From positions 1,017,501 through 1,081,500 of the forward strand of contig NZ_CP150637.1 in assembly GCF_038500265.1 (NCBI RefSeq): a stretch of 64,000 nt of DNA, read 5' to 3'. A program made the position numbers and the translations under genes. Below are positions 1 through 64,000 of this stretch, in pieces (position 1 is the first letter of the stretch; each line of letters begins with the position of its first letter). The notes under the pieces were generated by a model. That model did no database searches, was not told the origin of the DNA, and was given only the letters and a program-made list of their open reading frames with translations. The DNA comes from Ignatzschineria larvae DSM 13226 (GTDB lineage Bacteria; Pseudomonadota; Gammaproteobacteria; Cardiobacteriales; Wohlfahrtiimonadaceae).

Positions 1-676
1 GTGCCACATCCCCTAACTTCACCTTCTCCCACTTCCCACTAAATCGCTCGCCATTCTCATCGAGGAGGCGTTTTTTGCCGGTGAGGAGTTGTTGCATTAA
101 GGCTTTTTTCTGCAATTCCGCATTGGCAATGAGCTTTTCAGTGGAGTCAATCGCTTGATCCCAAGTGGAGAGAATCTCGGCGATTTTCTCCTGCTCGGCA
201 AGGGGAGGAATATTAATATAAATATCATCTAAAACGGTAACGCTTAAATTAGGTGGATCTGTTCCCTTTAGAGCCTCATTAATTTTTCTTGCGATATAAT
301 CAGATCTAAATAACTGGTAGATGAATTCTTTAACATTGTCATTTTTGATATCTATTCTTGCAACTCGCTGATTTAATAAAGAGGTATCATTTGAGTTAAT
401 TTTTGCGATTTTTAGTTTATTATTTAACGTTGGACGAGTCATTGCCACGACTATGTCATTTTCTTTTAAAAGATAGCGTTCGTATTCCTGTCTATAATTT
501 ATTGGGAGAAAGCTTTCTTCATTCCATTTTATTTTTCCTATACCAACATTTGCAATTTTTAACCATCGTATTCCATTCTCTTGTTGATCTTTACTTTTAA
601 AAGCAAATCCATTAAATAGAGAAACTAGATCTGAGCAGGAGCCGTTTCTCCATTGATTTTGAGTTATTTTACTCAT
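1..676 (-). CDS. hsdS: type I restriction-modification specificity subunit HsdS (partial)
   Basis: This reading frame starts at an ATG at 676 and stays open to the window edge, so its C-terminal part is missing. The visible ~225 residues begin MSKITQNQWRNGS and contain one target-recognition-type domain ending in the S-subunit conserved helix (PPLAEQEKIAEILSTWD, about residues 155-172), then the start of a second recognition unit (WEKVKLGDVA). The product would choose the DNA target for the HsdM/HsdR complex. It follows hsdM by 10 bases with an AAGGA ribosome site, so the two are co-transcribed. HsdR is not visible and may lie beyond the left edge. Family assignment is firm; target sequence cannot be read. 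Confidence 0.88.
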   Translation of the reverse strand, partial: MSKITQNQWRNGSCSDLVSLFNGFAFKSKDQQENGIRWLKIANVGIGKIKWNEESFLPINYRQEYERYLLKENDIVVAMTRPTLNNKLKIAKINSNDTSLLNQRVARIDIKNDNVKEFIYQLFRSDYIARKINEALKGTDPPNLSVTVLDDIYINIPPLAEQEKIAEILSTWDQAIDSTEKLIANAELQKKALMQQLLTGKKRLLDENGERFSGKWEKVKLGDVA

Positions 677-686
677 TGTTTTCCTT

Positions 687-2219
687 TTATTCGTTATATC
701 CCAATTCTTCTAAATACTGATCCATTTTCGCTTCTAGTTCGGCGAACTCTTTTTTAAGGGCTAGTCGTTCTTGGCGAACGGCTTCAAGGTCGATTACTTC
801 CTCTTCTTCAAAGGTATCCACGTAGCGGGGGATGTTGAGGTTGAAATCGTTCTCGGCGACTTCTTCAAAGCTAGCTAAGTAGGCATATTTATCGACACTT
901 TCCCGCGCTTGGTATGTCGTGAGGATCTTCTCGATATTCGCTTTTGAGAGATTATTCTGATTCTTGCCGGCTTTAAACTCTCGGCTGGCATCGATAAAGA
1001 GAATATTATTATCCTGTTTATTGGTTTTGAAAATCAATAACGCCGCCGGAATGCCGGTGCCGTAGAAAAGTTTTTCAGGTAGCCCAATCACCGCATCGAG
1101 CAGGTTTTCTTCGATTAACTGTTGTCGAATTTTCCCCTCGGATGATGCGCGGAAGAGTACGCCATGAGGAACCACAACTGCCATTCTACCGCTATCTTTT
1201 TTGAGCGTTTCAATCATGTGAATCACAAAGGCAAAATCGCCACGAGATTTCGGCGGAACGCCTCGTTTGAAACGATTAAAGGGATCATTTTCCGCGACTT
1301 CTTCCCCCCATTTGTCGAGTGAAAATGGAGGATTAGCCACGATAACATCAAAGTGGAGTAGGTTGCCATTTTGATCAAGGAGCTTTGGATTACGAATTGT
1401 ATCGCCCCATTCAATTTTGTGATTATCTTCACCATGGAGGAACATATTCATTTTGGCAAGAGACCAAGTAGAACCGATGGCTTCTTGCCCAAAGAGCGCG
1501 TAATTCTTGCTCTGATAATTTTTCTGAATTTCTTGACCACATTTCATTAAGAGCGAGCCAGAACCGCAGGTTGGGTCACAGATCATATCGCCGGGAACGG
1601 GGGCCATCAGTTGTGCCATCAGCTCAGAAACTTCCGGCGGCGTATAGAATTCACCGGCTTTCTGACCGCCACTTGCGGCGAAATGTTTAATCATAAACTC
1701 AAACGCATTCCCGATGACATCGAGATTACCCACGCGACTTGGTTTGAGATTGAGCGCATCTACATGGAAATCTTCTAATAGTAGGCGCAAAATCGTATTT
1801 TTTTGAGCCTCTTCACCGAGTTTATCGCTATTGAAAGAGATATCTTGGAAGACACTTTTGCCGGCATCGCGAAGTTTGGTACCATTCGCTTCTTCAATGG
1901 CGTGAAGTGCTTGGTCGATTCGTTGCCCATTGCCGGGCTCATTACGTTGCTCATAAAGCGTGTAAAAACTTGCTGATTTAGGGAGAACAAAACGCTCATT
2001 TTTCATCATCTCTTCAATCAGTTCCGGCTCATCGCCATATTCCTTTTGGTAACGATCATAGTGATCTTGCCAAACATCGGAGATGTACTTTAAGAAGAGC
2101 ATCGTGAGAATATAATCTTTATAAGTATCGGCGCTGATCGTGCCGCGAAACGTATCGCAAGCGGAGAAGAGCGCATTGTTGATTTCAGTTTGTTGTACTT
2201 TTTCTTTGTTATTATCCAT
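687..2219 (-). CDS. hsdM: type I restriction-modification DNA methyltransferase subunit HsdM
   Basis: A 510-residue N6-adenine methyltransferase of the HsdM family, normal length. Residues 1-150 form the helical HsdM_N region. The AdoMet-binding motif I DPTCGSGS is at residues 215-222 and the catalytic motif IV NPPF at 296-299, both intact, so it should be active. The conserved FYTPPEVSELM stretch precedes motif I. Its ATG overlaps the stop of the upstream half-length S gene by one base (TAATG), implying translational coupling, and hsdS follows 10 bases downstream. The order half-S, M, S is unusual because a second S-like gene comes first. It modifies the host DNA with the S subunit. Confidence 0.95.
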   Translation of the reverse strand: MDNNKEKVQQTEINNALFSACDTFRGTISADTYKDYILTMLFLKYISDVWQDHYDRYQKEYGDEPELIEEMMKNERFVLPKSASFYTLYEQRNEPGNGQRIDQALHAIEEANGTKLRDAGKSVFQDISFNSDKLGEEAQKNTILRLLLEDFHVDALNLKPSRVGNLDVIGNAFEFMIKHFAASGGQKAGEFYTPPEVSELMAQLMAPVPGDMICDPTCGSGSLLMKCGQEIQKNYQSKNYALFGQEAIGSTWSLAKMNMFLHGEDNHKIEWGDTIRNPKLLDQNGNLLHFDVIVANPPFSLDKWGEEVAENDPFNRFKRGVPPKSRGDFAFVIHMIETLKKDSGRMAVVVPHGVLFRASSEGKIRQQLIEENLLDAVIGLPEKLFYGTGIPAALLIFKTNKQDNNILFIDASREFKAGKNQNNLSKANIEKILTTYQARESVDKYAYLASFEEVAENDFNLNIPRYVDTFEEEEVIDLEAVRQERLALKKEFAELEAKMDQYLEELGYNE

Positions 2220-2833
2220 TATAATGAATCCTTTACGGTCAGTTGTTGAGCAAGACTATACATGATTTGTCGGTTTTTCTCGATCAGTTCTGTGAGAATG
2301 TGCTGTTCTTGACGATGAATCTGATCAAGGGCAATGATCTTCTCTTGATAAGAGAGATCGGGTAGGGTAATTGGCGTGGCTTCTAGTAATCCTCGGCGTA
2401 GCGTTTTGACGAGTGAGCCTTCTGCTTGTCGTTCAAAATATTGCTGACAAGGGCCTTGATTAAGCTGCCAAGCTACAAATGCCGGAATCGCATCTAGTGT
2501 ATGTAAGCGAATTACAAAAAAGTTCGAAGAAGCTACAAAGCGTTCCCCATAAGGAGCCGCCGCTTTTGCATCGAAAAGAGTGGCTGAGTAATTCCCCCGT
2601 AGGGAGAAGAGGATATCCTGATCTTGGAGCAGATAGTGGTCTACCTTGTTGCCAATATCGGTCGATACCACCTGCTGATAAAGAATCCCCTCCGTTGCAG
2701 AGATATCTTTCGGCTGGATCATCGGCACACCCGATAGATCCTCCTCCATTCTCCCACGCAACGCAACGCCAAGATTAATCTCGGCGATAGTTGATAATTG
2801 TATTTTTCTCTTCATATTTTTCACAGTATCCAT
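2219..2833 (-). CDS. half-length type I specificity-like protein, first gene of the hsd operon
   Basis: A 204-residue protein resembling one half of an HsdS subunit: a single recognition-like domain (LSTIAEINLGVALRGR... PMIQPKDIS) with the second-domain-type linker LPDLSYQEKIIALDQIHRQEQ near residues 155-180 and a long helix at the C terminus. Full HsdS proteins are about 400 residues with two such domains. It is translationally coupled to hsdM. A half-S protein can dimerise to replace a full S subunit, or it may have another role; that is inference. A similar half-S/M gene order recurs at 14933-17012. The start at 2833 gives MDTVKNMKRK; an alternative ATG lies six codons later. Confidence 0.7.
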   Translation of the reverse strand: MDTVKNMKRKIQLSTIAEINLGVALRGRMEEDLSGVPMIQPKDISATEGILYQQVVSTDIGNKVDHYLLQDQDILFSLRGNYSATLFDAKAAAPYGERFVASSNFFVIRLHTLDAIPAFVAWQLNQGPCQQYFERQAEGSLVKTLRRGLLEATPITLPDLSYQEKIIALDQIHRQEQHILTELIEKNRQIMYSLAQQLTVKDSL

Positions 2834-3046
2834 GATAATGTATTTGGTTAGTGCGATTATTGTAAGAGGTGATCAGGAGAATTGCAACTATTTTTTTGCA
2901 GTATTGATTATAATGTATTTTGAACTGCTGTTTTTCTGCTTTTTAAATTGAGGAAAGTGGGATAATTCTTTAATATGGAGAGGATAATATTTATAATTTT
3001 TATATCTGCATGTCATTTTTTAAATCCCTCATTCAGGCTAACAACA
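2834..3046. promoter_or_regulatory. divergent promoter region with repeated ATAATGTATTT
   Basis: The spacer between the leftward hsd operon and the rightward ImmA-like gene. The 11-base word ATAATGTATTT occurs twice in the same orientation, at 2835-2845 and 2910-2920, the second overlapping -10-like TATAAT hexamers on both strands (2909-2914 on plus, 2907-2912 on minus). Identical words beside both promoters suggest a shared regulator, but none is identified. Confidence 0.3.
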
Positions 3047-4198
3047 ATGAGTACATTTAATTTTTCTCCAACAGTTTTAGAGTGGGCCGCTAATAATATT
3101 AATATTAGTTGGGAGAGCTTGGCTGAAGAAATTGTGACAGCCAAAACAAAACGAGAAGAGAAATTACAAGCAGCCTATGATGGGAAGCTGACTTTAAAAC
3201 AGGCAGAAAAAATATCTCAAAAGACGAATACGCCTTTTGGTTTTTTATTTTTACAAGAGCCACCTAAGTTAGAAAAGTTAACGATTCCGGATTTGCGCAC
3301 GATCACTCAAAGCAACCCATTATCGAATGATTTTTATGATACTTTAGAAGATATTTATAAAAAAGTGGAGTGGTATAGAACCTATCTGGAAACAGAGGGA
3401 GAATTAGAACCACATTCTTTCGTCGGGAGATTCTCTTTTAACAAAAATTTATCTGTCGAGAGGGTAGTTGAAGATATCCGTCATACAATAAACGTAGATT
3501 CTAAGTTTTTTGAAACGGATAGTAAGAGTCATTATTATCAGGCCTTAACTTCTAAAATAGAAAATATAGGCATCTTAGTATTTACCAATGGGGTTGTTAA
3601 GAATAATCCTAGACGAAAATTGAATATTGCAGAATTTAGAGGCTTTGCGATAGCGGATAAATATGTGCCTGCCGTATTTATCAATAATTCTGATACGTTG
3701 TCGGCACAATTATTTACTCTAATGCATGAGATTGCCCATATTTGGCTCGGAAAAAGTGGTGTTTCGGATGCGAATGAGGGAAGCGAGGTAGAGCGATTTT
3801 GTAATAAAGTTTCAGCAGAGTTTTTAATGCCCACAAAGCTTTTTTTAGAAAAGTGGACGTTTGATCAATATGAAGCATTAACCTATGATTCCTTATCTCG
3901 TATAGCAGAGTATTTTAAGGTGAGTGTCTTTGCTGTAGCGGTAAAAGCCAAACAACTTCATTTAATAACAGATCATGGAGTGAATCAGATTAAGGCTGAG
4001 GCTATTGCCAAATATCAAATGAAGCGCCTTTCAAATGGCGGTAATTTTTATGCCACGCTTCCTTATAGAAATAGCAAAACTTTTACTAATGTCCTAGTTA
4101 ATCAAGCGCTATCACAGCAGATGTTACTACGAGATGCGGCATCTATGTTAAATGTAAAACCCAATACGATTATGCAGTTATATTTGAGACAGCAATAA
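3047..4198 (+). CDS. ImmA/IrrE-family metallopeptidase, probable antitoxin/regulator of the adjacent DUF4411 gene
   Basis: A 383-residue protein with the zinc-protease motif HEIAH at residues 227-231, followed by a Glu-rich helix (EGSEVERFCNKVSAEFLMP) typical of the ImmA/IrrE (DUF955) family. The N-terminal ~70 residues resemble the short helical region that precedes this domain in proteins paired with DUF4411 toxins. The frame is open from 2975, but the first 24 residues of that longer version are hydrophobic and unlike the family, so the ATG at 3047 (MSTFNFSPTVLEWA) is preferred. Known role of such pairs: the peptidase-like partner regulates or neutralises a PIN-domain toxin. The downstream partner here carries a stop codon. 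Adjacent to the type I R-M locus, hence a small defence cluster. Confidence 0.85.
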   Translation: MSTFNFSPTVLEWAANNINISWESLAEEIVTAKTKREEKLQAAYDGKLTLKQAEKISQKTNTPFGFLFLQEPPKLEKLTIPDLRTITQSNPLSNDFYDTLEDIYKKVEWYRTYLETEGELEPHSFVGRFSFNKNLSVERVVEDIRHTINVDSKFFETDSKSHYYQALTSKIENIGILVFTNGVVKNNPRRKLNIAEFRGFAIADKYVPAVFINNSDTLSAQLFTLMHEIAHIWLGKSGVSDANEGSEVERFCNKVSAEFLMPTKLFLEKWTFDQYEALTYDSLSRIAEYFKVSVFAVAVKAKQLHLITDHGVNQIKAEAIAKYQMKRLSNGGNFYATLPYRNSKTFTNVLVNQALSQQMLLRDAASMLNVKPNTIMQLYLRQQ

Positions 4199-4207
4199 AA
4201 CTTACAT

Positions 4208-4711
4208 ATGAAATATATTATTGATGCGAACATATTCATTCAATCTAAAAACTTTGAATACTCATTTTAGTACTGCAAAATGTTTTGGGATATGCTGCTA
4301 GAGTGCGCTAAACGGGGGATTGTTTGTAGTACTAAATCGGTCTATCAAGAAATTTCCCCTAACCAGGATGAGTTATCTGATTGGATTAATGATGAGTTAT
4401 TGCCTAACTATCCTCTATTTTTTGAAGATTGCAGTGCTTCATTGCAGTCTTATGCCACTATTATGCAATGGGCATCAGTAAGTGCGAGATATACCACAGT
4501 GGCTAAAAAAGAGTTTGCCTCAAGGACTGTTGCAGATGCCTTTATTTTAGCGCATGCCTTAGAAAATGATTATGGAATCATTACGGCAGAAAAGCCAAGT
4601 AATGCAAAAAATAAAATTAAAATGCCAGATGTTGCACTTGAATTTAATATTCCCACATTGACATTATTCGATTTTTTGAGGAAATATGCTAAGAATAATT
4701 TTACACTTTGA
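4208..4711 (+). pseudogene. DUF4411 PIN-like toxin interrupted by an in-frame TAG
   Basis: Reading from the ATG at 4208 gives MKYIIDANIFIQSKNFEYSF, the characteristic N terminus of DUF4411 PIN-like proteins, then TAG at 4268-4270, then the same frame continues (YCKMFWDMLLECAKRG...) to a normal end at 4711, about 167 residues in total. The DAN motif with the first acidic metal ligand (Asp6) lies before the stop; a restart at ATG 4280 would lack it. The rest still carries SRTVADAFILAHALENDYGIITAE, the distal acidic part of the site. The gene is therefore probably inactive, or needs readthrough. It lies 9 bases after the ImmA-like gene, the usual arrangement for this toxin-antitoxin type. Confidence 0.8.
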
Positions 4712-4725
4712 AATTCACCCCACAA

Positions 4726-4758
4726 AAAACGCAAAGGCCATCATAACCTTTGCGTTTT
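4726..4758. terminator. bidirectional intrinsic terminator
   Basis: Perfect 12-base arms AAAACGCAAAGG (4726-4737) and CCTTTGCGTTTT (4747-4758) with a 9-base loop and T-rich flanks on both strands. It lies between the convergent DUF4411 remnant and proX and probably ends both transcripts. Confidence 0.85.
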
Positions 4759-4818
4759 GTTTAACGGTTTTTGATACGTTTACTGCATATTGATATTAGC
4801 CATTATATTTATGATGAT

Positions 4819-5664
4819 TTATTTAAACCAACCATCGATTTCAGCTTTGTGGAGCTCATAGAATTTTTTCGCGCCTGCTTGTGGGTTGCGGTCATCTTCG
4901 CCCACTAAGCGCATTAATTCGTGGAGCTGATCTGAATTGAGTTGGAACTTCTCGAAAAAGGCTGCAACTTCAGGACGATCAGCTTTAAAATTTTGGCGTG
5001 AAAGAATACGGATCTCTTCTTTAGGGAAGAGGTTTTTAGGATCTTCTAATAGTTTAAGATCATAGATATCCCACATATAGTGAGGCTTCCAAGCGGTGAT
5101 AATAATCGGTTCATTTGCCACAACTGCTCGGCGAAGTTCTGCCATCATTGAGCTTTCTGATGAGGTGATTTGAGTATAATCAAGCGGATATTGTTCAATC
5201 GCTTTAATGGTATTACCGTGCAGACCTGCGCCTGCGCCGATACCGTAGATTTTGCCATCAAACATTGCACGATTCGCATTAAGTTCCTCAATAGAGTTGA
5301 TATCGACATAAGCGGGAACGGCTAAACCTGAGCTTGCATCATCGAAGACCACGCCAATTGTCTCTAATTTATCGCCAAAGCGTTTCCAGTAATCAGCGTG
5401 AGTATTAGGAAGCCAAGCATCAAGATAGAGATCCGCATCGCCTTTCGCTAATGTTGCATAGAGCGGGCCTGGTTCGATCAGGGTTGTTTCTACTGCAATG
5501 CCCTTATCGGTTAAGACATACTCTGCAAGATTGGTCATTGCTACGCCCTCAGCCCAGCTTGGGTAGAGGATTTTGACAGGCTTCTCACTCGTGTCAGGTG
5601 AACACGCCGCGAGCGTAAAGATAGAAAATGCGGTAATGGCAATTGTTTTAAATAATTTATTCAT
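4819..5664 (-). CDS. proX: glycine betaine/proline-type ABC transporter substrate-binding lipoprotein
   Basis: A 281-residue OpuAC/ProX-family binding protein. The N terminus is a lipoprotein signal with the lipobox LAAC, Cys21 being the acylated residue, so the protein is membrane-anchored on the outer face of the inner membrane. Family hallmarks are PSWAEGVAMTNLAEYVL, DLYLDAWLPNTHADYW and AWKPHYMWDIYDL, whose tryptophans normally form the aromatic cage for a quaternary ammonium group. It is the last gene of the leftward proV-proW-proX operon, 149 bases after proW; that gap holds small hairpins that could reduce or boost its expression. Substrate is probably glycine betaine or a related osmolyte; carnitine or choline cannot be excluded. 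Confidence 0.85.
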   Translation of the reverse strand: MNKLFKTIAITAFSIFTLAACSPDTSEKPVKILYPSWAEGVAMTNLAEYVLTDKGIAVETTLIEPGPLYATLAKGDADLYLDAWLPNTHADYWKRFGDKLETIGVVFDDASSGLAVPAYVDINSIEELNANRAMFDGKIYGIGAGAGLHGNTIKAIEQYPLDYTQITSSESSMMAELRRAVVANEPIIITAWKPHYMWDIYDLKLLEDPKNLFPKEEIRILSRQNFKADRPEVAAFFEKFQLNSDQLHELMRLVGEDDRNPQAGAKKFYELHKAEIDGWFK

Positions 5665-5813
5665 ATTAAATCCTATAAGTTCCTCTAAGCATTGCTTATT
5701 TGAAATCGCCGACCTTTTTTATTCAGTAAAGTGTATGGATCTAAAAGATCGGCGGGATAGTCAATAGGGATTCATCTTAAAGATGAAGTGAAGAATCGTG
5801 GTAAATAGTGATA
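5665..5813 (-). other. proW-proX intercistronic spacer with hairpins
   Basis: The 149-base gap contains an inverted repeat TTCATCTT/AAGATGAA (5771-5787) and a longer-range pair CGCCGA/TCGGCG flanked by T4/A4 (about 5708-5754). These could be a processing or attenuation point that sets the amount of the binding protein relative to the transporter core. No ORF is seen. Confidence 0.3.
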
Positions 5814-6695
5814 TTACTGTGATGCTTTATCAGTGTTACCAATCGCTTGGGTAATACGGTCAAGGATAATCGTTAAAATGACGATCGAAAGGCCTGCTTC
5901 AAAACCAAGTGCCATATCTGCCTGTTGGATACTTGCATAGACACTTTCCCCTAAACCGCCGGCACCGACCATTGAACAGATCACCACCATTGAGAGCGCT
6001 AACATAATGGTCTGATTCACGCCGGCAAGAATCGTGGGCATTGCTAGTGGAATCTGCACTTTGTAGAGCATCTGTGAATTAGTACAACCAAAGGCCAAAG
6101 AGGCTTCGATAATATCTTCCGGGACTTTCTGAATTCCGAGGGTTGTCATACGAACCGCGGGTGGCAATGAGAAGATCACGGTAGCTAATACGCCAGGAAC
6201 ATCCCCCACGGAGAAGAAGAGAATCGCCGGAATTAAGTAGACGAATGCTGGCATTGTCTGCATAAAGTCAAGAATAGGGCGCACAACCGCATCTGTTTTC
6301 GGGCTTTTGGCGCAGATAATTCCAAGGGGAATACCGATAATGAGAATAATAATGGTCGAGACTAATACTAAGACAAGGGTATCAATGAGCTGATCCCAAA
6401 ATCCCATTGCATAGATTAAGAGTAGTCCAATAATGACAAAAATGGGAAGTCCAAAGCTTCTTTTATAATTTTTGATATTACTTTTGAAGTTACGAATGCC
6501 GGTCATCGCGATAAAGGCAATGAGGGTAATGAGGATGATCATTACAAAAGGAGGAATGGCATTGAGAAATAATTGGAGCGCTTTGACTGAATTGCCGATA
6601 ATCAGCGTCACTTGCGCAAAGAATGGGCGACCGACTGTTGAGAGCCAATCGACAAATTGTTCGACATATTTTCCGATTTCTAAGTTGTTATTCAT
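5814..6695 (-). CDS. proW: glycine betaine/proline ABC transporter permease
   Basis: A 293-residue inner-membrane permease with about six to seven hydrophobic segments and the binding-protein-dependent transport signature region (EASLAFGCTNSQMLYKVQIPLAMPTILAGVNQ, about residues 200-230) that contacts the ATPase. Upstream hydrophobic helices at about residues 50-110 match ProW/OpuAB. Its ATG overlaps the proV stop by one base (TAATG), so translation is coupled. Partners are ProV (ATPase) and ProX (binding protein). Function is osmoprotectant uptake, inferred from the complete operon. Confidence 0.9.
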   Translation of the reverse strand: MNNNLEIGKYVEQFVDWLSTVGRPFFAQVTLIIGNSVKALQLFLNAIPPFVMIILITLIAFIAMTGIRNFKSNIKNYKRSFGLPIFVIIGLLLIYAMGFWDQLIDTLVLVLVSTIIILIIGIPLGIICAKSPKTDAVVRPILDFMQTMPAFVYLIPAILFFSVGDVPGVLATVIFSLPPAVRMTTLGIQKVPEDIIEASLAFGCTNSQMLYKVQIPLAMPTILAGVNQTIMLALSMVVICSMVGAGGLGESVYASIQQADMALGFEAGLSIVILTIILDRITQAIGNTDKASQ

Positions 6696-7918
6696 TATTG
6701 TGCCTCCATTGCCGTTGTTGTTTGAGGATCGCTCTGTTCATCGACCGCCATCATCTCAACGACTTTGGTATAACGTAGGTAGCCTAAGGGGCGATTTTGC
6801 CCATCTACAACTGCTAATGGATAAGTATGACCGGCAAAGAAAGGTAATGATTCAAGCACAGGTGTATCTTGATTAATCGTTGGAATCTCAATGAGATGGC
6901 TTGGATCGATTAGTTCAATCTTTTCTCTAACTAAGCGCCGCGCCATATTAAGGCGTAGATAGCCTAAGAAAACATTACTACGCGTCACGACAGGCAAGAA
7001 ATCATGATTATGACGTTCCATCCGTCGTACAGCGGTAGCAGGCCCATCTTTTTCAATATGAATTCGCTCAGTAAAGGCTTTCATGAGGCTCGATGCGGTA
7101 ATCACTTTGGTTGAATCCACATCATTAACAAATGAGCGGACATAATCATCAGCTGGATTTAAGAGGATATTCTCGGCGCTATCTTGCTGCACGATCACAC
7201 CATCTTTCATAATCGCAATGGTATCGCCGAGTTTAAGCGCTTCATCAAGATCATGGGTAATAAAGACGATGGTCTTTTTGAGCTTCTCTTGAATCTCAAT
7301 GAGCTCATCTTGCATCTGTGAGCGGATAATAGGGTCGAGCGCACTGAATGATTCATCCATTAATAGAATTTCAGAGTCATTAGCTAAAGCTCTTGCAATC
7401 CCAACCCTTTGTTGCATACCGCCACTTAATTGATGAGGGTACGATTCTTCATAGCCTTTTAAACCGACCATCTCTAAAACTTCAGCCGCTTTTTGTCGGC
7501 GAGCTTCAACGGGCATCTTTTTGATTTCGAGTCCAAAAGCCACATTATCGATAATGGTTTTATGCGGTAAGAGCGCAAAATGTTGAAAGACCATTCCGAT
7601 CTTATCTCGGCGTACTTCAATCAGCTCTTTTTTAGAGATTTTAGTAATATCTGTGCCGAGAATATTAACCGAACCTTCAGTTGGCACATTTAACATATTC
7701 AAACAACGAAGTAGGGAAGATTTTCCGCTACCAGAGAGACCGATGACAACAAAGATTTCCCCTTGTTGGATCTCAAAATTAGCTCGATTAACAGCAATTA
7801 CAGCTTTTGTTTTATCATGGATCTCCTCTTTAGAGGCACCCTGATTGAGCAATGCAGCCGCTTGTTTCTTATTAGTCCCATAGATGAGAGACAGATTTTT
7901 GACACTAATTACAGCCAT
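6695..7918 (-). CDS. proV: glycine betaine/proline ABC transporter ATP-binding protein with CBS domains
   Basis: A 407-residue ATPase of the ProV/OpuAA type. Walker A GLSGSGKSS lies near residue 60, the ABC signature LSGGMQQRVGIARAL near 165-180, and Walker B ILLMDESFSALDP just after. The C-terminal ~130 residues form a CBS pair (GPATAVRRMERHNHDFLPVV and TPVLESLPFFAGHTYPLAVV), which in this family senses ionic strength or nucleotides. The N terminus includes the ProV-specific lead segment before the ABC domain. First gene of the operon, with an AAGGA ribosome site 12 bases upstream. The ~540 bases upstream hold possible control sequences. Confidence 0.93.
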   Translation of the reverse strand: MAVISVKNLSLIYGTNKKQAAALLNQGASKEEIHDKTKAVIAVNRANFEIQQGEIFVVIGLSGSGKSSLLRCLNMLNVPTEGSVNILGTDITKISKKELIEVRRDKIGMVFQHFALLPHKTIIDNVAFGLEIKKMPVEARRQKAAEVLEMVGLKGYEESYPHQLSGGMQQRVGIARALANDSEILLMDESFSALDPIIRSQMQDELIEIQEKLKKTIVFITHDLDEALKLGDTIAIMKDGVIVQQDSAENILLNPADDYVRSFVNDVDSTKVITASSLMKAFTERIHIEKDGPATAVRRMERHNHDFLPVVTRSNVFLGYLRLNMARRLVREKIELIDPSHLIEIPTINQDTPVLESLPFFAGHTYPLAVVDGQNRPLGYLRYTKVVEMMAVDEQSDPQTTTAMEAQ

Positions 7919-8460
7919 AAATTATTCGTTTTCCTTTTCTTAAGGACGAGTAGATCCCGACCTCTTTAAGAGAGTTGTTACGTAATAAATTTTTTTCGGG
8001 CAGATAACCTCAAGGGTTTTAACGAGGGGAAAAGTTAGGAAAAAATGAACGAATCATTAACTTAAAAAACCTAAATCTTTTCAAATTGATCACTACCATT
8101 TGGCGGTCTAGGCAAGTGTGGAACATTATATTTCAAGAGATCTTGAAGAAGAGGGTTTGAAAATAGAGTTTTCCCTAGACAATTTTGATTATACGGAAAG
8201 GGGGGTTGATTGCAATTGCTTGAATTGTCACAATATTGTCACTTGACAAGCATTTTTGGAAAATGGATTTTCTTTGAGATCGATTATTATTTCTATGATA
8301 ACGCAAAGATTAAAATTGGTTATTTAAAGTGAAATATTGTTGTTTTTTAACGCTAAAAATTGAATAAAATTTATGCAAAATTTCTGATATTGGGTACTTG
8401 ATCCTTGAAGAAAGTTGAAATTTTAAGGGGAATTTTGAGAGAAAAATTAAAGATGTCGAC
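7919..8460. other. AT-rich non-coding region upstream of proV
   Basis: No convincing gene is seen here. The region contains the ribosome site and leader of proV. At 8225-8249 two direct copies of TTGTCAC and an adjacent inverted TTGACAA form a compact cluster that could be an operator or promoter element, about 300 bases from the proV start. The right end grades into the tandem repeats starting near 8462. Confidence 0.3.
8225..8249. promoter_or_regulatory. clustered TTGTCAC direct repeats and inverted TTGACAA
   Basis: TTGTCAC at 8225-8231 and 8236-8242 are spaced by one helical turn, followed at once by TTGACAA at 8243-8249. The 11-base periodicity is what a DNA-binding dimer would recognise. 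Which gene it serves is uncertain; proV is the only gene reading away from it. Confidence 0.25.
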
Positions 8461-8461
8461 A

Positions 8462-9068
8462 TTAAAAGCCGCCAAAATAGCCGGCGCAGGATCGTGAGAA
8501 GAGCGAGATCATTCCCCCCGGCGATGCGGTAGGTCTTCTTATTATCAATAAGAGCTGATTCAGTGCGGGATAGAAAGATCGAGAAACCAGAGCAATCATA
8601 CGCCCGCAGTTGAGTGATTTGCAATCTCTCGGTAATGAGCAATGCTGAACTTGCCGGCACAGGATTGTGATAAGAACGGGATCATTCCCCCCGGCGATGC
8701 GGTAGGTCTTCTTATGAATAAATAAGAGCTGATTCAGTGCGGGATAGAAAAATCGAGAAGTTATAGAGAGCAAGCGCCCGCAGTTGAGGGATTTGAAATC
8801 TCTCGGTAATGAGCAATGCTGAACTTGCCGGCACAGGATTGTGATAAGAACGGGATCATTCCCCCCGGCGATGCGGTAGGTCTTCTTATGAATAAATAAG
8901 AGCTGATTCAGTGCGGGATAGAAAGATCGAGAAACCAGAGCAATCATACGTCCGCAGTTGAGGGATTTGCAATCTCTCGGTAATGAGCAATGCTGAACTT
9001 GCCGGCACGAGATTGTGAGAAGAGCAGGATCATTCCCCCCGGCGATGCGGTAGATCTTCTTATGCCAT
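8462..9068. repeat. tandem intergenic repeat array R1, ~174-base period
   Basis: Four copies of a module ending GATCATTCCCCCCGGCGATG start at 8507, 8680, 8854 and 9028, giving periods of 173, 174 and 174 bases. Between them lies a second module (AGCTGATTCAGTGCGGGATA... CGCCCGCAGTTGAG). The same two-module unit recurs near 12.3-12.9, 14.0, 33.7-34.5 and 40.9 kb in better conserved form. Because 174 is divisible by three, long open frames of 58-residue repeats appear on the minus strand; they are judged non-coding. Orientation here is the same as at 12.3 kb and opposite to 34 kb. Confidence 0.85.
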
Positions 9069-9102
9069 ATTTTTATTAGCAATGATGAATACAGAAATAA
9101 AA

Positions 9103-9127
9103 AGAGAGTAACGTACGGTTACTCTCT
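9103..9127 (-). terminator. intrinsic terminator of the thioesterase gene
   Basis: Arms AGAGAGTAAC (9103-9112) and GTTACTCTCT (9118-9127) with a 5-base loop; on the minus strand the stem is followed by a T-rich run, 44 bases past the stop of the thioesterase gene. Confidence 0.8.
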
Positions 9128-9170
9128 GATTCGATTCTATTGAAAATAGCTTATATAGCTAACGGAGGAA

Positions 9171-9662
9171 TTATTCCTCATCGTCTTCTTTGATCTGCGC
9201 TTTATCAAAAGCTAGGCGCGAGTTGAGGCGAAGCACTGCATTGTCGAAACGACGTTGATCGGTTCGATTACGAATTTCGAGTTTTGGCACCGGCGTGGGT
9301 TTACCGTTGTCATTGATTGCGACCATTGTGAAGTAACAGCTATTGGTATGACGGACTTCACGAGTCTTAATGTTTTTCGCTTCTACGCGTACACCGATTT
9401 CCATAGAGGTACGGCCGACATAGTTTACATTCGCGTGGAAGGTCACAAGTTCTTGTACATAAATCGGTTGCTTAAAAACCACTTTATCCACTGAGAGCGT
9501 TACAACATAAGTTCCTGCATATTGACTTGCGCAAGCATAAGCCACTTGATCGAGCAATTTGAGGATATTTCCCCCGTGGATATTTCCTGAAAAGTTGACC
9601 ATATCAGGGGTCATCAGTACAGTCATACTTAATTCACGAGTGGGTTTTTTGGTATCAATCAT
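9171..9662 (-). CDS. acyl-CoA thioesterase, hotdog fold
   Basis: A cytoplasmic hotdog-fold thioesterase of the YciA/BACH-like family, which hydrolyses acyl-CoA to free acid and CoA. Visible signatures are MTPDMVNFSGNIHGGNILKLLDQVAYACASQYAG (active-site helix with Asp and the HGG turn) and VTLSVDKVVFKQPIYVQELVTFHANVNYVGRTSMEIGVRV. The C terminus is acidic. The frame is open from a TTG at 9686, but the ATG at 9662 (MIDTKKPTREL) fits the family better, giving 163 residues. It stands alone with its own terminator; substrate chain length is not readable. Confidence 0.85.
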   Translation of the reverse strand: MIDTKKPTRELSMTVLMTPDMVNFSGNIHGGNILKLLDQVAYACASQYAGTYVVTLSVDKVVFKQPIYVQELVTFHANVNYVGRTSMEIGVRVEAKNIKTREVRHTNSCYFTMVAINDNGKPTPVPKLEIRNRTDQRRFDNAVLRLNSRLAFDKAQIKEDDEE

Positions 9663-9875
9663 TTTTTCTATCTCATCTGACAACAATAAAAGGTATAATC
9701 GGACACTTATTATATAGTGGCTTCATAGAGAATGGTACCGTAAAGCCGAATACTTTTTTTATCAATGCCATTTACTTTATGAATTAGCAGTAAAAATAAT
9801 TGATAAAATTGTGAGAATAAGTAGTAATTTTGTAGTAAACAATTAATCCCAAATGGTTAAAATTTCTGGCGCGTA

Positions 9876-12251
9876 ATGAGTTATTTAGAGCAATTAAATG
9901 AAAATCAATATGAAGCGGTGACAGCACCGTTAGGTCCTGTTCGAGTATTAGCCGGTGCAGGTTCTGGAAAAACGCGGGTATTGATCTCGCGGATTACTTG
10001 GCTGATTGAAACAGGGCAAGCGGAACCCCACGGTATTTTAGCGGTAACCTTTACCAATAAGGCTGCTTTTGAGATGCGCTCTCGTCTTGAGAGTACGTTA
10101 AAACTCTCGATTCGAGGCATGTGGATCGGGACTTTTCACTCGCTCTGTCATCGAATGTTGCGTGCCCATTACCGGGAAGCAGGGCTTATTGAGAATTTCC
10201 AAATTATGGATAGCGATGATCAGCTTCGCCTCTGCCGGCGGATTGTGCGCGCGAAAGAGATGGATGAGAAGCTCTATCCCCCGAAATTACTCGCTTCTTT
10301 TATTAATGGTAATAAAGAGGAAGGTCGCCGAGCCGAGCATCTAGAAGCTTATGGCGATTATATGACGCAAAACCTCATTATGCTCTATCAAGAGTATCAA
10401 AATATCTGTAATCAATCGGGATTAGTGGATTTTGCGGAGATTCTACTGCGTACTGTGGAGTTATTGCGGACTAATGCGCCCCTTCTGAAACATTATCAAT
10501 CTCGCTTTAAATTTATTCTTGTGGATGAGTTTCAAGATACTAATAGCGTGCAATATGCGTGGCTTCAGCTCTTATCAGGGCAATATCGCAATCTCTTTGT
10601 GGTGGGGGATGATGATCAGTCCATTTACGGTTGGCGTGGCGCGAAAATCGAGAATATTCTTCATTTTGATCGCGATTTCCCCGATGTGACAACGGTACGG
10701 CTAGAGCAGAATTATCGTTCCACTAAAGCGATCCTTTCGGCGGCTAATGCAGTCATTGCCAAAAATACCCAACGCCTTGATAAAGCGCTCTGGACAGAGA
10801 ATGATTCTGCCGAATTAATTACGGTTTATCGCGGTTTAGATGGGCACGATGAAGCACGCTATGTCATTGAAACGATCAAAGAGCGCATTAAAGAGGGCTA
10901 TCGCAAATCGGATATGGCGATTCTCTATCGTTCAAATGCGCAATCTCGCCTATTTGAAGAGTTTTTATTAAGAGCGCAGATTCCTTATCGTGTCTATGGT
11001 GGCTTACGCTTCTTTGATCGGGCTGAGATTAAAGATGTGATGGCCTATCTTCGTATGGTGAATAATCCTCACGATGATGTATCACTTGAGCGGAGTATGA
11101 CAACACCGCCGAAAGGCATTGGGCCGGCGACAATGGAGCAATTGCGGGAATATGCTACGGCGCACCGTCTATCGCTTTGGGATTCATTGCAATATCTGTT
11201 AGAGAGTCAAACACTTACCACGCGCGTTCATAATGTTCTGCTAGCTTATTATGAGCAGATTACCGATTTGATGCGGCAAGTGGAGGTAATGGCTTTAGAT
11301 CAATTCTTCAATTATGTGATTGAGCGCAGCAATCTGAAAGCGCATTACAAAAAAGAGCCACTCAATCGAGGTGAGGATCGCATTGATAACTTAAATGAGT
11401 TGGTATCTGCCGCAAGTTATTATATGACGGAAGATCAGCAAGCATTGGCATTTGAGGAGCGTTTAGAGCGACAATTTGATGCCGAATTGATGGAGGGTGC
11501 AGGTCTTGCGCCTTTAGATATTGAAGAGAATGAAGCGGTTGCCGAAGCATTAGAGTTAGGTACTTTAGATCTATTAACGGAAAATGCACCGGAAGAAGAA
11601 ACAATCACGATGACCGTCGTAGATGATGAAGCTCAAGTGAATAGCCGTTCTACAAAAGAGATGTTAGAAGCTTTTATGGGGCAAACAGCACTTGATTCGA
11701 GTGATACCCAAGCGAGCGCCGATGAGGATAGTGTGCAATTAATGACGCTTCACGCCTCTAAGGGATTAGAGTTCCCGATTGTCTTTTTGGTGGGAATGGA
11801 AGATGGATTATTCCCAAGTGATCCGGCGATTATGGATAGTACCCGCCTAGAGGAAGAGCGCCGACTAGCCTATGTAGGCATTACTCGTGCAGAGAAGCAT
11901 CTCTATCTCTTAGGTGTTGAACAGCGGATGCTCTATGGTAAAACGATGAAGATGTCTACCTCTCGTTTCTTACGGGATATCCCGGAAAATCTGCTGAATG
12001 TGATTGGTCCTGCGGTTTCAATGAAGCCATTTGGAATGCAATCCAATTCATTGAATTCAGGTTCCGGCACTGCTGTAGATTCAGAGATGGGGGATTATCA
12101 AGTAGGGCAATCGGTTACGCACCCTAAATTTGGAGAAGGTGTCATTATGGGCTTTGAAGGCGTGGGCGCAAGTACAAGAGTGATCGTCCAATTCGCCGAG
12201 GCCGGCCGAAAGGTACTCGTTTTAGGCTATGCGCGTCTGACCGTGATTTAA
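9876..12251 (+). CDS. uvrD: ATP-dependent DNA helicase UvrD (helicase II)
   Basis: A superfamily 1A 3'-5' helicase of 791 residues, used in nucleotide excision and mismatch repair. Motifs in order: Walker A AGAGSGKTR (near 26-34), GTFHSL, LVDEFQDTN (motif II), GDDDQSIYGWRGA (III), EQNYRST, MTLHASKGLEF (V) and EERRLAYVGITRAEKHLYL (VI). The C-terminal ~55 residues (VGQSVTHPKFGEGVIMGFEG) form the UvrD/PcrA Tudor-like domain. It exceeds the ~720 residues of E. coli UvrD mainly through an acidic stretch around 545-615 in domain 2B. No clear Shine-Dalgarno precedes the ATG. It is a monocistronic housekeeping gene at the left border of the accessory island. Confidence 0.95.
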   Translation: MSYLEQLNENQYEAVTAPLGPVRVLAGAGSGKTRVLISRITWLIETGQAEPHGILAVTFTNKAAFEMRSRLESTLKLSIRGMWIGTFHSLCHRMLRAHYREAGLIENFQIMDSDDQLRLCRRIVRAKEMDEKLYPPKLLASFINGNKEEGRRAEHLEAYGDYMTQNLIMLYQEYQNICNQSGLVDFAEILLRTVELLRTNAPLLKHYQSRFKFILVDEFQDTNSVQYAWLQLLSGQYRNLFVVGDDDQSIYGWRGAKIENILHFDRDFPDVTTVRLEQNYRSTKAILSAANAVIAKNTQRLDKALWTENDSAELITVYRGLDGHDEARYVIETIKERIKEGYRKSDMAILYRSNAQSRLFEEFLLRAQIPYRVYGGLRFFDRAEIKDVMAYLRMVNNPHDDVSLERSMTTPPKGIGPATMEQLREYATAHRLSLWDSLQYLLESQTLTTRVHNVLLAYYEQITDLMRQVEVMALDQFFNYVIERSNLKAHYKKEPLNRGEDRIDNLNELVSAASYYMTEDQQALAFEERLERQFDAELMEGAGLAPLDIEENEAVAEALELGTLDLLTENAPEEETITMTVVDDEAQVNSRSTKEMLEAFMGQTALDSSDTQASADEDSVQLMTLHASKGLEFPIVFLVGMEDGLFPSDPAIMDSTRLEEERRLAYVGITRAEKHLYLLGVEQRMLYGKTMKMSTSRFLRDIPENLLNVIGPAVSMKPFGMQSNSLNSGSGTAVDSEMGDYQVGQSVTHPKFGEGVIMGFEGVGASTRVIVQFAEAGRKVLVLGYARLTVI

Positions 12252-12267
12252 TAGTTTTTAGCATTAC

Positions 12268-12874
12268 CGCGCCGGCATTGAGAAACGCCCAATCTGCAGG
12301 CGCACGATTGAGGCAAGAACGGGATCATTCGCCCCGGCGATGAGATTGCTTTTCTTATATCATCAAAGATAGTGTCTATTTTTCATATATGGGAATGCTG
12401 CCTAAAATTTGTCACTCTAATCAAAGCTGATTCCCGGCGGGAGGGAATGTCTGCAAAGCCAGACAGATCCCGCGCCCGCAGTTGAGAGGCTTCAAGCCTT
12501 TCGACCAAGTATCAATTGATTCTCAAGATCGTTAATTCTTATTTCTCAACAATGAAATTACCACAACTGCCGGCGCACGATTGGAGCAAGAACGGGATCA
12601 TTCACCCCGGCGATGGGATTGCTTTTCTTATATGGGAAAGTTGTCTAAAATTTGTCATTCTAATCAAAGCTGATTCCCGGCGGGAGAGAATGCCTGCAAA
12701 GGCAGACAGATCCCGCACCCGCAGTTGAGAGGCTTCAAGTCTTTCGATCAAGTATCAATTGATTCTCAAGATCGTTAATTCTTATTTTTCAACAATGAAA
12801 TCACCACAACTGCCGGCGCTCGATTGAGGCAAGAACGTGATCATTCACCCCGGCGATGGGATTAATATCCTTAT
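12268..12874. repeat. mosaic intergenic repeat array R2
   Basis: Three copies of module A (GCGCACGATTG... GGGATCATTC... CCCCGGCGATG, GATC at 12323, 12596 and 12839) alternate with two copies of module B (GCTGATTCCCGGCGGGAGG... CGCGCCCGCAGTTGAGAGG). Periods are 273 and 243 bases; the first unit is longer because of about 30 extra bases near 12360-12390. Near-identical halves indicate recent tandem duplication. The array fills the gap between uvrD and the phosphoribosyltransferase gene. Short open frames through it are considered non-coding. Confidence 0.85.
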
Positions 12875-12969
12875 AAGAAACAACTTCCCCTTTTTCTACT
12901 ATATTTATTGTTTAAGGAATCTATTATTGTATCTGGATAAAATTAAAGAATTAGCTCGATAGGTTAAAA

Positions 12970-13713
12970 ATGGGGATAGATGTTGTTAATAAAAGAATTT
13001 TTTTCGCAGAAAATCATCAGAAATTATTGGATACATCTGAGATCGAAAAACCTTGGGTGGATGAAATAAGATATCAATCAGAAAAAATGATCATATACAG
13101 CATATTTAAAAGGCGTAGATCTAAGCGTGGTAATTCTAGAGGGGATGGTAATCCATTTATCTATGCTCTTAAGCAGCAAAAAGGTTATCAAATGAAGTGT
13201 TCAGAAATAGTAAAAATTAAACCATTTTTTGAGCATAATTTATCTGTTTGCCTAAATGCTTTAGATTTTGACTGCATTGTACTATCGCCCTCTTATTATG
13301 GTATAACTAATTTTCTTGCAAGTAGAATTCTTCGTGTTAAACCCAATATTTCTATATATAAGGGGGTTTTTCAAAAAGTTAAAAATGCAGATATTCTTCA
13401 ACAAATAGAAACGAATATTCTACCTAAAGTTAAAGATAGTAGTGACCGGAGATTTTATACAAGTTTATTACACGAATTAACAAAGTATTCCGATGTATCA
13501 TTTTCAATGAAGAATATTAGACCCAAATATCGAAAAGGACTGCTTGTATATAAATTCTCTTCTTGTTTTGACACTCAAACATTAAAGGGTAAGAAAGCTC
13601 TATTAATAGATGATTTGTTATCTACAGGTACATCATTATGGGCAGCAAAGAATTTATTAGAAAGAAAAAATATTCTGTCAGTACAGTTTCTTTGTCTTTT
13701 TAGTGCATTGTAA
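12970..13713 (+). CDS. orphan phosphoribosyltransferase-fold protein
   Basis: A 247-residue protein whose C-terminal part carries the PRPP-binding loop KALLIDDLLSTGTSLWAAKNLL (Asp214-Asp215 in the DD pair), the mark of type I phosphoribosyltransferases, preceded by a beta-strand region CIVLSPSYYGITNFLASRIL. The N-terminal ~75 residues are unlike purine or pyrimidine salvage enzymes or ComF, and there is no zinc finger. Codon use is much more AT-rich than in neighbouring uvrD, suggesting recent acquisition. Repeats lie on both sides (12268-12874 and 13987-14064) and a terminated RNA lies just downstream. PRTase domains of this kind occur in some defence and stress operons, but no partner enzyme is seen here, so the function is unassigned. 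Confidence 0.6.
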   Translation: MGIDVVNKRIFFAENHQKLLDTSEIEKPWVDEIRYQSEKMIIYSIFKRRRSKRGNSRGDGNPFIYALKQQKGYQMKCSEIVKIKPFFEHNLSVCLNALDFDCIVLSPSYYGITNFLASRILRVKPNISIYKGVFQKVKNADILQQIETNILPKVKDSSDRRFYTSLLHELTKYSDVSFSMKNIRPKYRKGLLVYKFSSCFDTQTLKGKKALLIDDLLSTGTSLWAAKNLLERKNILSVQFLCLFSAL

Positions 13714-13769
13714 TCGAGATAAAATCAAGTTGCGATAAAGATTATTTGTATGTTAAGCTTATGACGCAT

Positions 13770-13921
13770 AAAGACCATTATATTTCTCTTGGTCTTTAAA
13801 TATGAGGGAACTGAGCGGCACCTGGATAAGGTCAAGCAGTAAGTGCTAAGTATTATCCTGTTAGGCATCAGCTAACATTTATATTAAAAGCCCGGTGATA
13901 TCTTCGCTGGGCTTTATTTTT
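13770..13921 (+). ncRNA. candidate structured small RNA with intrinsic terminator
   Basis: About 150 bases with several hairpins: AAAGACCA/TGGTCTTT (13770-13797), GGATAA/TTATCC enclosing GCAC/GTGC and ACCT/AGGT pairs, TGTTAG/CTAACA, and a strong final stem AAAGCCCGGTG/CGCTGGGCTTT (13887-13915) followed by ATTTTT. A promoter-like TTGCGA (13730) and TAAGCT (13754) lie upstream at 18-base spacing, placing a start near 13767. There is no ORF and the next gene is over 650 bases away, so a leader or riboswitch is less likely than an independent RNA. It does not match what I recall of 4.5S, 6S, tmRNA, RNase P or TPP sequences. Confidence 0.55.
13887..13921 (+). terminator. strong intrinsic terminator of the candidate RNA
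   Basis: An 11-base-pair stem (two G-U pairs) with the loop ATATCTT, followed by ATTTTT. It is the best terminator in the accessory island and defines the 3' end of the upstream RNA. Confidence 0.85.
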
Positions 13922-13986
13922 ATGAGTTGTAATCGCTAATTTAATTAAAAAATTAAGTCGCTAAAAGAGAAAGAATAAGGGCTTTT

Positions 13987-14064
13987 GGCATTGAGAAACG
14001 CCACAATTGCCGGCGCACGATTGCAATAAGAACAAAATCATTCACCCCGGCGATGGGATAACTT
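13987..14064. repeat. single intergenic repeat copy R3
   Basis: One copy of module A with the same lead-in as at 12276 (GGCATTGAGAAACGCC), followed by TGCCGGCGCACGATTG and CATTCACCCCGGCGATGG. Together with R2 it brackets the phosphoribosyltransferase gene and the candidate RNA. Confidence 0.8.
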
Positions 14065-14436
14065 ATATTAGAAATCCCAAACTTTTCTTTCTTCCATAAA
14101 AAAACTGATTTCAACAAGTGCTGAAATCAGTGAAAACTACAAGCTTTTATAAAATTACAGAGGGAATGGAATTACTATAATGTTTAAAAGCTTGTTGCTA
14201 GGGAATGAGCTTAGTCTAGCAGGCTTCTATCTCTTCATCTTGATATAGAACAAGATTCTACATATTTACTACATAAATAATCATCATAAGCTGCTCTTCA
14301 ATCCTTTTGAGCTATAAAAATGTGCCTTTTGGCTACTACAGAGAATCGGTTGTTGAATAAAAATAGATTGTTCATTCATCTTTTGCCGATGTGGGTGGCG
14401 ATCTTCTATCCTCTCTTTTCCTTAAATATCATTTCA
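14065..14436. other. non-coding stretch before the DUF4258 locus
   Basis: No ORF of useful length is visible. An inverted repeat ACTGATTTC/GAAATCAGT occurs near 14105-14132, which could terminate transcription arriving from the left. The rest is AT-rich sequence without recognised motifs. Confidence 0.3.
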
Positions 14437-14481
14437 AAGTAAATTGCAAATAGTTATTGAATAACCATTTGCAATTTACTT
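14437..14481. promoter_or_regulatory. 45-base near-perfect palindrome upstream of the DUF4258 locus (operator O1)
   Basis: Arms of 22 bases (14437-14458 and 14460-14481) surround a single central G and differ at one pair only. The arms begin AAGTAAATTGCAAAT. The inner part (AATAGTTAT and ATAACCATT around 3 central bases) matches the smaller operator-like sites at 14518 and 14901. Too extended to be a terminator (no T run), it looks like a binding site for a symmetric regulator about 100 bases before the first gene. Confidence 0.7.
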
Positions 14482-14517
14482 GTGAATGGTTTAATATCCT
14501 TTTTGTCGAAAGTATTT

Positions 14518-14538
14518 AATAGTTATCTGATAACTATT
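14518..14538. promoter_or_regulatory. inverted repeat operator O2
   Basis: Perfect 9-base arms AATAGTTAT (14518-14526) and ATAACTATT (14530-14538) with a 3-base centre CTG. It shares its arms with the core of the 45-base palindrome and sits 42 bases before the start of the DUF4258 gene, where it would cover the promoter or leader. Confidence 0.65.
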
Positions 14539-14579
14539 TTTGAATAGAAGAAAACATTTTAAATGATAAGGGGGAAGAG

Positions 14580-14843
14580 ATGATGCAATTATCACGACAT
14601 ATTGATCAGCGAATGAACCAGCGGGGCATTACGAAAGAGATGGTTGAGCTCACCTTAGAATATGGTGAGATCGATAACGATCGCTGGGTACTCAATCGTA
14701 AAGGCGTTGAGACGATGATCGAATCACTTGAGAAACAGCTGCGCACCGCTCGTAAATTGCGAGATAAAGGCGGAATTGTGGTAGTTGCAGAAGATAACAC
14801 ACTGGTCACAACATACGATTATGATAGTAGAGATCGGTATTAA
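14580..14843 (+). CDS. small DUF4258-like protein, first gene of a half-S/HsdM-like locus
   Basis: An 87-residue protein beginning LSRHIDQRMNQRGITKEMVELTLEYGE, the pattern (His-x3-Arg-x4-Arg-Gly-Ile, then Val and Gly) of the DUF4258 family, and ending in a beta-rich IVVVAEDNTLVTTYDYDSRDRY. Family function is not established; similar small domains occur in toxin-antitoxin and polymorphic toxin settings. A strong GGGGAAGAG ribosome site precedes two successive ATGs (14580 and 14583). Operator-like palindromes O1 and O2 lie upstream and O3 downstream, so this gene and its neighbours seem jointly controlled. It may be a toxin-like effector or a nucleic-acid-binding accessory; neither is shown. 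Confidence 0.65.
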   Translation: MMQLSRHIDQRMNQRGITKEMVELTLEYGEIDNDRWVLNRKGVETMIESLEKQLRTARKLRDKGGIVVVAEDNTLVTTYDYDSRDRY

Positions 14844-14854
14844 TTCATACTCAT

Positions 14855-14870
14855 CGATTATTCATAATCG
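14855..14870. repeat. short inverted repeat CGATTAT/ATAATCG
   Basis: Seven-base arms separated by TC lie 12 bases after the DUF4258 stop. It resembles the operator family but has a 2-base rather than 3-base centre, so it may be a hairpin in the transcript or a degenerate site. Confidence 0.35.
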
Positions 14871-14888
14871 CGTATCAATGATGTTATG

Positions 14889-14921
14889 ATGATTGAATTC
14901 AATCATTATCAAATAACGATT
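14889..14921. promoter_or_regulatory. perfect 18-base palindrome overlapping operator O3
   Basis: A perfect palindrome (ATGATTGAA with TTCAATCAT, 14889-14906) overlaps a third operator-like repeat, arms AATCATTAT (14901-14909) and ATAACGATT (14913-14921), 8 of 9 positions complementary, 3-base centre CAA. It lies 12 bases before the half-S start, hence directly over its ribosome-site region. The word ATTATCAAATA in it recurs at 17061-17071 (inverted) and 17116-17126. Confidence 0.6.
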
Positions 14922-14932
14922 TTGAGGTAGTA

Positions 14933-15547
14933 ATGAAACTAAAAGAGGTTGCAGAGGTATCATCCGCAGGGGTGATTAAGTATGAGGAGATTCAGGTAGC
15001 GCCTTTGACGCAGGAGGCGATTTTGCTAAGTGGATCGAATTTGCTTGAGCTTGGGTATCTCTCATTGATTAAAGATGGGGAGAATGCCAATTTGCGTAAG
15101 GTGTATGTGGAGCCGGCGATTTTTGAGGCGAAGCGTTTAGAGGCGGGTGATGTGATCTTTATGTCCCGAGGTGCAAGCTTTCGGGCGACGATTGTACAGG
15201 CGCACGATGCGGAATTGAATTTGATTCCGTCCCCTAATTTTACTGTGATTAAGGCGAATAATATGAAGATTTTACCGGAAGTGGTGGTATCGTTCCTCAA
15301 TAGCCCTGTGGGACAAGCGAAGTTAGAAGGGCTTGCGGTGGGGACGGCGATTCGGAATGTACCGGTAGGGAAATTGCGCTCTTTAGAGTTGACGCTTCCA
15401 AGCCTTGAGGAGCAGAAGCAGTTACAGCGCCTGTTCTATAAAAATATTGAAGTGCTTGAGGCGATGTCGGCGCTTTATCGTCAGCAAAATGCTACTTTTC
15501 AATCGGTGGTGAATAATATGATGGGGGAGAAGGTCGATGAGTCGTAA
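14933..15547 (+). CDS. half-length HsdS-like specificity protein
   Basis: A 204-residue protein with one recognition-like domain and the S-subunit style segment RNVPVGKLRSLELTLPSLEEQKQLQRLFYKNIEVLEAM (about residues 145-182) followed by a helix. Like the half-S protein at 2219-2833 it has half the usual HsdS length and precedes a methyltransferase gene. ATG at 14933 follows TGAGGTAGTA, a good ribosome site. The gene overlaps the next by 11 bases, so the proteins are made together and probably bind each other. The two half-S proteins share layout more than sequence. Probable role: sequence-recognising subunit, perhaps as a dimer. Confidence 0.65.
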   Translation: MKLKEVAEVSSAGVIKYEEIQVAPLTQEAILLSGSNLLELGYLSLIKDGENANLRKVYVEPAIFEAKRLEAGDVIFMSRGASFRATIVQAHDAELNLIPSPNFTVIKANNMKILPEVVVSFLNSPVGQAKLEGLAVGTAIRNVPVGKLRSLELTLPSLEEQKQLQRLFYKNIEVLEAMSALYRQQNATFQSVVNNMMGEKVDES

Positions 15548-17012
15548 GATGGAAACTGCGCAATCGGATGCGCTCAAATCAGAGGCGATCCTCTTCGGGC
15601 TAATTTCAGAATTTCGAGGCACTGTGCCGATCGAAGATGCGACAGAGATTATTATGAGTTCCGCTTATCTCTTCTGGCAAGATCCCGATCAAGCCATTGA
15701 AGCGCTTGAGTCAGGGGAGAAGAGGTTACAACATTATCTCTTTGAAGCGTGCCAAGCATTGTGTGAAGCGCGTCAATTACCACTCAAATCCGAGTATTAC
15801 CGGCAAATTTCTTGCAGTGGATTGATCGAAAGCTATCGGCAGATCTATCAGCAATGTGATGCTAATCGTTTGAACTTCGCTCACTTTGTGGCGGAAGGGA
15901 TCTATACCGGCGTGACGATTGAGAATCGCCGGCATTCTGGTGATTTAGATAGTAGCTCTATTCCCTATTTGATGCGCAATATCGCGCGCCTCTATCCTTA
16001 TCAAAAGGTCTATGATGGCGCTTGTGGCTTTGGGCGCTTGCTCTATCTGCTCAATCCCCCCACTTTTATTGCGCGGGATATCGTGCCGATTAATGTGGCG
16101 TTAACGCAATTACTCTTTGAGATGTTGACCCGTAAAGGATGCTTCCTTGTGGGTGATACCTTGATGGGTGCAGATAGTGCAAATCAAGCAATTGATCAAT
16201 CGATAGAGAAGGCCTCACAACAAGAAGTAGAACAAGAAGCAGAACAAGAAGTACCGGAGGAATCAGCACCGGAATCGATACAAACATCAGCGCCGGCAAG
16301 GGAAGCGATCACAGAACCGCTTGGCGTAGATATGGTGATTTCTCAACCGCCTTTAGGGATTCAGATTGATTCAAAACTATTGACGACATTAGCAAAATCG
16401 CCTTATCTCTTAATGGATGATCCGATCTCTTCGCGGGCGAGTGATAGCCTTTGGATTCAAGAAGCGCTCTATCAAACTCACGCGCGCGGACGGGTGATTT
16501 TGCATATTGCGCCGGGCTGGAGCTATCGGGCAGGTTATGATTTGGCACTTCGTAAAGAGTTATTGGAACGCAATTGGGTTGAAGCGCTGATCTATCTGCC
16601 GGGGAGTATGATGAGTTATACTGGCATTGAGAGTAATATTCTAATTCTTAATCGCGCTAAAAAGGTCAATACGATCCGTTTAATTGATGGACGATCCCTT
16701 GGGTTTATAAGCTCGAAAAAACGCTATCGAATCTTCTCAGAAGCGGATATTAAGCAGATTACAACGCGACTTCAAGCATCGGATTTATCCGAGGTGCAAG
16801 CATCCGATACGAATAGCGATTTCGCGCTCGATATCCCTCTAAGTGAAATTCGGAAAAAGAATTATGATCTCAGTGCCACACTCTATTTCTCAAAAATAGA
16901 GCGACTTGAGCTTACGAGCATTGCCGAGGAGCAGCGGAAACTCTTGCAATTAAGCGAGCAGTGTCAAAAATTGCAGGCGGAGTTTCAGGCGCTCGTAGAG
17001 GAGATTGGGTAG
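15537..17012 (+). CDS. HsdM-like methyltransferase-fold protein with degenerate catalytic motif
   Basis: A 491-residue HsdM-type protein. A motif I equivalent DGACGFGRLL (residues 160-169) retains the glycine-rich AdoMet loop, but the motif IV equivalent reads SQPPLG (269-274) where active adenine methylases have N/D-P-P-Y/F; the catalytic Asn is replaced by Gln. Later HsdM landmarks remain (APGWSYRAGYDLALRKELLE, VEALIYLPGSMMSYTGIESNILILNR). An acidic insertion of Gln-Glu-Val/Ala repeats sits at about 229-245 between motifs I and IV. No HsdR accompanies it. It may bind AdoMet and DNA without methylating, or methylate poorly. The strong GGGGGAGAAGG ribosome site lies inside the half-S gene. 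A 12-base inverted repeat follows. Confidence 0.7.
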   Translation: MSRKMETAQSDALKSEAILFGLISEFRGTVPIEDATEIIMSSAYLFWQDPDQAIEALESGEKRLQHYLFEACQALCEARQLPLKSEYYRQISCSGLIESYRQIYQQCDANRLNFAHFVAEGIYTGVTIENRRHSGDLDSSSIPYLMRNIARLYPYQKVYDGACGFGRLLYLLNPPTFIARDIVPINVALTQLLFEMLTRKGCFLVGDTLMGADSANQAIDQSIEKASQQEVEQEAEQEVPEESAPESIQTSAPAREAITEPLGVDMVISQPPLGIQIDSKLLTTLAKSPYLLMDDPISSRASDSLWIQEALYQTHARGRVILHIAPGWSYRAGYDLALRKELLERNWVEALIYLPGSMMSYTGIESNILILNRAKKVNTIRLIDGRSLGFISSKKRYRIFSEADIKQITTRLQASDLSEVQASDTNSDFALDIPLSEIRKKNYDLSATLYFSKIERLELTSIAEEQRKLLQLSEQCQKLQAEFQALVEEIG

Positions 17013-17059
17013 GTTTTGGAGATTTTGAGTGGGGGTATCTTAATGAGCTTATAGATCAA

Positions 17060-17127
17060 CTATTTGATAATTTCGCTTTATTAAGCACATCTTAAGATTC
17101 AATTGCTCTAATAGGATTATCAAATAG
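17060..17127. repeat. 12-base inverted repeat sharing the operator word
   Basis: CTATTTGATAAT (17060-17071) and ATTATCAAATAG (17116-17127) are perfect complements separated by 44 bases. Both contain ATTATCAAATA, also present in O3. The right copy lies 29 bases before the start of the OB-fold gene. They may be further binding sites of the same regulator, or a weak terminator after the HsdM-like gene. Confidence 0.45.
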
Positions 17128-17155
17128 GTATCGAGGTTGTCAGGAGGATATGCAA

Positions 17156-17665
17156 ATGGAGCGGCAGAGAGATTGGCAAATGCAAGGGAATGCTGATAGC
17201 ACAATGGAAATTACCCTAGGGAATCAACGGTTAAAAATGGGGCTTAAAACCTTTTTTACAGTGATTGCCGGCGTGATCTTAAGCTTAGTGCTGAATGTGA
17301 TTTCAGAGCCTGTCTGGGCAATAGAAGGGCATGATCTTCCTACGGATAGTAATCCCGAAGAGGAGCTTGCGATCAATGTTGATATCGATATTCGGCGCAA
17401 TAATGGGGCCACATTAGTAAAAGAGGCGCGTTTGCTTGATGATGATATGCGTGTAACGTTACAGGGATCTATCGTGAAACAGCTTTCAAAAGAACGTTAT
17501 CTGTTTCAAGATCCTTCCGGCGAGATGGAGATAGAGATTGAACACGATGAGTGGTATGGCATTGAAGTGACGCCTGAAGATACCATATTGCTACAGGGAG
17601 AGATTGAACGATCCCATTTTCAACCTGTGGTCTTAGATGTAGATTTTCTACTCAAATTAGAATAG
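17156..17665 (+). CDS. YgiW/YdeI-family OB-fold (BOF) stress protein, exported
   Basis: A 169-residue protein with an N-terminal hydrophobic segment (MGLKTFFTVIAGVILSLVLNVI, roughly residues 24-45) ending SEPVWA, a probable signal sequence, then a C-terminal OB-fold domain: VTLQGSIVKQLSKERYLFQDPSGEMEIEIEHDEW... DTILLQGEIERS. This is the BOF family (YgiW, YdeI), periplasmic proteins linked to stress tolerance. The AGGAGG at 17142-17147 is 2 bases from ATG 17150 but 8 from ATG 17156, which decides the start. The long N-terminal extension before the hydrophobic segment is unusual. Transcribed after the HsdM-like gene but probably independent. Confidence 0.75.
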   Translation: MERQRDWQMQGNADSTMEITLGNQRLKMGLKTFFTVIAGVILSLVLNVISEPVWAIEGHDLPTDSNPEEELAINVDIDIRRNNGATLVKEARLLDDDMRVTLQGSIVKQLSKERYLFQDPSGEMEIEIEHDEWYGIEVTPEDTILLQGEIERSHFQPVVLDVDFLLKLE

Positions 17666-17748
17666 TTTCAGGTGTCTGATTTATCATGATCTGATTGTCG
17701 TTTTTTTGTAGTTTAGGCTACATTAGCTATTCTTTTTTGATAATAGGG

Positions 17749-17859
17749 TATAATCAAAAGTTATAGGTATTGTGGAGAAAGGGGAAAGAAACGCTTTATG
17801 ATAGTGATTTCTAAATGTATTTAAATGATGATTAAATGCGCTTTTAGCGCATTTTTTTT
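17749..17859 (+). ncRNA. candidate ~100-base transcript between a TATAAT box and a terminator
   Basis: A consensus -10 box TATAAT (17749-17754, without a good -35) is followed about 80 bases later by a textbook terminator (17834-17859). The sequence between holds a purine-rich GGAGAAAGGGGAAAG and an eight-codon frame from ATG 17800 (MIVISKCI). It could be a small RNA, a leader peptide, or simply the distal terminator of the OB-fold gene. Confidence 0.35.
17834..17859 (+). terminator. intrinsic terminator
   Basis: Arms AAATGCGC (17834-17841) and GCGCATTT (17847-17854), loop TTTTA, with the T run continuing to 17859. Confidence 0.85.
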
Positions 17860-18107
17860 GGGCAATTAATAGGTAAAGTAACGGGTTGTAATCGAAGATC
17901 AGAGAATCGAAGTTAGTGATGGATGATAAGCAAAATCAACTATTTTATAAGGATAACTACTGATATAACCTATTGATCTTTGCTCTAATGATCAACAATA
18001 AAAAATTGTAGTGTAATTGTAATTCTCTTCATGCTTTAAATTTATTTACATAAAAAACGGCAAGATAAAAAATAAAAGCTTTAGAGGGAAATAGATCCGC
18101 TCTTTAT

Positions 18108-18142
18108 AAGACGAAATATTTTAGTAGATATTTCGCCTTTTT
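18108..18142 (+). terminator. intrinsic terminator or attenuator before dctA
   Basis: CGAAATAT (18112-18119) and ATATTTCG (18128-18135), extendable by AAG/CTT across a mismatch, then a T5 run. It lies about 110 bases upstream of dctA with no ORF feeding it, so it either ends a short transcript from 17860-18110 or attenuates dctA. Confidence 0.6.
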
Positions 18143-18249
18143 CTTGGATAATATTCCCCTTTTTTGAAGTAAATAATGATTAAGAATCTCTCCTTATAGA
18201 GGAGTTGTGAGAGAGAGATATCGATTGCTTATTGAGGAGTTTAAGTTTT

Positions 18250-19599
18250 ATGAGTGCTATATCGGTAGAAACATCAAATAATATGAATAAGGATATGCCG
18301 AAGGCAAAAAAGCCTAAGTTCTATCAAATTCTCTATGTACAGGTTATTTTTGCGATTATTATCGGGATTTTGCTAGGTCATTTTGCGCCGGATATTGGTC
18401 AAAAGATGCAGCCATTGGGCGATGCTTTTATTAAGCTCGTGAAGATGATTATTGCACCGGTAATCTTTATTACTGTCGCTACAGGTATTGGCGGCATGAA
18501 TAATATGAAAACCGTTGGGCGTGTAACGGGTAAGGCGATGATCTATTTCCTTACTTTCTCAACCATTGCGCTTTTTGTGGGAATGCTGATTGCTAATGTC
18601 GTACAACCTGGTGCCGGGATGAATATTGATCCCGCGACATTGTCTAGTAATGCTGATGCTGTCGCCGGTTATGTTGAGAAAGCCCATGATAGCTCGTTAG
18701 TCGGCTTCTTGATGAATATTTTACCGACAACGTTGGTGAGCCCATTAGTAGGAGGAAATATTCTACAAGTGCTCTTTGTCGCCGTTTTATTCGGGATTGC
18801 GCTTGCAAGTATCGGTGAGAAGGGTGAGCCGATTGTGACATTCCTCAATCAACTCGCTGAGCCTATCTTCAAAATCGTGTCGATGTTGATGAAATTTGCA
18901 CCGATTGGCGCATTTGGGGCAATGGCATTTACCATTGGTCGTTACGGGATTGAATCAATATCGAATCTTGCGATGTTAGTGATTACTTTCTATGTGACAT
19001 CGATCCTATTTGTCGTAGTGGTATTAGGATTAGTGGCACGTTATAACAAATTCTCAATTCTGAAATTAATGCGTTATATCAAAGAAGAATTACTATTAGT
19101 ATTAGGTACAAGCTCTTCAGAAGCTGCGCTCCCCACATTAATGCAGAAGATGGAGAAAGCAGGTTGTGATAAATCTGTTGTCGGGCTTGTGATTCCAACG
19201 GGTTACTCTTTTAACCTTGATGGCACCAATATCTATATGACGATGGCAGCACTCTTTATTGCCCAGGCTTGTGGTATTCATTTGAGCTTTGGCGAGCAGA
19301 TATTGCTACTTCTTGTGGCGATGTTAAGTTCAAAAGGGGCAGCGGGTGTAACAGGTGCAGGCTTTATTACCTTAGCCGCAACGCTCTCCGTAGTACCGTC
19401 AGTACCGATTGAAGGGATGGCGCTTATTTTAGGAATCGACCGCTTTATGTCTGAGTGTCGTGCCTTGACTAACCTTGCCGGTAATGCTTGTGCTACAATC
19501 GTGGTTGCGCGCTGGGATAATGCCTTAGATGCAGAGCAGTTACAAAGAGCTTTAGATGGTAAAGTAACTGAAGAGGAAGCATTGAAAACCGTGCTTTAG
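18250..19599 (+). CDS. dctA: C4-dicarboxylate/H+ or Na+ symporter
   Basis: A 449-residue carrier of the dicarboxylate/amino acid:cation symporter family with about eight hydrophobic helices and two re-entrant loops. Signatures are the serine-rich loop [18 protein letters not shown] (DctA type rather than GltP), [23 protein letters not shown], and [23 protein letters not shown] with the substrate-binding Arg and Asn. It imports succinate, fumarate or malate. The frame is open from a TTG at 18232, but GAGGAG at 18234-18239 is ideally spaced for the ATG at 18250 (MSAISVETS). A perfect terminator follows at 19682. Confidence 0.9.
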
Positions 19600-19681
19600 T
19601 CGGATCGTGTAAGTAATAATAGATAGATTTAACCCTCATCTATAAGTACTGAAATTTAGGCTAGAGATACTGAGGGAAAAG

Positions 19682-19726
19682 AAAACCGTATTAGGATCGA
19701 ATTAAATCGGCACTAATACGGTTTTT
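19682..19726. terminator. bidirectional terminator between dctA and rnd
   Basis: Perfect 13-base arms AAAACCGTATTAG (19682-19694) and CTAATACGGTTTT (19713-19725), T-rich on both strands; serves convergent dctA and rnd. Confidence 0.85.
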
Positions 19727-19773
19727 GGTTGTAGAGGATCTTTACGTTGATCGATTAATAATGAATAAGCGCT

Positions 19774-20703
19774 CTATTCCTCATCCTCACTCTCTTCATC
19801 ATCGAGTAATGAAGGTTGCTGTTTCCAGAAATTTTCAATGGTGCGAATGATTTGATTCTGTATAACTTCAGAGTAGGAAGTCACCGCATAATCATCATAG
19901 AGCTTATAGTTTTTCTGTGAGTAGCTTTCGGCAAGATGGATCAAGATCTCATCTTTAATCACCCAACGTTTTGGAATATCTTGCTGAATCGCCACTAATT
20001 CCCGCATTTTGGCCAGCGATTTAAGAAGCTGCTTTTTAGAACCACGTAATCGCTGTGAACCTTTGACCTTTTTCCAAGCCATCTCTGGATTTGGCTCATA
20101 ACGAGCTTGGTCAGTAAGTGGAAGAAGATGATTTTTAAGCGTCTCTTGTTGTCCTGTTGCCTCAATTTCTGCCACTAATTTATGATAAGCGGGAATAAGG
20201 TAATGCACGTCATCATAGGCATATTTAAGCTGTTCACTCGAGAGAGGTCGCAGATCCCACTGTGTGCGCGTCTGATCTCGAGTGAGATCGACATCGCAAT
20301 AGTGCAGCACAAGATCGTGATAGCTGATGCCGACCTTTTTATTAAATGTAATTTGCGCCGCTGTTTGAGTATCAAAGACGGGCGTTACTAAAATGCCGAG
20401 GGCATGAATGATCGCTTCGAGATCTTGGCTTGCAGAATGGATAATTTTAGTAATGTGAGGGGCAGTTAAGAGTGCATTGAGCGCCGTAAAATCCTTGATA
20501 GCTAAAGGATCAATACAAACGGCTTCCTGATCGGTGGCAAGCTGAATCAGACAGAGTTTAGGGAAGTAGGTTTTCACACGTAGAAATTCTGTATCGAGCG
20601 CTAAGAGTGTAATCTCTTCTAATTGAGTATTACACCACTGATCGAGCACTTCTTGTGTATCTATATAATGATCTTTCATAAATCTTCTACTATCCTGCGT
20701 CAT
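19774..20703 (-). CDS. rnd: ribonuclease D
   Basis: A 309-residue DEDDy 3'-5' exoribonuclease that trims tRNA 3' ends. Exonuclease motifs: ALDTEF (Exo I), HSASQDLEAI (Exo II) and YAYDDVHYL (Exo III with Tyr and Asp). A single HRDC-like helical domain follows (RGSKKQLLKSLAKMRELVAIQQDIPKRWVIKDEILIHLAE), whereas E. coli RNase D (375 residues) has two, so this is a short form. The C terminus is acidic. A TATAAT-like box lies only ~15 bases before the ATG at 20703, so translation may really begin at the ATG at 20679 (MKDHYIDTQEV). Confidence 0.9.
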   Translation of the reverse strand: MTQDSRRFMKDHYIDTQEVLDQWCNTQLEEITLLALDTEFLRVKTYFPKLCLIQLATDQEAVCIDPLAIKDFTALNALLTAPHITKIIHSASQDLEAIIHALGILVTPVFDTQTAAQITFNKKVGISYHDLVLHYCDVDLTRDQTRTQWDLRPLSSEQLKYAYDDVHYLIPAYHKLVAEIEATGQQETLKNHLLPLTDQARYEPNPEMAWKKVKGSQRLRGSKKQLLKSLAKMRELVAIQQDIPKRWVIKDEILIHLAESYSQKNYKLYDDYAVTSYSEVIQNQIIRTIENFWKQQPSLLDDEESEDEE

Positions 20704-20999
20704 TTTAACAATGTTTTATTATACGTTTTTTCTCAAATCATAACGGGGAAATCGAAGAGAAATTAGGCAAAAGAGAATAGAGGGTCGAAAAAGGGTCGAA
20801 AAAGGGTCGTTAAGATATGAGGGAAACATTCACTTTTAGAAACTTTTAAAATGCACCATTAAGAATCTGACAACAATCCCGCTCTAATTTCGATATAATG
20901 ACTCAATATTTTGTGATCTATTTTAAGATCTATTTGCAGAGTTATTATAAATAATCATTGTTATGTGGTTTTCACCACTGACCAGGAAATTGATATTAC

Positions 21000-21842
21000 A
21001 TGTTAAGTTATCGTCACAGCTTTCACGCCGGCAATCATGCGGATGTTTTAAAACATACCGTTCAGAGTTTGATTATTGAATCATTAACAGAGAAAGAGAA
21101 AGCATTTCTCTATTTAGATACTCATTCTGGTGCAGGGCGCTATCAATTAACGAGTGCTGAATCGGAGAAAACCGGGGAGTACCTCGAAGGGATTGCCAGA
21201 ATATGGGCTACTTCAGAACGCCCAGAAATTTTAGCACCGTATCTAGATGTCGTGAAGAAGCTAAATTCTGATGGTGAATTGCGATATTATCCAGGTTCAC
21301 CATTATTGGCAAAAGCGTTATTGAGATCCCAAGATCAATTGATTATGACAGAGCTTCATCCGAGTGATTATCCTCGATTAGTTGAAGAGTTCGCCCGAGA
21401 TCGCCGAGCAGAAGTCTTGAAAGAAGACGGATTTCAACAACTCAAATCTAAATTACCGCCGACAAGTCGCCGAGGATTTGTATTAATCGATCCCCCTTAT
21501 GAGTTAAAAACAGATTATGAAGCGGTGGTATCGGGCATTGTTGAAGGTTATAAACGCTTTGCAACAGGGATTTATGCGATTTGGTATCCTGTTGTCTCTC
21601 GTACGCAGATCAATAATATGGTAGAAGCGCTGCGAGAAACGGGGATTCGTAAAATTCTACAGATTGAATTAGGGGTCCAACCCGATAGTGAAGAGCGGGG
21701 AATGACTGCTTCAGGGATGATAGTGATCAATCCGCCTTGGAAGTTAGAAGCGCAAATACAAGCTATTATGCCTTGGCTCTATCAAACGCTCGTCCCCGAT
21801 AATCAAGGACATACATTGATCGAATGGATTACCCCGGAGTAG
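21000..21842 (+). CDS. rlmJ: 23S rRNA (adenine2030-N6)-methyltransferase
   Basis: A 280-residue RlmJ protein. The N terminus LSYRHSFHAGNHADVLKHTV is diagnostic, followed by the AdoMet-binding YLDTHSGAGRY (about 39-49) and the catalytic DPPY (about 164-167). It methylates A2030 of 23S rRNA. AGGA lies about 12 bases before the ATG, and a TATAAT sits at 20894-20899. Divergent from rnd. The spacer upstream has a small triplication of AGGGTCGAAAA near 20780-20806. Confidence 0.93.
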   Translation: MLSYRHSFHAGNHADVLKHTVQSLIIESLTEKEKAFLYLDTHSGAGRYQLTSAESEKTGEYLEGIARIWATSERPEILAPYLDVVKKLNSDGELRYYPGSPLLAKALLRSQDQLIMTELHPSDYPRLVEEFARDRRAEVLKEDGFQQLKSKLPPTSRRGFVLIDPPYELKTDYEAVVSGIVEGYKRFATGIYAIWYPVVSRTQINNMVEALRETGIRKILQIELGVQPDSEERGMTASGMIVINPPWKLEAQIQAIMPWLYQTLVPDNQGHTLIEWITPE

Positions 21843-21980
21843 TGTGATCTCTTTGGTGAAGCGTTAGCACAGATTGGAAGTAAAATTTTAAGGCTTGGAT
21901 GAAAGACCGAACGACAAATTGAACGGAAGGTTGAAATAAAAGCCGATTGAAAGCCGAATGAAAGAATCAAAGGAGTTTGA

Positions 21981-22808
21981 ATGTTAATCCCGTTTTCAGC
22001 GATGAATGCCGTTCCTTATTGGTTAATGTATCAGGAGAAATCGCCACTTGTGCATTGTATGACCAATCACGTGGTGCAAAATTTTACAGCGAACGTATTA
22101 CTAGCCACCGGCGGTAGTCCTGCGATGGTGCCGAGTATTGAGGAGTGTGGGGATTTTACTACGATTGCAAGTGCATTACTAATTAATGTTGGGACGATTA
22201 CAGCGGCCACAGCCGAAGCGATGTTAGCATCTGCAAAAGTGGCGTATGAAACCGGTACTCCTTGGGTGCTCGATCCTGTGGCTATTGGACCGGCACTCTA
22301 TTATCGTACGGAGATTGTTGCGCAATTATTGCAATATAAGCCGACCGTTATTCGCGGTAACGTTGCTGAGATCAAAACCCTTGCCGGAGAAGCGGCACAA
22401 TCGAAAGGGGTTGATTCTCAAGAGGATTTTAGTGAGGCTGTAATCTATGCCGAGCAGGTGGCACGAGAATTGAATACTGTCGTGGCGATGACAGGCCGTC
22501 ACGATATTATTACCGATGGTCAGAAAACGTATGAAGTGAGTATTGGTACAGAACAGTTAACGAAAGTAACAGGCACGGGCTGTTCACTATCTGCCTTAGT
22601 GGCAGGATTAATTGGTGCGTCACAAGATGTGGTGGAAGCTGCGGCAACGGCTTGTTATGTGGTCTCGTTAGCAGGAGTGCGTGCCGCAGAAAAAAGCGAG
22701 GGAATGGGTTCTTTTGCTGTTAGCTATTTGGATGAACTCTCTTTAATCAACGCTGATTCGCTTTTTGCATTAGCGCAAGCGGAAGAGGAGAAAGCAGAAG
22801 CGCTATAA
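21981..22808 (+). CDS. thiM: hydroxyethylthiazole kinase
   Basis: A 275-residue ThiM kinase that phosphorylates 4-methyl-5-(2-hydroxyethyl)thiazole in thiamine salvage. Signatures: PLVHCMTNHVVQNFTANVLLATGGSPAMV near residues 23-52, WVLDPVAIG, and the anion-hole/catalytic Cys loop TGTGCSLSAL (about 194-203). AAAGGAGT precedes the ATG. It heads a rightward thiM-thiE-thiD cluster. No TPP riboswitch sequence is visible upstream. No ThiC or ThiG is present in this window, in keeping with a salvage role. Confidence 0.95.
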   Translation: MLIPFSAMNAVPYWLMYQEKSPLVHCMTNHVVQNFTANVLLATGGSPAMVPSIEECGDFTTIASALLINVGTITAATAEAMLASAKVAYETGTPWVLDPVAIGPALYYRTEIVAQLLQYKPTVIRGNVAEIKTLAGEAAQSKGVDSQEDFSEAVIYAEQVARELNTVVAMTGRHDIITDGQKTYEVSIGTEQLTKVTGTGCSLSALVAGLIGASQDVVEAAATACYVVSLAGVRAAEKSEGMGSFAVSYLDELSLINADSLFALAQAEEEKAEAL

Positions 22809-23053
22809 GTCTGAAGAGATAGGATCTGTTGGTGATTGTGGAGTGATTTGATTCTATTGAAGATAATCAGAATAACCTATTTTTAAATCTGAAATAACTT
22901 CAAATAAGTTGACCTTTTAGGGTAACTCTGTTTTAACACTAGTATGCCGTTAAAAATAATGGCATTCATAAGCAGTCCTCAAAAATTCATAATAAATAAT
23001 AAATCAATATCTCAAATCAATATCTCAAATCAATATCTCAAAGGAGTTTCATT
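22809..23053. other. thiM-thiE spacer with 13-base triplication
   Basis: No ORF is seen. A 13-base unit AAATCAATATCTC is repeated exactly three times at 23001-23039, directly before the thiE ribosome site AAAGGAG. A GCCGTTAAAAATAATGGC inverted repeat lies at 22947-22964. Confidence 0.5.
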
Positions 23054-23725
23054 ATGGCAGGATTTCATCAATGGTTAGATCGCCGGGCGATATTTGATCT
23101 ATCGCTCTATTTAGTATTAGATCCTCAAATGTGTGGAGGTCTCGATAAGATGGTTGAAACCGTCAAAGAGGCTGTGACGAATGGTGTCACATTTGTGCAA
23201 TTACGTTCAGAAGCGGAGATTGATAAAGGCTTATGGTATAAAGCGGCGGTGGCACTCAAGCCGATCTTAAAAGCCCATAATATTCCTTTTGTCATTAATG
23301 ATCATGTCGACGTCGCTTTAGCGGTGGATGCCGATGGTGTTCATATTGGGCAGAAAGATCTACCGGCGACCGTTGTCCGTAAATTATTAGGGGAAGAGAA
23401 GATTATTGGCCTCTCTGTCGGATCGGTTGAAGAATTAAAGGCGGTGAATTTTACTGTGGTGGATTATGTGGGCGTTGGCCCCGTTTTTGCCACAACAACG
23501 AAGAAAGATGCCCGTCCGGCACTTGGGCTTGATGGTTTGAGCGCGATTGTCAAAGCACACGCTTGTAAGAAGGTGGCGATTGGTGGTATTAATGCCTCTA
23601 ATGCAGAATCGGTGATGAGTACCGGTGTTGATGGGATTGCAGTGGTTTCGGCTATTTGTGGGCAAGAGGATGTGGCTGATGCAACGACTCTGCTCGCGAC
23701 AATCGTGACGACAGAACAAGAATAG
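23054..23725 (+). CDS. thiE: thiamine-phosphate synthase
   Basis: A 223-residue TIM-barrel enzyme that joins HMP-PP and HET-P to thiamine phosphate. Family features: TFVQLRSE (phosphate/Mg site), FVINDHVDVALAVDADGVHIGQKDLP, the thiazole-binding YVGVGPVFATTTKKDA, and VAIGGINASNAESVMSTGVDGIAVVSAI near the C terminus. An AAAGGAG ribosome site precedes the ATG, immediately after a 13-base triplication. It follows thiM and precedes thiD by 62 bases. Confidence 0.95.
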   Translation: MAGFHQWLDRRAIFDLSLYLVLDPQMCGGLDKMVETVKEAVTNGVTFVQLRSEAEIDKGLWYKAAVALKPILKAHNIPFVINDHVDVALAVDADGVHIGQKDLPATVVRKLLGEEKIIGLSVGSVEELKAVNFTVVDYVGVGPVFATTTKKDARPALGLDGLSAIVKAHACKKVAIGGINASNAESVMSTGVDGIAVVSAICGQEDVADATTLLATIVTTEQE

Positions 23726-23787
23726 TAGAAAGTCACTGAAGACAACTGAAAACAATAGAAAAGAGTTGATAGGTAGGAGAAGGTAGA

Positions 23788-24579
23788 ATGAATAAGATTT
23801 TAACCATTGCCGGTTCAGATCCAAGCGGAGGGGCGGGGATTCAAGCAGATTTAAAAGCATTTTCTGCTTTAGGCACTTATGGAATGGCAATTTTATCAGC
23901 CTTAACTGCACAGTCAACGCAAGGGGTAGATGGCGTTTTACCGGTTCCTACCGAATTTATCGAGAAACAATATTGTGTGCTCTATGACGATATCATTGCA
24001 GATGCAGTCAAGATGGGCGCTTTGGTGAATAGTGATATTATTGAATGTGTGGCAGGCCTCTTAACCCGTTATCCGATTCCATTTGTGGTATTAGATACGG
24101 TGATGATCGCAAAAGGCGGACACCCATTATTAGCCAATGATGCAGTGAGCGCTATTCGCACGCATCTGTTACCATTAGCGGATATTATTACCCCTAATAT
24201 TCCCGAAGCCGCAGCATTACTCGACACTGATGAAGCCACTACAGAAGCACAGATGCAGGCACAAGGGGAAGCCTTATTAGCTTTAGGGCCTAAAGCTGTG
24301 TTGATTAAGGGTGGGCATTTAGAAGCCGAGATTAGCCCCGATCTTCTGGTGACTCAATCAGGAATAGAGCGCTTGGTCAGTCCTCGTATTGCCACTCAAA
24401 ATACCCATGGAACGGGTTGTACATTGTCAGCCGCAATTGCCGCGCTCTATCCTAGTCATGGCTTAGTGAATGGGGTTCGATTGGCGAAAGCGTATATTGA
24501 TGGGGCCATTGCTAAAGCCGATAGCTTACAAGTAGGTCAAGGTATTGGGCCTACACACCATTTTTATCGTTGGTGGTAA
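23788..24579 (+). CDS. thiD: hydroxymethylpyrimidine/phosphomethylpyrimidine kinase
   Basis: A 263-residue ribokinase-fold enzyme carrying out both phosphorylations of HMP. Motifs: TIAGSDPSGGAGIQADLKAFSALGTYG at the N terminus, DTVMIAKGGHPLL, and the catalytic NTHGTGCTLSAAIAALYPS near 210-228. With thiM and thiE it completes the salvage route to thiamine phosphate. ThiL or a pyrophosphokinase is not in the window. Confidence 0.95.
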   Translation: MNKILTIAGSDPSGGAGIQADLKAFSALGTYGMAILSALTAQSTQGVDGVLPVPTEFIEKQYCVLYDDIIADAVKMGALVNSDIIECVAGLLTRYPIPFVVLDTVMIAKGGHPLLANDAVSAIRTHLLPLADIITPNIPEAAALLDTDEATTEAQMQAQGEALLALGPKAVLIKGGHLEAEISPDLLVTQSGIERLVSPRIATQNTHGTGCTLSAAIAALYPSHGLVNGVRLAKAYIDGAIAKADSLQVGQGIGPTHHFYRWW

Positions 24580-24711
24580 AAGAGTTATTTAAAAGCGTTC
24601 TCTAAAAGCGTTATCTAAAAGCGTTATCTATAAAAAGATCTATCATCGCTATTTTAGCTATAGTCGCCATTTGAGCCATTTCAATAGAATTAGAGTTAGG
24701 AATTGATATTA
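24580..24711. other. thiD-MFS spacer with ~13-base repeats
   Basis: Three near-identical copies of TAAAAGCGTTATC-like units run from about 24590 to 24632. The period matches that of the triplication before thiE. The remaining sequence is leader of the MFS gene. Confidence 0.4.
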
Positions 24712-26133
24712 ATGCAGACAATGAATATCCAAGATCTATTAGATCGTGCCGGTTTTTCACGATTTCAGTGGCGGATCTTTCTTTTTACTTTTGCGATCGC
24801 ATTCTTTGACGGTTATGATACGGCGGTGATTGGTTATATTGCGCCGAGTTTAATGGGGGAATGGGGGATTGCAAAAGCCGATCTTGCACCGGTACTTAGT
24901 GCTGCACTCTTTGGGCTTGCCTTTGGGGCGATTGCCTTTGGGCCGGTGGCGGATAAGATTGGTCGAAAATGGGTACTGTTACTCTCAGTATTACTTTTCT
25001 CTGTCGGGACATTGAGTTCAGGCTGGGCAAATGATCTTCGAACATTAGAGATTTTACGTTTTATTACGGGGATTGGTCTCGGTGCTGCGATGCCAAATGC
25101 GGTGACTCTGTTATCAGAGTATTGCCCGAAAGAACGCCGCGCTTTTATTGTCAATACGATGTTTTGTGGTTTTCCTTTAGGTGCTGCTAGTGGGGGCTTT
25201 ATTGCTAGTTTCTTAATTCCCCAATTAGGTTGGCATTCGATGCTGATTGTAGGGGGCTTAATTCCACTACTATTAACATTTATGATGCTCTTTAGTTTGC
25301 CGGAGTCGATCCGTTTTCTCTATCAAAAAGAGGGCGATAGTCCTAAGGTGAGAGCGATCTTGGCGCGTATTAACCCTGAAGTTTTAAAGGTTGATCGCTT
25401 GATCTTATCGGAGGTGAAATCTACCGTATCTACTGATGATCCCCAGAATAATCAAGAATCAGAATCAGAATCAGAATTGGGATCAGAATCAGAATTGGGA
25501 TCAGAATCAGAGTCGGGGTTAGAATTAAAATCTCAGCATTCTGCGCGTAAAGGTTTATTGCTGGTATTAACGCCGCCTTATCTTTTAGGATCATTGATGC
25601 TATGGATCGCCTATTTTATGGGGCTTGTGATTTTTTATGGCGTGATGAATTGGATGCCGACACTCTTTCAAGAGAGCGGTGTTGCAGGTGGAACGGCATC
25701 AACCGTGACAGGGCTCTTTGCACTAGGTGGGTTAGGTGCGATTATGAATGGTTACTTAATGGATCGATTCAATGGGACTAAGCTCATCGCAGGCCTCTAT
25801 TTCTTAACCGCCATTTCAGTAGCGCTGATGGGGTTGATGATTGATCTACCGATTGTATTACTGATTATCGTGACACTCTTTGCCGGCATTGTGATGAATA
25901 GTGCGCAATCTTCACTGCCGGCATTAGCAGCACAATTTTATCCCACAGCAGGGCGAACCACAGGTGTTTCTATGATGTTGGGGTTAGGCCGTTTTGGCGG
26001 AATAGTCGGGTCATTCTTAGTGGCGTTATTAGTCGCAAAAGGATTGACGATTGTCGGAATCTTCTATTTTCTTGCGATACCGGCATTGATTGCGGTCATC
26101 GCACTTCTTATCAAAGCTTGGTGGTATCGATAG
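24712..26133 (+). CDS. MFS transporter, aromatic acid:H+ symporter-like, in the thi cluster
   Basis: A 473-residue major facilitator with 12 predicted helices. The motif FFDGYDTAVIGYIAPSLMGEW in helix 1, the loop 2-3 motif GPVADKIGRKW and PESIRFLYQKEG before the central loop match the AAHS family (4-hydroxybenzoate/benzoate type). The central loop holds a Ser/Glu-rich repeat (SESESELGSESELGSES, about 250-267) encoded by short direct DNA repeats. It follows thiD by 132 bases, so it might import a thiamine precursor; substrate is unknown. The frame opens at TTG 24703; ATG 24712 or 24721 is the likelier start. It ends 10 bases from convergent rsgA with no terminator visible. Confidence 0.75.
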   Translation: MQTMNIQDLLDRAGFSRFQWRIFLFTFAIAFFDGYDTAVIGYIAPSLMGEWGIAKADLAPVLSAALFGLAFGAIAFGPVADKIGRKWVLLLSVLLFSVGTLSSGWANDLRTLEILRFITGIGLGAAMPNAVTLLSEYCPKERRAFIVNTMFCGFPLGAASGGFIASFLIPQLGWHSMLIVGGLIPLLLTFMMLFSLPESIRFLYQKEGDSPKVRAILARINPEVLKVDRLILSEVKSTVSTDDPQNNQESESESELGSESELGSESESGLELKSQHSARKGLLLVLTPPYLLGSLMLWIAYFMGLVIFYGVMNWMPTLFQESGVAGGTASTVTGLFALGGLGAIMNGYLMDRFNGTKLIAGLYFLTAISVALMGLMIDLPIVLLIIVTLFAGIVMNSAQSSLPALAAQFYPTAGRTTGVSMMLGLGRFGGIVGSFLVALLVAKGLTIVGIFYFLAIPALIAVIALLIKAWWYR

Positions 26134-26143
26134 TAACGGTGAT

Positions 26144-27133
26144 TTACCGCTTCCGTCCCCCTTTCACTTGCCGGGCTTGGCTCGCTTCGATACTTTGACG
26201 AATTTGCAGGTAGCTCTCTAGCCGTCTTTCAGATATTTTGCCTGTGCTAACTGCTTCCCGATACGCACAACCAGGATCATTTTGATGATGACAATTACTG
26301 AATTTACAAGGAGGAAGAGCCGTGAGTTCAGGGAAACCTTGATCAATAGCGCTTAGCGGCAGATGCTCAATATTAAAGCTACGTACGCCAGGAGAGTCAA
26401 TTAGATAACTCTCATTCATAGGGAGATGATAAAGTGTCGTGCTTGAAGTTGTATGATTACCAAGACCGGTTGAGGCATTGATCTTCTGTGTTTGCAGTGC
26501 CAGTGATGGAATCAATTGATTCGTGAGGGAGGATTTCCCGACACCCGATTGACCGACAAAAATCGAGGTGCGCTCATTCAGAACAGTTTGTAGTTCGGCG
26601 ATCGTTTCAGGTTGATAGATTGAGGTTTGATAAATAGGAATTCCAATTTTTTGATAATCTTCTAAGAACTTCAAGCTCTCTGCATCATCGATGGTATCGC
26701 ATTTATTGAGAATAAAAGCGACATCAATATCAAAATAGTGAGCCGCAATAATATACCGATCCATCAGAGAAGGACTTGGTTCGGGTTGTGGAGCAATGAC
26801 AATAAAGAGCTGATCAATATTGGCTGCTAAAATTTTCTCAGCACCGCCAAATGCAAGGCGAGAAAAGTGGTTTTCTCGAGGTAGCCTTGCAATCACTACA
26901 GGTTCATTCTGTTCAAGCATATAGTAGACAAAGTCACCACAAACAATAGTTCCTAAACTTTGACGGACAGAGGCTTTATAAAGATTCAGCGCTTCATCTT
27001 CAAGCGTCACATGTTGACCATGCTGAGCGATGACCCGCCCTGAAAATGCATGATCGAGCTCATCGGCAGAGAGAAGCTGTTCTCGTCTAGTTTCGAGTAA
27101 TCTTTTTTGTTGGTTCGTGAGTCTACGGGCCAT
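26144..27133 (-). CDS. rsgA: ribosome small subunit-dependent GTPase
   Basis: A 329-residue circularly permuted GTPase that helps mature the 30S subunit. An N-terminal OB fold (GRVIAQHGQHVTLED... LGTIVCGDFVYY) is followed by G motifs in permuted order: NKCD (G4), FVGQSGVGKSSL (G1) and DSPGVR (G3). The C-terminal zinc-binding site reads CKFSNCHHQNDPGC. Start ATG is 3 bases after the stop of fdxA, so the two are co-transcribed, probably with tyrS upstream. Confidence 0.95.
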   Translation of the reverse strand: MARRLTNQQKRLLETRREQLLSADELDHAFSGRVIAQHGQHVTLEDEALNLYKASVRQSLGTIVCGDFVYYMLEQNEPVVIARLPRENHFSRLAFGGAEKILAANIDQLFIVIAPQPEPSPSLMDRYIIAAHYFDIDVAFILNKCDTIDDAESLKFLEDYQKIGIPIYQTSIYQPETIAELQTVLNERTSIFVGQSGVGKSSLTNQLIPSLALQTQKINASTGLGNHTTSSTTLYHLPMNESYLIDSPGVRSFNIEHLPLSAIDQGFPELTALPPCKFSNCHHQNDPGCAYREAVSTGKISERRLESYLQIRQSIEASQARQVKGGRKR

Positions 27134-27136
27134 ACA

Positions 27137-27460
27137 TTATCGCTCTAAATGGGGAAGTTTATTAGACACACCATCCCACTTTTCCGCTTCAGGTAATGGC
27201 GCTTTCTGCTCGGTAATCACTGGCCATTGACGAGAGAGCTCAGCATTGAGATCAAGAAAAATCATCTGTTCATCACTTAAGTCCGCATCTGAAAGAATTG
27301 CACCCGCAGGGCATTCAGGCTCACAGAGAGTGCAGTCGATACACTCATCGGGGTCAATCACTAAGAAATTAGGCCCTTCATGGAAGCAATCTACTGGGCA
27401 GACTTCAACACAGTCTGTATATTTACATAAAATACAGTTATCAGTTACTACAAAAGTCAT
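27137..27460 (-). CDS. fdxA: 7Fe/8Fe ferredoxin FdxA
   Basis: A 107-residue ferredoxin of the Azotobacter FdI-like FdxA family. N-terminal cluster ligands lie in [17 protein letters not shown] and the second cluster set in [15 protein letters not shown]; the C-terminal ~45 residues ([19 protein letters not shown]) are the usual FdxA tail. The frame is open to 27508, but the ATG at 27460 (MTFVVTDNC) has AAGGA about 10 bases upstream and matches family length. Lies between tyrS and rsgA on the same strand. Electron partner unknown. Confidence 0.92.
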
Positions 27461-27506
27461 AATCGAATCCTTGAAATAGCTATTTGTGAGAGATAGGAAG
27501 AGAGGC

Positions 27507-27554
27507 AATGTGTAAATAGCAGAGCGTTTAATAGCCTCTGTCTATTTACACATT
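27507..27554. repeat. long stable hairpin between tyrS and fdxA
   Basis: Thirteen-base perfect arms AATGTGTAAATAG (27507-27519) and CTATTTACACATT (27542-27554), extended inward by CAGAG/CTCTG past a one-base bulge. No T run follows on the minus strand, so it is not a classic terminator; it could be an RNase processing site, a protein-dependent terminator or a 3' stabiliser for tyrS mRNA. Confidence 0.65.
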
Positions 27555-27588
27555 TAAAAGCTTATTACGCAAGCACTTATTGGGTAAG

Positions 27589-28791
27589 TTATTGCACAAT
27601 AACCTTAGCAATACGGCGTTTACCCACTTGAATAATCACCTCATCACCTGTTTTTAAGGTGACAGATCGATCTTCAACACGCTCTTGGTTAATGCGAACA
27701 GCGCCTTCATTGATCATGCGGAAGCCTTCAGAGTTAGAACCTACTAAGCCGGCTTCTTTCATCGCTTGAGCAATCCCGATTTCCCCATTTTCTGATTGAA
27801 CGGTTTTCTCTTCGATATTCTCAGGAAGATTGCCTTTTTGGAAGCGCTCAATAAAGTTACGTTGCGCTTCTTCTGCGGCTAGCGCATTGTGATAACGAGT
27901 AATCAGCTCTGCACAGAGTTCAAATTTGATATCACGAGGATTGCGACCCTCTTTCGCTTCTTTCTGTAATTGTGCGATATCCGCATTAGAACGGAAGCTC
28001 AGTAATTCAAAATAACGCCACATTAAATCATCAGAGATCGACATCAACTTACCAAACATATCATCCGGTGTATCATCAACACCGATATAGTTACCGAGTG
28101 ATTTTGACATCTTGTTTACGCCATCTAAACCTACAAGCAGTGGCATAGTGATCGCACACTGTGGCTTAGTAATACCATAAGCCCGCTGTAGATCACGCCC
28201 CATTAAGAGGTTAAATTTCTGATCTGTACCACCGAGTTCTACATCTGTTTTAAGATGAACTGAGTCATAACCTTGAAGTAGGGGATAGATAAATTCATGG
28301 ATCGCAATTGGCTGCTGTGATTTATAACGTTTCTCAAAATCATCCCGCTCAAGCATTCTTGCGACGGTATGTTTTGATGCCAATTGAATCATACCACTCG
28401 TCCCTAACTCATTGAGCCAATGTGAGTTAAATACGACCTTTGTAAGTGCCGGATCAAGTACTTTAAAGATCTGCTCTTCATAGGTTTTGGCATTCGCTAG
28501 AACTTGTTCACGAGTGAGCGGCTTACGCGTTGCATCTTTACCTGAAGGATCGCCGATCATACCAGTAAAATCACCGATCAGGAAGTTTACTTGGTGACCA
28601 AGATCTTGGAAGTGACGCATTTTATTAATTACAACGGTATGCCCAAGATGAAGATCGGGTGCTGTAGGATCAAAGCCTACCTTAATTTGTAATTGACGAT
28701 TTTCTTTCAATTTTGCTGTTAAATCTTCGATTGAGATAATCTCATCGGTACCACGTTTGATAATCTCTAGACTCTCTTCAATGGTTGCCAT
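27589..28791 (-). CDS. tyrS: tyrosyl-tRNA synthetase
   Basis: A 400-residue class I synthetase. HIGH-type motif HLGH at residues 48-51 within [19 protein letters not shown], tyrosine pocket [13 protein letters not shown], and KMSKS loop [16 protein letters not shown]-terminal S4 RNA-binding domain (about 335-400, [35 protein letters not shown]) completes it. The layout (HLGH plus DLHLGHT) is the TyrRS-Z form seen in many proteobacteria. A leader with mutually exclusive hairpins lies upstream. Confidence 0.96.
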
Positions 28792-28824
28792 GTCTTGTAT
28801 TGTCCTAACTTATTTTAAATAAAG

Positions 28825-28877
28825 AACACTCATAAAAGGGGGACCTCTCACTCAAGAGTGTTGATTGAAGGAGAGGT
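28825..28877 (-). promoter_or_regulatory. tyrS leader with mutually exclusive hairpins
   Basis: Reading leftward, ACCTCTC (28871-28877 on plus as GAGAGGT) can pair with GAGAGGT (28843-28849), enclosing a small CACTC/GAGTG stem. Alternatively AACACTC (28856-28862) pairs with the distal GAGTGTT (28825-28831), which is followed by CTTTATTT. The two folds exclude each other, the geometry of a transcription attenuator. It may also simply terminate the upstream L,D-transpeptidase transcript. Confidence 0.4.
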
Positions 28878-28935
28878 TAGAATAAAATCTAATATCGTAA
28901 AATCTCTGATACTTAGCACTCAATAGTAAAGTAAT

Positions 28936-30267
28936 TTAGCGGTCAGGATAAGAGGGCTCAGGAAACACAACCTCTTGATCGGGAACACTTTCGGGTACCG
29001 AGATATAGGTAGGATCGGGGGTTAAGCGATACTCTTTTTTGATGATTTGAATATCAGCTGGGGCTCTCTGGTATCCTGGCGGCATTTTTAGTGGCTTAGG
29101 AGTATGGTCTAAATTATAGGGTTCTATTCGACTATTGTTGTTATTACGAGTAGTTGCCTTTGAGGATTGTTTGAGAGGTTGTGACTCATTTAGAGATGTT
29201 TCTGGAGCTACTTGTCTTGCAAAAGGGGCTTTTCTGCTTGATTCAGAGGCCATGACATCAATAGATTCAGGTGTAGAGAAGAGCTCAAGCGCCGGTGTTG
29301 TAGGCGCTGATTGTGGAAGGGGTTTATTGGTTTGTGTAGAGGTGTTTTTAGAGATTTTTTGCCCAATAATAATAGGAACACCACTCTGTTGTTCTACTGC
29401 AAGGTTTACCAAATCATAATTGACTGATGTATTTGGGTGATCATTGAGGTAGCGTTCAAGTTGTGATAGAGCCTTAGCTTTCAGATCTGCAACAGAAAGA
29501 TTATCTTCATCAAGTGGCGGGTGAACCTCGATGAGTAGATCGTTGTCTAAGAAACCGAATTTCACCGGCTCATTGAGGAAAGTTACAAGGGTATTAGTGG
29601 GTACGATATCGTAAAGTTGCTCGATATGTTGTGGGTAGAAGCGCATACAGCCATGGGTTACACGCATACCGATACCGGTTTGCTCATTAGTGCCGTGAAG
29701 GAGATAACTTGGAAGTGAGAGACGTAATACACGTGTTCCAAGTGGATTATCAGGGCCTGCAGGTACAACACCGGGTAGGGTGCCACGCCCCATCTCTTCA
29801 TGTTCACGACGAATACTAGCAGGGGGATACCATGCAGGATTCTCTTGCTTACGAGTAATCGACCAAGAGCCTAAAGGCGTTTTCCAATCCATACGCCCAA
29901 CGCCGACGGGATAGACATATACAGTATCTGAATCTTTTAGGAAGTAATAAGTCCGCATTTCAGGAATATTAGAGACAATGCCAGAGCGTTTTCCCTCAGG
30001 AAGAATAAATTGTAGAGGCAATAAAATAGGGCGCTGCTCATTGAGAAGCCAAGGATTAATCCCGGGATTAGCCCATTTAAGTTCCTCATAACCCATCTCA
30101 TAACGAATAGTCAAGTCTGCGAGAGATTCATGTTTGTTAGGGGTAACATAACGAATCTCACCAATGACATCATTGCCGGGAGCGGGCATTTTATACTCAA
30201 TATTTTTTTGTGCATAAACTGCTGAAATGAGTAAGCTTGCTGAGAGCAAAATTTGTTTTATCTTCAT
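28936..30267 (-). CDS. L,D-transpeptidase with YkuD domain and long C-terminal tail
   Basis: A 443-residue exported enzyme. Signal peptide MKIKQILLSASLLISAVYA; a LysM-like segment at about 45-90 (HESLADLTIRYEMGYEELKWANPGINPW); YkuD catalytic domain about 104-235 with His191 (LLHGTN), His205 and catalytic Cys207 in THGCMRF. It resembles ErfK/YbiS proteins that attach lipoprotein to peptidoglycan or make 3-3 crosslinks. The last ~180 residues are Ser/Pro/Thr-rich, beyond the usual ~300-residue length, and look disordered. Located in the periplasm. It lies downstream of yfhL and upstream of tyrS. Confidence 0.9.
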   Translation of the reverse strand: MKIKQILLSASLLISAVYAQKNIEYKMPAPGNDVIGEIRYVTPNKHESLADLTIRYEMGYEELKWANPGINPWLLNEQRPILLPLQFILPEGKRSGIVSNIPEMRTYYFLKDSDTVYVYPVGVGRMDWKTPLGSWSITRKQENPAWYPPASIRREHEEMGRGTLPGVVPAGPDNPLGTRVLRLSLPSYLLHGTNEQTGIGMRVTHGCMRFYPQHIEQLYDIVPTNTLVTFLNEPVKFGFLDNDLLIEVHPPLDEDNLSVADLKAKALSQLERYLNDHPNTSVNYDLVNLAVEQQSGVPIIIGQKISKNTSTQTNKPLPQSAPTTPALELFSTPESIDVMASESSRKAPFARQVAPETSLNESQPLKQSSKATTRNNNNSRIEPYNLDHTPKPLKMPPGYQRAPADIQIIKKEYRLTPDPTYISVPESVPDQEVVFPEPSYPDR

Positions 30268-30536
30268 AACAATGTCTCTAATAGGTCAATTGAAGGCTAT
30301 AAGCCATAAATAAATTGTCACTTTTAAATATTCGTAAATACAAATATTCGCAAATATTGTAAAAGTTTTGAACACGATTCTGCTAAACGATGCGTTGATC
30401 CCAATGTCTATTATCAATATTCAAGGTTTAGCCGTTATATTTAGTGAATTTAATTGGATGATTAAGTAGTTAGTTAATCATTAAATCAATCTATTAAGAT
30501 TTAATCAATTCATTTACAACTTACCTCAATAGGATA

Positions 30537-30815
<279 letters not shown>

Positions 30816-30905
30816 TCATTGAATCTTGTTGTTAACTTGATGCTAGTGATACTTTGAATGATCACATCTCACTAAGAATAAATTAGTTATATGCGCTATT
30901 TATAC

Positions 30906-32186
<1,281 letters not shown>

Positions 32187-32335
32187 TCATGAAGTCTGAA
32201 AATTGACCTTGTATTATATACGAAAAAGCATCTTTCTTCCAAAGTAAATGGCATATCTGAAAAAAGGTGTACTCTTGAGGTGGGTCTGTATAATCTATAT
32301 CCTCTCATCAAATATTTTATCTAGTGGAAAGTGCT

Positions 32336-32848
32336 ATGAAACATCCTAAGGAATATTTTAAAAAAGGCCCTCAACTGCGAAACCTATTATCGAAGCAGAT
32401 GATCATTCTTACAGCAATGTTGCTTACAGCTTGTAGTCATATTGAGAATGCACAATATCAAGCGATGGATCAATATCGTGCGGTTATAGCACAAGAGCAA
32501 GGTTGGGATGAAGTGACCCGAGAAGAGATCTTTTTAGATCAAATCTGGTATAACCCGGCATTATGGCAGAGAGCGGATGGGAAAACGGCCACAGAAGGGG
32601 AAATTGAGAAAGCATTTTTGGGATGTTTGACGGGTGCTAAATCCGTAGAAGAGGGCATTAGTAGCAATGTCGGCGGTAAAGATCCGATTCAAATTATTCA
32701 CGCACGTGCCACCGTTGAGCTCTGTATGGTCAGTAAAGGTTATCAACCGATTAATAAGAGTCGTGCTTTGATTTGTGAAAGTGATTATTACGATGTATTG
32801 CCGGTCTGTTACTTCTCACAGGATTTAGTACGGAATTACCGTGATTGA
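32336..32848 (+). CDS. uncharacterised lipoprotein
   Basis: A 170-residue exported protein. After a basic N terminus (MKHPKEYFKKGPQLRNLLSKQ) comes a short hydrophobic stretch MIILTAMLLTAC ending in a lipobox LTAC, so it is probably a lipoprotein. The mature part contains three further Cys (FLGCLTG, ELCMVSKGY, LICESDYY/PVCYF) that could form disulfides, and MVSKGY followed by a variable tail resembles small outer-membrane lipoproteins. No family is recognised. Start at ATG 32336 preceded by GTGGAAAG; the frame is open from a GTG at 32324. Divergent from serS. Confidence 0.6.
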   Translation: MKHPKEYFKKGPQLRNLLSKQMIILTAMLLTACSHIENAQYQAMDQYRAVIAQEQGWDEVTREEIFLDQIWYNPALWQRADGKTATEGEIEKAFLGCLTGAKSVEEGISSNVGGKDPIQIIHARATVELCMVSKGYQPINKSRALICESDYYDVLPVCYFSQDLVRNYRD

Positions 32849-32947
32849 TTGCAGAAGATGATTTGAAAATGCTTGAAAATCATTGAAAGCCTTGAAAATG
32901 ATCGAAATATCAATAATTATCGTTACTCATAGTTGTATTACAAGTTA

Positions 32948-33658
32948 TTAGGCTGTTTCAATCAATCGGTATTTTTGGGCGAGTGTAATTGCATTTTGCA
33001 TTGCAGTTTTAAGAAGTGGTTGAAGATAATCAAAGTGCTCGTGCTCAAGATCAAGATGATGAATGACTCGAAGTAGAGATGCAAGCTGTGCTGAGATTTC
33101 GAGCTGTAGTAGATAGAGTGCCGAGGATTCTTGCTTATCTGTAAAGGGATAATGGGTATCGTAGTAGAGAATGAGGTCATGAAAAGTCTTAATGACATTT
33201 AATCTTTCGGGGGTGAATTTGGCAATAAACTCTTGTTCCGTCAGATAAATCGGTTTTGCGTGGGCGCTGAGCTTTAAATCTTGCAAATATTCTTCTGTGC
33301 CATAATCTTGGGACAGTGCATTAATCTTTTCGGCAAAAATCTCTAACATAAATTGGAAATGTTGCATAAAGAGTTGCCGCTCAAGCTCTGTACGTGTACG
33401 AACCATCTCCTCTCGATTAATTTTAAGCTCTTCACGATTGAGTTGTAGATCCTCCCGCTGTAGATGCAGGGAATACATTACACCGGTAAATGCCACGCCG
33501 GTAAAGAGCGCTACGATAGCATCGAAGAAGATACTCTCATTATCAGGGCTCTGCAGCGTAAGATAGATCGCAATGAGCCACGTCATCATAATAAAAGCAA
33601 TAGTAACGGCAAACATCCAACTAAATTCACGACGTTGTTTCTTAGGCGAATTGCGCAT
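32948..33658 (-). CDS. membrane protein resembling putative phage abortive infection (PutAbiC-like) proteins
   Basis: A 236-residue protein with two N-terminal membrane helices (about 15-34 and 42-62), a charged coiled coil with a heptad-like repeat (LQREDLQLNREELKINREE, 65-83) and a soluble helical C-terminal domain. This layout and the NREE repeats resemble the PutAbiC group, annotated as putative phage abortive infection proteins; the match is from memory and function here is inference. It stands alone, divergent from the lipoprotein's strand and directly beside repeat array R4. Candidate defence gene. Confidence 0.5.
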   Translation of the reverse strand: MRNSPKKQRREFSWMFAVTIAFIMMTWLIAIYLTLQSPDNESIFFDAIVALFTGVAFTGVMYSLHLQREDLQLNREELKINREEMVRTRTELERQLFMQHFQFMLEIFAEKINALSQDYGTEEYLQDLKLSAHAKPIYLTEQEFIAKFTPERLNVIKTFHDLILYYDTHYPFTDKQESSALYLLQLEISAQLASLLRVIHHLDLEHEHFDYLQPLLKTAMQNAITLAQKYRLIETA

Positions 33659-33740
33659 TGTATGAGAATCCTCTACTGATGATTATGTAGTCAATATTTA
33701 ATTATTTTTATCATTAATAATGGCAAATGATTATAGCAAA

Positions 33741-34530
33741 ATTTATCGCATCGCCGGGGAGAAATAGCTCGTTCTTCTCACAATCGTGCGCCGGCAAATT
33801 AAGCAATTTCACTGCTTGAGCTGATATGCTGGAAATGTGGCAGATGTTCAATATCTAAGCCGGAGAGAACGATCCAGTTTTTATCCTAATCGTGCGCCGG
33901 CAGCTGTGGCATTTTTAGTACCGAGAAATTAATGATTGCCCACTTGCGGGCGCGGGATTGTTCTAGATATGCAAACATTCCCTCCCGCCGGGAATCAGCT
34001 TTTGTTTGGAGTAATTAAGAAGATCAGTCATATCGCCGGGGAGAAATACCCCGTTCTTATCGCAATCGAGTGCCGGCAGCTGTGGCATTTTAATACCGAG
34101 AAATTAATGATTACTCACTTGCGGGCGCGGGATTGTTCTAGATATGCAAACATTCCCTCCCGCCGGGAATCAGCTTTTGTTTGGAGTAATTAAGAAGATC
34201 AGTCACAGCGCCGGGGAGAAATATCCCGTTCTTATCGCAATCGAGTGCCGGCAGCTGTGGCATTTTAATACCGAGAAATTAATGATTACTCACTTGCGGG
34301 CGCGGGATTGTTCTAGATATGCAAACATTCCCTCCCGCCGTGAATCAGCTTTTGTTTAGATTAATTAAGAATACCCGTCTTATCGCCGGGAGAAATACCC
34401 CGTTCTTATCGCAATCGTGCGCCGGCAGCTGTGGCATTTTAATACCGAGAAATTAATGATTGCTCACTTGCGGGCGCGGGATTGTTCTAGATATGCAAAC
34501 ATTCCCTCCCGCCGGGAATCAGCTTCCATT
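33741..34530. repeat. mosaic tandem repeat array R4, ~174-base period, reverse orientation
   Basis: The largest copy of the repeat family. Module A in reverse (ATCGCCGGGG... GTTCTTATCGCAATCG... GCCGGCA) occurs about five times (near 33750, 33858, 34032, 34207 and 34382) and module B (TTGCGGGCGCGGGATTG... ATTCCCTCCCGCCGGGAATC) four times. GCCGGCAGC recurs at 34072, 34247 and 34421, periods 175 and 174. The central copies differ at only a few bases, so amplification is recent. Open frames through it are not thought to be genes. It lies between the starts of the PutAbiC-like gene and the end of the cystine carrier. Confidence 0.9.
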
Positions 34531-34616
34531 TGTAATAATAGAATAAGGGATTCACGTCGAAAGAGAATGTGTTGTTTAACGATGGCTGACTATTAATGGA
34601 TTACTATCGATGGTTA

Positions 34617-36083
34617 TTAAATGCTATTTGCATTGCCATCCACATTATCGCTACCATCGGCGCTTAATACTGCTTCAGGATCTTTATAACGATCTACATT
34701 GAGTAATCCAAGCTCTTTATCAGTGGCAACAGCGGAAGTCATTGCCCCTGAAATATTAGTCATCGTGCGTGCCATATCAATAAGTGGATCAATGGCTAAC
34801 ACCATTCCGATTAAGGGGAAGTATTCGCCCATTCCCATACCCGAGAGCGCCACAGTTGCCGCAATCGTTGCAGTTCCCGGAACGCCGGCGATACCGATAG
34901 AACCGATAACAATGACAATGAGAAGCATAATGTAGAATTGTAGATTCATCTCAATGCCCACCATATTCGCTACCATCATCACCAGTAGCGCGGGGAAGAA
35001 GCCGGCGCAACCATTCATCCCCATTGTCGTGCCTAATGAGGGAACCAGATTGGCGGTGCCGCCGGAAACCCCTAAGCGCTCTGTCAGTGTAGAGATGGTC
35101 ATTGGTAATGTGCCCACTGATGAGCGGCTTGAGAATGCCATTACTAATGTATCCCGAGATTTCTTAAGGAACATCATTGGCGAGAGTCCGTGAGCCCCGA
35201 TAATCATCAGATGAATCACTACCATAATAAATGAGGCAACATAGATCGCAACGACAAAGCCCAATACTTTTTGAACCGCCGGTAAGCCGTGATTCATAAT
35301 AGTGCCAGCAAGGAGCGCAATGACTGCATAAGGCATATATTTGATGATGGTCATTGTCATACTCATCACAATTTTATGAAGCGCATCGATGAGCTGTTTA
35401 AAGACACCGATCACTTGGGGTGCTTTCGGGGCCATACGATTTGCGGCAATCCCTAAGAGTGCAGAGAAGATCACAAGGCCGATAATATTGTTACTATTCA
35501 TCGCCGAGATGATATTACTTGGAACAAGATTGACAAAGGTATCTACGAGGTTCGAGACTTCACGCTGTTTTGCGGCAGTGACAATAATCTCATCGCCTTT
35601 TCCTAACCCCATTACTGCAGCAATCACCATACCTAATATCGCCGCAATCCCTGTGGTAAAGAGTAGCCAAAAGATCCCTCGGCGGGTAATTTTAGGAAGC
35701 GCTTTATCAGCCCCAAAGTCTAAGACTACCTTGACAATAGAGACGAAGACAAGCGGAATTACAATCATCCGAATGAAGGCAATGAAAGTTTTCCCAAAGA
35801 GCCCGTACCAAATACTACTCTCTTTGAGTGCAGTTGTCGTTTGATCGGGGAATCCCGCTAAGAATTGTGCACCAAGTCCGATAACAGCCCCCAAAATCAA
35901 GCCAACTAACATTCGCATAAAGAAGCTGATCTTACGCTTTTGCATCTGATAGACAAGATAAAAAGAGACCAATAACACAACAATCGCAATAATCGTTTGA
36001 TATTGGGTAATCGCTAGAAATTGTTGGAAAAATGGCCCGCTCAAGAGCGAATCATTGACTGGCTCTGGAATAGTCGTTGGCAT
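34617..36083 (-). CDS. tcyP: L-cystine transporter of the DAACS family (TcyP/YdjN-like)
   Basis: A 488-residue cation-coupled carrier with 8-9 hydrophobic segments. Family landmarks: FIAFIRMIVIPLVFVSIVKVV, the serine loop MAFSSRSSVGTLPMTI, GTTMGMNGCAGFFPALLVMMVAN, and DPLIDMARTMTNISGAM. The extended N-terminal helix ahead of the core and the SSRSSVGTLP loop fit TcyP/YdjN cystine importers better than DctA or GltP. Divergent from smc with ~400 bases between. Assignment to cystine is moderately sure. Confidence 0.8.
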   Translation of the reverse strand: MPTTIPEPVNDSLLSGPFFQQFLAITQYQTIIAIVVLLVSFYLVYQMQKRKISFFMRMLVGLILGAVIGLGAQFLAGFPDQTTTALKESSIWYGLFGKTFIAFIRMIVIPLVFVSIVKVVLDFGADKALPKITRRGIFWLLFTTGIAAILGMVIAAVMGLGKGDEIIVTAAKQREVSNLVDTFVNLVPSNIISAMNSNNIIGLVIFSALLGIAANRMAPKAPQVIGVFKQLIDALHKIVMSMTMTIIKYMPYAVIALLAGTIMNHGLPAVQKVLGFVVAIYVASFIMVVIHLMIIGAHGLSPMMFLKKSRDTLVMAFSSRSSVGTLPMTISTLTERLGVSGGTANLVPSLGTTMGMNGCAGFFPALLVMMVANMVGIEMNLQFYIMLLIVIVIGSIGIAGVPGTATIAATVALSGMGMGEYFPLIGMVLAIDPLIDMARTMTNISGAMTSAVATDKELGLLNVDRYKDPEAVLSADGSDNVDGNANSI

Positions 36084-36484
36084 AATGTTAATCCTTATGG
36101 GGTTATCAATCTGATTATCAATTTCAATTCATACCTGATTTACAGGTTAAGTATGTATTTTTGAATTATCCGCTAAAGTAACAAAATTGCAACTATTTTT
36201 TCAATGATCTGCTGAGTGCTTTTAGTTTATTGAGTGTCCGTTATATCTTTGGAGCTGTCTATCAAGGATCAACGATTAATGATCATAATGGACGATGGAT
36301 CAATGGATAGATGTGCCGTAATCAATATAGGATAAATAGATGTGACAAAATGATAATTCATTGCGCTAAGGCAAATGATTAGCAGGAAGCGAAACGCAAA
36401 TTATGGTATTTTATAACGTTTGTTTTCGACTCATTTTGAGTAAAATTTCTTCTATTTTTCTATTTACAGCAAGCGGCAGAGAAT
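36084..36484. other. divergent tcyP-smc intergenic region
   Basis: No ORF. AT-rich sequence presumably containing both promoters. A TGACTCAT-like CGACTCATTTTGAGTAAA inverted element (36428-36445) lies about 40 bases before smc. No convincing -35/-10 pair was found. Confidence 0.3.
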
Positions 36485-39400
36485 ATGCGATTAAGTAAAG
36501 TAAAACTATCGGGCTTTAAATCTTTTGTAGATCCCACAACTTTTGTATTGACGGGGAAACTCAATGGTATTGTGGGGCCAAATGGTTGCGGTAAATCGAA
36601 TATTATCGATGCGGTGCGTTGGGTAATGGGGGAATCATCGGCGAAACAGCTTCGTGGTGAGTCGATGAGTGATGTGATTTTTAATGGCTCAGAACGCCGT
36701 AAACCGGCAGGGCTTGCCTCTATTGAATTGATTTTTGAAAATGAAGATGGTCGACTTGGCGGGAAGTGGGCGGAGTATCGGGAGATTAGTGTTCGCCGGA
36801 CTTTAGATCGGGAGGGGAAGAGTCAATATTTCTTAAATGGGACTCGTTGCCGGCGTAGAGATATTACCGATATCTTCTTAGGAACCGGCCTTGGCCCTCG
36901 CTCTTATGCCATTATTGAGCAAGGAATGATCTCTCGTATCGTAGAATCGAAAGCGGATGATCTACGTAGCTTTTTTGAAGAAGCCGCGAATATCTCTAAA
37001 TATAAAGAGCGCCGGCACGAGACAGAATTACGCATTGAACATACTCGAGATAACCTTGAGCGCTTAACCGATATTCGAGGTGAGCTTGGTAAGCAGTTAG
37101 CTAAATTAGAGCGGCAAGCCGCTACGGCGATGAAGTATCAAGCGCTAAAGCAGGAAGAGCGCGCGTTAGGGTATGTAGAGGTCTCGTCACAAAAAAGTGA
37201 TATTGAAACAGAAATAGCGCATCTCTTAGAGAGCTCAGCCTCTGAATATGAAACTTTTCAACTCACGGTTGCGCAATTTAATCAGGTGACAACAGAGCTA
37301 TCTAGCCAAAAGCAGCAGTTTGAAGCCCTTGAAAAAGAGGTTGCACAGAAAAATAGCGAACTCTATCCTTATAAGCAGAAAGTCGATCATCTAAAGCACG
37401 AAATTGTGCGGATTCGCGCGTTAGAGGCGCAGGAATTAGAATCGCAAGCCGAATGGCAAGAAAATGGTGTTCGACTTGAAACGGAAGTGGCAAGTAGTCG
37501 TGAACTTTTAGCAGATCTACAGCAGAAGTTAGAAGAAGCACAATTTATTGCCGAGAGTGAAAGCGAGCAACTTTGGGGAGAAGAGGAAGCGCTCTCAGCG
37601 CTAGAACAATCGGTAGAAGCGCTACAGGCAGAATATATTGCGATTCGAGATCAAATTAGTGAGATTAAGCAGAAATTAGAGCTCAATCGCCATACGAAGC
37701 AGTATCAATTAGAACGCGCCAAAGCGATAGAAGAGGAGCGCAACACTTTAGCCAAGAGTGAGTTGCCGGCAGAAGATCCCGCTTCTGATGAAGCATTCAT
37801 TATGGAAGAGACGCTGATTATTCAACAGGAGAATCAAGCGCAATTAGAGGCAGGTATTGAAGCGATACAGACGGAGATCAATACTCTAAGCCAAGGGATT
37901 ACCCATCTAGAAAAGGAGCAGCGCACGCTTTTAGCAAGTCGTAATCAGCTTGCCGGCGAAGTGAGTATGTTAGAGAAGATGAATCTCTCTGATGATAAAG
38001 AAGCGCAATCCCCTCTTTTTGAACATTTGAAAGTCTCAGATGGTTGGAATGGCGCCGTAGATACAGCACTTCGTCATCAATTATTACTCAGTACGCGCCG
38101 ACAACGAGGGGAAAGCTATGTTGCCGGGGAAACGCCTTATCAATATAGTGAACAACACTTAGGCTATTATGTCGAGAGTGATTTGGCGCTTGGTTCACTG
38201 CTTTCTCATATCTATGCATTTGATGATACAACACTTGATCTACTCTCATTGGAGAAAGATCCTCATTTTATTGCCTTGCGTGAGCGTTTAGCGTTACACG
38301 AAATGATTGCCACTAAATCAGGCTTACTCTTTGGGCCGGATTGGGCGATTTATAGTACGGAAGAGGCGAATTTTGGGATTTTAGCCCGTCAACGGTCGTT
38401 AGATAAGGCGAAGGTTGAAATCGAAGAAGTCGATGCACAGCTTGAGGTATCCGATGAAGCGCTCTATGAGAAAGAGGAGCGCCGGGAAGCTTTGCAGCAG
38501 GATTTAACAGAAAAGCAAAAACAGTTACAGAAACTCTCTCGAGATATTTTTGATCTTGAGAAGAAGCTCAGCCTTGTACTACAGGCCAAAGATCATCAAG
38601 CAAAAGAGCGTCATCGTATTGAGAGCCGTTTAGCGGTATTGACTAAAGAGCAGGCATTGAATCAGGAATCTTTAAGTGCTTTAGAGACAGAAATTGAAGC
38701 CGGTGAAAAGGCTTATGCAGAATTAGAGCAGCGTTGGCAAGCGCTTTCAACAAAATATGATGAAGAGAAACGGCACTATGAGGCGCGTCGTAAAGCCTTT
38801 GAACAACGTAAATCGCAGCATTTAGAGCAGAAACGACAAGGTGAACAATTACAGCTACAAATAACGCTACATCAAGAGCGGAAAACCCGGGCAGAAAATG
38901 AGTTAAATCATCTAAGAGCACGATTAGAATCTCAACAATCACAGAATGATTATAGTGCGCAAGTGGCCGAGATTGAGGAATCTTTGATGATTGCCGAAGA
39001 TCATCTATTGCAATTTGAGGCCACTTTAACGGATCTACATCACAATTTTGAAGCAGCAAAAGAAGCAATTCGTGCGTTAGAAGCGAAGAAAGTCATTGAA
39101 GAGGAGCGGTTAAGTGCGCAAAAAGAGGCGCTGAATCAATTCTCCATTCGAGAAGCAGAGCTCAATACCAAACTTAGTATCATTATGGAGCAGTGGCAGC
39201 AGTTGCAGCTTGAGATGAGTGCAGAAGAGATGACAGAAGCTACCGAGCAATATGGGGAGCTTGCAACGGCTGAATTGAAAGCGGCGTTAGAGCGAACACA
39301 AAATGCGATTCAGAAAATTGGAGCTGTCAATCTAGTGGCGATTACCGAATGTGAAGAGTTGCGGGAGCGTAAATCCTATCTTGATACGCAAAATGAGGAT

Positions 39401-39931
39401 CTCGAAGCGGCATTAGCGATGTTAGAGAAAGCCATTAAAGAGATTGACGATGAAACCCGTAATCGCTTTATGGAGACCTTTAATGCGGTCAATGATGATT
39501 TCTCAAGGCTATTTCCTCGTCTGTTTGGTGGCGGTAAAGCGTATCTTGCCTTAACGGAAGAGGATGCGCTGACAAGTGGCGTGAATATTATCGCTCATCC
39601 GCCGGGGAAAAAGCCCGGGACGATTCACTTACTTTCAGGCGGTGAAAAAGCACTGACGGCAATGGCATTAGTTTTTGCGATCTTTAACTTAAATCCTGCG
39701 CCTTTCTGTATGCTTGATGAAGTCGATGCACCCCTTGATGAGGCGAATGTTCGCAGGCTAGGGGAGCTCATTGATGAAATGAGTGAGAAGGTGCAATTTA
39801 TCTTTATTACCCATAATAAAGCGACAATGACGATCTCAGATTCTCTGATCGGTGTGACGATGGCTGAACCAGGTGTTTCTCGATTAGTCTCGGTGAGCCT
39901 TAAAGATGCGATGGAGATGGTGGATGAGTAA
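36485..39931 (+). CDS. smc: chromosome segregation ATPase SMC
   Basis: An 1148-residue SMC condensin subunit, standard length. N-terminal Walker A GPNGCGKSNIIDAV (about 32-45), long coiled coils (about 170-500 and 660-970), a central hinge region (about 505-640), and C-terminal signature LLSGGEKALTAMALVFAIF with Walker B CMLDEVDAPLDEANVRR. It organises the chromosome with ScpA/ScpB, which are not in this window. Presence of SMC argues against a MukB-containing enterobacterial lineage. In many gammaproteobacteria zipA and ligA follow smc; here an RNA methyltransferase follows instead. Confidence 0.97.
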   Translation: MRLSKVKLSGFKSFVDPTTFVLTGKLNGIVGPNGCGKSNIIDAVRWVMGESSAKQLRGESMSDVIFNGSERRKPAGLASIELIFENEDGRLGGKWAEYREISVRRTLDREGKSQYFLNGTRCRRRDITDIFLGTGLGPRSYAIIEQGMISRIVESKADDLRSFFEEAANISKYKERRHETELRIEHTRDNLERLTDIRGELGKQLAKLERQAATAMKYQALKQEERALGYVEVSSQKSDIETEIAHLLESSASEYETFQLTVAQFNQVTTELSSQKQQFEALEKEVAQKNSELYPYKQKVDHLKHEIVRIRALEAQELESQAEWQENGVRLETEVASSRELLADLQQKLEEAQFIAESESEQLWGEEEALSALEQSVEALQAEYIAIRDQISEIKQKLELNRHTKQYQLERAKAIEEERNTLAKSELPAEDPASDEAFIMEETLIIQQENQAQLEAGIEAIQTEINTLSQGITHLEKEQRTLLASRNQLAGEVSMLEKMNLSDDKEAQSPLFEHLKVSDGWNGAVDTALRHQLLLSTRRQRGESYVAGETPYQYSEQHLGYYVESDLALGSLLSHIYAFDDTTLDLLSLEKDPHFIALRERLALHEMIATKSGLLFGPDWAIYSTEEANFGILARQRSLDKAKVEIEEVDAQLEVSDEALYEKEERREALQQDLTEKQKQLQKLSRDIFDLEKKLSLVLQAKDHQAKERHRIESRLAVLTKEQALNQESLSALETEIEAGEKAYAELEQRWQALSTKYDEEKRHYEARRKAFEQRKSQHLEQKRQGEQLQLQITLHQERKTRAENELNHLRARLESQQSQNDYSAQVAEIEESLMIAEDHLLQFEATLTDLHHNFEAAKEAIRALEAKKVIEEERLSAQKEALNQFSIREAELNTKLSIIMEQWQQLQLEMSAEEMTEATEQYGELATAELKAALERTQNAIQKIGAVNLVAITECEELRERKSYLDTQNEDLEAALAMLEKAIKEIDDETRNRFMETFNAVNDDFSRLFPRLFGGGKAYLALTEEDALTSGVNIIAHPPGKKPGTIHLLSGGEKALTAMALVFAIFNLNPAPFCMLDEVDAPLDEANVRRLGELIDEMSEKVQFIFITHNKATMTISDSLIGVTMAEPGVSRLVSVSLKDAMEMVDE

Positions 39932-40028
39932 CGCTGAGGAATTTTGGGTTTTGCATTTTGATTGGGAAACTTTACTGAGACGATATTGAATCGTGATAGA
40001 TCAGATTAAAAGAGAAGAGATGAAAAAA

Positions 40029-40895
40029 ATGGGACAAAAGATCATTAAGCGAGAGATTTCCTCGGTAACGAATGACCGAATGAAGCACCTGAAAAAATTA
40101 GGACAGAAACGTTATCGGGATCAAAGTGGGTTATTCCTGATTGAAGGTTTTCATCTTGTGGAAGAGGCGATTAAACATCGTGCGATGATTACAACCATTA
40201 TCTACGCCACCGATCTTTCCACGGAGAACCGAGCAAGCTTAGAGGCGATGGTCACAGCAATCGAGGTCAGTGCAGAAACAGATGAGCTGGAATCCACTTT
40301 GGAGCTTTTAGAGGTAACACCGAGTATTTTGCAATCGCTCTCACAAACGATGACGCCTCAAGGAATTATGGCGGTGATAGCAAAGGCACCGTTATTGATG
40401 GCGGATTTTCTACATCAGCTCTCATCTTCAGCATCATCTGCTAAAACGCGCGCATTGCCGCATCTCTTACTGCTTGATCAAGTACAAGATCCCGGCAATG
40501 TGGGAACAATGATTCGTACGGCTGAAGCTGCGGGTTTTGCCGGCGTGATTCTTGGGGAAGGCACCGCTGATCTCTACAATGACAAGACGATTCGAGCCAC
40601 ACAAGGGGCGCTCTTTCAATTGCCGATTTTAACGGCTTCTTTACCTGAGTTATTACCAAAGCTGCATCAAATTGGATATTGTTCTTGGGTGACCACGTTA
40701 GAGGAAGCAAGTTTTTACTCGGAGCTCACTCAACCCTCAAAAGTCGCCATAGTGATGGGAAATGAGGGGAATGGGGTTGATCTCCAGTTACAAGCAATGG
40801 CCTCAGAGCGCGTTAAAATCCCAATGCTTGGCGAAGCAGAATCTCTCAATGTCGCCATTGCCGCCGCAATTTTGACTTATCAATTTGTAAGATAG
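40029..40895 (+). CDS. SpoU/TrmH-family RNA 2'-O-methyltransferase
   Basis: A 288-residue SPOUT methyltransferase. N-terminal substrate-binding domain (ISSVTNDRMKHLKKLGQKRYRDQSGLFLIEG) followed by the knotted catalytic domain with motif 1 LLLDQVQDPGNVGTMIRTAEAAG, motif 2 VAIVMGNEGNG and motif 3 KIPMLGEAESLNVAIAAAILTYQ. It methylates rRNA or tRNA ribose; the exact target cannot be read (resembles YsgA/RlmB relatives). The frame is open from GTG 39993; AGAGAAGAG is best spaced for ATG 40029 (MGQKIIKRE). It follows smc by about 97 bases. Confidence 0.85.
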   Translation: MGQKIIKREISSVTNDRMKHLKKLGQKRYRDQSGLFLIEGFHLVEEAIKHRAMITTIIYATDLSTENRASLEAMVTAIEVSAETDELESTLELLEVTPSILQSLSQTMTPQGIMAVIAKAPLLMADFLHQLSSSASSAKTRALPHLLLLDQVQDPGNVGTMIRTAEAAGFAGVILGEGTADLYNDKTIRATQGALFQLPILTASLPELLPKLHQIGYCSWVTTLEEASFYSELTQPSKVAIVMGNEGNGVDLQLQAMASERVKIPMLGEAESLNVAIAAAILTYQFVR

Positions 40896-40916
40896 TTGAT
40901 TGAGGATTCTACAGAA

Positions 40917-41077
40917 AAGCTGATTCCCGGCGGGAGGGAATGTTTGCAAGTCCAGAGCAATCCCGCGCCCGCAGTTGAGTAATCATTAATTTCTAGGTTG
41001 AAAATGCCTTATTTGCCGGCGCACGATAGTGGTAAGAACGGGATCATTCGTTCCGGCGATGCGATAACTATTCTTAG
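40917..41077. repeat. intergenic repeat copy R5 (one B and one A module)
   Basis: Module B (AAGCTGATTCCCGGCGGG... CGCGCCCGCAGTTGAG) then module A (TTGCCGGCGCACGATAG... GGATCATTCGTTCCGGCGATG) in forward orientation, between the methyltransferase and the convergent pentapeptide-repeat gene; it reaches close to that gene's stop at 41088. Confidence 0.85.
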
Positions 41078-41087
41078 TGATTCTGTA

Positions 41088-43181
41088 TTATTCTTTGTCG
41101 TTCTCACTATTTACGGGTTTATTGTTGTTGGTAACATTATTGCTGATACAGTTGCGATAGGAATTTTGTACCATTTCCAATGTCTCTTCACCGCAGGCAG
41201 TTTTCACAATCTGTTGACTCTTTTGCATTTGATCATCTCGTTTTTTCGATTGATCAAAGTCTGAGAACATTCGCACGACTAAACATTTCTCTTTAGGGTT
41301 TAAGGATTCGTAAAAGGCTTGATAGTTCCGATTTTTCTCTTTAAACATCCGATAGAAGACAGCGAGATTATCCCGCGTTTTGATCTGCTCTAAGCTTCGA
41401 TGACCGCTATAGGTTTCGCCGGGTTGTTGACTCGATCCACTTCGCATCAAGGTCTCATGGGCTTGTTTGGCCTCTGCAATCGGAATCCGCCACGCAGGCT
41501 GGAGAAGTTGAGTTTGATATTGCTCATAAAGCTCCGGAATGGATTGCAAACTCTCGGTATTATTGGGATTAAGGTAGATCCGTTTCTGAATCTCTTGAGT
41601 TTTTCGATCCTCTTTAATCAGCTCAATCACCGCTTCTCGCTCAAGGCTTGTGCAATTAGCAAAGCCGGGAAGCCCATTAATGCCGAGAAATTCAATACGA
41701 CCTTTAATAAAATCATCATAGCTAAAGCGAGTATGAAGCATGGTCGTGCCGTAGAAATAGGCTTTATGGAAAATATGGGTAAAGTTTGCCCGAATACAGT
41801 TAGCATATTTAAAGGTCGTATTGGTAATTTGGGCATTGATAAAGGATGCAGAGTTACAATCCGCCATGGTAAAACTGGAGATGTTAAGAATGGCAGAATT
41901 AAAATTCGCATGAATACAACTACTATAATCAAAGGTGACATAGTTTAAGCGCGCGTGGGTAAAATTGACATTACGAAGATTCGCATAAGAGAGATCTGCA
42001 TGATCACTATAAATCCCTTTGAGAATGGAACTTGCTAAATTCATCTTAAAGTTCAAGGCGCGTACAAGGGGTTTATCGTGAGAATACTCTTTTTTACTCA
42101 AGAGGCGAAAGAGAATCGCAATCTCATTGCCGGGCTCTTCTTCTTTTTTGCGAATAATCCGAGAATCATCATCATAGCGCTCGGCATACGCCCGGGGAAA
42201 ACGCAATTTCGCAATCGAAGGATAGTAGGTTAAGAGATACTCTTCGCTATTAGTGAGCGTACGAATATGACCACAGAGAATACTAAGTACCTGTTCATAG
42301 AGGGAAAAAGCTTTGAGATAGGCTTTAATCTGCGATTGATCTGCAGGATTTCGGCGTAGATAGTGTTCCTTTAACCGGCGTTGTCCTTTGAGCTCTGAAG
42401 CCGGCAGTGGTTTATCGGTGCGATAAGGGATAATCGGGTAATCTTTATAGCGATAGTAATAGACATAATGGTTACGAGGATTGAGATAAGGCAGCGCTTT
42501 TGCCGCATCTTTGACAATCTCCCAAAGAATATAGATTCCGCCTAATCGTACTGACTCATTTTTATCGCCTAATAGTTTAATCCCCTCTAACATCCGGCGG
42601 TCAACTTCGCTTTCACGATCTTTTTGCTGTGTATATTCAAGATGCTTTTCTGATTGACGTAGAGAGCGATGACGGACAGAAGCGACATAAGCAGAGACAC
42701 TAAATCCTAACACTGCGAAAGTACCAAAGTAGAGCGAGGTTAGGAAGGTATATTCCCCTGCATAGAGTTTTGCCGGCGGTACTTGGGCGATAAAAGAGAT
42801 CAGATCGATAAAAAGTAACGATAAGATCAATACCATTGGGCTCGTGATAATCACTAATATGAAGAGGCTTGGGCGCGTAACGAGCTTTTTGAGAATTGGG
42901 GAGGCTTCATCTTTCTGTACCTGTATTAATGTTCGTTTAAGTGACATTAAAAAGGCATTAAAGAGCATACTCAGTAAGATAAAAGCGATAGGAATCGTGA
43001 GGAGTAGGCTAAGGAAAGAGACCTGTCCGATAATGGGCGAGTGAATAGTCAACCAAAGTGTTACCGGAATCAGCGCAAGCAATTGCCCACTTTTCCGGCG
43101 TGATGAACGGTTTCTAAGCATTTTCATACCTAGGTTTTGTAATTTGGTTTTTATTTGGCTCATTAAGGGAATACGAGGCAT
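41088..43181 (-). CDS. large membrane protein with pentapeptide repeats
   Basis: A 697-residue protein. The N-terminal ~190 residues hold about four membrane helices (near 35-55, 60-80, 110-135 and 148-172). Next comes an HEAT-like ESVRLGGIYILWEIVKDA segment (about 215-235) often seen just before pentapeptide repeats in such proteins. A pentapeptide-repeat domain (ADLSYANLRNVNFTHARLNYVTF... ANFNSAILNISSFTMADCNSASF, about 385-460) forms a right-handed helix. The C-terminal ~200 residues are charged. Function unknown; similar membrane-anchored pentapeptide proteins are often near defence genes. It sits alone next to repeat R5. Confidence 0.7.
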   Translation of the reverse strand: MPRIPLMSQIKTKLQNLGMKMLRNRSSRRKSGQLLALIPVTLWLTIHSPIIGQVSFLSLLLTIPIAFILLSMLFNAFLMSLKRTLIQVQKDEASPILKKLVTRPSLFILVIITSPMVLILSLLFIDLISFIAQVPPAKLYAGEYTFLTSLYFGTFAVLGFSVSAYVASVRHRSLRQSEKHLEYTQQKDRESEVDRRMLEGIKLLGDKNESVRLGGIYILWEIVKDAAKALPYLNPRNHYVYYYRYKDYPIIPYRTDKPLPASELKGQRRLKEHYLRRNPADQSQIKAYLKAFSLYEQVLSILCGHIRTLTNSEEYLLTYYPSIAKLRFPRAYAERYDDDSRIIRKKEEEPGNEIAILFRLLSKKEYSHDKPLVRALNFKMNLASSILKGIYSDHADLSYANLRNVNFTHARLNYVTFDYSSCIHANFNSAILNISSFTMADCNSASFINAQITNTTFKYANCIRANFTHIFHKAYFYGTTMLHTRFSYDDFIKGRIEFLGINGLPGFANCTSLEREAVIELIKEDRKTQEIQKRIYLNPNNTESLQSIPELYEQYQTQLLQPAWRIPIAEAKQAHETLMRSGSSQQPGETYSGHRSLEQIKTRDNLAVFYRMFKEKNRNYQAFYESLNPKEKCLVVRMFSDFDQSKKRDDQMQKSQQIVKTACGEETLEMVQNSYRNCISNNVTNNNKPVNSENDKE

Positions 43182-43338
43182 AGTTCTCCTATAAAAGATG
43201 ATAGTAAAGATTTAATGAATAGATTTAATGAATCGAATATAACGAATCAAATATAACCTTAAAGAATAGGCACTATTTTCATAAAATCAATGGGATCATG
43301 TAAAAAGTTGGAATAGAAATAGAGATGACAGCAACAAA

Positions 43339-43372
43339 AATGCGCTTCTGCCATAGTTCGCAAAAGCGCATT
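43339..43372 (-). terminator. intrinsic terminator of putP
   Basis: AATGCGCTT (43339-43347) and AAGCGCATT (43364-43372); leftward the stem is followed by TTTTTG. About 80 bases past the putP stop. The adjacent spacer at 43416-43450 has repeats of ATTAGATTCAT. Confidence 0.75.
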
Positions 43373-43450
43373 GTATCGTTTTGAGAATCTATCTTTATGA
43401 TTAGGTTCAGAATATCATTAGATTCATATTAGATTCATATTAGATTTATT

Positions 43451-45052
43451 TTATGACTTTGCTTTCATCAATGACTTGTATTCAGAATGCGCATCTGTAA
43501 AGTTCTTCTCCATTGAAGAGGATGCTTTACTGAAAAGGCTCACAATCACAAGCACCATAGAGGCTAATAAGAAGCCTGGTAAAATTTCATAGAGAGTTAA
43601 GAGCGGATATTGCTCTGCAATCACTGAAACATCTACACCTTGAGAAGCGGCTAACCAGACTTTAATTTTCGGGAAGATAATGACGGTGAGTGCGCCGGTA
43701 ATCATGCCTAATAGTGCGCCATTGCGAGAGGTGCGCTTCCAGAAGATTGAGAAGACAACCACAGGCCCAAATGCCGCACCAAAGCCCGCCCAAGCGTAAG
43801 AAACAAGGCTTAAGACTTTACTATCCGGATCATACGCAATCCAAATTGAGATAATTGCTACGATGAAAACCATCAAACGACCAATCCATACAAGCTCTTT
43901 ATCAGAAGCTTTAGGACGGAAAAAGCCTTTATAGAGGTCTTCAGTTAATGCGCTCGAGGAGACAAGTAATTGACAGCTTAAAGTACTCATAACAGCCGCT
44001 AAGACACCAGATAATACGATTCCTGCAATCCAAGGATTGAGTAACACTTTTGCAAGCTCCATAAAGACAGATTCAGGATTGCCTTTGATGACTTCACCAG
44101 TGCTAGTCATACCACCAATTACATTGATGCCTTGCTCAGGATGTTCAAGGAAATAGCCATATCCAAAGAAGCCCACTAATACCGCCCCTAAGAGGCAAAG
44201 CGCCATCCACGTAATAGAGATACGCCGCGCACTTGGAATCGTTTTGATGGAATCAGCGGCCATAAAACGGACCAGAATATGGGGTTGACCACAGTAACCT
44301 AATCCCCAAGCAAGTAGCGAAACAATGGCAATCCAGGTTAAACCATGGGTGAAGTTTAAGTGATCAGGGCTGGCATTATGAATCACTTCAATGGTGTTCA
44401 TGACATCTAATGAACCATAATCGCCCATTTTAAGAATCACGATCGTAGGGACTAACAGCAGTGCAAAAATCATCAAAGTCGCTTGTACAGTATCAGTCCA
44501 GCTCACTGCTAAGAATCCACCAATAAAAACATAGGCAATTGTTGCAAAGGCACCGACCCAGAGTGCGATATCGTAATCCATATTAAAAGTCGATTCAAAA
44601 AGACGCGCACTAGCAACAACCCCTGAAGCACAGTAGATGATGAAGAAGAAAAGGATAATTAGGGCAGAGAAGATTTTCAGAAGCTTCTGCTTATCTTCAA
44701 ATCGGCCATGGAAATAATCGGGGAGTGTTAGAGCATCATTCGCCTTTTCTGTAAAGAGACGCAATCTGCCGGCAACAAATAACCAGTTAAGATAAGCCCC
44801 TAAGAGTAAGCCGATCGCAATCCACGATTCTGAAATACCGGCGATAAAGATGGCACCCGGTAATCCCATTAGTAACCAACCACTCATATCCGATGCGCCG
44901 GCTGAAAGGGCAGTAACAACACTGCCTAAACTTCGCCCTCCGAGAATATAGTCTGAGAGGTTTTTAGTGGAATGGTAAGCGTAGAAACCGATGCCGAGCA
45001 TCGCGAGAATATAGATAAAAAATGTAATATGTATTGGTTGTAAAAAACCCAT
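43451..45052 (-). CDS. putP: sodium/proline symporter
   Basis: A 533-residue SSSF carrier with about 13 membrane helices. Landmarks: LGGRSLGSVVTALSAGASDMSGWLLMGLPG (Na+ site helices), GYCGQPHILVRFMAADS (family signature), and LSGVLAAVMSTLSCQLLVSSSALTEDLY. It imports proline with Na+ and is the natural partner of putA lying upstream on the same strand, 300 bases away with a long hairpin between. Confidence 0.93.
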   Translation of the reverse strand: MGFLQPIHITFFIYILAMLGIGFYAYHSTKNLSDYILGGRSLGSVVTALSAGASDMSGWLLMGLPGAIFIAGISESWIAIGLLLGAYLNWLFVAGRLRLFTEKANDALTLPDYFHGRFEDKQKLLKIFSALIILFFFIIYCASGVVASARLFESTFNMDYDIALWVGAFATIAYVFIGGFLAVSWTDTVQATLMIFALLLVPTIVILKMGDYGSLDVMNTIEVIHNASPDHLNFTHGLTWIAIVSLLAWGLGYCGQPHILVRFMAADSIKTIPSARRISITWMALCLLGAVLVGFFGYGYFLEHPEQGINVIGGMTSTGEVIKGNPESVFMELAKVLLNPWIAGIVLSGVLAAVMSTLSCQLLVSSSALTEDLYKGFFRPKASDKELVWIGRLMVFIVAIISIWIAYDPDSKVLSLVSYAWAGFGAAFGPVVVFSIFWKRTSRNGALLGMITGALTVIIFPKIKVWLAASQGVDVSVIAEQYPLLTLYEILPGFLLASMVLVIVSLFSKASSSMEKNFTDAHSEYKSLMKAKS

Positions 45053-45243
45053 AAAGACTCCTTTTTGAGAGATGGTTATTCCATTCTTATGACTGCTTTT
45101 GACAATAGATCATCGAAATTCGTAGATTACAGAATATTCCCATACTTGTATTCAAGGTCTATATTTAGAGTCTGCATTCAGAATCTCATTGATCATTGAG
45201 TAACAGTTTTGTAGTAGTGATGCTTGAGTAAAAGATAATTGAA

Positions 45244-45290
45244 TCCTCTAAGTGCAAAGATTGATAGCGTTCTCTTATGCACTTAGAGGA
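45244..45290. repeat. long perfect hairpin between putA and putP
   Basis: Thirteen-base perfect arms TCCTCTAAGTGCA (45244-45256) and TGCACTTAGAGGA (45278-45290) with a 21-base loop, about 60 bases beyond the putA stop. Without a good T run, it may be a processing or partial termination site that separates putA and putP mRNA levels. Confidence 0.65.
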
Positions 45291-45352
45291 ATTTGATTGA
45301 TTACGTGATGCTTTATTATCAATTGATGAGTCAAGCAACTTGCGATCAATTA

Positions 45353-48300
45353 TTATTGTTGACTAGATTGGCTCATCAATGTGGCATCGCCCCCAATGGC
45401 AGCAGTATTGACTGAGATTGAATGCTCATTCATAAAACGGTGCAGATAATTCGGACCTGTTCCTGATAAGCCTAAACCTCCAAACGGTTGTACGCCGACA
45501 ACAGCTCCTACCTGATTACGATTGACATAAAAGTTGCCCACCCTTGCATAAGTAATAATCTCTTCCACTAAAGTATCGTTACGGGTATGGATCCCCATCG
45601 TTAAACCATAGCCACTTCGATTCACTTCTGTGATGATTTGTGGCAAATCCGCACGATTATAGCGGATAATGTGAAGAATAGGGCCAAAATGTTCTTGGGT
45701 AAGGTCACTAATTGCTTCGATTTCAAATACCGTAGGGGGTACAAAATAGCCGGTTAATTCTGGATTAAGGGGAGCTTGAGTAATCAATTTCCCCGCTGAT
45801 TTTAATGTCTCAATATGATTCAAGAGTCGTTTTTGTGCCGCCTGATCAATGACACAGCTTACATCTGTTTTACGATCAAAGGGTAGACCTACTACATAAT
45901 CGGCAAGAGCACCTTTGAGTAGCTCAATAATTCGATCCGCAATCTCTTCTTGTAAATAGAGGACTCGAAGCGCAGAGCATCGTTGACCTGCACTGACAAA
46001 AGCAGATTGTAAGGTATCCTTGACCACTTGTTCAGGAAGTGCGGTTGAGTCCACAAGCATCACATTTTGTCCGCCTGTTTCGGCAATGAGCATAGGAATC
46101 GCCCCCTCTCTTTCTGCAAGATTGAGATTAATTCGTTTTGCTGTTGCCGTGGAACCCGTAAAACAGACGCCCACAACCCGTGGATCTTGGGTAATAAGAT
46201 CTCCTAATACTTTGCCCTCACCGGGGATTAGTGCGATTACATTTTTCGGTAATCCTGCTTCAAAGAATAGTTCAATGGCACGATAAGCAATCAGTGAAGT
46301 CGTCTCTGCTGGCTTTGCTAATACGGTATTACCGGTCACAAGCGCTGCACTAATTTGCCCTAAAAAGATTGCGAGTGGGAAGTTCCAAGGACTAATACAG
46401 GCGATAACACCTTTACCGCTATAGAGGAAGCTATTGCGTTCACCTGTGGCACTTTTAAAGATCACTTCATCGGCATATTTACGGGCCTCCATTGCATAGT
46501 ATCGGCAAAAATCGGCTGCCTCTCGCACTTCATCAACTCCATCTTGGATCGTTTTTCCAGCTTCTAAGCTACAAAGGGCAATCAGTTCTGCACGATTCTC
46601 CTCTAAGAGATCTGCCATTTTCTCTAAAATGGTGGCGCGCTTATCGAAGCCCTGTTGATTCCACTCAAACCAGGCTTCATCAAGCTGCTCAATGGCATTT
46701 TTCACTTCCGTTTCATTGGCAAATCGCACTTCACCGACAATACGTTTAAGGTCCGTAGGAGAGAGTTGAGAAATGATTGTTGAATGCGTGGTTGTATCAT
46801 TTTTTCCCGTTTCATTTTTGAGGGTAATACCATTAATAATGGGTGCTGCAGTCCAACTCTTTTCAAGCCAATGATCATAATCTTTGGCAAAAGGCTCCCA
46901 CGTAGAGGAGATATTACTATTGAGTCCTCGAGAATTCTTTCTCTGGCCATAGAGATTGTCGGAGTAGATCACTACCGGGTTTTTAATACTCTCATATTGT
47001 GCTACTTGCGTAATCGGATTGGTAGCAAGCAGTTCAATGGGCACTTCTGGGTCAACAAGTTGATTCACAAATGAGGAGTTAGCACCATTCTCTAATAAGC
47101 GTCTAACAAGATAAGGGAGAAGGTCATGATGTTTACCGACGGGGGCATAGATTCTCACGACTTGTCCTGATTGGGCAATAATTTCATTGTAGAGAGCTTC
47201 CCCCATGCCATGAAGTCGTTGGAATTCGAAATCTTTATTTTGAAAATGTTCAGAGAGCGTTAAAATTGCATTGACCGTTTGGGCATTGTGCGTGGCAAAT
47301 TGTGGCTTGATTGCACCTTGAGCAAGCGGAGATAGGAGATATTGTGCACAGGCTAAATAGGAGATATCGGTATTCTCTTTGCGCGTAAAGACAGGGAAGT
47401 TATTGAGCCCACGCACTTGAGAATCTTTGATCTCCGTATCCCAATAAGCGCCTTTTACCAGTCGAACCGGAATTGTTGCATTTATCTCTTTAGCGAATAG
47501 GGTAATCCAAATCAGCGTAGGGAGTGCATGTTTAGCATAACCTTGAATCACTAATCCTAATCCGCCCCAATTGCGGATTGCGTCCACTTCTAATAATTTA
47601 GCAAAGAGTTGCAGTGAGAGTTCTAAACGATCTGCTTCTTCCGCATCAATACTGATCTGTACCTCTTTTTCAACGCCTAAGAGGGCTAATGATTTTACGC
47701 GCTCATAGAGCTCTGTCATCACGAGATCTTGATTGGCCACATTGTAGCGAGAATGTAGGGCGGAGAGTTTAATGGAGAGCGAGGGTTTAGGGCTATTCGG
47801 AAGTGCTTTTTCACCACCTACCGCAAGAAGGGCGGCCCGATAATCTTCAAAGTAACGTGCTGCATCGGCTTCAGTTAACGCCGCTTCACCGAGCATATCA
47901 AAGGTGTAGGTATAACCTGATTCCCGTAGTTTACGGCCATTTTTAAGGGCTGATTCAATCGTTTCACCAAGCACGAACTGTTTCCCCATGACTTTCATTG
48001 CCTGATAAACAGCTTTACGAATAAAGGGTTCGCTAAACTTATTTGTCATCTTCTTTAAAATACCGCTACTTTCATCGGTATCGATAATATTACCCGTCAG
48101 AATTAAGCCCCAAGTAGCAAAGTTCACTAAAGATTTATCACTTTTTCCGCGATGCTTTTCCCAATTAATCCCGGCGATTTTATCTTTGATAAAGGCATCT
48201 GCTGAGGCCTTATCGGGAATACGGAGATAGGCTTCAGCTAAACACATCAGCACTAGTCCCTCTTGCGTAGAGAGATTATATTCTCGCAATAAGGCATCGA

Positions 48301-48517
48301 GAGAGCTCTCAATATCTGGCTGATTACGAATTTTTTCAATGGTTTTAAAGGTGCGATCATAAATCTTCTGTGTCTCATCAGCACTTAAAGAAAGTGATGA
48401 TTGTAAACGCTGTAACACAACAGCTTCATCTTCTAAATAGGTTTGTCCGATGATTGGAAAAAATGTAGAAGATGAAACATTCGGTAGTTGTTGTGTTGTT
48501 AAAATGGGGTCAAGCAT
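45353..48517 (-). CDS. putA: bifunctional proline dehydrogenase / P5C dehydrogenase, no DNA-binding domain
   Basis: A 1054-residue enzyme oxidising proline to glutamate in two steps. The proline dehydrogenase barrel includes RLVKGAYWDTEI and YLVRRLLENGANSSFVNQ (flavin/substrate sites, about 350-510). The aldehyde dehydrogenase half has CFTGSTATAKRI, AETGGQN and the catalytic Cys847 in SAGQRCSALR. E. coli PutA (1320 residues) adds an N-terminal ribbon-helix-helix repressor domain and a C-terminal domain; both are absent, so this enzyme does not self-regulate by binding DNA. putP lies downstream on the same strand. Confidence 0.95.
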   Translation of the reverse strand: MLDPILTTQQLPNVSSSTFFPIIGQTYLEDEAVVLQRLQSSLSLSADETQKIYDRTFKTIEKIRNQPDIESSLDALLREYNLSTQEGLVLMCLAEAYLRIPDKASADAFIKDKIAGINWEKHRGKSDKSLVNFATWGLILTGNIIDTDESSGILKKMTNKFSEPFIRKAVYQAMKVMGKQFVLGETIESALKNGRKLRESGYTYTFDMLGEAALTEADAARYFEDYRAALLAVGGEKALPNSPKPSLSIKLSALHSRYNVANQDLVMTELYERVKSLALLGVEKEVQISIDAEEADRLELSLQLFAKLLEVDAIRNWGGLGLVIQGYAKHALPTLIWITLFAKEINATIPVRLVKGAYWDTEIKDSQVRGLNNFPVFTRKENTDISYLACAQYLLSPLAQGAIKPQFATHNAQTVNAILTLSEHFQNKDFEFQRLHGMGEALYNEIIAQSGQVVRIYAPVGKHHDLLPYLVRRLLENGANSSFVNQLVDPEVPIELLATNPITQVAQYESIKNPVVIYSDNLYGQRKNSRGLNSNISSTWEPFAKDYDHWLEKSWTAAPIINGITLKNETGKNDTTTHSTIISQLSPTDLKRIVGEVRFANETEVKNAIEQLDEAWFEWNQQGFDKRATILEKMADLLEENRAELIALCSLEAGKTIQDGVDEVREAADFCRYYAMEARKYADEVIFKSATGERNSFLYSGKGVIACISPWNFPLAIFLGQISAALVTGNTVLAKPAETTSLIAYRAIELFFEAGLPKNVIALIPGEGKVLGDLITQDPRVVGVCFTGSTATAKRINLNLAEREGAIPMLIAETGGQNVMLVDSTALPEQVVKDTLQSAFVSAGQRCSALRVLYLQEEIADRIIELLKGALADYVVGLPFDRKTDVSCVIDQAAQKRLLNHIETLKSAGKLITQAPLNPELTGYFVPPTVFEIEAISDLTQEHFGPILHIIRYNRADLPQIITEVNRSGYGLTMGIHTRNDTLVEEIITYARVGNFYVNRNQVGAVVGVQPFGGLGLSGTGPNYLHRFMNEHSISVNTAAIGGDATLMSQSSQQ

Positions 48518-48917
48518 GAATTACTCCTTTATAACTATTATTTAACAGGCTAGAAGCCTATTGAGCGATTATCAATATCTAAAAAATTGGAAACAGAAAG
48601 AAACCGCACAGAGCCTTGTCTATGGGAATTGAGTTTTGATGGTTTTCAATATTTACAATATTTAGATAATAATCAATTGCTCGGATAAATCGGTGGTTAT
48701 GGTTACACTTTTAATTATTGTTAGGATTTTTATTTAGTCTCTATTCAGTTTTTATTCAACGATGACGATATTGTCGTAATTTGAATCCGCAATTTTAATC
48801 GTTATCGAGAAAATAAAGATAACTTTAGAGAGATATATCACTTCGGTAGAACAATGACAAGCCTTTAAGTTATGTGATGAATCGTCAATGTTCATTATAG
48901 GAAGGTCTAGCTATAAA
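48518..48917. other. putA upstream region
   Basis: No ORF. AT-rich, with TCAATATTTACAATATTTAGATAA near 48647-48670 as the only repeated element. The putA promoter should lie here, but no clear boxes were found. Because PutA lacks the repressor domain, regulation must come from another factor. Confidence 0.3.
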
Positions 48918-48948
48918 AAAGCTACCGAATAGCAAATTCGATAGCTTT
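48918..48948 (-). terminator. intrinsic terminator of fumC
   Basis: Thirteen-base arms (AAAGCTACCGAAT and ATTCGATAGCTTT) with one mismatch, loop AGCAA; leftward it runs into TTTTTTATAG. About 65 bases past the fumC stop. Confidence 0.8.
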
Positions 48949-49014
48949 AATGGATAGCTTTAATGATTAAGCGCTTATGATGAGACTCGATTTAAAGTGA
49001 GTTTTAATCGAGTT

Positions 49015-50424
49015 CTATTTTGTCGCAATATGTAATGATCCAACCATTTCAGAAGGAACAACCCATTGGTCAAATTCTTCAGCAGTCAAGAAACCTAACT
49101 CAAGTGCTGATTCTTTGAGCGTAATACCTTTTGCATGGGCATTTTTGGCGATTTTTGCGGCTTTATCGTAGCCGATATGAGTATTTAAAGCAGTGACAAG
49201 CATCAGCGAATTATTCACAAGCTCAGTGATACGCGCTTGATTAGGCTCAATACCCACAGCACAATGATCGTTAAAGCTCTCCATACCGCCGCCTAAAATA
49301 CGGACAGATTGTAGGAAATTATTGATAATCATTGGGCGGAAGACATTGAGCTCAAAGTTACCGGAAGCGCCGCCGATATTAATAGCGACATCATTACCAA
49401 AAACTTGCGCACATGCCATTGTTAATGCTTCTGATTGAGTAGGGTTGACTTTTCCTGGCATAATAGAGCTTCCTGGCTCATTTTCAGGGATCGTGATTTC
49501 ACCAATGCCTGAACGAGGGCCTGACGCTAACCAACGAACATCATTGGCGATTTTGTTCAGAGAAGCAGCTAAACCTTTCAGTGCGCCATGCGCTTGAACA
49601 ATCGCATCAGTGGTGGCTAATGCTTCAAATTTGTTTGGTGCGGTCACGAAAGGCTCTTTGGTATAATCGGCAATCTCTTTAGCAACGCGTACAGCATATT
49701 CAGGATGCGTATTGAGACCTGTACCTACCGCAGTACCGCCGAGTGCTAATTCATAGAGATGGAAGAGTGAACGATCGATATGTTTTAAGCTATGGGCAAG
49801 CATTGATTCCCAACCAGAGATCTCTTGACCGAGTGTGAGCGGTGTTGCATCTTGCAAATGGGTACGACCAATTTTGACAATTTCTCTAAATGCAATCGCT
49901 TTTTCGCCGAGGGTTGTTTGTAGGCGCGTTAACATAGGGATAAGAAGACGTTTAATTTCTAATACTGCAGCGATATGCATCGCTGTTGGGAAGGTATCAT
50001 TAGAGCTTTGTGCTTTATTAACATCATCATTAGGATGCACCAAACGCTCTTCACCACGAACGCCCCCTAAGATCTCACTAGCACGATTAGCTAATACTTC
50101 ATTCATATTCATATTGGTCTGAGTGCCAGAGCCCGTCTGCCAAAGAGAGAGCGGGAATTCGGTATCATGTCTGCCGGCTAATACTTCATCTGCAGCTGCA
50201 ATAATCGCTTCTGCTTTTTTAGGATCAAGATTACCAAGATCCATATTCACTTTTGCCGCTGAACGCTTGACGATGGCAAGGGCTTCAATTAAGGCTTTAG
50301 GCATCTTCTCATTAGAGATACGGAAATTTTGCAATGAACGTTGGGTTTGTGCGCCCCATAGTTGATTGCTCGGAACCTTCATCTCGCCCATAGTGTCTTT
50401 TTCAATACGAAATGCTTCTGTCAT
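49015..50424 (-). CDS. fumC: class II fumarate hydratase
   Basis: A 469-residue tetrameric, iron-independent fumarase of the TCA cycle. Conserved regions: [18 protein letters not shown] (about 105-122), [16 protein letters not shown], and the family signature [16 protein letters not shown] (about 320-335) with the active-site serine loop. N terminus [18 protein letters not shown] is typical. Normal length. It has its own terminator and is divergent from the PmtA-like gene. Confidence 0.97.
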
Positions 50425-50967
50425 GGAATAAACTCCTTTGTATGAATCATTGTGGAATATTAATTATGTATATGTATCACTAAATTAGTTAATTAGTTAA
50501 TTAGTTAATTAGTTAGTATTAATTTTAGTCTTAAATCTAATTTGAATCTTGAATTGGTATGATGGCACTATCATGCCATAAATTCAAAATAGAAACTACG
50601 TCTTAACTACATAAGGCTTTATCTACCATAATCAAGGGATATAAGTGCGCTTGTTTTAGCGCTTTGTGAGTATTTCTATCTAATTTCCACCTAATCTATT
50701 GAAAATACAGTTTATTATTGTTTTTTTATCATTTCTCTTTATTGCATAAAAAGAACTATTTATAGTGGAAGCTCTGAGATATTCTAGATTCTTTGGTCAT
50801 ATTGTTGAAATATCATCAATGATCTATTGATGGTCTGAACAGGAGGCTTGTAGATTGGAAGTTGCAATTGCAATAAAATTTAAATTTTTGAATTACTTCT
50901 GAATTACTAAGAGAAAGATGTAGAAATTTGTTATAATCTGCACACTAATCATGGAAGGAAATGTGCA
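50425..50967. other. divergent fumC-PmtA spacer with AATTAGTT tandem repeat
   Basis: No ORF. The 8-base unit AATTAGTT is repeated four times without change at 50483-50514, near the fumC start. The right end carries the promoter of the methyltransferase gene. Confidence 0.5.
50929..50937 (+). promoter_or_regulatory. extended -10 promoter of the PmtA-like gene
   Basis: TGTTATAAT combines a TGn extension with a consensus -10 box, 31 bases before the ATG at 50968. No good -35 is present, as expected for extended -10 promoters. A GGAAGGAAA ribosome site follows. Confidence 0.45.
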
Positions 50968-51522
50968 ATGGCACTTGATTATAAAAAACATTTAACATAT
51001 CTCAATAGCTTTATCAGCTCTCCTCGTAGTGTAGGAACCCTTATCCCCTCATCTCCCGCGCTCTGTAAGGCAATGGTTGCGCAAATCAATTGGCATCAAC
51101 AAGATCTGAAAATAGCAGAACTCGGTGCTGGCGATGGGGTGCTAACTAAACATATTCTCAGAGCAATGCCGATCGATTCAAAGCTTTTTGCCTATGAGAT
51201 CAACCCTCATTTTTTTTCATGTCTTGATAATTTAAAGGATACTCGGCTAGAAATTTGTAAGGTTTCAGCGGAAAATCTCAATCAACCTTTTAATGTGATC
51301 TTCTCTTGTCTGCCTTTTCTCTCTCTTCCCCTGCGCCTTTCGTTACGCATCTTACGATCTGTCATGCGCGTACTAGAGGAAACGGGTGGAAGTTTTATTC
51401 TATTTCAATATACACAGAAGATGGAGAAAGTACTCTCTCGTTACTTTAATTGGGAACGGGCATATGTCTTGAAAAATTTTCCTCCTGCTTATGTCTATCA
51501 TTGCCGAGTTAAAAGCATATAG
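50968..51522 (+). CDS. PmtA-like phospholipid N-methyltransferase or related class I methyltransferase
   Basis: A 184-residue AdoMet methyltransferase. It begins with FISSPRSVGTLIPSSPALCKAMV, the amphipathic entry segment of PmtA-type phosphatidylethanolamine methyltransferases, followed by motif I IAELGAGDGVLTKHIL (about 49-64), acidic residue in YEINPHF and motif SCLPFLSLPLRL. Same fold as rRNA adenine dimethylases, but the N-terminal PRSVGTLIPSS favours a membrane lipid substrate. Cytoplasmic face of the membrane is likely. It is monocistronic. Confidence 0.7.
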   Translation: MALDYKKHLTYLNSFISSPRSVGTLIPSSPALCKAMVAQINWHQQDLKIAELGAGDGVLTKHILRAMPIDSKLFAYEINPHFFSCLDNLKDTRLEICKVSAENLNQPFNVIFSCLPFLSLPLRLSLRILRSVMRVLEETGGSFILFQYTQKMEKVLSRYFNWERAYVLKNFPPAYVYHCRVKSI

Positions 51523-51641
51523 TCCTAAAAAATTTTATTGTTAAAGTTGTTTTTATGTTTTTATTATATAAATAAAATCAATAACTTAATATAAAGCTGT
51601 TACTATGAAGATATCAACTATTGATATTTGAGGGAGCTTAT

Positions 51642-52391
51642 ATGGAATTTAAAGATAAAATTGTTATCGTTACAGGTGGTGCAAGTGGTATTGGAGAGGC
51701 AACTGTTAAGGCATTTTGTCAAGAAGGTGCGAAGGTTATCATTGCCGACTTGAGTGATACAGGGCAAACATTGAGTAATACGTTGAATCAGCAAGGGTAT
51801 CAATCTCTATTTTTTAAAATTGATGTGACGGATCGTCTACAAAATCAAACGTTGATTGATTTTACAGTGAAAAAATTTGGAGGTCTGGATATTATCTTTG
51901 CTAATGCTGGTATTGCAACAGATCATAATCGTCCCGCTGGTGAATTACCCTTTGCCGATTGGGATCGTTGTATTGATATTAATCTTAATGCTGTCTTTAC
52001 GCTAGATAAACTCGCGATCGAATATTGGATTCAACAAGATCAATCTGGAATTATTGTGAATTGTGGTTCAATTCATAGTTGGGTCGGGAAGGAACGAATT
52101 ACTGGGTATGCGACTACAAAAGGAGCTGTTAAATTACTGACACAATAATTAGCTATTGATTATGCAAGTAAGGGAATTCGTGTGAATGCAGTTTCTCCTG
52201 GATATATCGATACACCGCTTTTAAAAGATCTTCCTATTGAAGCAAAAGAAGAATTAGTAAAACTACATCCTATTGGTCGATTAGGGCGTGCCGAAGAGGT
52301 GGCAGATGCGGTGCTATTTTTAGCAAGTAATAGAGCTAGTTTTATTAATGGCATTTCTTTGTTGGTAGATGGTGGATATGTAGCGCGCTAA
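51642..52391 (+). pseudogene. short-chain dehydrogenase/reductase interrupted by an in-frame TAA
   Basis: From the ATG at 51642 (after GAGGGAG) the frame gives a classical SDR: TGGASGIGEA (NAD loop), NAG (active-site support), Ser in NCGSIHS, and YATTK (catalytic Tyr and Lys). A TAA at 52146-52148 interrupts at KLLTQ, after which the same frame continues LAIDYASKGIRVNAVSPGYIDTP to GISLLVDGGYVAR at 52391, full SDR length (~249 residues). The family normally has Ser or Thr at the stop position; TCA to TAA would be one change. No frameshift. Probably a recent pseudogene; substrate unknown. Confidence 0.8.
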
Positions 52392-52500
52392 AAGCTCAGC
52401 GCTAAAATAAGATATAGAATTTGTCAATACTTTTATAAGGTGTAGTTGTATAGTAATTCACTGTTTATGAATTGATTTTATATGGCTACCAAAAAAGAAT

Positions 52501-52538
52501 AAAGAGGAAGCTCAATTCATATGAGTCTTCCTCTTTTT
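52501..52538. terminator. bidirectional terminator after the SDR pseudogene
   Basis: AAAGAGGAAG (52501-52510) and CTTCCTCTTT (52527-52536) with T runs on both strands; separates the SDR gene from the convergent ABC permease. Confidence 0.85.
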
Positions 52539-52559
52539 AAATATAGTTGTTCATATTGC

Positions 52560-53690
52560 CTATGCCATCTGCCCAATGGTCGCTCTAAATCGACGATGTG
52601 CAAAATAGAAGAAGGCGCTTCCGATAATGAGCAGATAGAGCATCTGTGGCCAAACAATCGAAATTCCCGCACCTCTAAAGAGAATCGCTTTACCAAGTTC
52701 GATAAAGTGTGTCGTTGGCGCTATGAGCATAATATTTTGAATAAGTTCCGGCATACTCTCTCTTGCCGTCATACCCCCCGATAACATTTGAAGCGGGACG
52801 AGTACCAAGAGTAGCAACATCCCAAATTGTGGCATATTACGTGCTAGGGTTGCTAGATAGATCCCGATAGATGTGGTGGCAAAGAGATTAAGTGCTGCAC
52901 CAAAGACGAAGAGTCCTACTGAGCCTTCCACCGGAACCTTAAGCCAACCTTGTACAACAAAGACTAATGATAAGGAGGCTGCAATCAGTACCACAAGGCC
53001 CATAGACCAAACTTTTGAGAGCATAATCTCAAAAGGCGTTAAAGGCATTACTAAGAGATGCTCAATGGTTCCTCGTTCTCGCTCTCGGATGACTGCTGCC
53101 CCTGTGAGAATAATTGAGAGCATTGTAATCAGGTTTATGACTTCATTAAGCGCACCAAACCAAGCCGCAGTTAGATTGGGATTAAAACGCATCCGTTCAG
53201 TGATGTTAACAGGAAGACTCTGTTTTTGCCGTTCTCTTGCTATATATTCACCGACCTCTCCATTGATAATCTGAGTGATAATCACATTACCGGTAAAGCC
53301 TTGTGTCATACGGGTCGCATCAATATTGAGTTGCATCGTCGGCGTACGATCTCCTAAGAGATCTTGCTGAAATGAAGGGGGAATATTGAGCACGAAAGTA
53401 TATTGTCCCTTATCCATACCGATATCCATCTCATCAAGCGTAATATTATCAGGTAACGTAAATTGAGGCGGATAGAAAGCGCTCTGTATTCGTTCTGATA
53501 GCGTTGATCGATCCTCATCAACCACAGCGATACTCGCATTTTGTAAACCATCAGGCACTGCCGTTGCCGCAGTATATACAGATACCGTAAAGGTAAAGGC
53601 GATGAGCACTAAGAGGAAAGGATCCCGAATTAAGCTCCATAGCTCTTTAATGCCAAGATTGTAGATGTTTTGTGCATAAGTTTTATTCAT
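52560..53690 (-). CDS. yhhJ: ABC-2 type permease, YhhJ-like
   Basis: A 376-residue inner-membrane permease. N-terminal cytoplasmic/first-helix segment (ELWSLIRDPFLLVLIAFTFTVSVYTAATAV), large periplasmic domain (about 45-165), then five helices with the ABC-2 motif REREAGT-like VIRERERGTIEHLLVMPLTPFEIMLSKVW. Frame is open to 53723; ATG 53690 (MNKTYAQNIYNLG) begins 1 base after the stop of the upstream ATPase gene, so it is translationally coupled. Third gene of the yhiI-rbbA-yhhJ-type operon. Confidence 0.87.
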   Translation of the reverse strand: MNKTYAQNIYNLGIKELWSLIRDPFLLVLIAFTFTVSVYTAATAVPDGLQNASIAVVDEDRSTLSERIQSAFYPPQFTLPDNITLDEMDIGMDKGQYTFVLNIPPSFQQDLLGDRTPTMQLNIDATRMTQGFTGNVIITQIINGEVGEYIARERQKQSLPVNITERMRFNPNLTAAWFGALNEVINLITMLSIILTGAAVIRERERGTIEHLLVMPLTPFEIMLSKVWSMGLVVLIAASLSLVFVVQGWLKVPVEGSVGLFVFGAALNLFATTSIGIYLATLARNMPQFGMLLLLVLVPLQMLSGGMTARESMPELIQNIMLIAPTTHFIELGKAILFRGAGISIVWPQMLYLLIIGSAFFYFAHRRFRATIGQMA

Positions 53691-53691
53691 C

Positions 53692-56451
53692 TTAAGAATC
53701 CTGTTTTTTGAGTAAAAGAACACTGAAGAGAATAATCAGCGGTCCACCTATCATTAGAATAAAGATCTCGCTATGTAGATCTTGGAAGTAGAGCGCTTTA
53801 TTAAAGATTCCCCGAGAAATCGTTAACATATGTGATGCGGGATAGAGTTCTCCAATAATGCGTCCCATCCCTTCAAGCGAACTTACAGGATTGAGCATCC
53901 CGGCAAATTGAATGGAAGGAATCAAAGTGCCAATAATCGTGAAGAACATAGCGCCAATTTGACTCTTTGTAAAGCTCGAAGCGAAGAGACCAAAACCGGT
54001 AGAGAAGATTGTAAAGAAGAGTACTGCAAGCGTTAACGTTAATAATCCCCCTTTAACCGGCACGCCAAAAAGCGTCAAGGCTAAGAAGATCATCAAAACA
54101 AAGTTAAACATCGCCACAATGATATAGGGGATCTGTTTTCCTAGTAAGAACTCAAGCTTTGTGACCGGCGTTACATAGAGGTTAAGAATAGAACCAAGCT
54201 CTTTTTCTCGAACGACTGAAAGCGCTGCTAACATCGCGGGAATAAGAAGTAACATAATCGGAATAACCGCCGGGACAATGGCCACTAAACTTTTCACATC
54301 AGGATTATAACGGTAACGTACTTCAATATTGAAATTTTCAGGAAGCTCAATGCCATAACTATATTTAGCTTCTTTCTTGAGCCAATCTAAATGCATACCT
54401 TGTACATAACCACGAATGGTCTCGGCGCGTTGCGGCATCGCACCATCAATCCAAACGCCAATTTCAACGGGTGCGCCTCGTGCCACATCACGGGCAAAGT
54501 TAGGAGGAATTTCAATAGCTAATGCGATCTCTGCGCTACGCATCCTTTCATCAAGTTGGTCATAATCGTAAATAGGATCTTGCTCAACAAAGTAACGGGA
54601 GCCTGCAATATTATTCACATAGCTTGTACTCAGTGTAGTTTGATCTCGGTCTAAAATCGCGTAGGGTAGATCCTCTACGTCCATGGTAATTCCGTAGCCA
54701 ATGGTGGCCATCAGGATCAAGGAACCTAATAGGGCTAATGTGGCACGAACCGGATCTCGGCGTAACTCTAACGCTTCTCGCCAAGTGTAGCTGAGTAACC
54801 GTTGAATACTAAAACGCTTTGGCTTCGCTTCGGCTTCCTGATCGGCTTTTTCAGGATCAATTTCCCCTGTAATGCGCGTCTCTTTCGCTTCTTCATCAGA
54901 AGGGATATCATCACCGGCACCAGCATCTAATAGATATTTAATAAAAGCTTCTTCTAAAGTATCGGTGCCTTGTTTAATGATCAGATTTTCAGGTGTATCA
55001 CTATCGAGCACTTCACCGGCATGCATCATTGACATACGATCACAGCGCAATGCTTCATTCATAAAGTGGGTTGAGATGAAGATTGTTACGCCATCTTTAC
55101 GAGAAAGCTCGATGAGTAAACGCCAGAAATTATCCCGCGCAATAGGGTCAACGCCCGATGTAGGCTCATCTAGAATCAGTAATTCAGGTTTATGTACCAT
55201 CGCAACGGCAAGCGAAAGTCTTTGACGCATTCCAAGTGGAATATCATCCGGAAGTTTCTCTAATACCGATTGAAGGTCAAAGCGCTGCACCATTTCTGCA
55301 ACACGATGATCGATTTGATCTGCAGGTACATGAAAGAGTTTGGCATGGAGCACTAAATTTTGAAGCACCGTTAATTCACTATAGAGTGAGAACGCTTGCG
55401 ACATATAGCCAACACGTTTGCGCGTATTAATATCTTCAGAATCGATCTCTTGCCCAAAGAGCCAAGCTTGCCCCTCGCTCACCGGGAGGAGACCTGTCAA
55501 CATCTTCATTGTAGTGGATTTACCACAACCATTGGAGCCCAAGAAACCGAAGATTTCCCCTTTTTTAATCTCAAAACTCACATGATTAACAGCGGTAAAA
55601 TCCCCAAATTTCTTGGTCAATCCTTCAGCTTTAATTGCGGTAGGTGTATCTTCTGTCAGTTCAAGCGGTGGAACGATAATGGGCTCGTAACCTTCTTTTT
55701 TCTCATCAGGGAGAAGATCAATAAAGGCTGCTTCCAAATTATCTGTATTAGTTTGCTCTAATAACTCTTTAGGCGTTCCGGTAGCGAGTATCTTGCCATC
55801 ATCCATCGCTACTAACCAATTGAAACGCTCGGCTTCATCCATATAGGCTGTCGCGACCATCACGCTCATTGAAGGGCGCTCTTTACGAATACGATTAATC
55901 AGATCCCAAAATTGTGAACGGGCTAAGGGGTCAACGCCGGTTGTCGGTTCATCGAGAATCAGTAGATCAGGATCATGAATGAGCGCACAGCAGAGACCGA
56001 GTTTCTGTTTCATACCGCCGGAGAGTTTCCCTGCAGGGCGATCTAAGAATTTATAGAGACCAGTGCTTTTCGTGAGATCATCAATTCTGCGTCGGCGTTC
56101 TTGATCATTATGACCAAAGAGTCGTCCGAAGAATTGGAGATTTTCCTCCACCGACAGTGTAGGGTAGAGGTTTTTCCCAAGTCCTTGAGGCATATAGGCG
56201 ATACGTGGACAGATACGATCGCGTACTGATTTTTCACGCATATCGCCCCCGAGGACAATCACTTCGCCCGTCTGAATTTTACGCGCACCAGCAATGAGTG
56301 AGAGTAGGGTAGATTTTCCAACACCATCAGGACCGATCATACCGGTAATAATGCCGTGGGGAATCTCAATAGAGAGGTTATCTAATGCCTGATTTTCTCC
56401 ATAATAGAAAGAGAGATCTTGTACAGAAACTACGGATTGATTCATCTGCAT
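53692..56451 (-). CDS. rbbA: fused ABC transporter: two ATPase domains plus ABC-2 permease (RbbA/YhiH-like)
   Basis: A 919-residue three-part protein. First ATPase about 5-245 ([40 protein letters not shown]), second about 275-515 ([40 protein letters not shown]), then an ABC-2 permease about 550-915 with helix 1, periplasmic loop and the motif [18 protein letters not shown]. In the second ATPase the signature is degenerate (PLGMRQRL for LSGGQ). This is the RbbA/YhiH architecture, reported as ribosome-associated but in an exporter-like operon. The HlyD gene lies upstream and yhhJ downstream; AAGGA precedes the ATG. Confidence 0.9.
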
Positions 56452-56560
56452 CGTTGAATATCCTTTTTTAAATGACTACAAACGTAGGGTAAGTTGCGCC
56501 TATTTTGGAATCCAAAATTTTTCATATACTTAAAGACCTATTATAGATACAAGGGATCTA

Positions 56561-57676
56561 TTATTTATTTGATGTCGTTGGCGCAGTAAGCTCTGCTGCT
56601 TCTTCAATAAGTGGGCCTTCTAAGAAAGCTGGCCATTTTTTATCTGGGTTCGTTTGAATATACGCCTCTCCCGTGACACCTGTCTTAATATATTTTTGAT
56701 AACGATCGAGTAATTCATGTGGAATTTTGGCTTTCACTCGATACATCAATTTTTGACGTTCATTTTGAGTCTCCACTGTTTTAGGCGTAAATTGTGCTTC
56801 AGGAGATACAAAGGTAACACGTGCAGGAATCGGCATGTCAGGCGCAACATCTAACACGATACGAACTTCGGTGCCATCTTTTTCACCTTCTACTAACATC
56901 CCGGTGTATTCTGTGGGCACGAAGAAGGTCATGTAGACTTTAGAGAGATCAAGAAGATTGAGCACTTTACCGCCGGCCCCTAATACTTCTGAAGGTTCGG
57001 AGATGCGATATTGAATGCGACCTGTAACGGGCGCTGTGAGGGCGCTATCTTTGATATCCGCTTTTACACGATTAATCGTCGCCTGTGCTGCGGATACTTG
57101 TGACTGTGCTGCGACATATTGTGCCTTAGCTGCATCGATCGCAGCTTGGGCGGCGGCAACTTGAGATTCAGCTGTGGCAACATCAGAACGGGAAACTCGG
57201 GTGAGTGCTTCTTGATCATCAAACTCTTGTTCGGTAGAGGCCCCTTTTTTCACGAGCGTTTGAATTCTTTTAAGTTTACGTTCAGCAGCATAGAGTTTAC
57301 TTTCTGCAGCAGAAACAGCTGATTCAGCAGCAACTTTATCACTTTCACGAGCGGTAACGACCGCTTTAGCAGAATTCGCTTGATGTTGTGCTTGTTCATA
57401 ATAAGCTTCTGCTTCTGCAAGTTGGGCTTCTAAGGAATCAAGTTGCATGATTGCTAATAGTTGGCCCTCTTCAACGTAATCTCCTTCATCTACAAGAATC
57501 TGATCTACACGACCAGGAAGTTTTGTGGCAATATCAAGCGGTGTAACTTCAATACGGCCATTGGCTTTGATAAATCCTTCTACAGGATCGCGATTAAGAA
57601 GAAAGTTAGCGATAATAATTAATGCAACAATGATAATGCCAATAATAATGTACTTGTTACGTTTACTCTTTTGCAT
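56561..57676 (-). CDS. yhiI: HlyD-family periplasmic adaptor (YhiI-like)
   Basis: A 371-residue membrane-fusion protein. N-terminal signal anchor (KYIIIGIIIVALIIIANFLL), a lipoyl-like half (GRVDQILVDEGDYVEEGQLLAIMQLDS, about 55-80), a long Ala/Glu-rich coiled coil (about 80-210) and the second lipoyl/beta-barrel part (DSALTAPVTGRIQYRISEPSEVLGAGGKVLNL). It bridges the RbbA/YhhJ pump to an outer-membrane channel such as TolC, not present here. First gene of the operon, 110 bases before rbbA. Substrate unknown. Confidence 0.9.
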   Translation of the reverse strand: MQKSKRNKYIIIGIIIVALIIIANFLLNRDPVEGFIKANGRIEVTPLDIATKLPGRVDQILVDEGDYVEEGQLLAIMQLDSLEAQLAEAEAYYEQAQHQANSAKAVVTARESDKVAAESAVSAAESKLYAAERKLKRIQTLVKKGASTEQEFDDQEALTRVSRSDVATAESQVAAAQAAIDAAKAQYVAAQSQVSAAQATINRVKADIKDSALTAPVTGRIQYRISEPSEVLGAGGKVLNLLDLSKVYMTFFVPTEYTGMLVEGEKDGTEVRIVLDVAPDMPIPARVTFVSPEAQFTPKTVETQNERQKLMYRVKAKIPHELLDRYQKYIKTGVTGEAYIQTNPDKKWPAFLEGPLIEEAAELTAPTTSNK

Positions 57677-58425
57677 ATGAACCCCTTCTAAATGTGTTAA
57701 TCAATATAGTAAACCCACTAGCACTAGACGAGACCAATAGATGGCACTAGTAATGTAATCGTGTTGTTATGATTTATATTGTGGGATATTGAAAATAAAA
57801 ACGACTACAAGCGTGGATTAATGTCTTATTGAAGTAGTACCTTGTTCTTAACCTCATTCTATATTAAATAATTAAGAATAACAGTAAAGCAATAACAAAA
57901 AATGACGAAAAAAATAGTTTATTTACCATGTAGAGATAATGAAAATAATTGGTTAGTAAATATTAATTATTTCATGTTGCGATATCTATTGATTTTCCCG
58001 ATTGATGAATTGAAAGTACTGAAGTGTTGAGAGTCATGATAAGTACTTCAATTGAGACAAAAGGTATGAAAAGTTACAGAATATCTGGAAAGTTTATTTG
58101 AATGAAGCGGGGGGAAGTATAGTAAATTGGGTTTAAGAAAAATAGTTTTAAGCAACCAGTGTGGGATTTTAAAAGAACATAAAACTGCGCACTAAACAAC
58201 AGTTGCAAGATACCGGATAGAACAGTTTCCTCACTTCTTACAACCGATGCACAGGCATTTAAATAAGCTTATTTTGAACCGATATTACTATAGTGAACGT
58301 AAGGTTGATTATTTGGTTAGATAACCTCAGTATGATAGCTAATCTTCAAGAGTATTTGTGCAATACAGATTACTAATGATACTGATATTTATTTATAAAT
58401 AAGAGGAGGCACTCAATAAAAAAGA
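57677..58425. other. long non-coding region between the exporter operon and alaS
   Basis: About 750 bases without a clear gene. It should contain the promoter of the HlyD-led operon. A short open frame on plus from 58196 to 58324 (VARYRIEQFPHFL... YYYSERKVDYLVR, 42 codons, start codon only late) has plausible protein composition and could be a gene remnant; no family is recognised. Otherwise AT-rich. Confidence 0.3.
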
Positions 58426-58456
58426 ACCCATATTGTAATATGGGTCCAATATGGGT
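58426..58456 (-). terminator. intrinsic terminator of alaS
   Basis: ACCCATATTG (58426-58435) and CAATATGGGT (58447-58456), leftward followed by TTCTTTTTT. A third AATATGGG copy (58437-58444) gives an alternative, tighter hairpin. Confidence 0.8.
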
Positions 58457-58530
58457 CTTTCGTTATATCTTCTAGAAATAAGTAGTTGAGTTTTTATTTC
58501 TATTCTTCTTATTATTAGCAGATCAGGGGA

Positions 58531-61137
58531 TTAAGCGAGTTTCTCTTTAATCCAGCTATCCGCAGCTTTAAAGGCTTGCGGAATTTCTTGTGGATTACTG
58601 CCGGCACCTGTCGCTGAATCTGGGCGACCGCCGCCTTTACCGCCAACAATAGTCGCTGCAATATTGAGTAATTCGCCTGCTTTGATTGTACCGGTTAAAG
58701 CTTTATCAACGCCGGCAACAATCGCAACACGTCCATCGACTTCACTCATGAGTAGAGTAATGCCTTGTGTTTCTGCTTGAAGATTGTCACAAAGCTCACG
58801 CAGTGAACGACTATCAGCGCCATCGACTTTTGCAAGGATCACTTTGACATCATTAATCACCTCCGCTTTTCCTAAAATCGGCCCACGATTTGCAAATACG
58901 AGTTTCGATTGCAATTGTGCAAGCTCTTTACGAAGTGATTTACTCTCATCAAGTGCTTGTTCAACGCGGCTTGTAATATGGGCACTATCTGTTTTAAGTG
59001 TCGCACCTAAATGATGAAGTGTTGCGCTCTCTTCAAGCATAATTTCCACTGCTTGCCCGCCAGTCACTGCTTCAATACGGCGAACACCTGCCGCGATCCC
59101 GGTTTCTTGGGTAATTTTGAAGAGGCCGATGTCACCGGTTGCTGCCACATGAGTCCCGCCACAAAGCTCAATCGATCCACCCATTTCAACCACACGAACT
59201 TGAGCGCCATATTTTTCACCGAAAAGTGCCATCGCGCCTTTCGCTTTTGCATCATCAATCGCCATCTCTTCAATCAGAATAGGGTCATTTTGACGAATTG
59301 CTTCATTCACCATCCGCTCAACATTTTGCAGTTCAGCAAAGCTTACAGGTTTATTGTGAGAGAAGTCAAAACGTAGACGCTCATCCGTCACTAACGAACC
59401 TTTCTGTTCAATATGGCTACCGAGCAATGTTTGTAATGCTTTATGTAATAAATGCGTTGCCGAGTGATTTTTACGAATCAAATTACGGCGACTATTATCA
59501 ATTTCTGCCGTTACTTTGGCAGATTTTGAGATTGATCCTTCGGTAACAACACCGATATGAAGGAAGATATCTTGCTGTTTTTTTGTATCTTTCACTAAGA
59601 ACGTGAAGCCATCGCCTTTAATAGTCCCGGTATCGCCCACTTGTCCCCCAGATTCACCATAAAATGGGGTTTCAGTTAAGACAATCATCGCTTCATCACC
59701 ATTATGAATCTGATCCACTTCTTCACCACCCACTAAAATGGCATGAATCTCAGCATCGCTATCTGCTTGTTCATAGCCTTTAAATGCTGTTTGGGTAAGA
59801 TGATCGATTTTAAGGAGTTTTTCTGCACCAAAGTTACTTGCCGCACGAGCACGCTCTCTCTGTTCTTCCATACAGCGTTCAAAGCCTGCCATGTCGAGCG
59901 TTAAATCTTGCTCTCGTGCAATATCATTGGTCAAATCGACAGGGAAACCGTAAGTATCATAGAGTTTGAAAATGGTTTCGCCTTGAATCTCTTTAGATTT
60001 GAGGTTCGCAATATCTGCTTCTAATAATTTAAGACCATTTTCAAGTGTAGTAGAGAAGCGTTTCTCTTCTTCTTTGATGGTTTCGATAATGAAATCTTGT
60101 TTCTCGACTAATTGTGGATAGGCTTCCCCCATCTCTTTCACAAGTGCCGGTACAATTTTGTAGAAGAAAAGATCTTTTTGGCCTAACTTATAACCATGAC
60201 GAATCGCTCGGCGAATAATACGGCGGAGCACATAGCCTCGACCCTCATTAGAGGGTAAAATGCCATCGGCAATTAAGAAAGAGACCGAACGAATATGATC
60301 GCTCAAAACCTTTAGTGAATTATTATTTAAATCTTTGATACCTACTGCATCAGCAGAGGCTTGAATTAAGTTCACAAAGAGATCGATCTCATAATTACTA
60401 TGCACTTTTTGAAGAATCGCTGAAATACGCTCTAATCCCATTCCTGTATCGATTGATGGATTCGGTAATGGATGCAAGGTACCTTCTTCATCTCGATTAA
60501 ATTGCATGAAGACAAGATTCCAGATCTCAATAAAGCGATCGCCATCTTCTTCTGCAGATCCCGGAGGGCCGCCCCAGATATGATCGCCATGATCGTAGAA
60601 AATTTCAGAGCAAGGTCCACAAGGCCCTGTATCGCCCATTTGCCAGAAGTTATCAGATCCGCCATCGGCTTTATCGCCAATGCGGATAATCTTCTCTGCC
60701 GGAACGCCAATCACTTTATTCCAAATATCAAAAGCTTCATCATCGGTATGATAAACCGTTACGAGGAGCTTTTCTGCGGGTAGATTGTAAACCGTTGTTA
60801 ACAATTCCCAAGCATAAGTGATCGCTTTCTCTTTGAAGTAATCCCCAAAGCTGAAGTTTCCAAGCATCTCAAAAAAAGTATGATGACGTGCGGTAAAACC
60901 TACATTTTCGAGGTCATTATGCTTACCGCCTGCACGGACACATTTTTGTGCAGTGGTTGCGGTCTTATAATCCCGTTTCTCTAAACCGAGGAAACAATCT
61001 TTAAATTGATTCATACCGGCATTGGTAAAGAGGAGCGTCGGATCATTCGCAGGGAGTAGAGAACTAGAAGCAACTTCTCGATGTCCTTTACTGACAAAGA
61101 AGTCGATAAATTTACGGCGTATTTCGTTAGTCTTCAT
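58531..61137 (-). CDS. alaS: alanyl-tRNA synthetase
   Basis: An 868-residue class IIc synthetase. N-terminal catalytic domain begins [51 protein letters not shown] (motif 1-2 region); the editing domain has [12 protein letters not shown] and [13 protein letters not shown] zinc/editing motifs; the C-terminal domain ends [15 protein letters not shown], the DHHA1 glycine-rich motif. Length matches the family (~875). Terminator follows. Confidence 0.97.
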
Positions 61138-61465
61138 GGAATTTTATACTTTATGATCAGGAGAATAGTGCAAATCATTGTCATCACAATGGGGAGAGCA
61201 ACTACTCTCTAATGGTTAAAAGATTCTGTTATAAAAAATTTTACTGTTCAATTCTACCAATTTTAATTGTTTGCCGCATAATTTTGAAATTTAAAACCAC
61301 AATTTTAGCAATCATCGATATTGATGGGAGGAGATACAATCTGTTTCTGATATATTTTATCGGCACATTTATTTTATTTCGTTTTATTTCGTTCTACCGT
61401 GTGATATTTTTAGTTGTTATTGATAATTTATGAATAGAAGATAGAAGGAAGTACAAAATCCCCTT

Positions 61466-62107
61466 ATGAGACTCCATAATATAGAAGATCAGAAATCCTT
61501 AACCCCGAAATTAGCGCTTACTTTTCTTAAAGAGGGAAATCAACGCTTTGTCGCTAACCTCAAAGCGCATAGTAATCTACTTGAGCAAGTGAATGAGACA
61601 AAAGCAGGGCAATTTCCATTTGCGATTATTTTAAGTTGCATCGATAGTCGTACTTCTGCTGAATTGATCTTCGATCAAGGTTTAGGGGATATCTTTAGTG
61701 CTCGAATTGCCGGCAATGTGTTGAATGAAGATATTATCGGCTCAATGGAATTTGCTTGTAAGCTCGCAGGTTCAAAATTAATCGTGGTATTAGGGCATAG
61801 CCATTGCGGTGCGATTACCGGCGCTTGTCATGGTACGGAGCTTGGACATTTAACGAATCTTCTAGCTAAGGTTAAACCGTCTATTGAATATGTACAGAAA
61901 CATCATCAACATCTCGATATTCGTTCGAAAGAAGCTGTCGATCAAGTGGCCTTTCATAATGTTGAACATACCATTTCTCATACATTAGAGAAAAGTGCTG
62001 TTCTCAAAGAGATGTATGAAGCGGGAGATATCGGAATTGTCGGGGCTTTCTACAAAGTTGAAACCGGAGAAGTCGATTTTATTCAAGAGCTATTTGTGGA
62101 GAAATAG
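61466..62107 (+). CDS. beta-class carbonic anhydrase
   Basis: A 213-residue zinc enzyme interconverting CO2 and bicarbonate. Zinc ligands Cys58 (LSCIDSRT), His111 and Cys114 (GHSHCGAI), with the Asp60-Arg62 dyad. Preceded by LKEGNQRFVAN, usual for the family, and ends GEVDFIQELFVE. Single gene divergent from alaS, probably supplying bicarbonate; membrane targeting is absent, so cytoplasmic. An imperfect ATGCC/GGCAT hairpin follows at about 62110-62136. Confidence 0.92.
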   Translation: MRLHNIEDQKSLTPKLALTFLKEGNQRFVANLKAHSNLLEQVNETKAGQFPFAIILSCIDSRTSAELIFDQGLGDIFSARIAGNVLNEDIIGSMEFACKLAGSKLIVVLGHSHCGAITGACHGTELGHLTNLLAKVKPSIEYVQKHHQHLDIRSKEAVDQVAFHNVEHTISHTLEKSAVLKEMYEAGDIGIVGAFYKVETGEVDFIQELFVEK

Positions 62108-62248
62108 AAAATGCCAGCAGATGATTCTTGCCGGCATTACTGTATTGATTGTATCGATTATTCCAATTCAATAGAGTGTTAAATTGATTCCTAAACAGAG
62201 TACTAGACAGATTCTGTTGTAATTCTTCACTGTTATGATTGAATTATT

Positions 62249-62905
62249 TTAATCCTTAAATATCCAAGGTGCTCTTTCTGCTCGTTTGGCTTCATAAGCA
62301 CGGATTTCATCAGCGTGTTCTAAGGTTAAGCTGATATCGTCAAATCCTTGAATAAGGCAATGTTTACGGAATTCATCAATTTCGAAGATAAATGAATCTG
62401 TTAATACTTCACCCTTGCGTACTGCGGTCACACTTTGATTAGGTAGATCAATTGCAATCTCAAGATCATCATATTGTGCAGTCAGTTGGAATAAAGTTTC
62501 GATCTGTTCTGGTGTTAAACGAATGGGAAGAAAACCATTTTTGAAGCAGTTATTATAGAAAATATCTGAATAGCTAGAGCTAATCACTGCCCGAAATCCA
62601 TAATCGGTTAATGCCCAAACAGCATGTTCCCGGGAAGAGCCACAGCCAAAATTTTCTCGGGCGAGTAGAATGGTGGCTTCTTTATATTGTGGCTGATTGA
62701 GTGAAAATTCCATATTAAGAGGACGCTTGCTGTTATCCATTCCTGGAGCACCGAGATCTAAATAACGCCACTCATCAAAGAGATTAGGACCAAATCCTGT
62801 TTTATAAATACTCGTTAAAAATTGTTTAGGAATAATGGCATCGGTATCAATATTGGCTCGATCGAGAGGAACAACGATGCCGGTATGAGTTACAAATGGT
62901 TGCAT
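62249..62905 (-). CDS. leuD: 3-isopropylmalate dehydratase small subunit
   Basis: A 218-residue LeuD protein that forms the swivelling domain of isopropylmalate isomerase with LeuC in leucine synthesis. Signatures: [22 protein letters not shown] at the N terminus and [49 protein letters not shown]. The gene follows leuC with an 18-base gap containing AAGGAG. Confidence 0.96.
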
Positions 62906-62923
62906 AGATAATCTCCTTCTTGA

Positions 62924-64000
62924 TTAAGCTTCATTAATAGTACGAATATCCACAAAATGCCCAGCAATTGCAGCAGCGGCCGCCATCGCAGGGCTCACTA
63001 AGTGAGTACGGCCTGCAGCACCTTGACGGCCCTCAAAGTTCCGATTAGAAGTGGAAGCGCAACGTTCATAAGGCTCAAGTCTATCAGGATTCATCGCAAG
63101 ACACATTGAGCAACCTGGCTCACGCCATTCAAAGCCAGCATCAATAAAGATTTGATCTAATCCTTCTGCTTCTGCAGCCGCTTTGACAATCCCTGAGCCG
63201 GGAACAACCATCGCTAATTTGATATTAGGAGCAATTTTTTTCCCTTTCACGAATCGCGCTGCATCGCGAATATCTTCTAATCGAGAGTTGGTGCAAGAGC
63301 CGATAAAGACCTTATCAATCATCATCTCTTCTGGGGATTCACCCGCTTTCAATCCCATATATTTAAGTGCTTTAGCGATGCTGTCTCGCTGTACAGCATT
63401 AGCCGCTTTTTCAGGATCGGGGACAACTTGATCGATACCAATCACCATTTCAGGACTGGTACCATAACTTACCTGTGGCGCGATCATTGCTGCATCGAGC
63501 GTGATCACTTTATCAAAATGCGCATTTGGATCAGAATGCAATGTTTGCCAATAGCTCACCGCTTTATCCCAATCTTCACCCTTAGGAGCAAATGGACGAT
63601 TTTTAACATACTCTATCGTGGTATTATCAACGGCCACTAATCCGACGCGAGCACCAGCTTCTATCGCCATATTACACATGGTCATTCGACCTTCCATTGA
63701 CAGATTAGCGACAGCATCGCCAGCAAACTCAATGGCATAGCCGGTACCGCCAGCAGTACCAATATGGCCGATAATGGCAAGAATCAGATCTTTAGCAGTC
63801 ACATTAGGTTGTAATTGACCCATGACTTCGATCTTCATCGTTTTAGACGGTTTTTGCACTAGGCAACTTGTTGCCATAACATGTTCAACTTCACTAGTAC
63901 CAATTCCAAAAGCAATCGCACCGAAAGCACCATGTGTTGCCGTATGTGAATCGCCGCAAACAATTGTCATCCCCGGAAGTGTCGCTCCTTGTTCAGGACC
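62924..64000 (-). CDS. leuC: 3-isopropylmalate dehydratase large subunit (partial)
   Basis: The frame runs off the right edge: the codons beyond the internal Met at 63970 read [41 protein letters not shown], so the N-terminal ~110 residues are missing. The cluster-binding cysteines lie in SCTNSR and [33 protein letters not shown] is the usual C terminus. It makes the aconitase-like 4Fe-4S subunit of the leucine pathway and is followed by leuD. Confidence 0.96.

What the first reader, a model, noticed from the sequence alone, without database searches (positions are those of the whole stretch)
14437..17012. Three-gene DUF4258 / half-S / degenerate HsdM locus without HsdR
A small DUF4258-like protein, a 204-residue half specificity subunit and a 491-residue HsdM-like protein are consecutive, the last two overlapping by 11 bases. 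The HsdM-like protein keeps a glycine-rich AdoMet loop (DGACGFGRLL) but has SQPPLG in place of the catalytic N-P-P-F, and carries an acidic Gln/Glu repeat insertion. No restriction subunit is present. That combination suggests a DNA-recognising complex using AdoMet as ligand rather than donor, or a toxin-antidote system with DUF4258 as effector. Known: NPPF/Y is required for N6-adenine methylation in the family. Inference: the new role.
Basis: partly seen in the sequence, partly recalled or inferred. Interest (0 to 1): 0.72.

Follow-up and report, generated by a model that had tools for sequence, protein, structure and literature searches.

The report
Dead methylase module with toxin-like partner
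Three linked bacterial genes encode a small protein of a toxin-like family, half of a DNA-recognition subunit and a DNA methylase that has lost its catalytic residue; the set recurs in unrelated bacteria with its own DNA control sites, so it looks like a working regulatory or defence module and not a broken restriction system.

Summary
The DUF4258, half-S and HsdM-like genes are where stated, and the HsdM-like protein has SQPPLG where HsdM has NPPF/Y. It is not a decaying remnant. The trio recurs in three other genomes of the family, in two gene orders. Its DUF4258 subfamily occurs in exactly the four of 40 relatives that carry the pseudo-M. All three genes are under purifying selection, and one relative keeps the trio with no HsdR and no other N6-methylase hit. 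The same DUF4258 precedes pseudo-M/half-S genes (usually fused) on plasmids of Cyanobacteria, Campylobacterota, Alpha- and Betaproteobacteria. All readable family members have lost the motif IV Asn; 54 of 54 ordinary HsdMs keep it. The AdoMet loop is eroded or lost in many, so 'AdoMet as ligand' is not a family property. New here: bipartite palindromes (AATnGTTA-N5-TAACnATT) flank the operon promoter, are almost confined to this locus genome-wide, and abut the -35 box in four lineages including Sulfuricurvum. Best reading: a TA-like or PrrC/EcoprrI-like module in which a pseudo-M/half-S complex binds its own operators and restrains a BECR-family effector. Toxicity, neutralisation and the identity of the operator-binding protein are untested.

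The parts
14449..14469 (.). Palindrome site 1, AATAGTTATTGAATAACCATT (GTTA-N5-TAAC core)
   Evidence: exact to the pattern; found only in this locus within the genome
14468..14498 (+). Promoter-like sequence abutting site 1 (TTTGCA, 16 nt, TTTAAT; or TTGCAA/TAATAT two to three bases on)
   Evidence: 9 of 12 matches; same placement next to site 1 in G006, G005, G013 and Sulfuricurvum. The stricter scan did not list it
14518..14538 (.). Palindrome site 2, AATAGTTATCTGATAACTATT
14580..14843 (+). DUF4258 protein, 87 aa, putative effector
   Evidence: Pfam PF14076 29.4 bits over 34 of 71 profile positions; model alpha-alpha-beta-beta-alpha-beta-beta, pLDDT 71
14901..14921 (.). Palindrome site 3 (one mismatch), upstream of half-S
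14933..15547 (+). Half specificity subunit, 204 aa, one TRD
   Evidence: Pfam PF01420, PADLOC type I specificity models; dN/dS 0.022
15537..17012 (+). Pseudo-methylase (HsdM-like), 491 aa
   Evidence: Pfam PF02384; clade of split pseudo-Ms 100/100; dN/dS 0.17
16014..16043 (+). Motif I remnant DGACGFGRLL
   Evidence: DG in place of DP; loop altered or lost in relatives
16179..16322 (+). Gln/Glu-rich linker, not conserved
16341..16358 (+). Motif IV position, SQPPLG instead of NPPF/Y

Best explanation
A self-regulated effector module built from type I parts. Shown by sequence: three co-inherited genes, a pseudo-methylase without the catalytic Asn, a half-S, a DUF4258 protein, and dedicated bipartite palindromes around the operon promoter. 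Inferred: half-S and pseudo-M assemble like half-S type I methylases (two M, two half-S) and bind the symmetric GTTA-N5-TAAC operators, repressing the operon. The same complex holds the BECR-family DUF4258 protein inactive. Perturbing the complex (for example titration by invading DNA, a phage anti-restriction DNA mimic, or loss of the locus) would free an RNase-like toxin. It would work like a toxin-antitoxin pair, or like PrrC latched by the EcoprrI type I enzyme, without itself methylating or cutting DNA.
For: Co-occurrence in 4 of 4 genomes and two gene orders; recurrence of DUF4258 next to pseudo-M/half-S across phyla; Asn of motif IV lost in all readable members against 54 of 54 ordinary HsdMs with NPPF/Y; purifying selection; persistence without HsdR or another N6_Mtase in G006; locus-confined palindromes at the promoter in four lineages; half-S subunits give symmetric bipartite sites such as GAAY-N5-RTTC (PMC3874165); DUF4258 listed as a BECR toxin family (PMC11980606); PrrC/EcoprrI precedent (PMC2610378).
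Against: No toxicity, binding or neutralisation data. The Pfam match covers only the N-terminal half of the DUF4258 profile and the model found no fold match. The operator could be bound by DUF4258: one Aeromonas DUF4258 locus without pseudo-M has a GTTA-N5-TAAC upstream, and Sulfuricurvum shares the operator core although its S domain is only about 22% identical. Several fused relatives lack DUF4258, as do the split pairs beside type I operons. In G005 only one clear site was found.
Confidence: 0.45

Rival explanations
1. Pseudo-M/half-S (with DUF4258) is mainly a transcriptional controller of type I restriction operons, an analogue of C proteins or RptR, and the Ignatzschineria copies are stand-alone derivatives.
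For: In Rheinheimera, Paraglaciecola, Vibrio ordalii, Moellerella, Sulfuricurvum and Roseovarius the pair or fusion lies directly upstream of HsdM and HsdS; operators sit at the operon promoter in Sulfuricurvum.
Against: G006 has the trio and no HsdR or other N6_Mtase hit; stand-alone fused copies exist. A repressor alone does not explain the constant DUF4258 partner.
Confidence: 0.2
2. Roles reversed: DUF4258 is the DNA-binding or neutralising regulator and pseudo-M/half-S the effector that acts on invading DNA, for example by blocking it.
For: Related DUF4258 genes precede quite different partners (LRAT-domain, DUF3944, CopG-like and unknown proteins) on other plasmids, as expected for a shared regulator as well as for a shared toxin; Aeromonas has one similar site.
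Against: The closest DUF4258 relatives without pseudo-M (Acinetobacter, 49-52% identical) lack the site; DUF4258 is a listed BECR toxin family; in G005 and G013 the operator stays at the half-S promoter while DUF4258 is last.
Confidence: 0.15
3. The protein still methylates DNA (or another substrate) with an altered motif IV.
For: Pro-Pro of motif IV and part of motif I are kept in the window protein.
Against: Asn replaced by Q, T, E, F, I or C across the family; even the m4C-making M2 subunits keep NPPY (PMC9613975); motif I replaced in the fused group.
Confidence: 0.07
4. A decaying remnant of a type I system.
For: Catalytic motif lost; no adjacent HsdR in the window.
Against: dN/dS 0.02-0.17 with intact reading frames; recurrence of the same partners across phyla; conserved control sites.
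Confidence: 0.03

Closest known systems
Type I methylase with half-S (e.g. NgoAV, EcoDXXI deletion derivatives; PMC3874165)
   Same: HsdM fold, single-TRD S subunit, symmetric bipartite DNA site with N5-N8 spacer
   Different: Catalytic Asn lost, motif I eroded, no HsdR needed, DUF4258 partner, own operators
PrrC latched by EcoprrI (PMC2610378, PMC3874165)
   Same: Toxin-family protein genetically tied to a type I M-S complex
   Different: PrrC is an ATPase-linked anticodon nuclease inside an active type I system; here the M is inactive and the partner is a small DUF4258 protein; latching is not shown
Type II toxin-antitoxin pairs with BECR toxins (DUF4258 family, PMC11980606)
   Same: Small BECR-family gene next to a putative DNA-binding partner with palindromic operators
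   Different: The partner is a methylase-derived two-protein or fused complex, far larger than usual antitoxins
RptR, repressor of type I loci (PMC12255303)
   Same: Small first gene, repeated palindromes at the promoter, link to type I systems
   Different: RptR is all-helical and binds 6-bp TAGCTA repeats; the DUF4258 model is alpha/beta and the sites here are 21-bp bipartite palindromes
MADS mad2/mad5
   Same: Weak similarity of pseudo-M and S to MAD2 and MAD5
   Different: Scores far below the curated cut-offs; no other MADS genes seen in the trio locus

Membership tests
Type I DNA methylase (HsdM) | N6_Mtase domain | tested here: met
   PF02384 84.2 bits, cut-off 20.4; TIGR00497 only 50 against 243
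Type I DNA methylase (HsdM) | Motif IV NPP[FYW] | tested here: not met
   SQPPL; Asn absent in all readable relatives
Type I DNA methylase (HsdM) | AdoMet loop (motif I) | tested here: inconclusive
   DGACGFGR kept in part here, altered or lost in relatives; binding not testable
Type I restriction-modification system | HsdR partner | tested here: not met
   None in the locus; none in the G006 genome
HsdS / half-S | Specificity domain with a single TRD | tested here: met
   PF01420 22.9 bits, cut-off 22; PADLOC Specificity_I
HsdS / half-S | Binds a symmetric bipartite sequence | tested here: inconclusive
   Matching palindromes at the promoter; binding not shown
Type II toxin-antitoxin (BECR) | BECR-family toxin | tested here: inconclusive
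   DUF4258 over Pfam cut-off but only 34 of 71 positions; no fold match
Type II toxin-antitoxin (BECR) | Toxicity neutralised by the partner | not testable with these tools
   Needs expression tests
Type II toxin-antitoxin (BECR) | Operator-based autoregulation | tested here: inconclusive
   Dedicated palindromes in four lineages; repression not shown
PrrC / EcoprrI | PrrC-type ATPase-anticodon nuclease in an active type I system | tested here: not met
   Effector candidate is an 87-aa DUF4258 protein; M is inactive by motif
MADS (methylation-associated defence) | MAD2/MAD5 above curated cut-offs | tested here: not met
   MAD5 18.3 against 400 for the window half-S; relatives likewise below
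RptR | All-helical repressor with TAGCTA direct repeats | tested here: not met
   DUF4258 model alpha-alpha-beta-beta-alpha-beta-beta; sites are 21-bp N5 palindromes; compared with PMC12255303

The most novel reading that the evidence does not exclude
A family of catalytically dead type I methylase/half-S proteins has been turned into the antitoxin and autorepressor of a BECR RNase, and acts as a guard: phage anti-restriction DNA mimics or invading target sites pull the complex away and release the toxin.
Probability: 0.2. Interest if true: 0.85.

Novelty: new variant of a known kind. Interest (0 to 1): 0.6.

Why it matters
No paper found here describes a type I methylase/specificity pair reused as a non-catalytic partner of a toxin-family protein. 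If right, some annotated 'N-6 DNA methylase', 'type I subunit M/S' and orphan half-S genes are not methylases but regulators or antitoxins, and type I recognition domains become a source of sequence-specific repressors. The 21-bp operators make the idea testable with one gel-shift.

Tried and rejected
The pseudo-M structure model from 6 sequences was unusable (pLDDT 50), so no pocket or complex modelling was possible. The DUF4258 model (pLDDT 71) gave no meaningful PDB match. Viral contigs and phage records gave no relatives; E. coli genomes gave none at DNA level with the Vibrio pair. Plasmid hits of the window pseudo-M were almost all ordinary HsdM. A class-wide profile search over 369 genomes found no other pseudo-M: every other match scored at ordinary-HsdM level (at most 160 bits against 602 for the window protein), so the split form is rare. 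A phylum search with the DUF4258 profile over 398 genomes found one weak, unrelated-looking hit. The m4C idea was rejected because M2 subunits keep NPPY. Upstream palindromes in Synechococcus, Vibrio, Moellerella, Rheinheimera and the Cyanobacteria other than Oscillatoria are not clearly above shuffles. The relation between the split and fused pseudo-M clades is unsettled (long branches).

Full report
WHAT IS THERE. The window lies in an Ignatzschineria-like genome: a close relative holding the same locus at the same place is I. ureiclastica. On the + strand lie DUF4258 (14580-14843), a 204-aa half-S (14933-15547) and a 491-aa HsdM-like protein (15537-17012; 11-base overlap). The stated start, 14437, is not the gene start but falls in the control region.

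IT IS A CONSERVED MODULE. Homologous three-gene loci occur in G006 (94% identical HsdM-like protein, same order) and, at about 30-40% identity, in G005 and G013, where the order is half-S, pseudo-M, DUF4258. The DUF4258 subfamily is found in exactly those four of 40 relatives (naive probability about 1e-5, without correction for relatedness). Between this genome and G006, dN/dS is 0.05 (DUF4258), 0.022 (half-S) and 0.17 (pseudo-M; 0.14 without the acidic linker, which alone evolves at 0.76). G006 (98% complete) has no HsdR hit and no N6_Mtase hit other than the pseudo-M. The trio is therefore neither decaying nor obligatorily part of a type I system.

WIDER FAMILY. Close DUF4258 relatives on plasmids lie directly upstream of 'N-6 DNA methylase' or 'subunit M/S' genes in Synechococcus, Oscillatoria, Sulfuricurvum, Aromatoleum, Roseovarius and Roseomonas. 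In the first four, pseudo-M and half-S are one fused protein. In the two alphaproteobacteria the split seems to fall inside the methylase domain. Further fused relatives in Annamia, Geminocystis, Cyanobacterium and Aliivibrio lack a recognisable DUF4258. Split half-S/pseudo-M pairs without DUF4258 sit just upstream of HsdM, HsdS and a Ppl-type ATPase in Rheinheimera, Paraglaciecola and Moellerella, with HsdR seen next in Moellerella; in Vibrio ordalii HsdM and HsdS follow. At motif IV the family reads SQPPL, STPPF, MEPPM/F, CCPPW, AIPPF, SFPPM, AFPPF/L, GFPPF, CILPT and CISPP: the Asn is lost in every readable member. By contrast 54 of 54 ordinary HsdMs recovered by similarity keep NPPF or NPPY. 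Motif I is kept only loosely in the split group and lost in the fused group. In a tree the eight split pseudo-Ms form one clade (100/100); the fused ones group together but on long branches.

CONTROL SITES. Three copies of AATnGTTA-N5-TAACnATT lie at 14449-14469 and 14518-14538 (exact to the pattern) and 14901-14921 (one mismatch). Shuffles of the window expect 0.05 matches, even with two mismatches allowed. In the whole genome these three are the only matches with at most one mismatch, and in G006 three of four are the same sites. With the related pattern AATCGTTW-N5-WAACGATT, chosen after seeing these sites, the only one-mismatch hit in G005 is upstream of its half-S, and two of the sixteen two-mismatch hits in G013 lie upstream of its half-S. 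Sulfuricurvum carries TAGTTA-N5-TAACTA twice (0 and 1 mismatch) directly upstream of DUF4258; one of 400 shuffles has at least one such site and none has two. In this locus/G006, G005, G013 and Sulfuricurvum a promoter-like sequence (9-11 of 12) starts within one base of the end of site 1 (chance about 0.05 each for a 20-base range). Site 2 follows the -10 box in all of these but G005. Natural or engineered half-S subunits give symmetric bipartite specificities, for instance GAAY-N5-RTTC (PMC3874165), and M and S bind DNA only as a complex in M.EcoKI. This fits a half-S/pseudo-M dimer binding these sites; that step is inference. Limits: the operator-binding product is not identified; other relatives show weaker or no palindromes; and an Aeromonas DUF4258 without pseudo-M has one GTTA-N5-TAAC upstream, overlapping the end of the preceding gene.

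HOW IT PROBABLY WORKS. DUF4258 (PF14076) is listed among the BECR toxin families of the RelE/ParE superfamily, with unknown activity (PMC11980606). With an inactive DNA-binding complex, an adjacent toxin-family gene and dedicated operators, the simplest reading is a toxin-antitoxin-like module, or a relative in logic of PrrC, which is kept latent by the EcoprrI type I enzyme and released by the phage T4 peptide Stp (PMC2610378). Because DNA mimics such as Ocr and ArdA bind type I M-S complexes (PMC9613975), a catalytically dead M-S complex could serve as a sensor of anti-restriction; this is speculation. Rivals are a controller of type I operons, and reversed roles of DUF4258 and pseudo-M/S.

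COMPARISON. Not a type I methylase (motif IV fails), not a type I restriction system (no HsdR), not MADS (far below cut-offs), not RptR (different predicted fold and sites, PMC12255303). No paper in the searched library was found to link DUF4258 with a type I pseudo-methylase; the single paper with both 'DUF4258' and 'type I restriction' treats them separately. Subscription papers and preprints were not searchable.

VERDICT. The AdoMet-ligand idea is not supported. Novelty: a new variant that combines known parts in a way not found described.

Noticed in passing
window 687-4711 and upstream (L098): A complete type I system (HsdR 1095 aa, HsdS 418 aa, HsdM 510 aa with NPPF, plus an extra 204-aa half-S) is followed by an ImmA/XRE-like and a PIN-like gene; the whole block is absent from the same place in G006.
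   Followed up: partly
L033, L034, L035, L067: In Rheinheimera, Paraglaciecola and Moellerella a half-S/pseudo-M pair precedes HsdM, HsdS and a 900-aa ATPase matching PADLOC Ppl (E 4e-152 in Rheinheimera); HsdR follows in Moellerella, and in Vibrio ordalii the pair precedes HsdM and HsdS.
   Followed up: partly
L078 4001-5048; L084 4034-5032: DUF4258 relatives in Moraxella osloensis and Acinetobacter plasmids are directly followed by an LRAT-domain protein with hydrophobic tail (about 48% identical to each other), a second recurring DUF4258 pair.
   Followed up: partly
L075 6001-6837; L085 1235-1967: DUF4258 relatives in Aeromonas and Acinetobacter plasmids are followed by related 145-166 aa ribbon-helix-helix-like proteins (42% identical over 85 aa), resembling a conventional antitoxin.
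   Followed up: partly
window 12970-13713: A phosphoribosyltransferase-domain gene (247 aa) lies between the UvrD-like helicase and the trio; no ORF of this size is at that place in G006.
   Followed up: no
window 8310-9082 and 13995-14060: A recurring intergenic sequence gives spurious ORFs with repeated 'KKTYRIAGGNDP' peptides; related-looking stretches lie upstream of the trio.
   Followed up: no
L089, L090, L091, L092: Fused pseudo-M/half-S genes without DUF4258 on small plasmids of Cyanobacteria and Aliivibrio; in Geminocystis and Cyanobacterium sp. a small 65-aa protein follows directly.
   Followed up: partly
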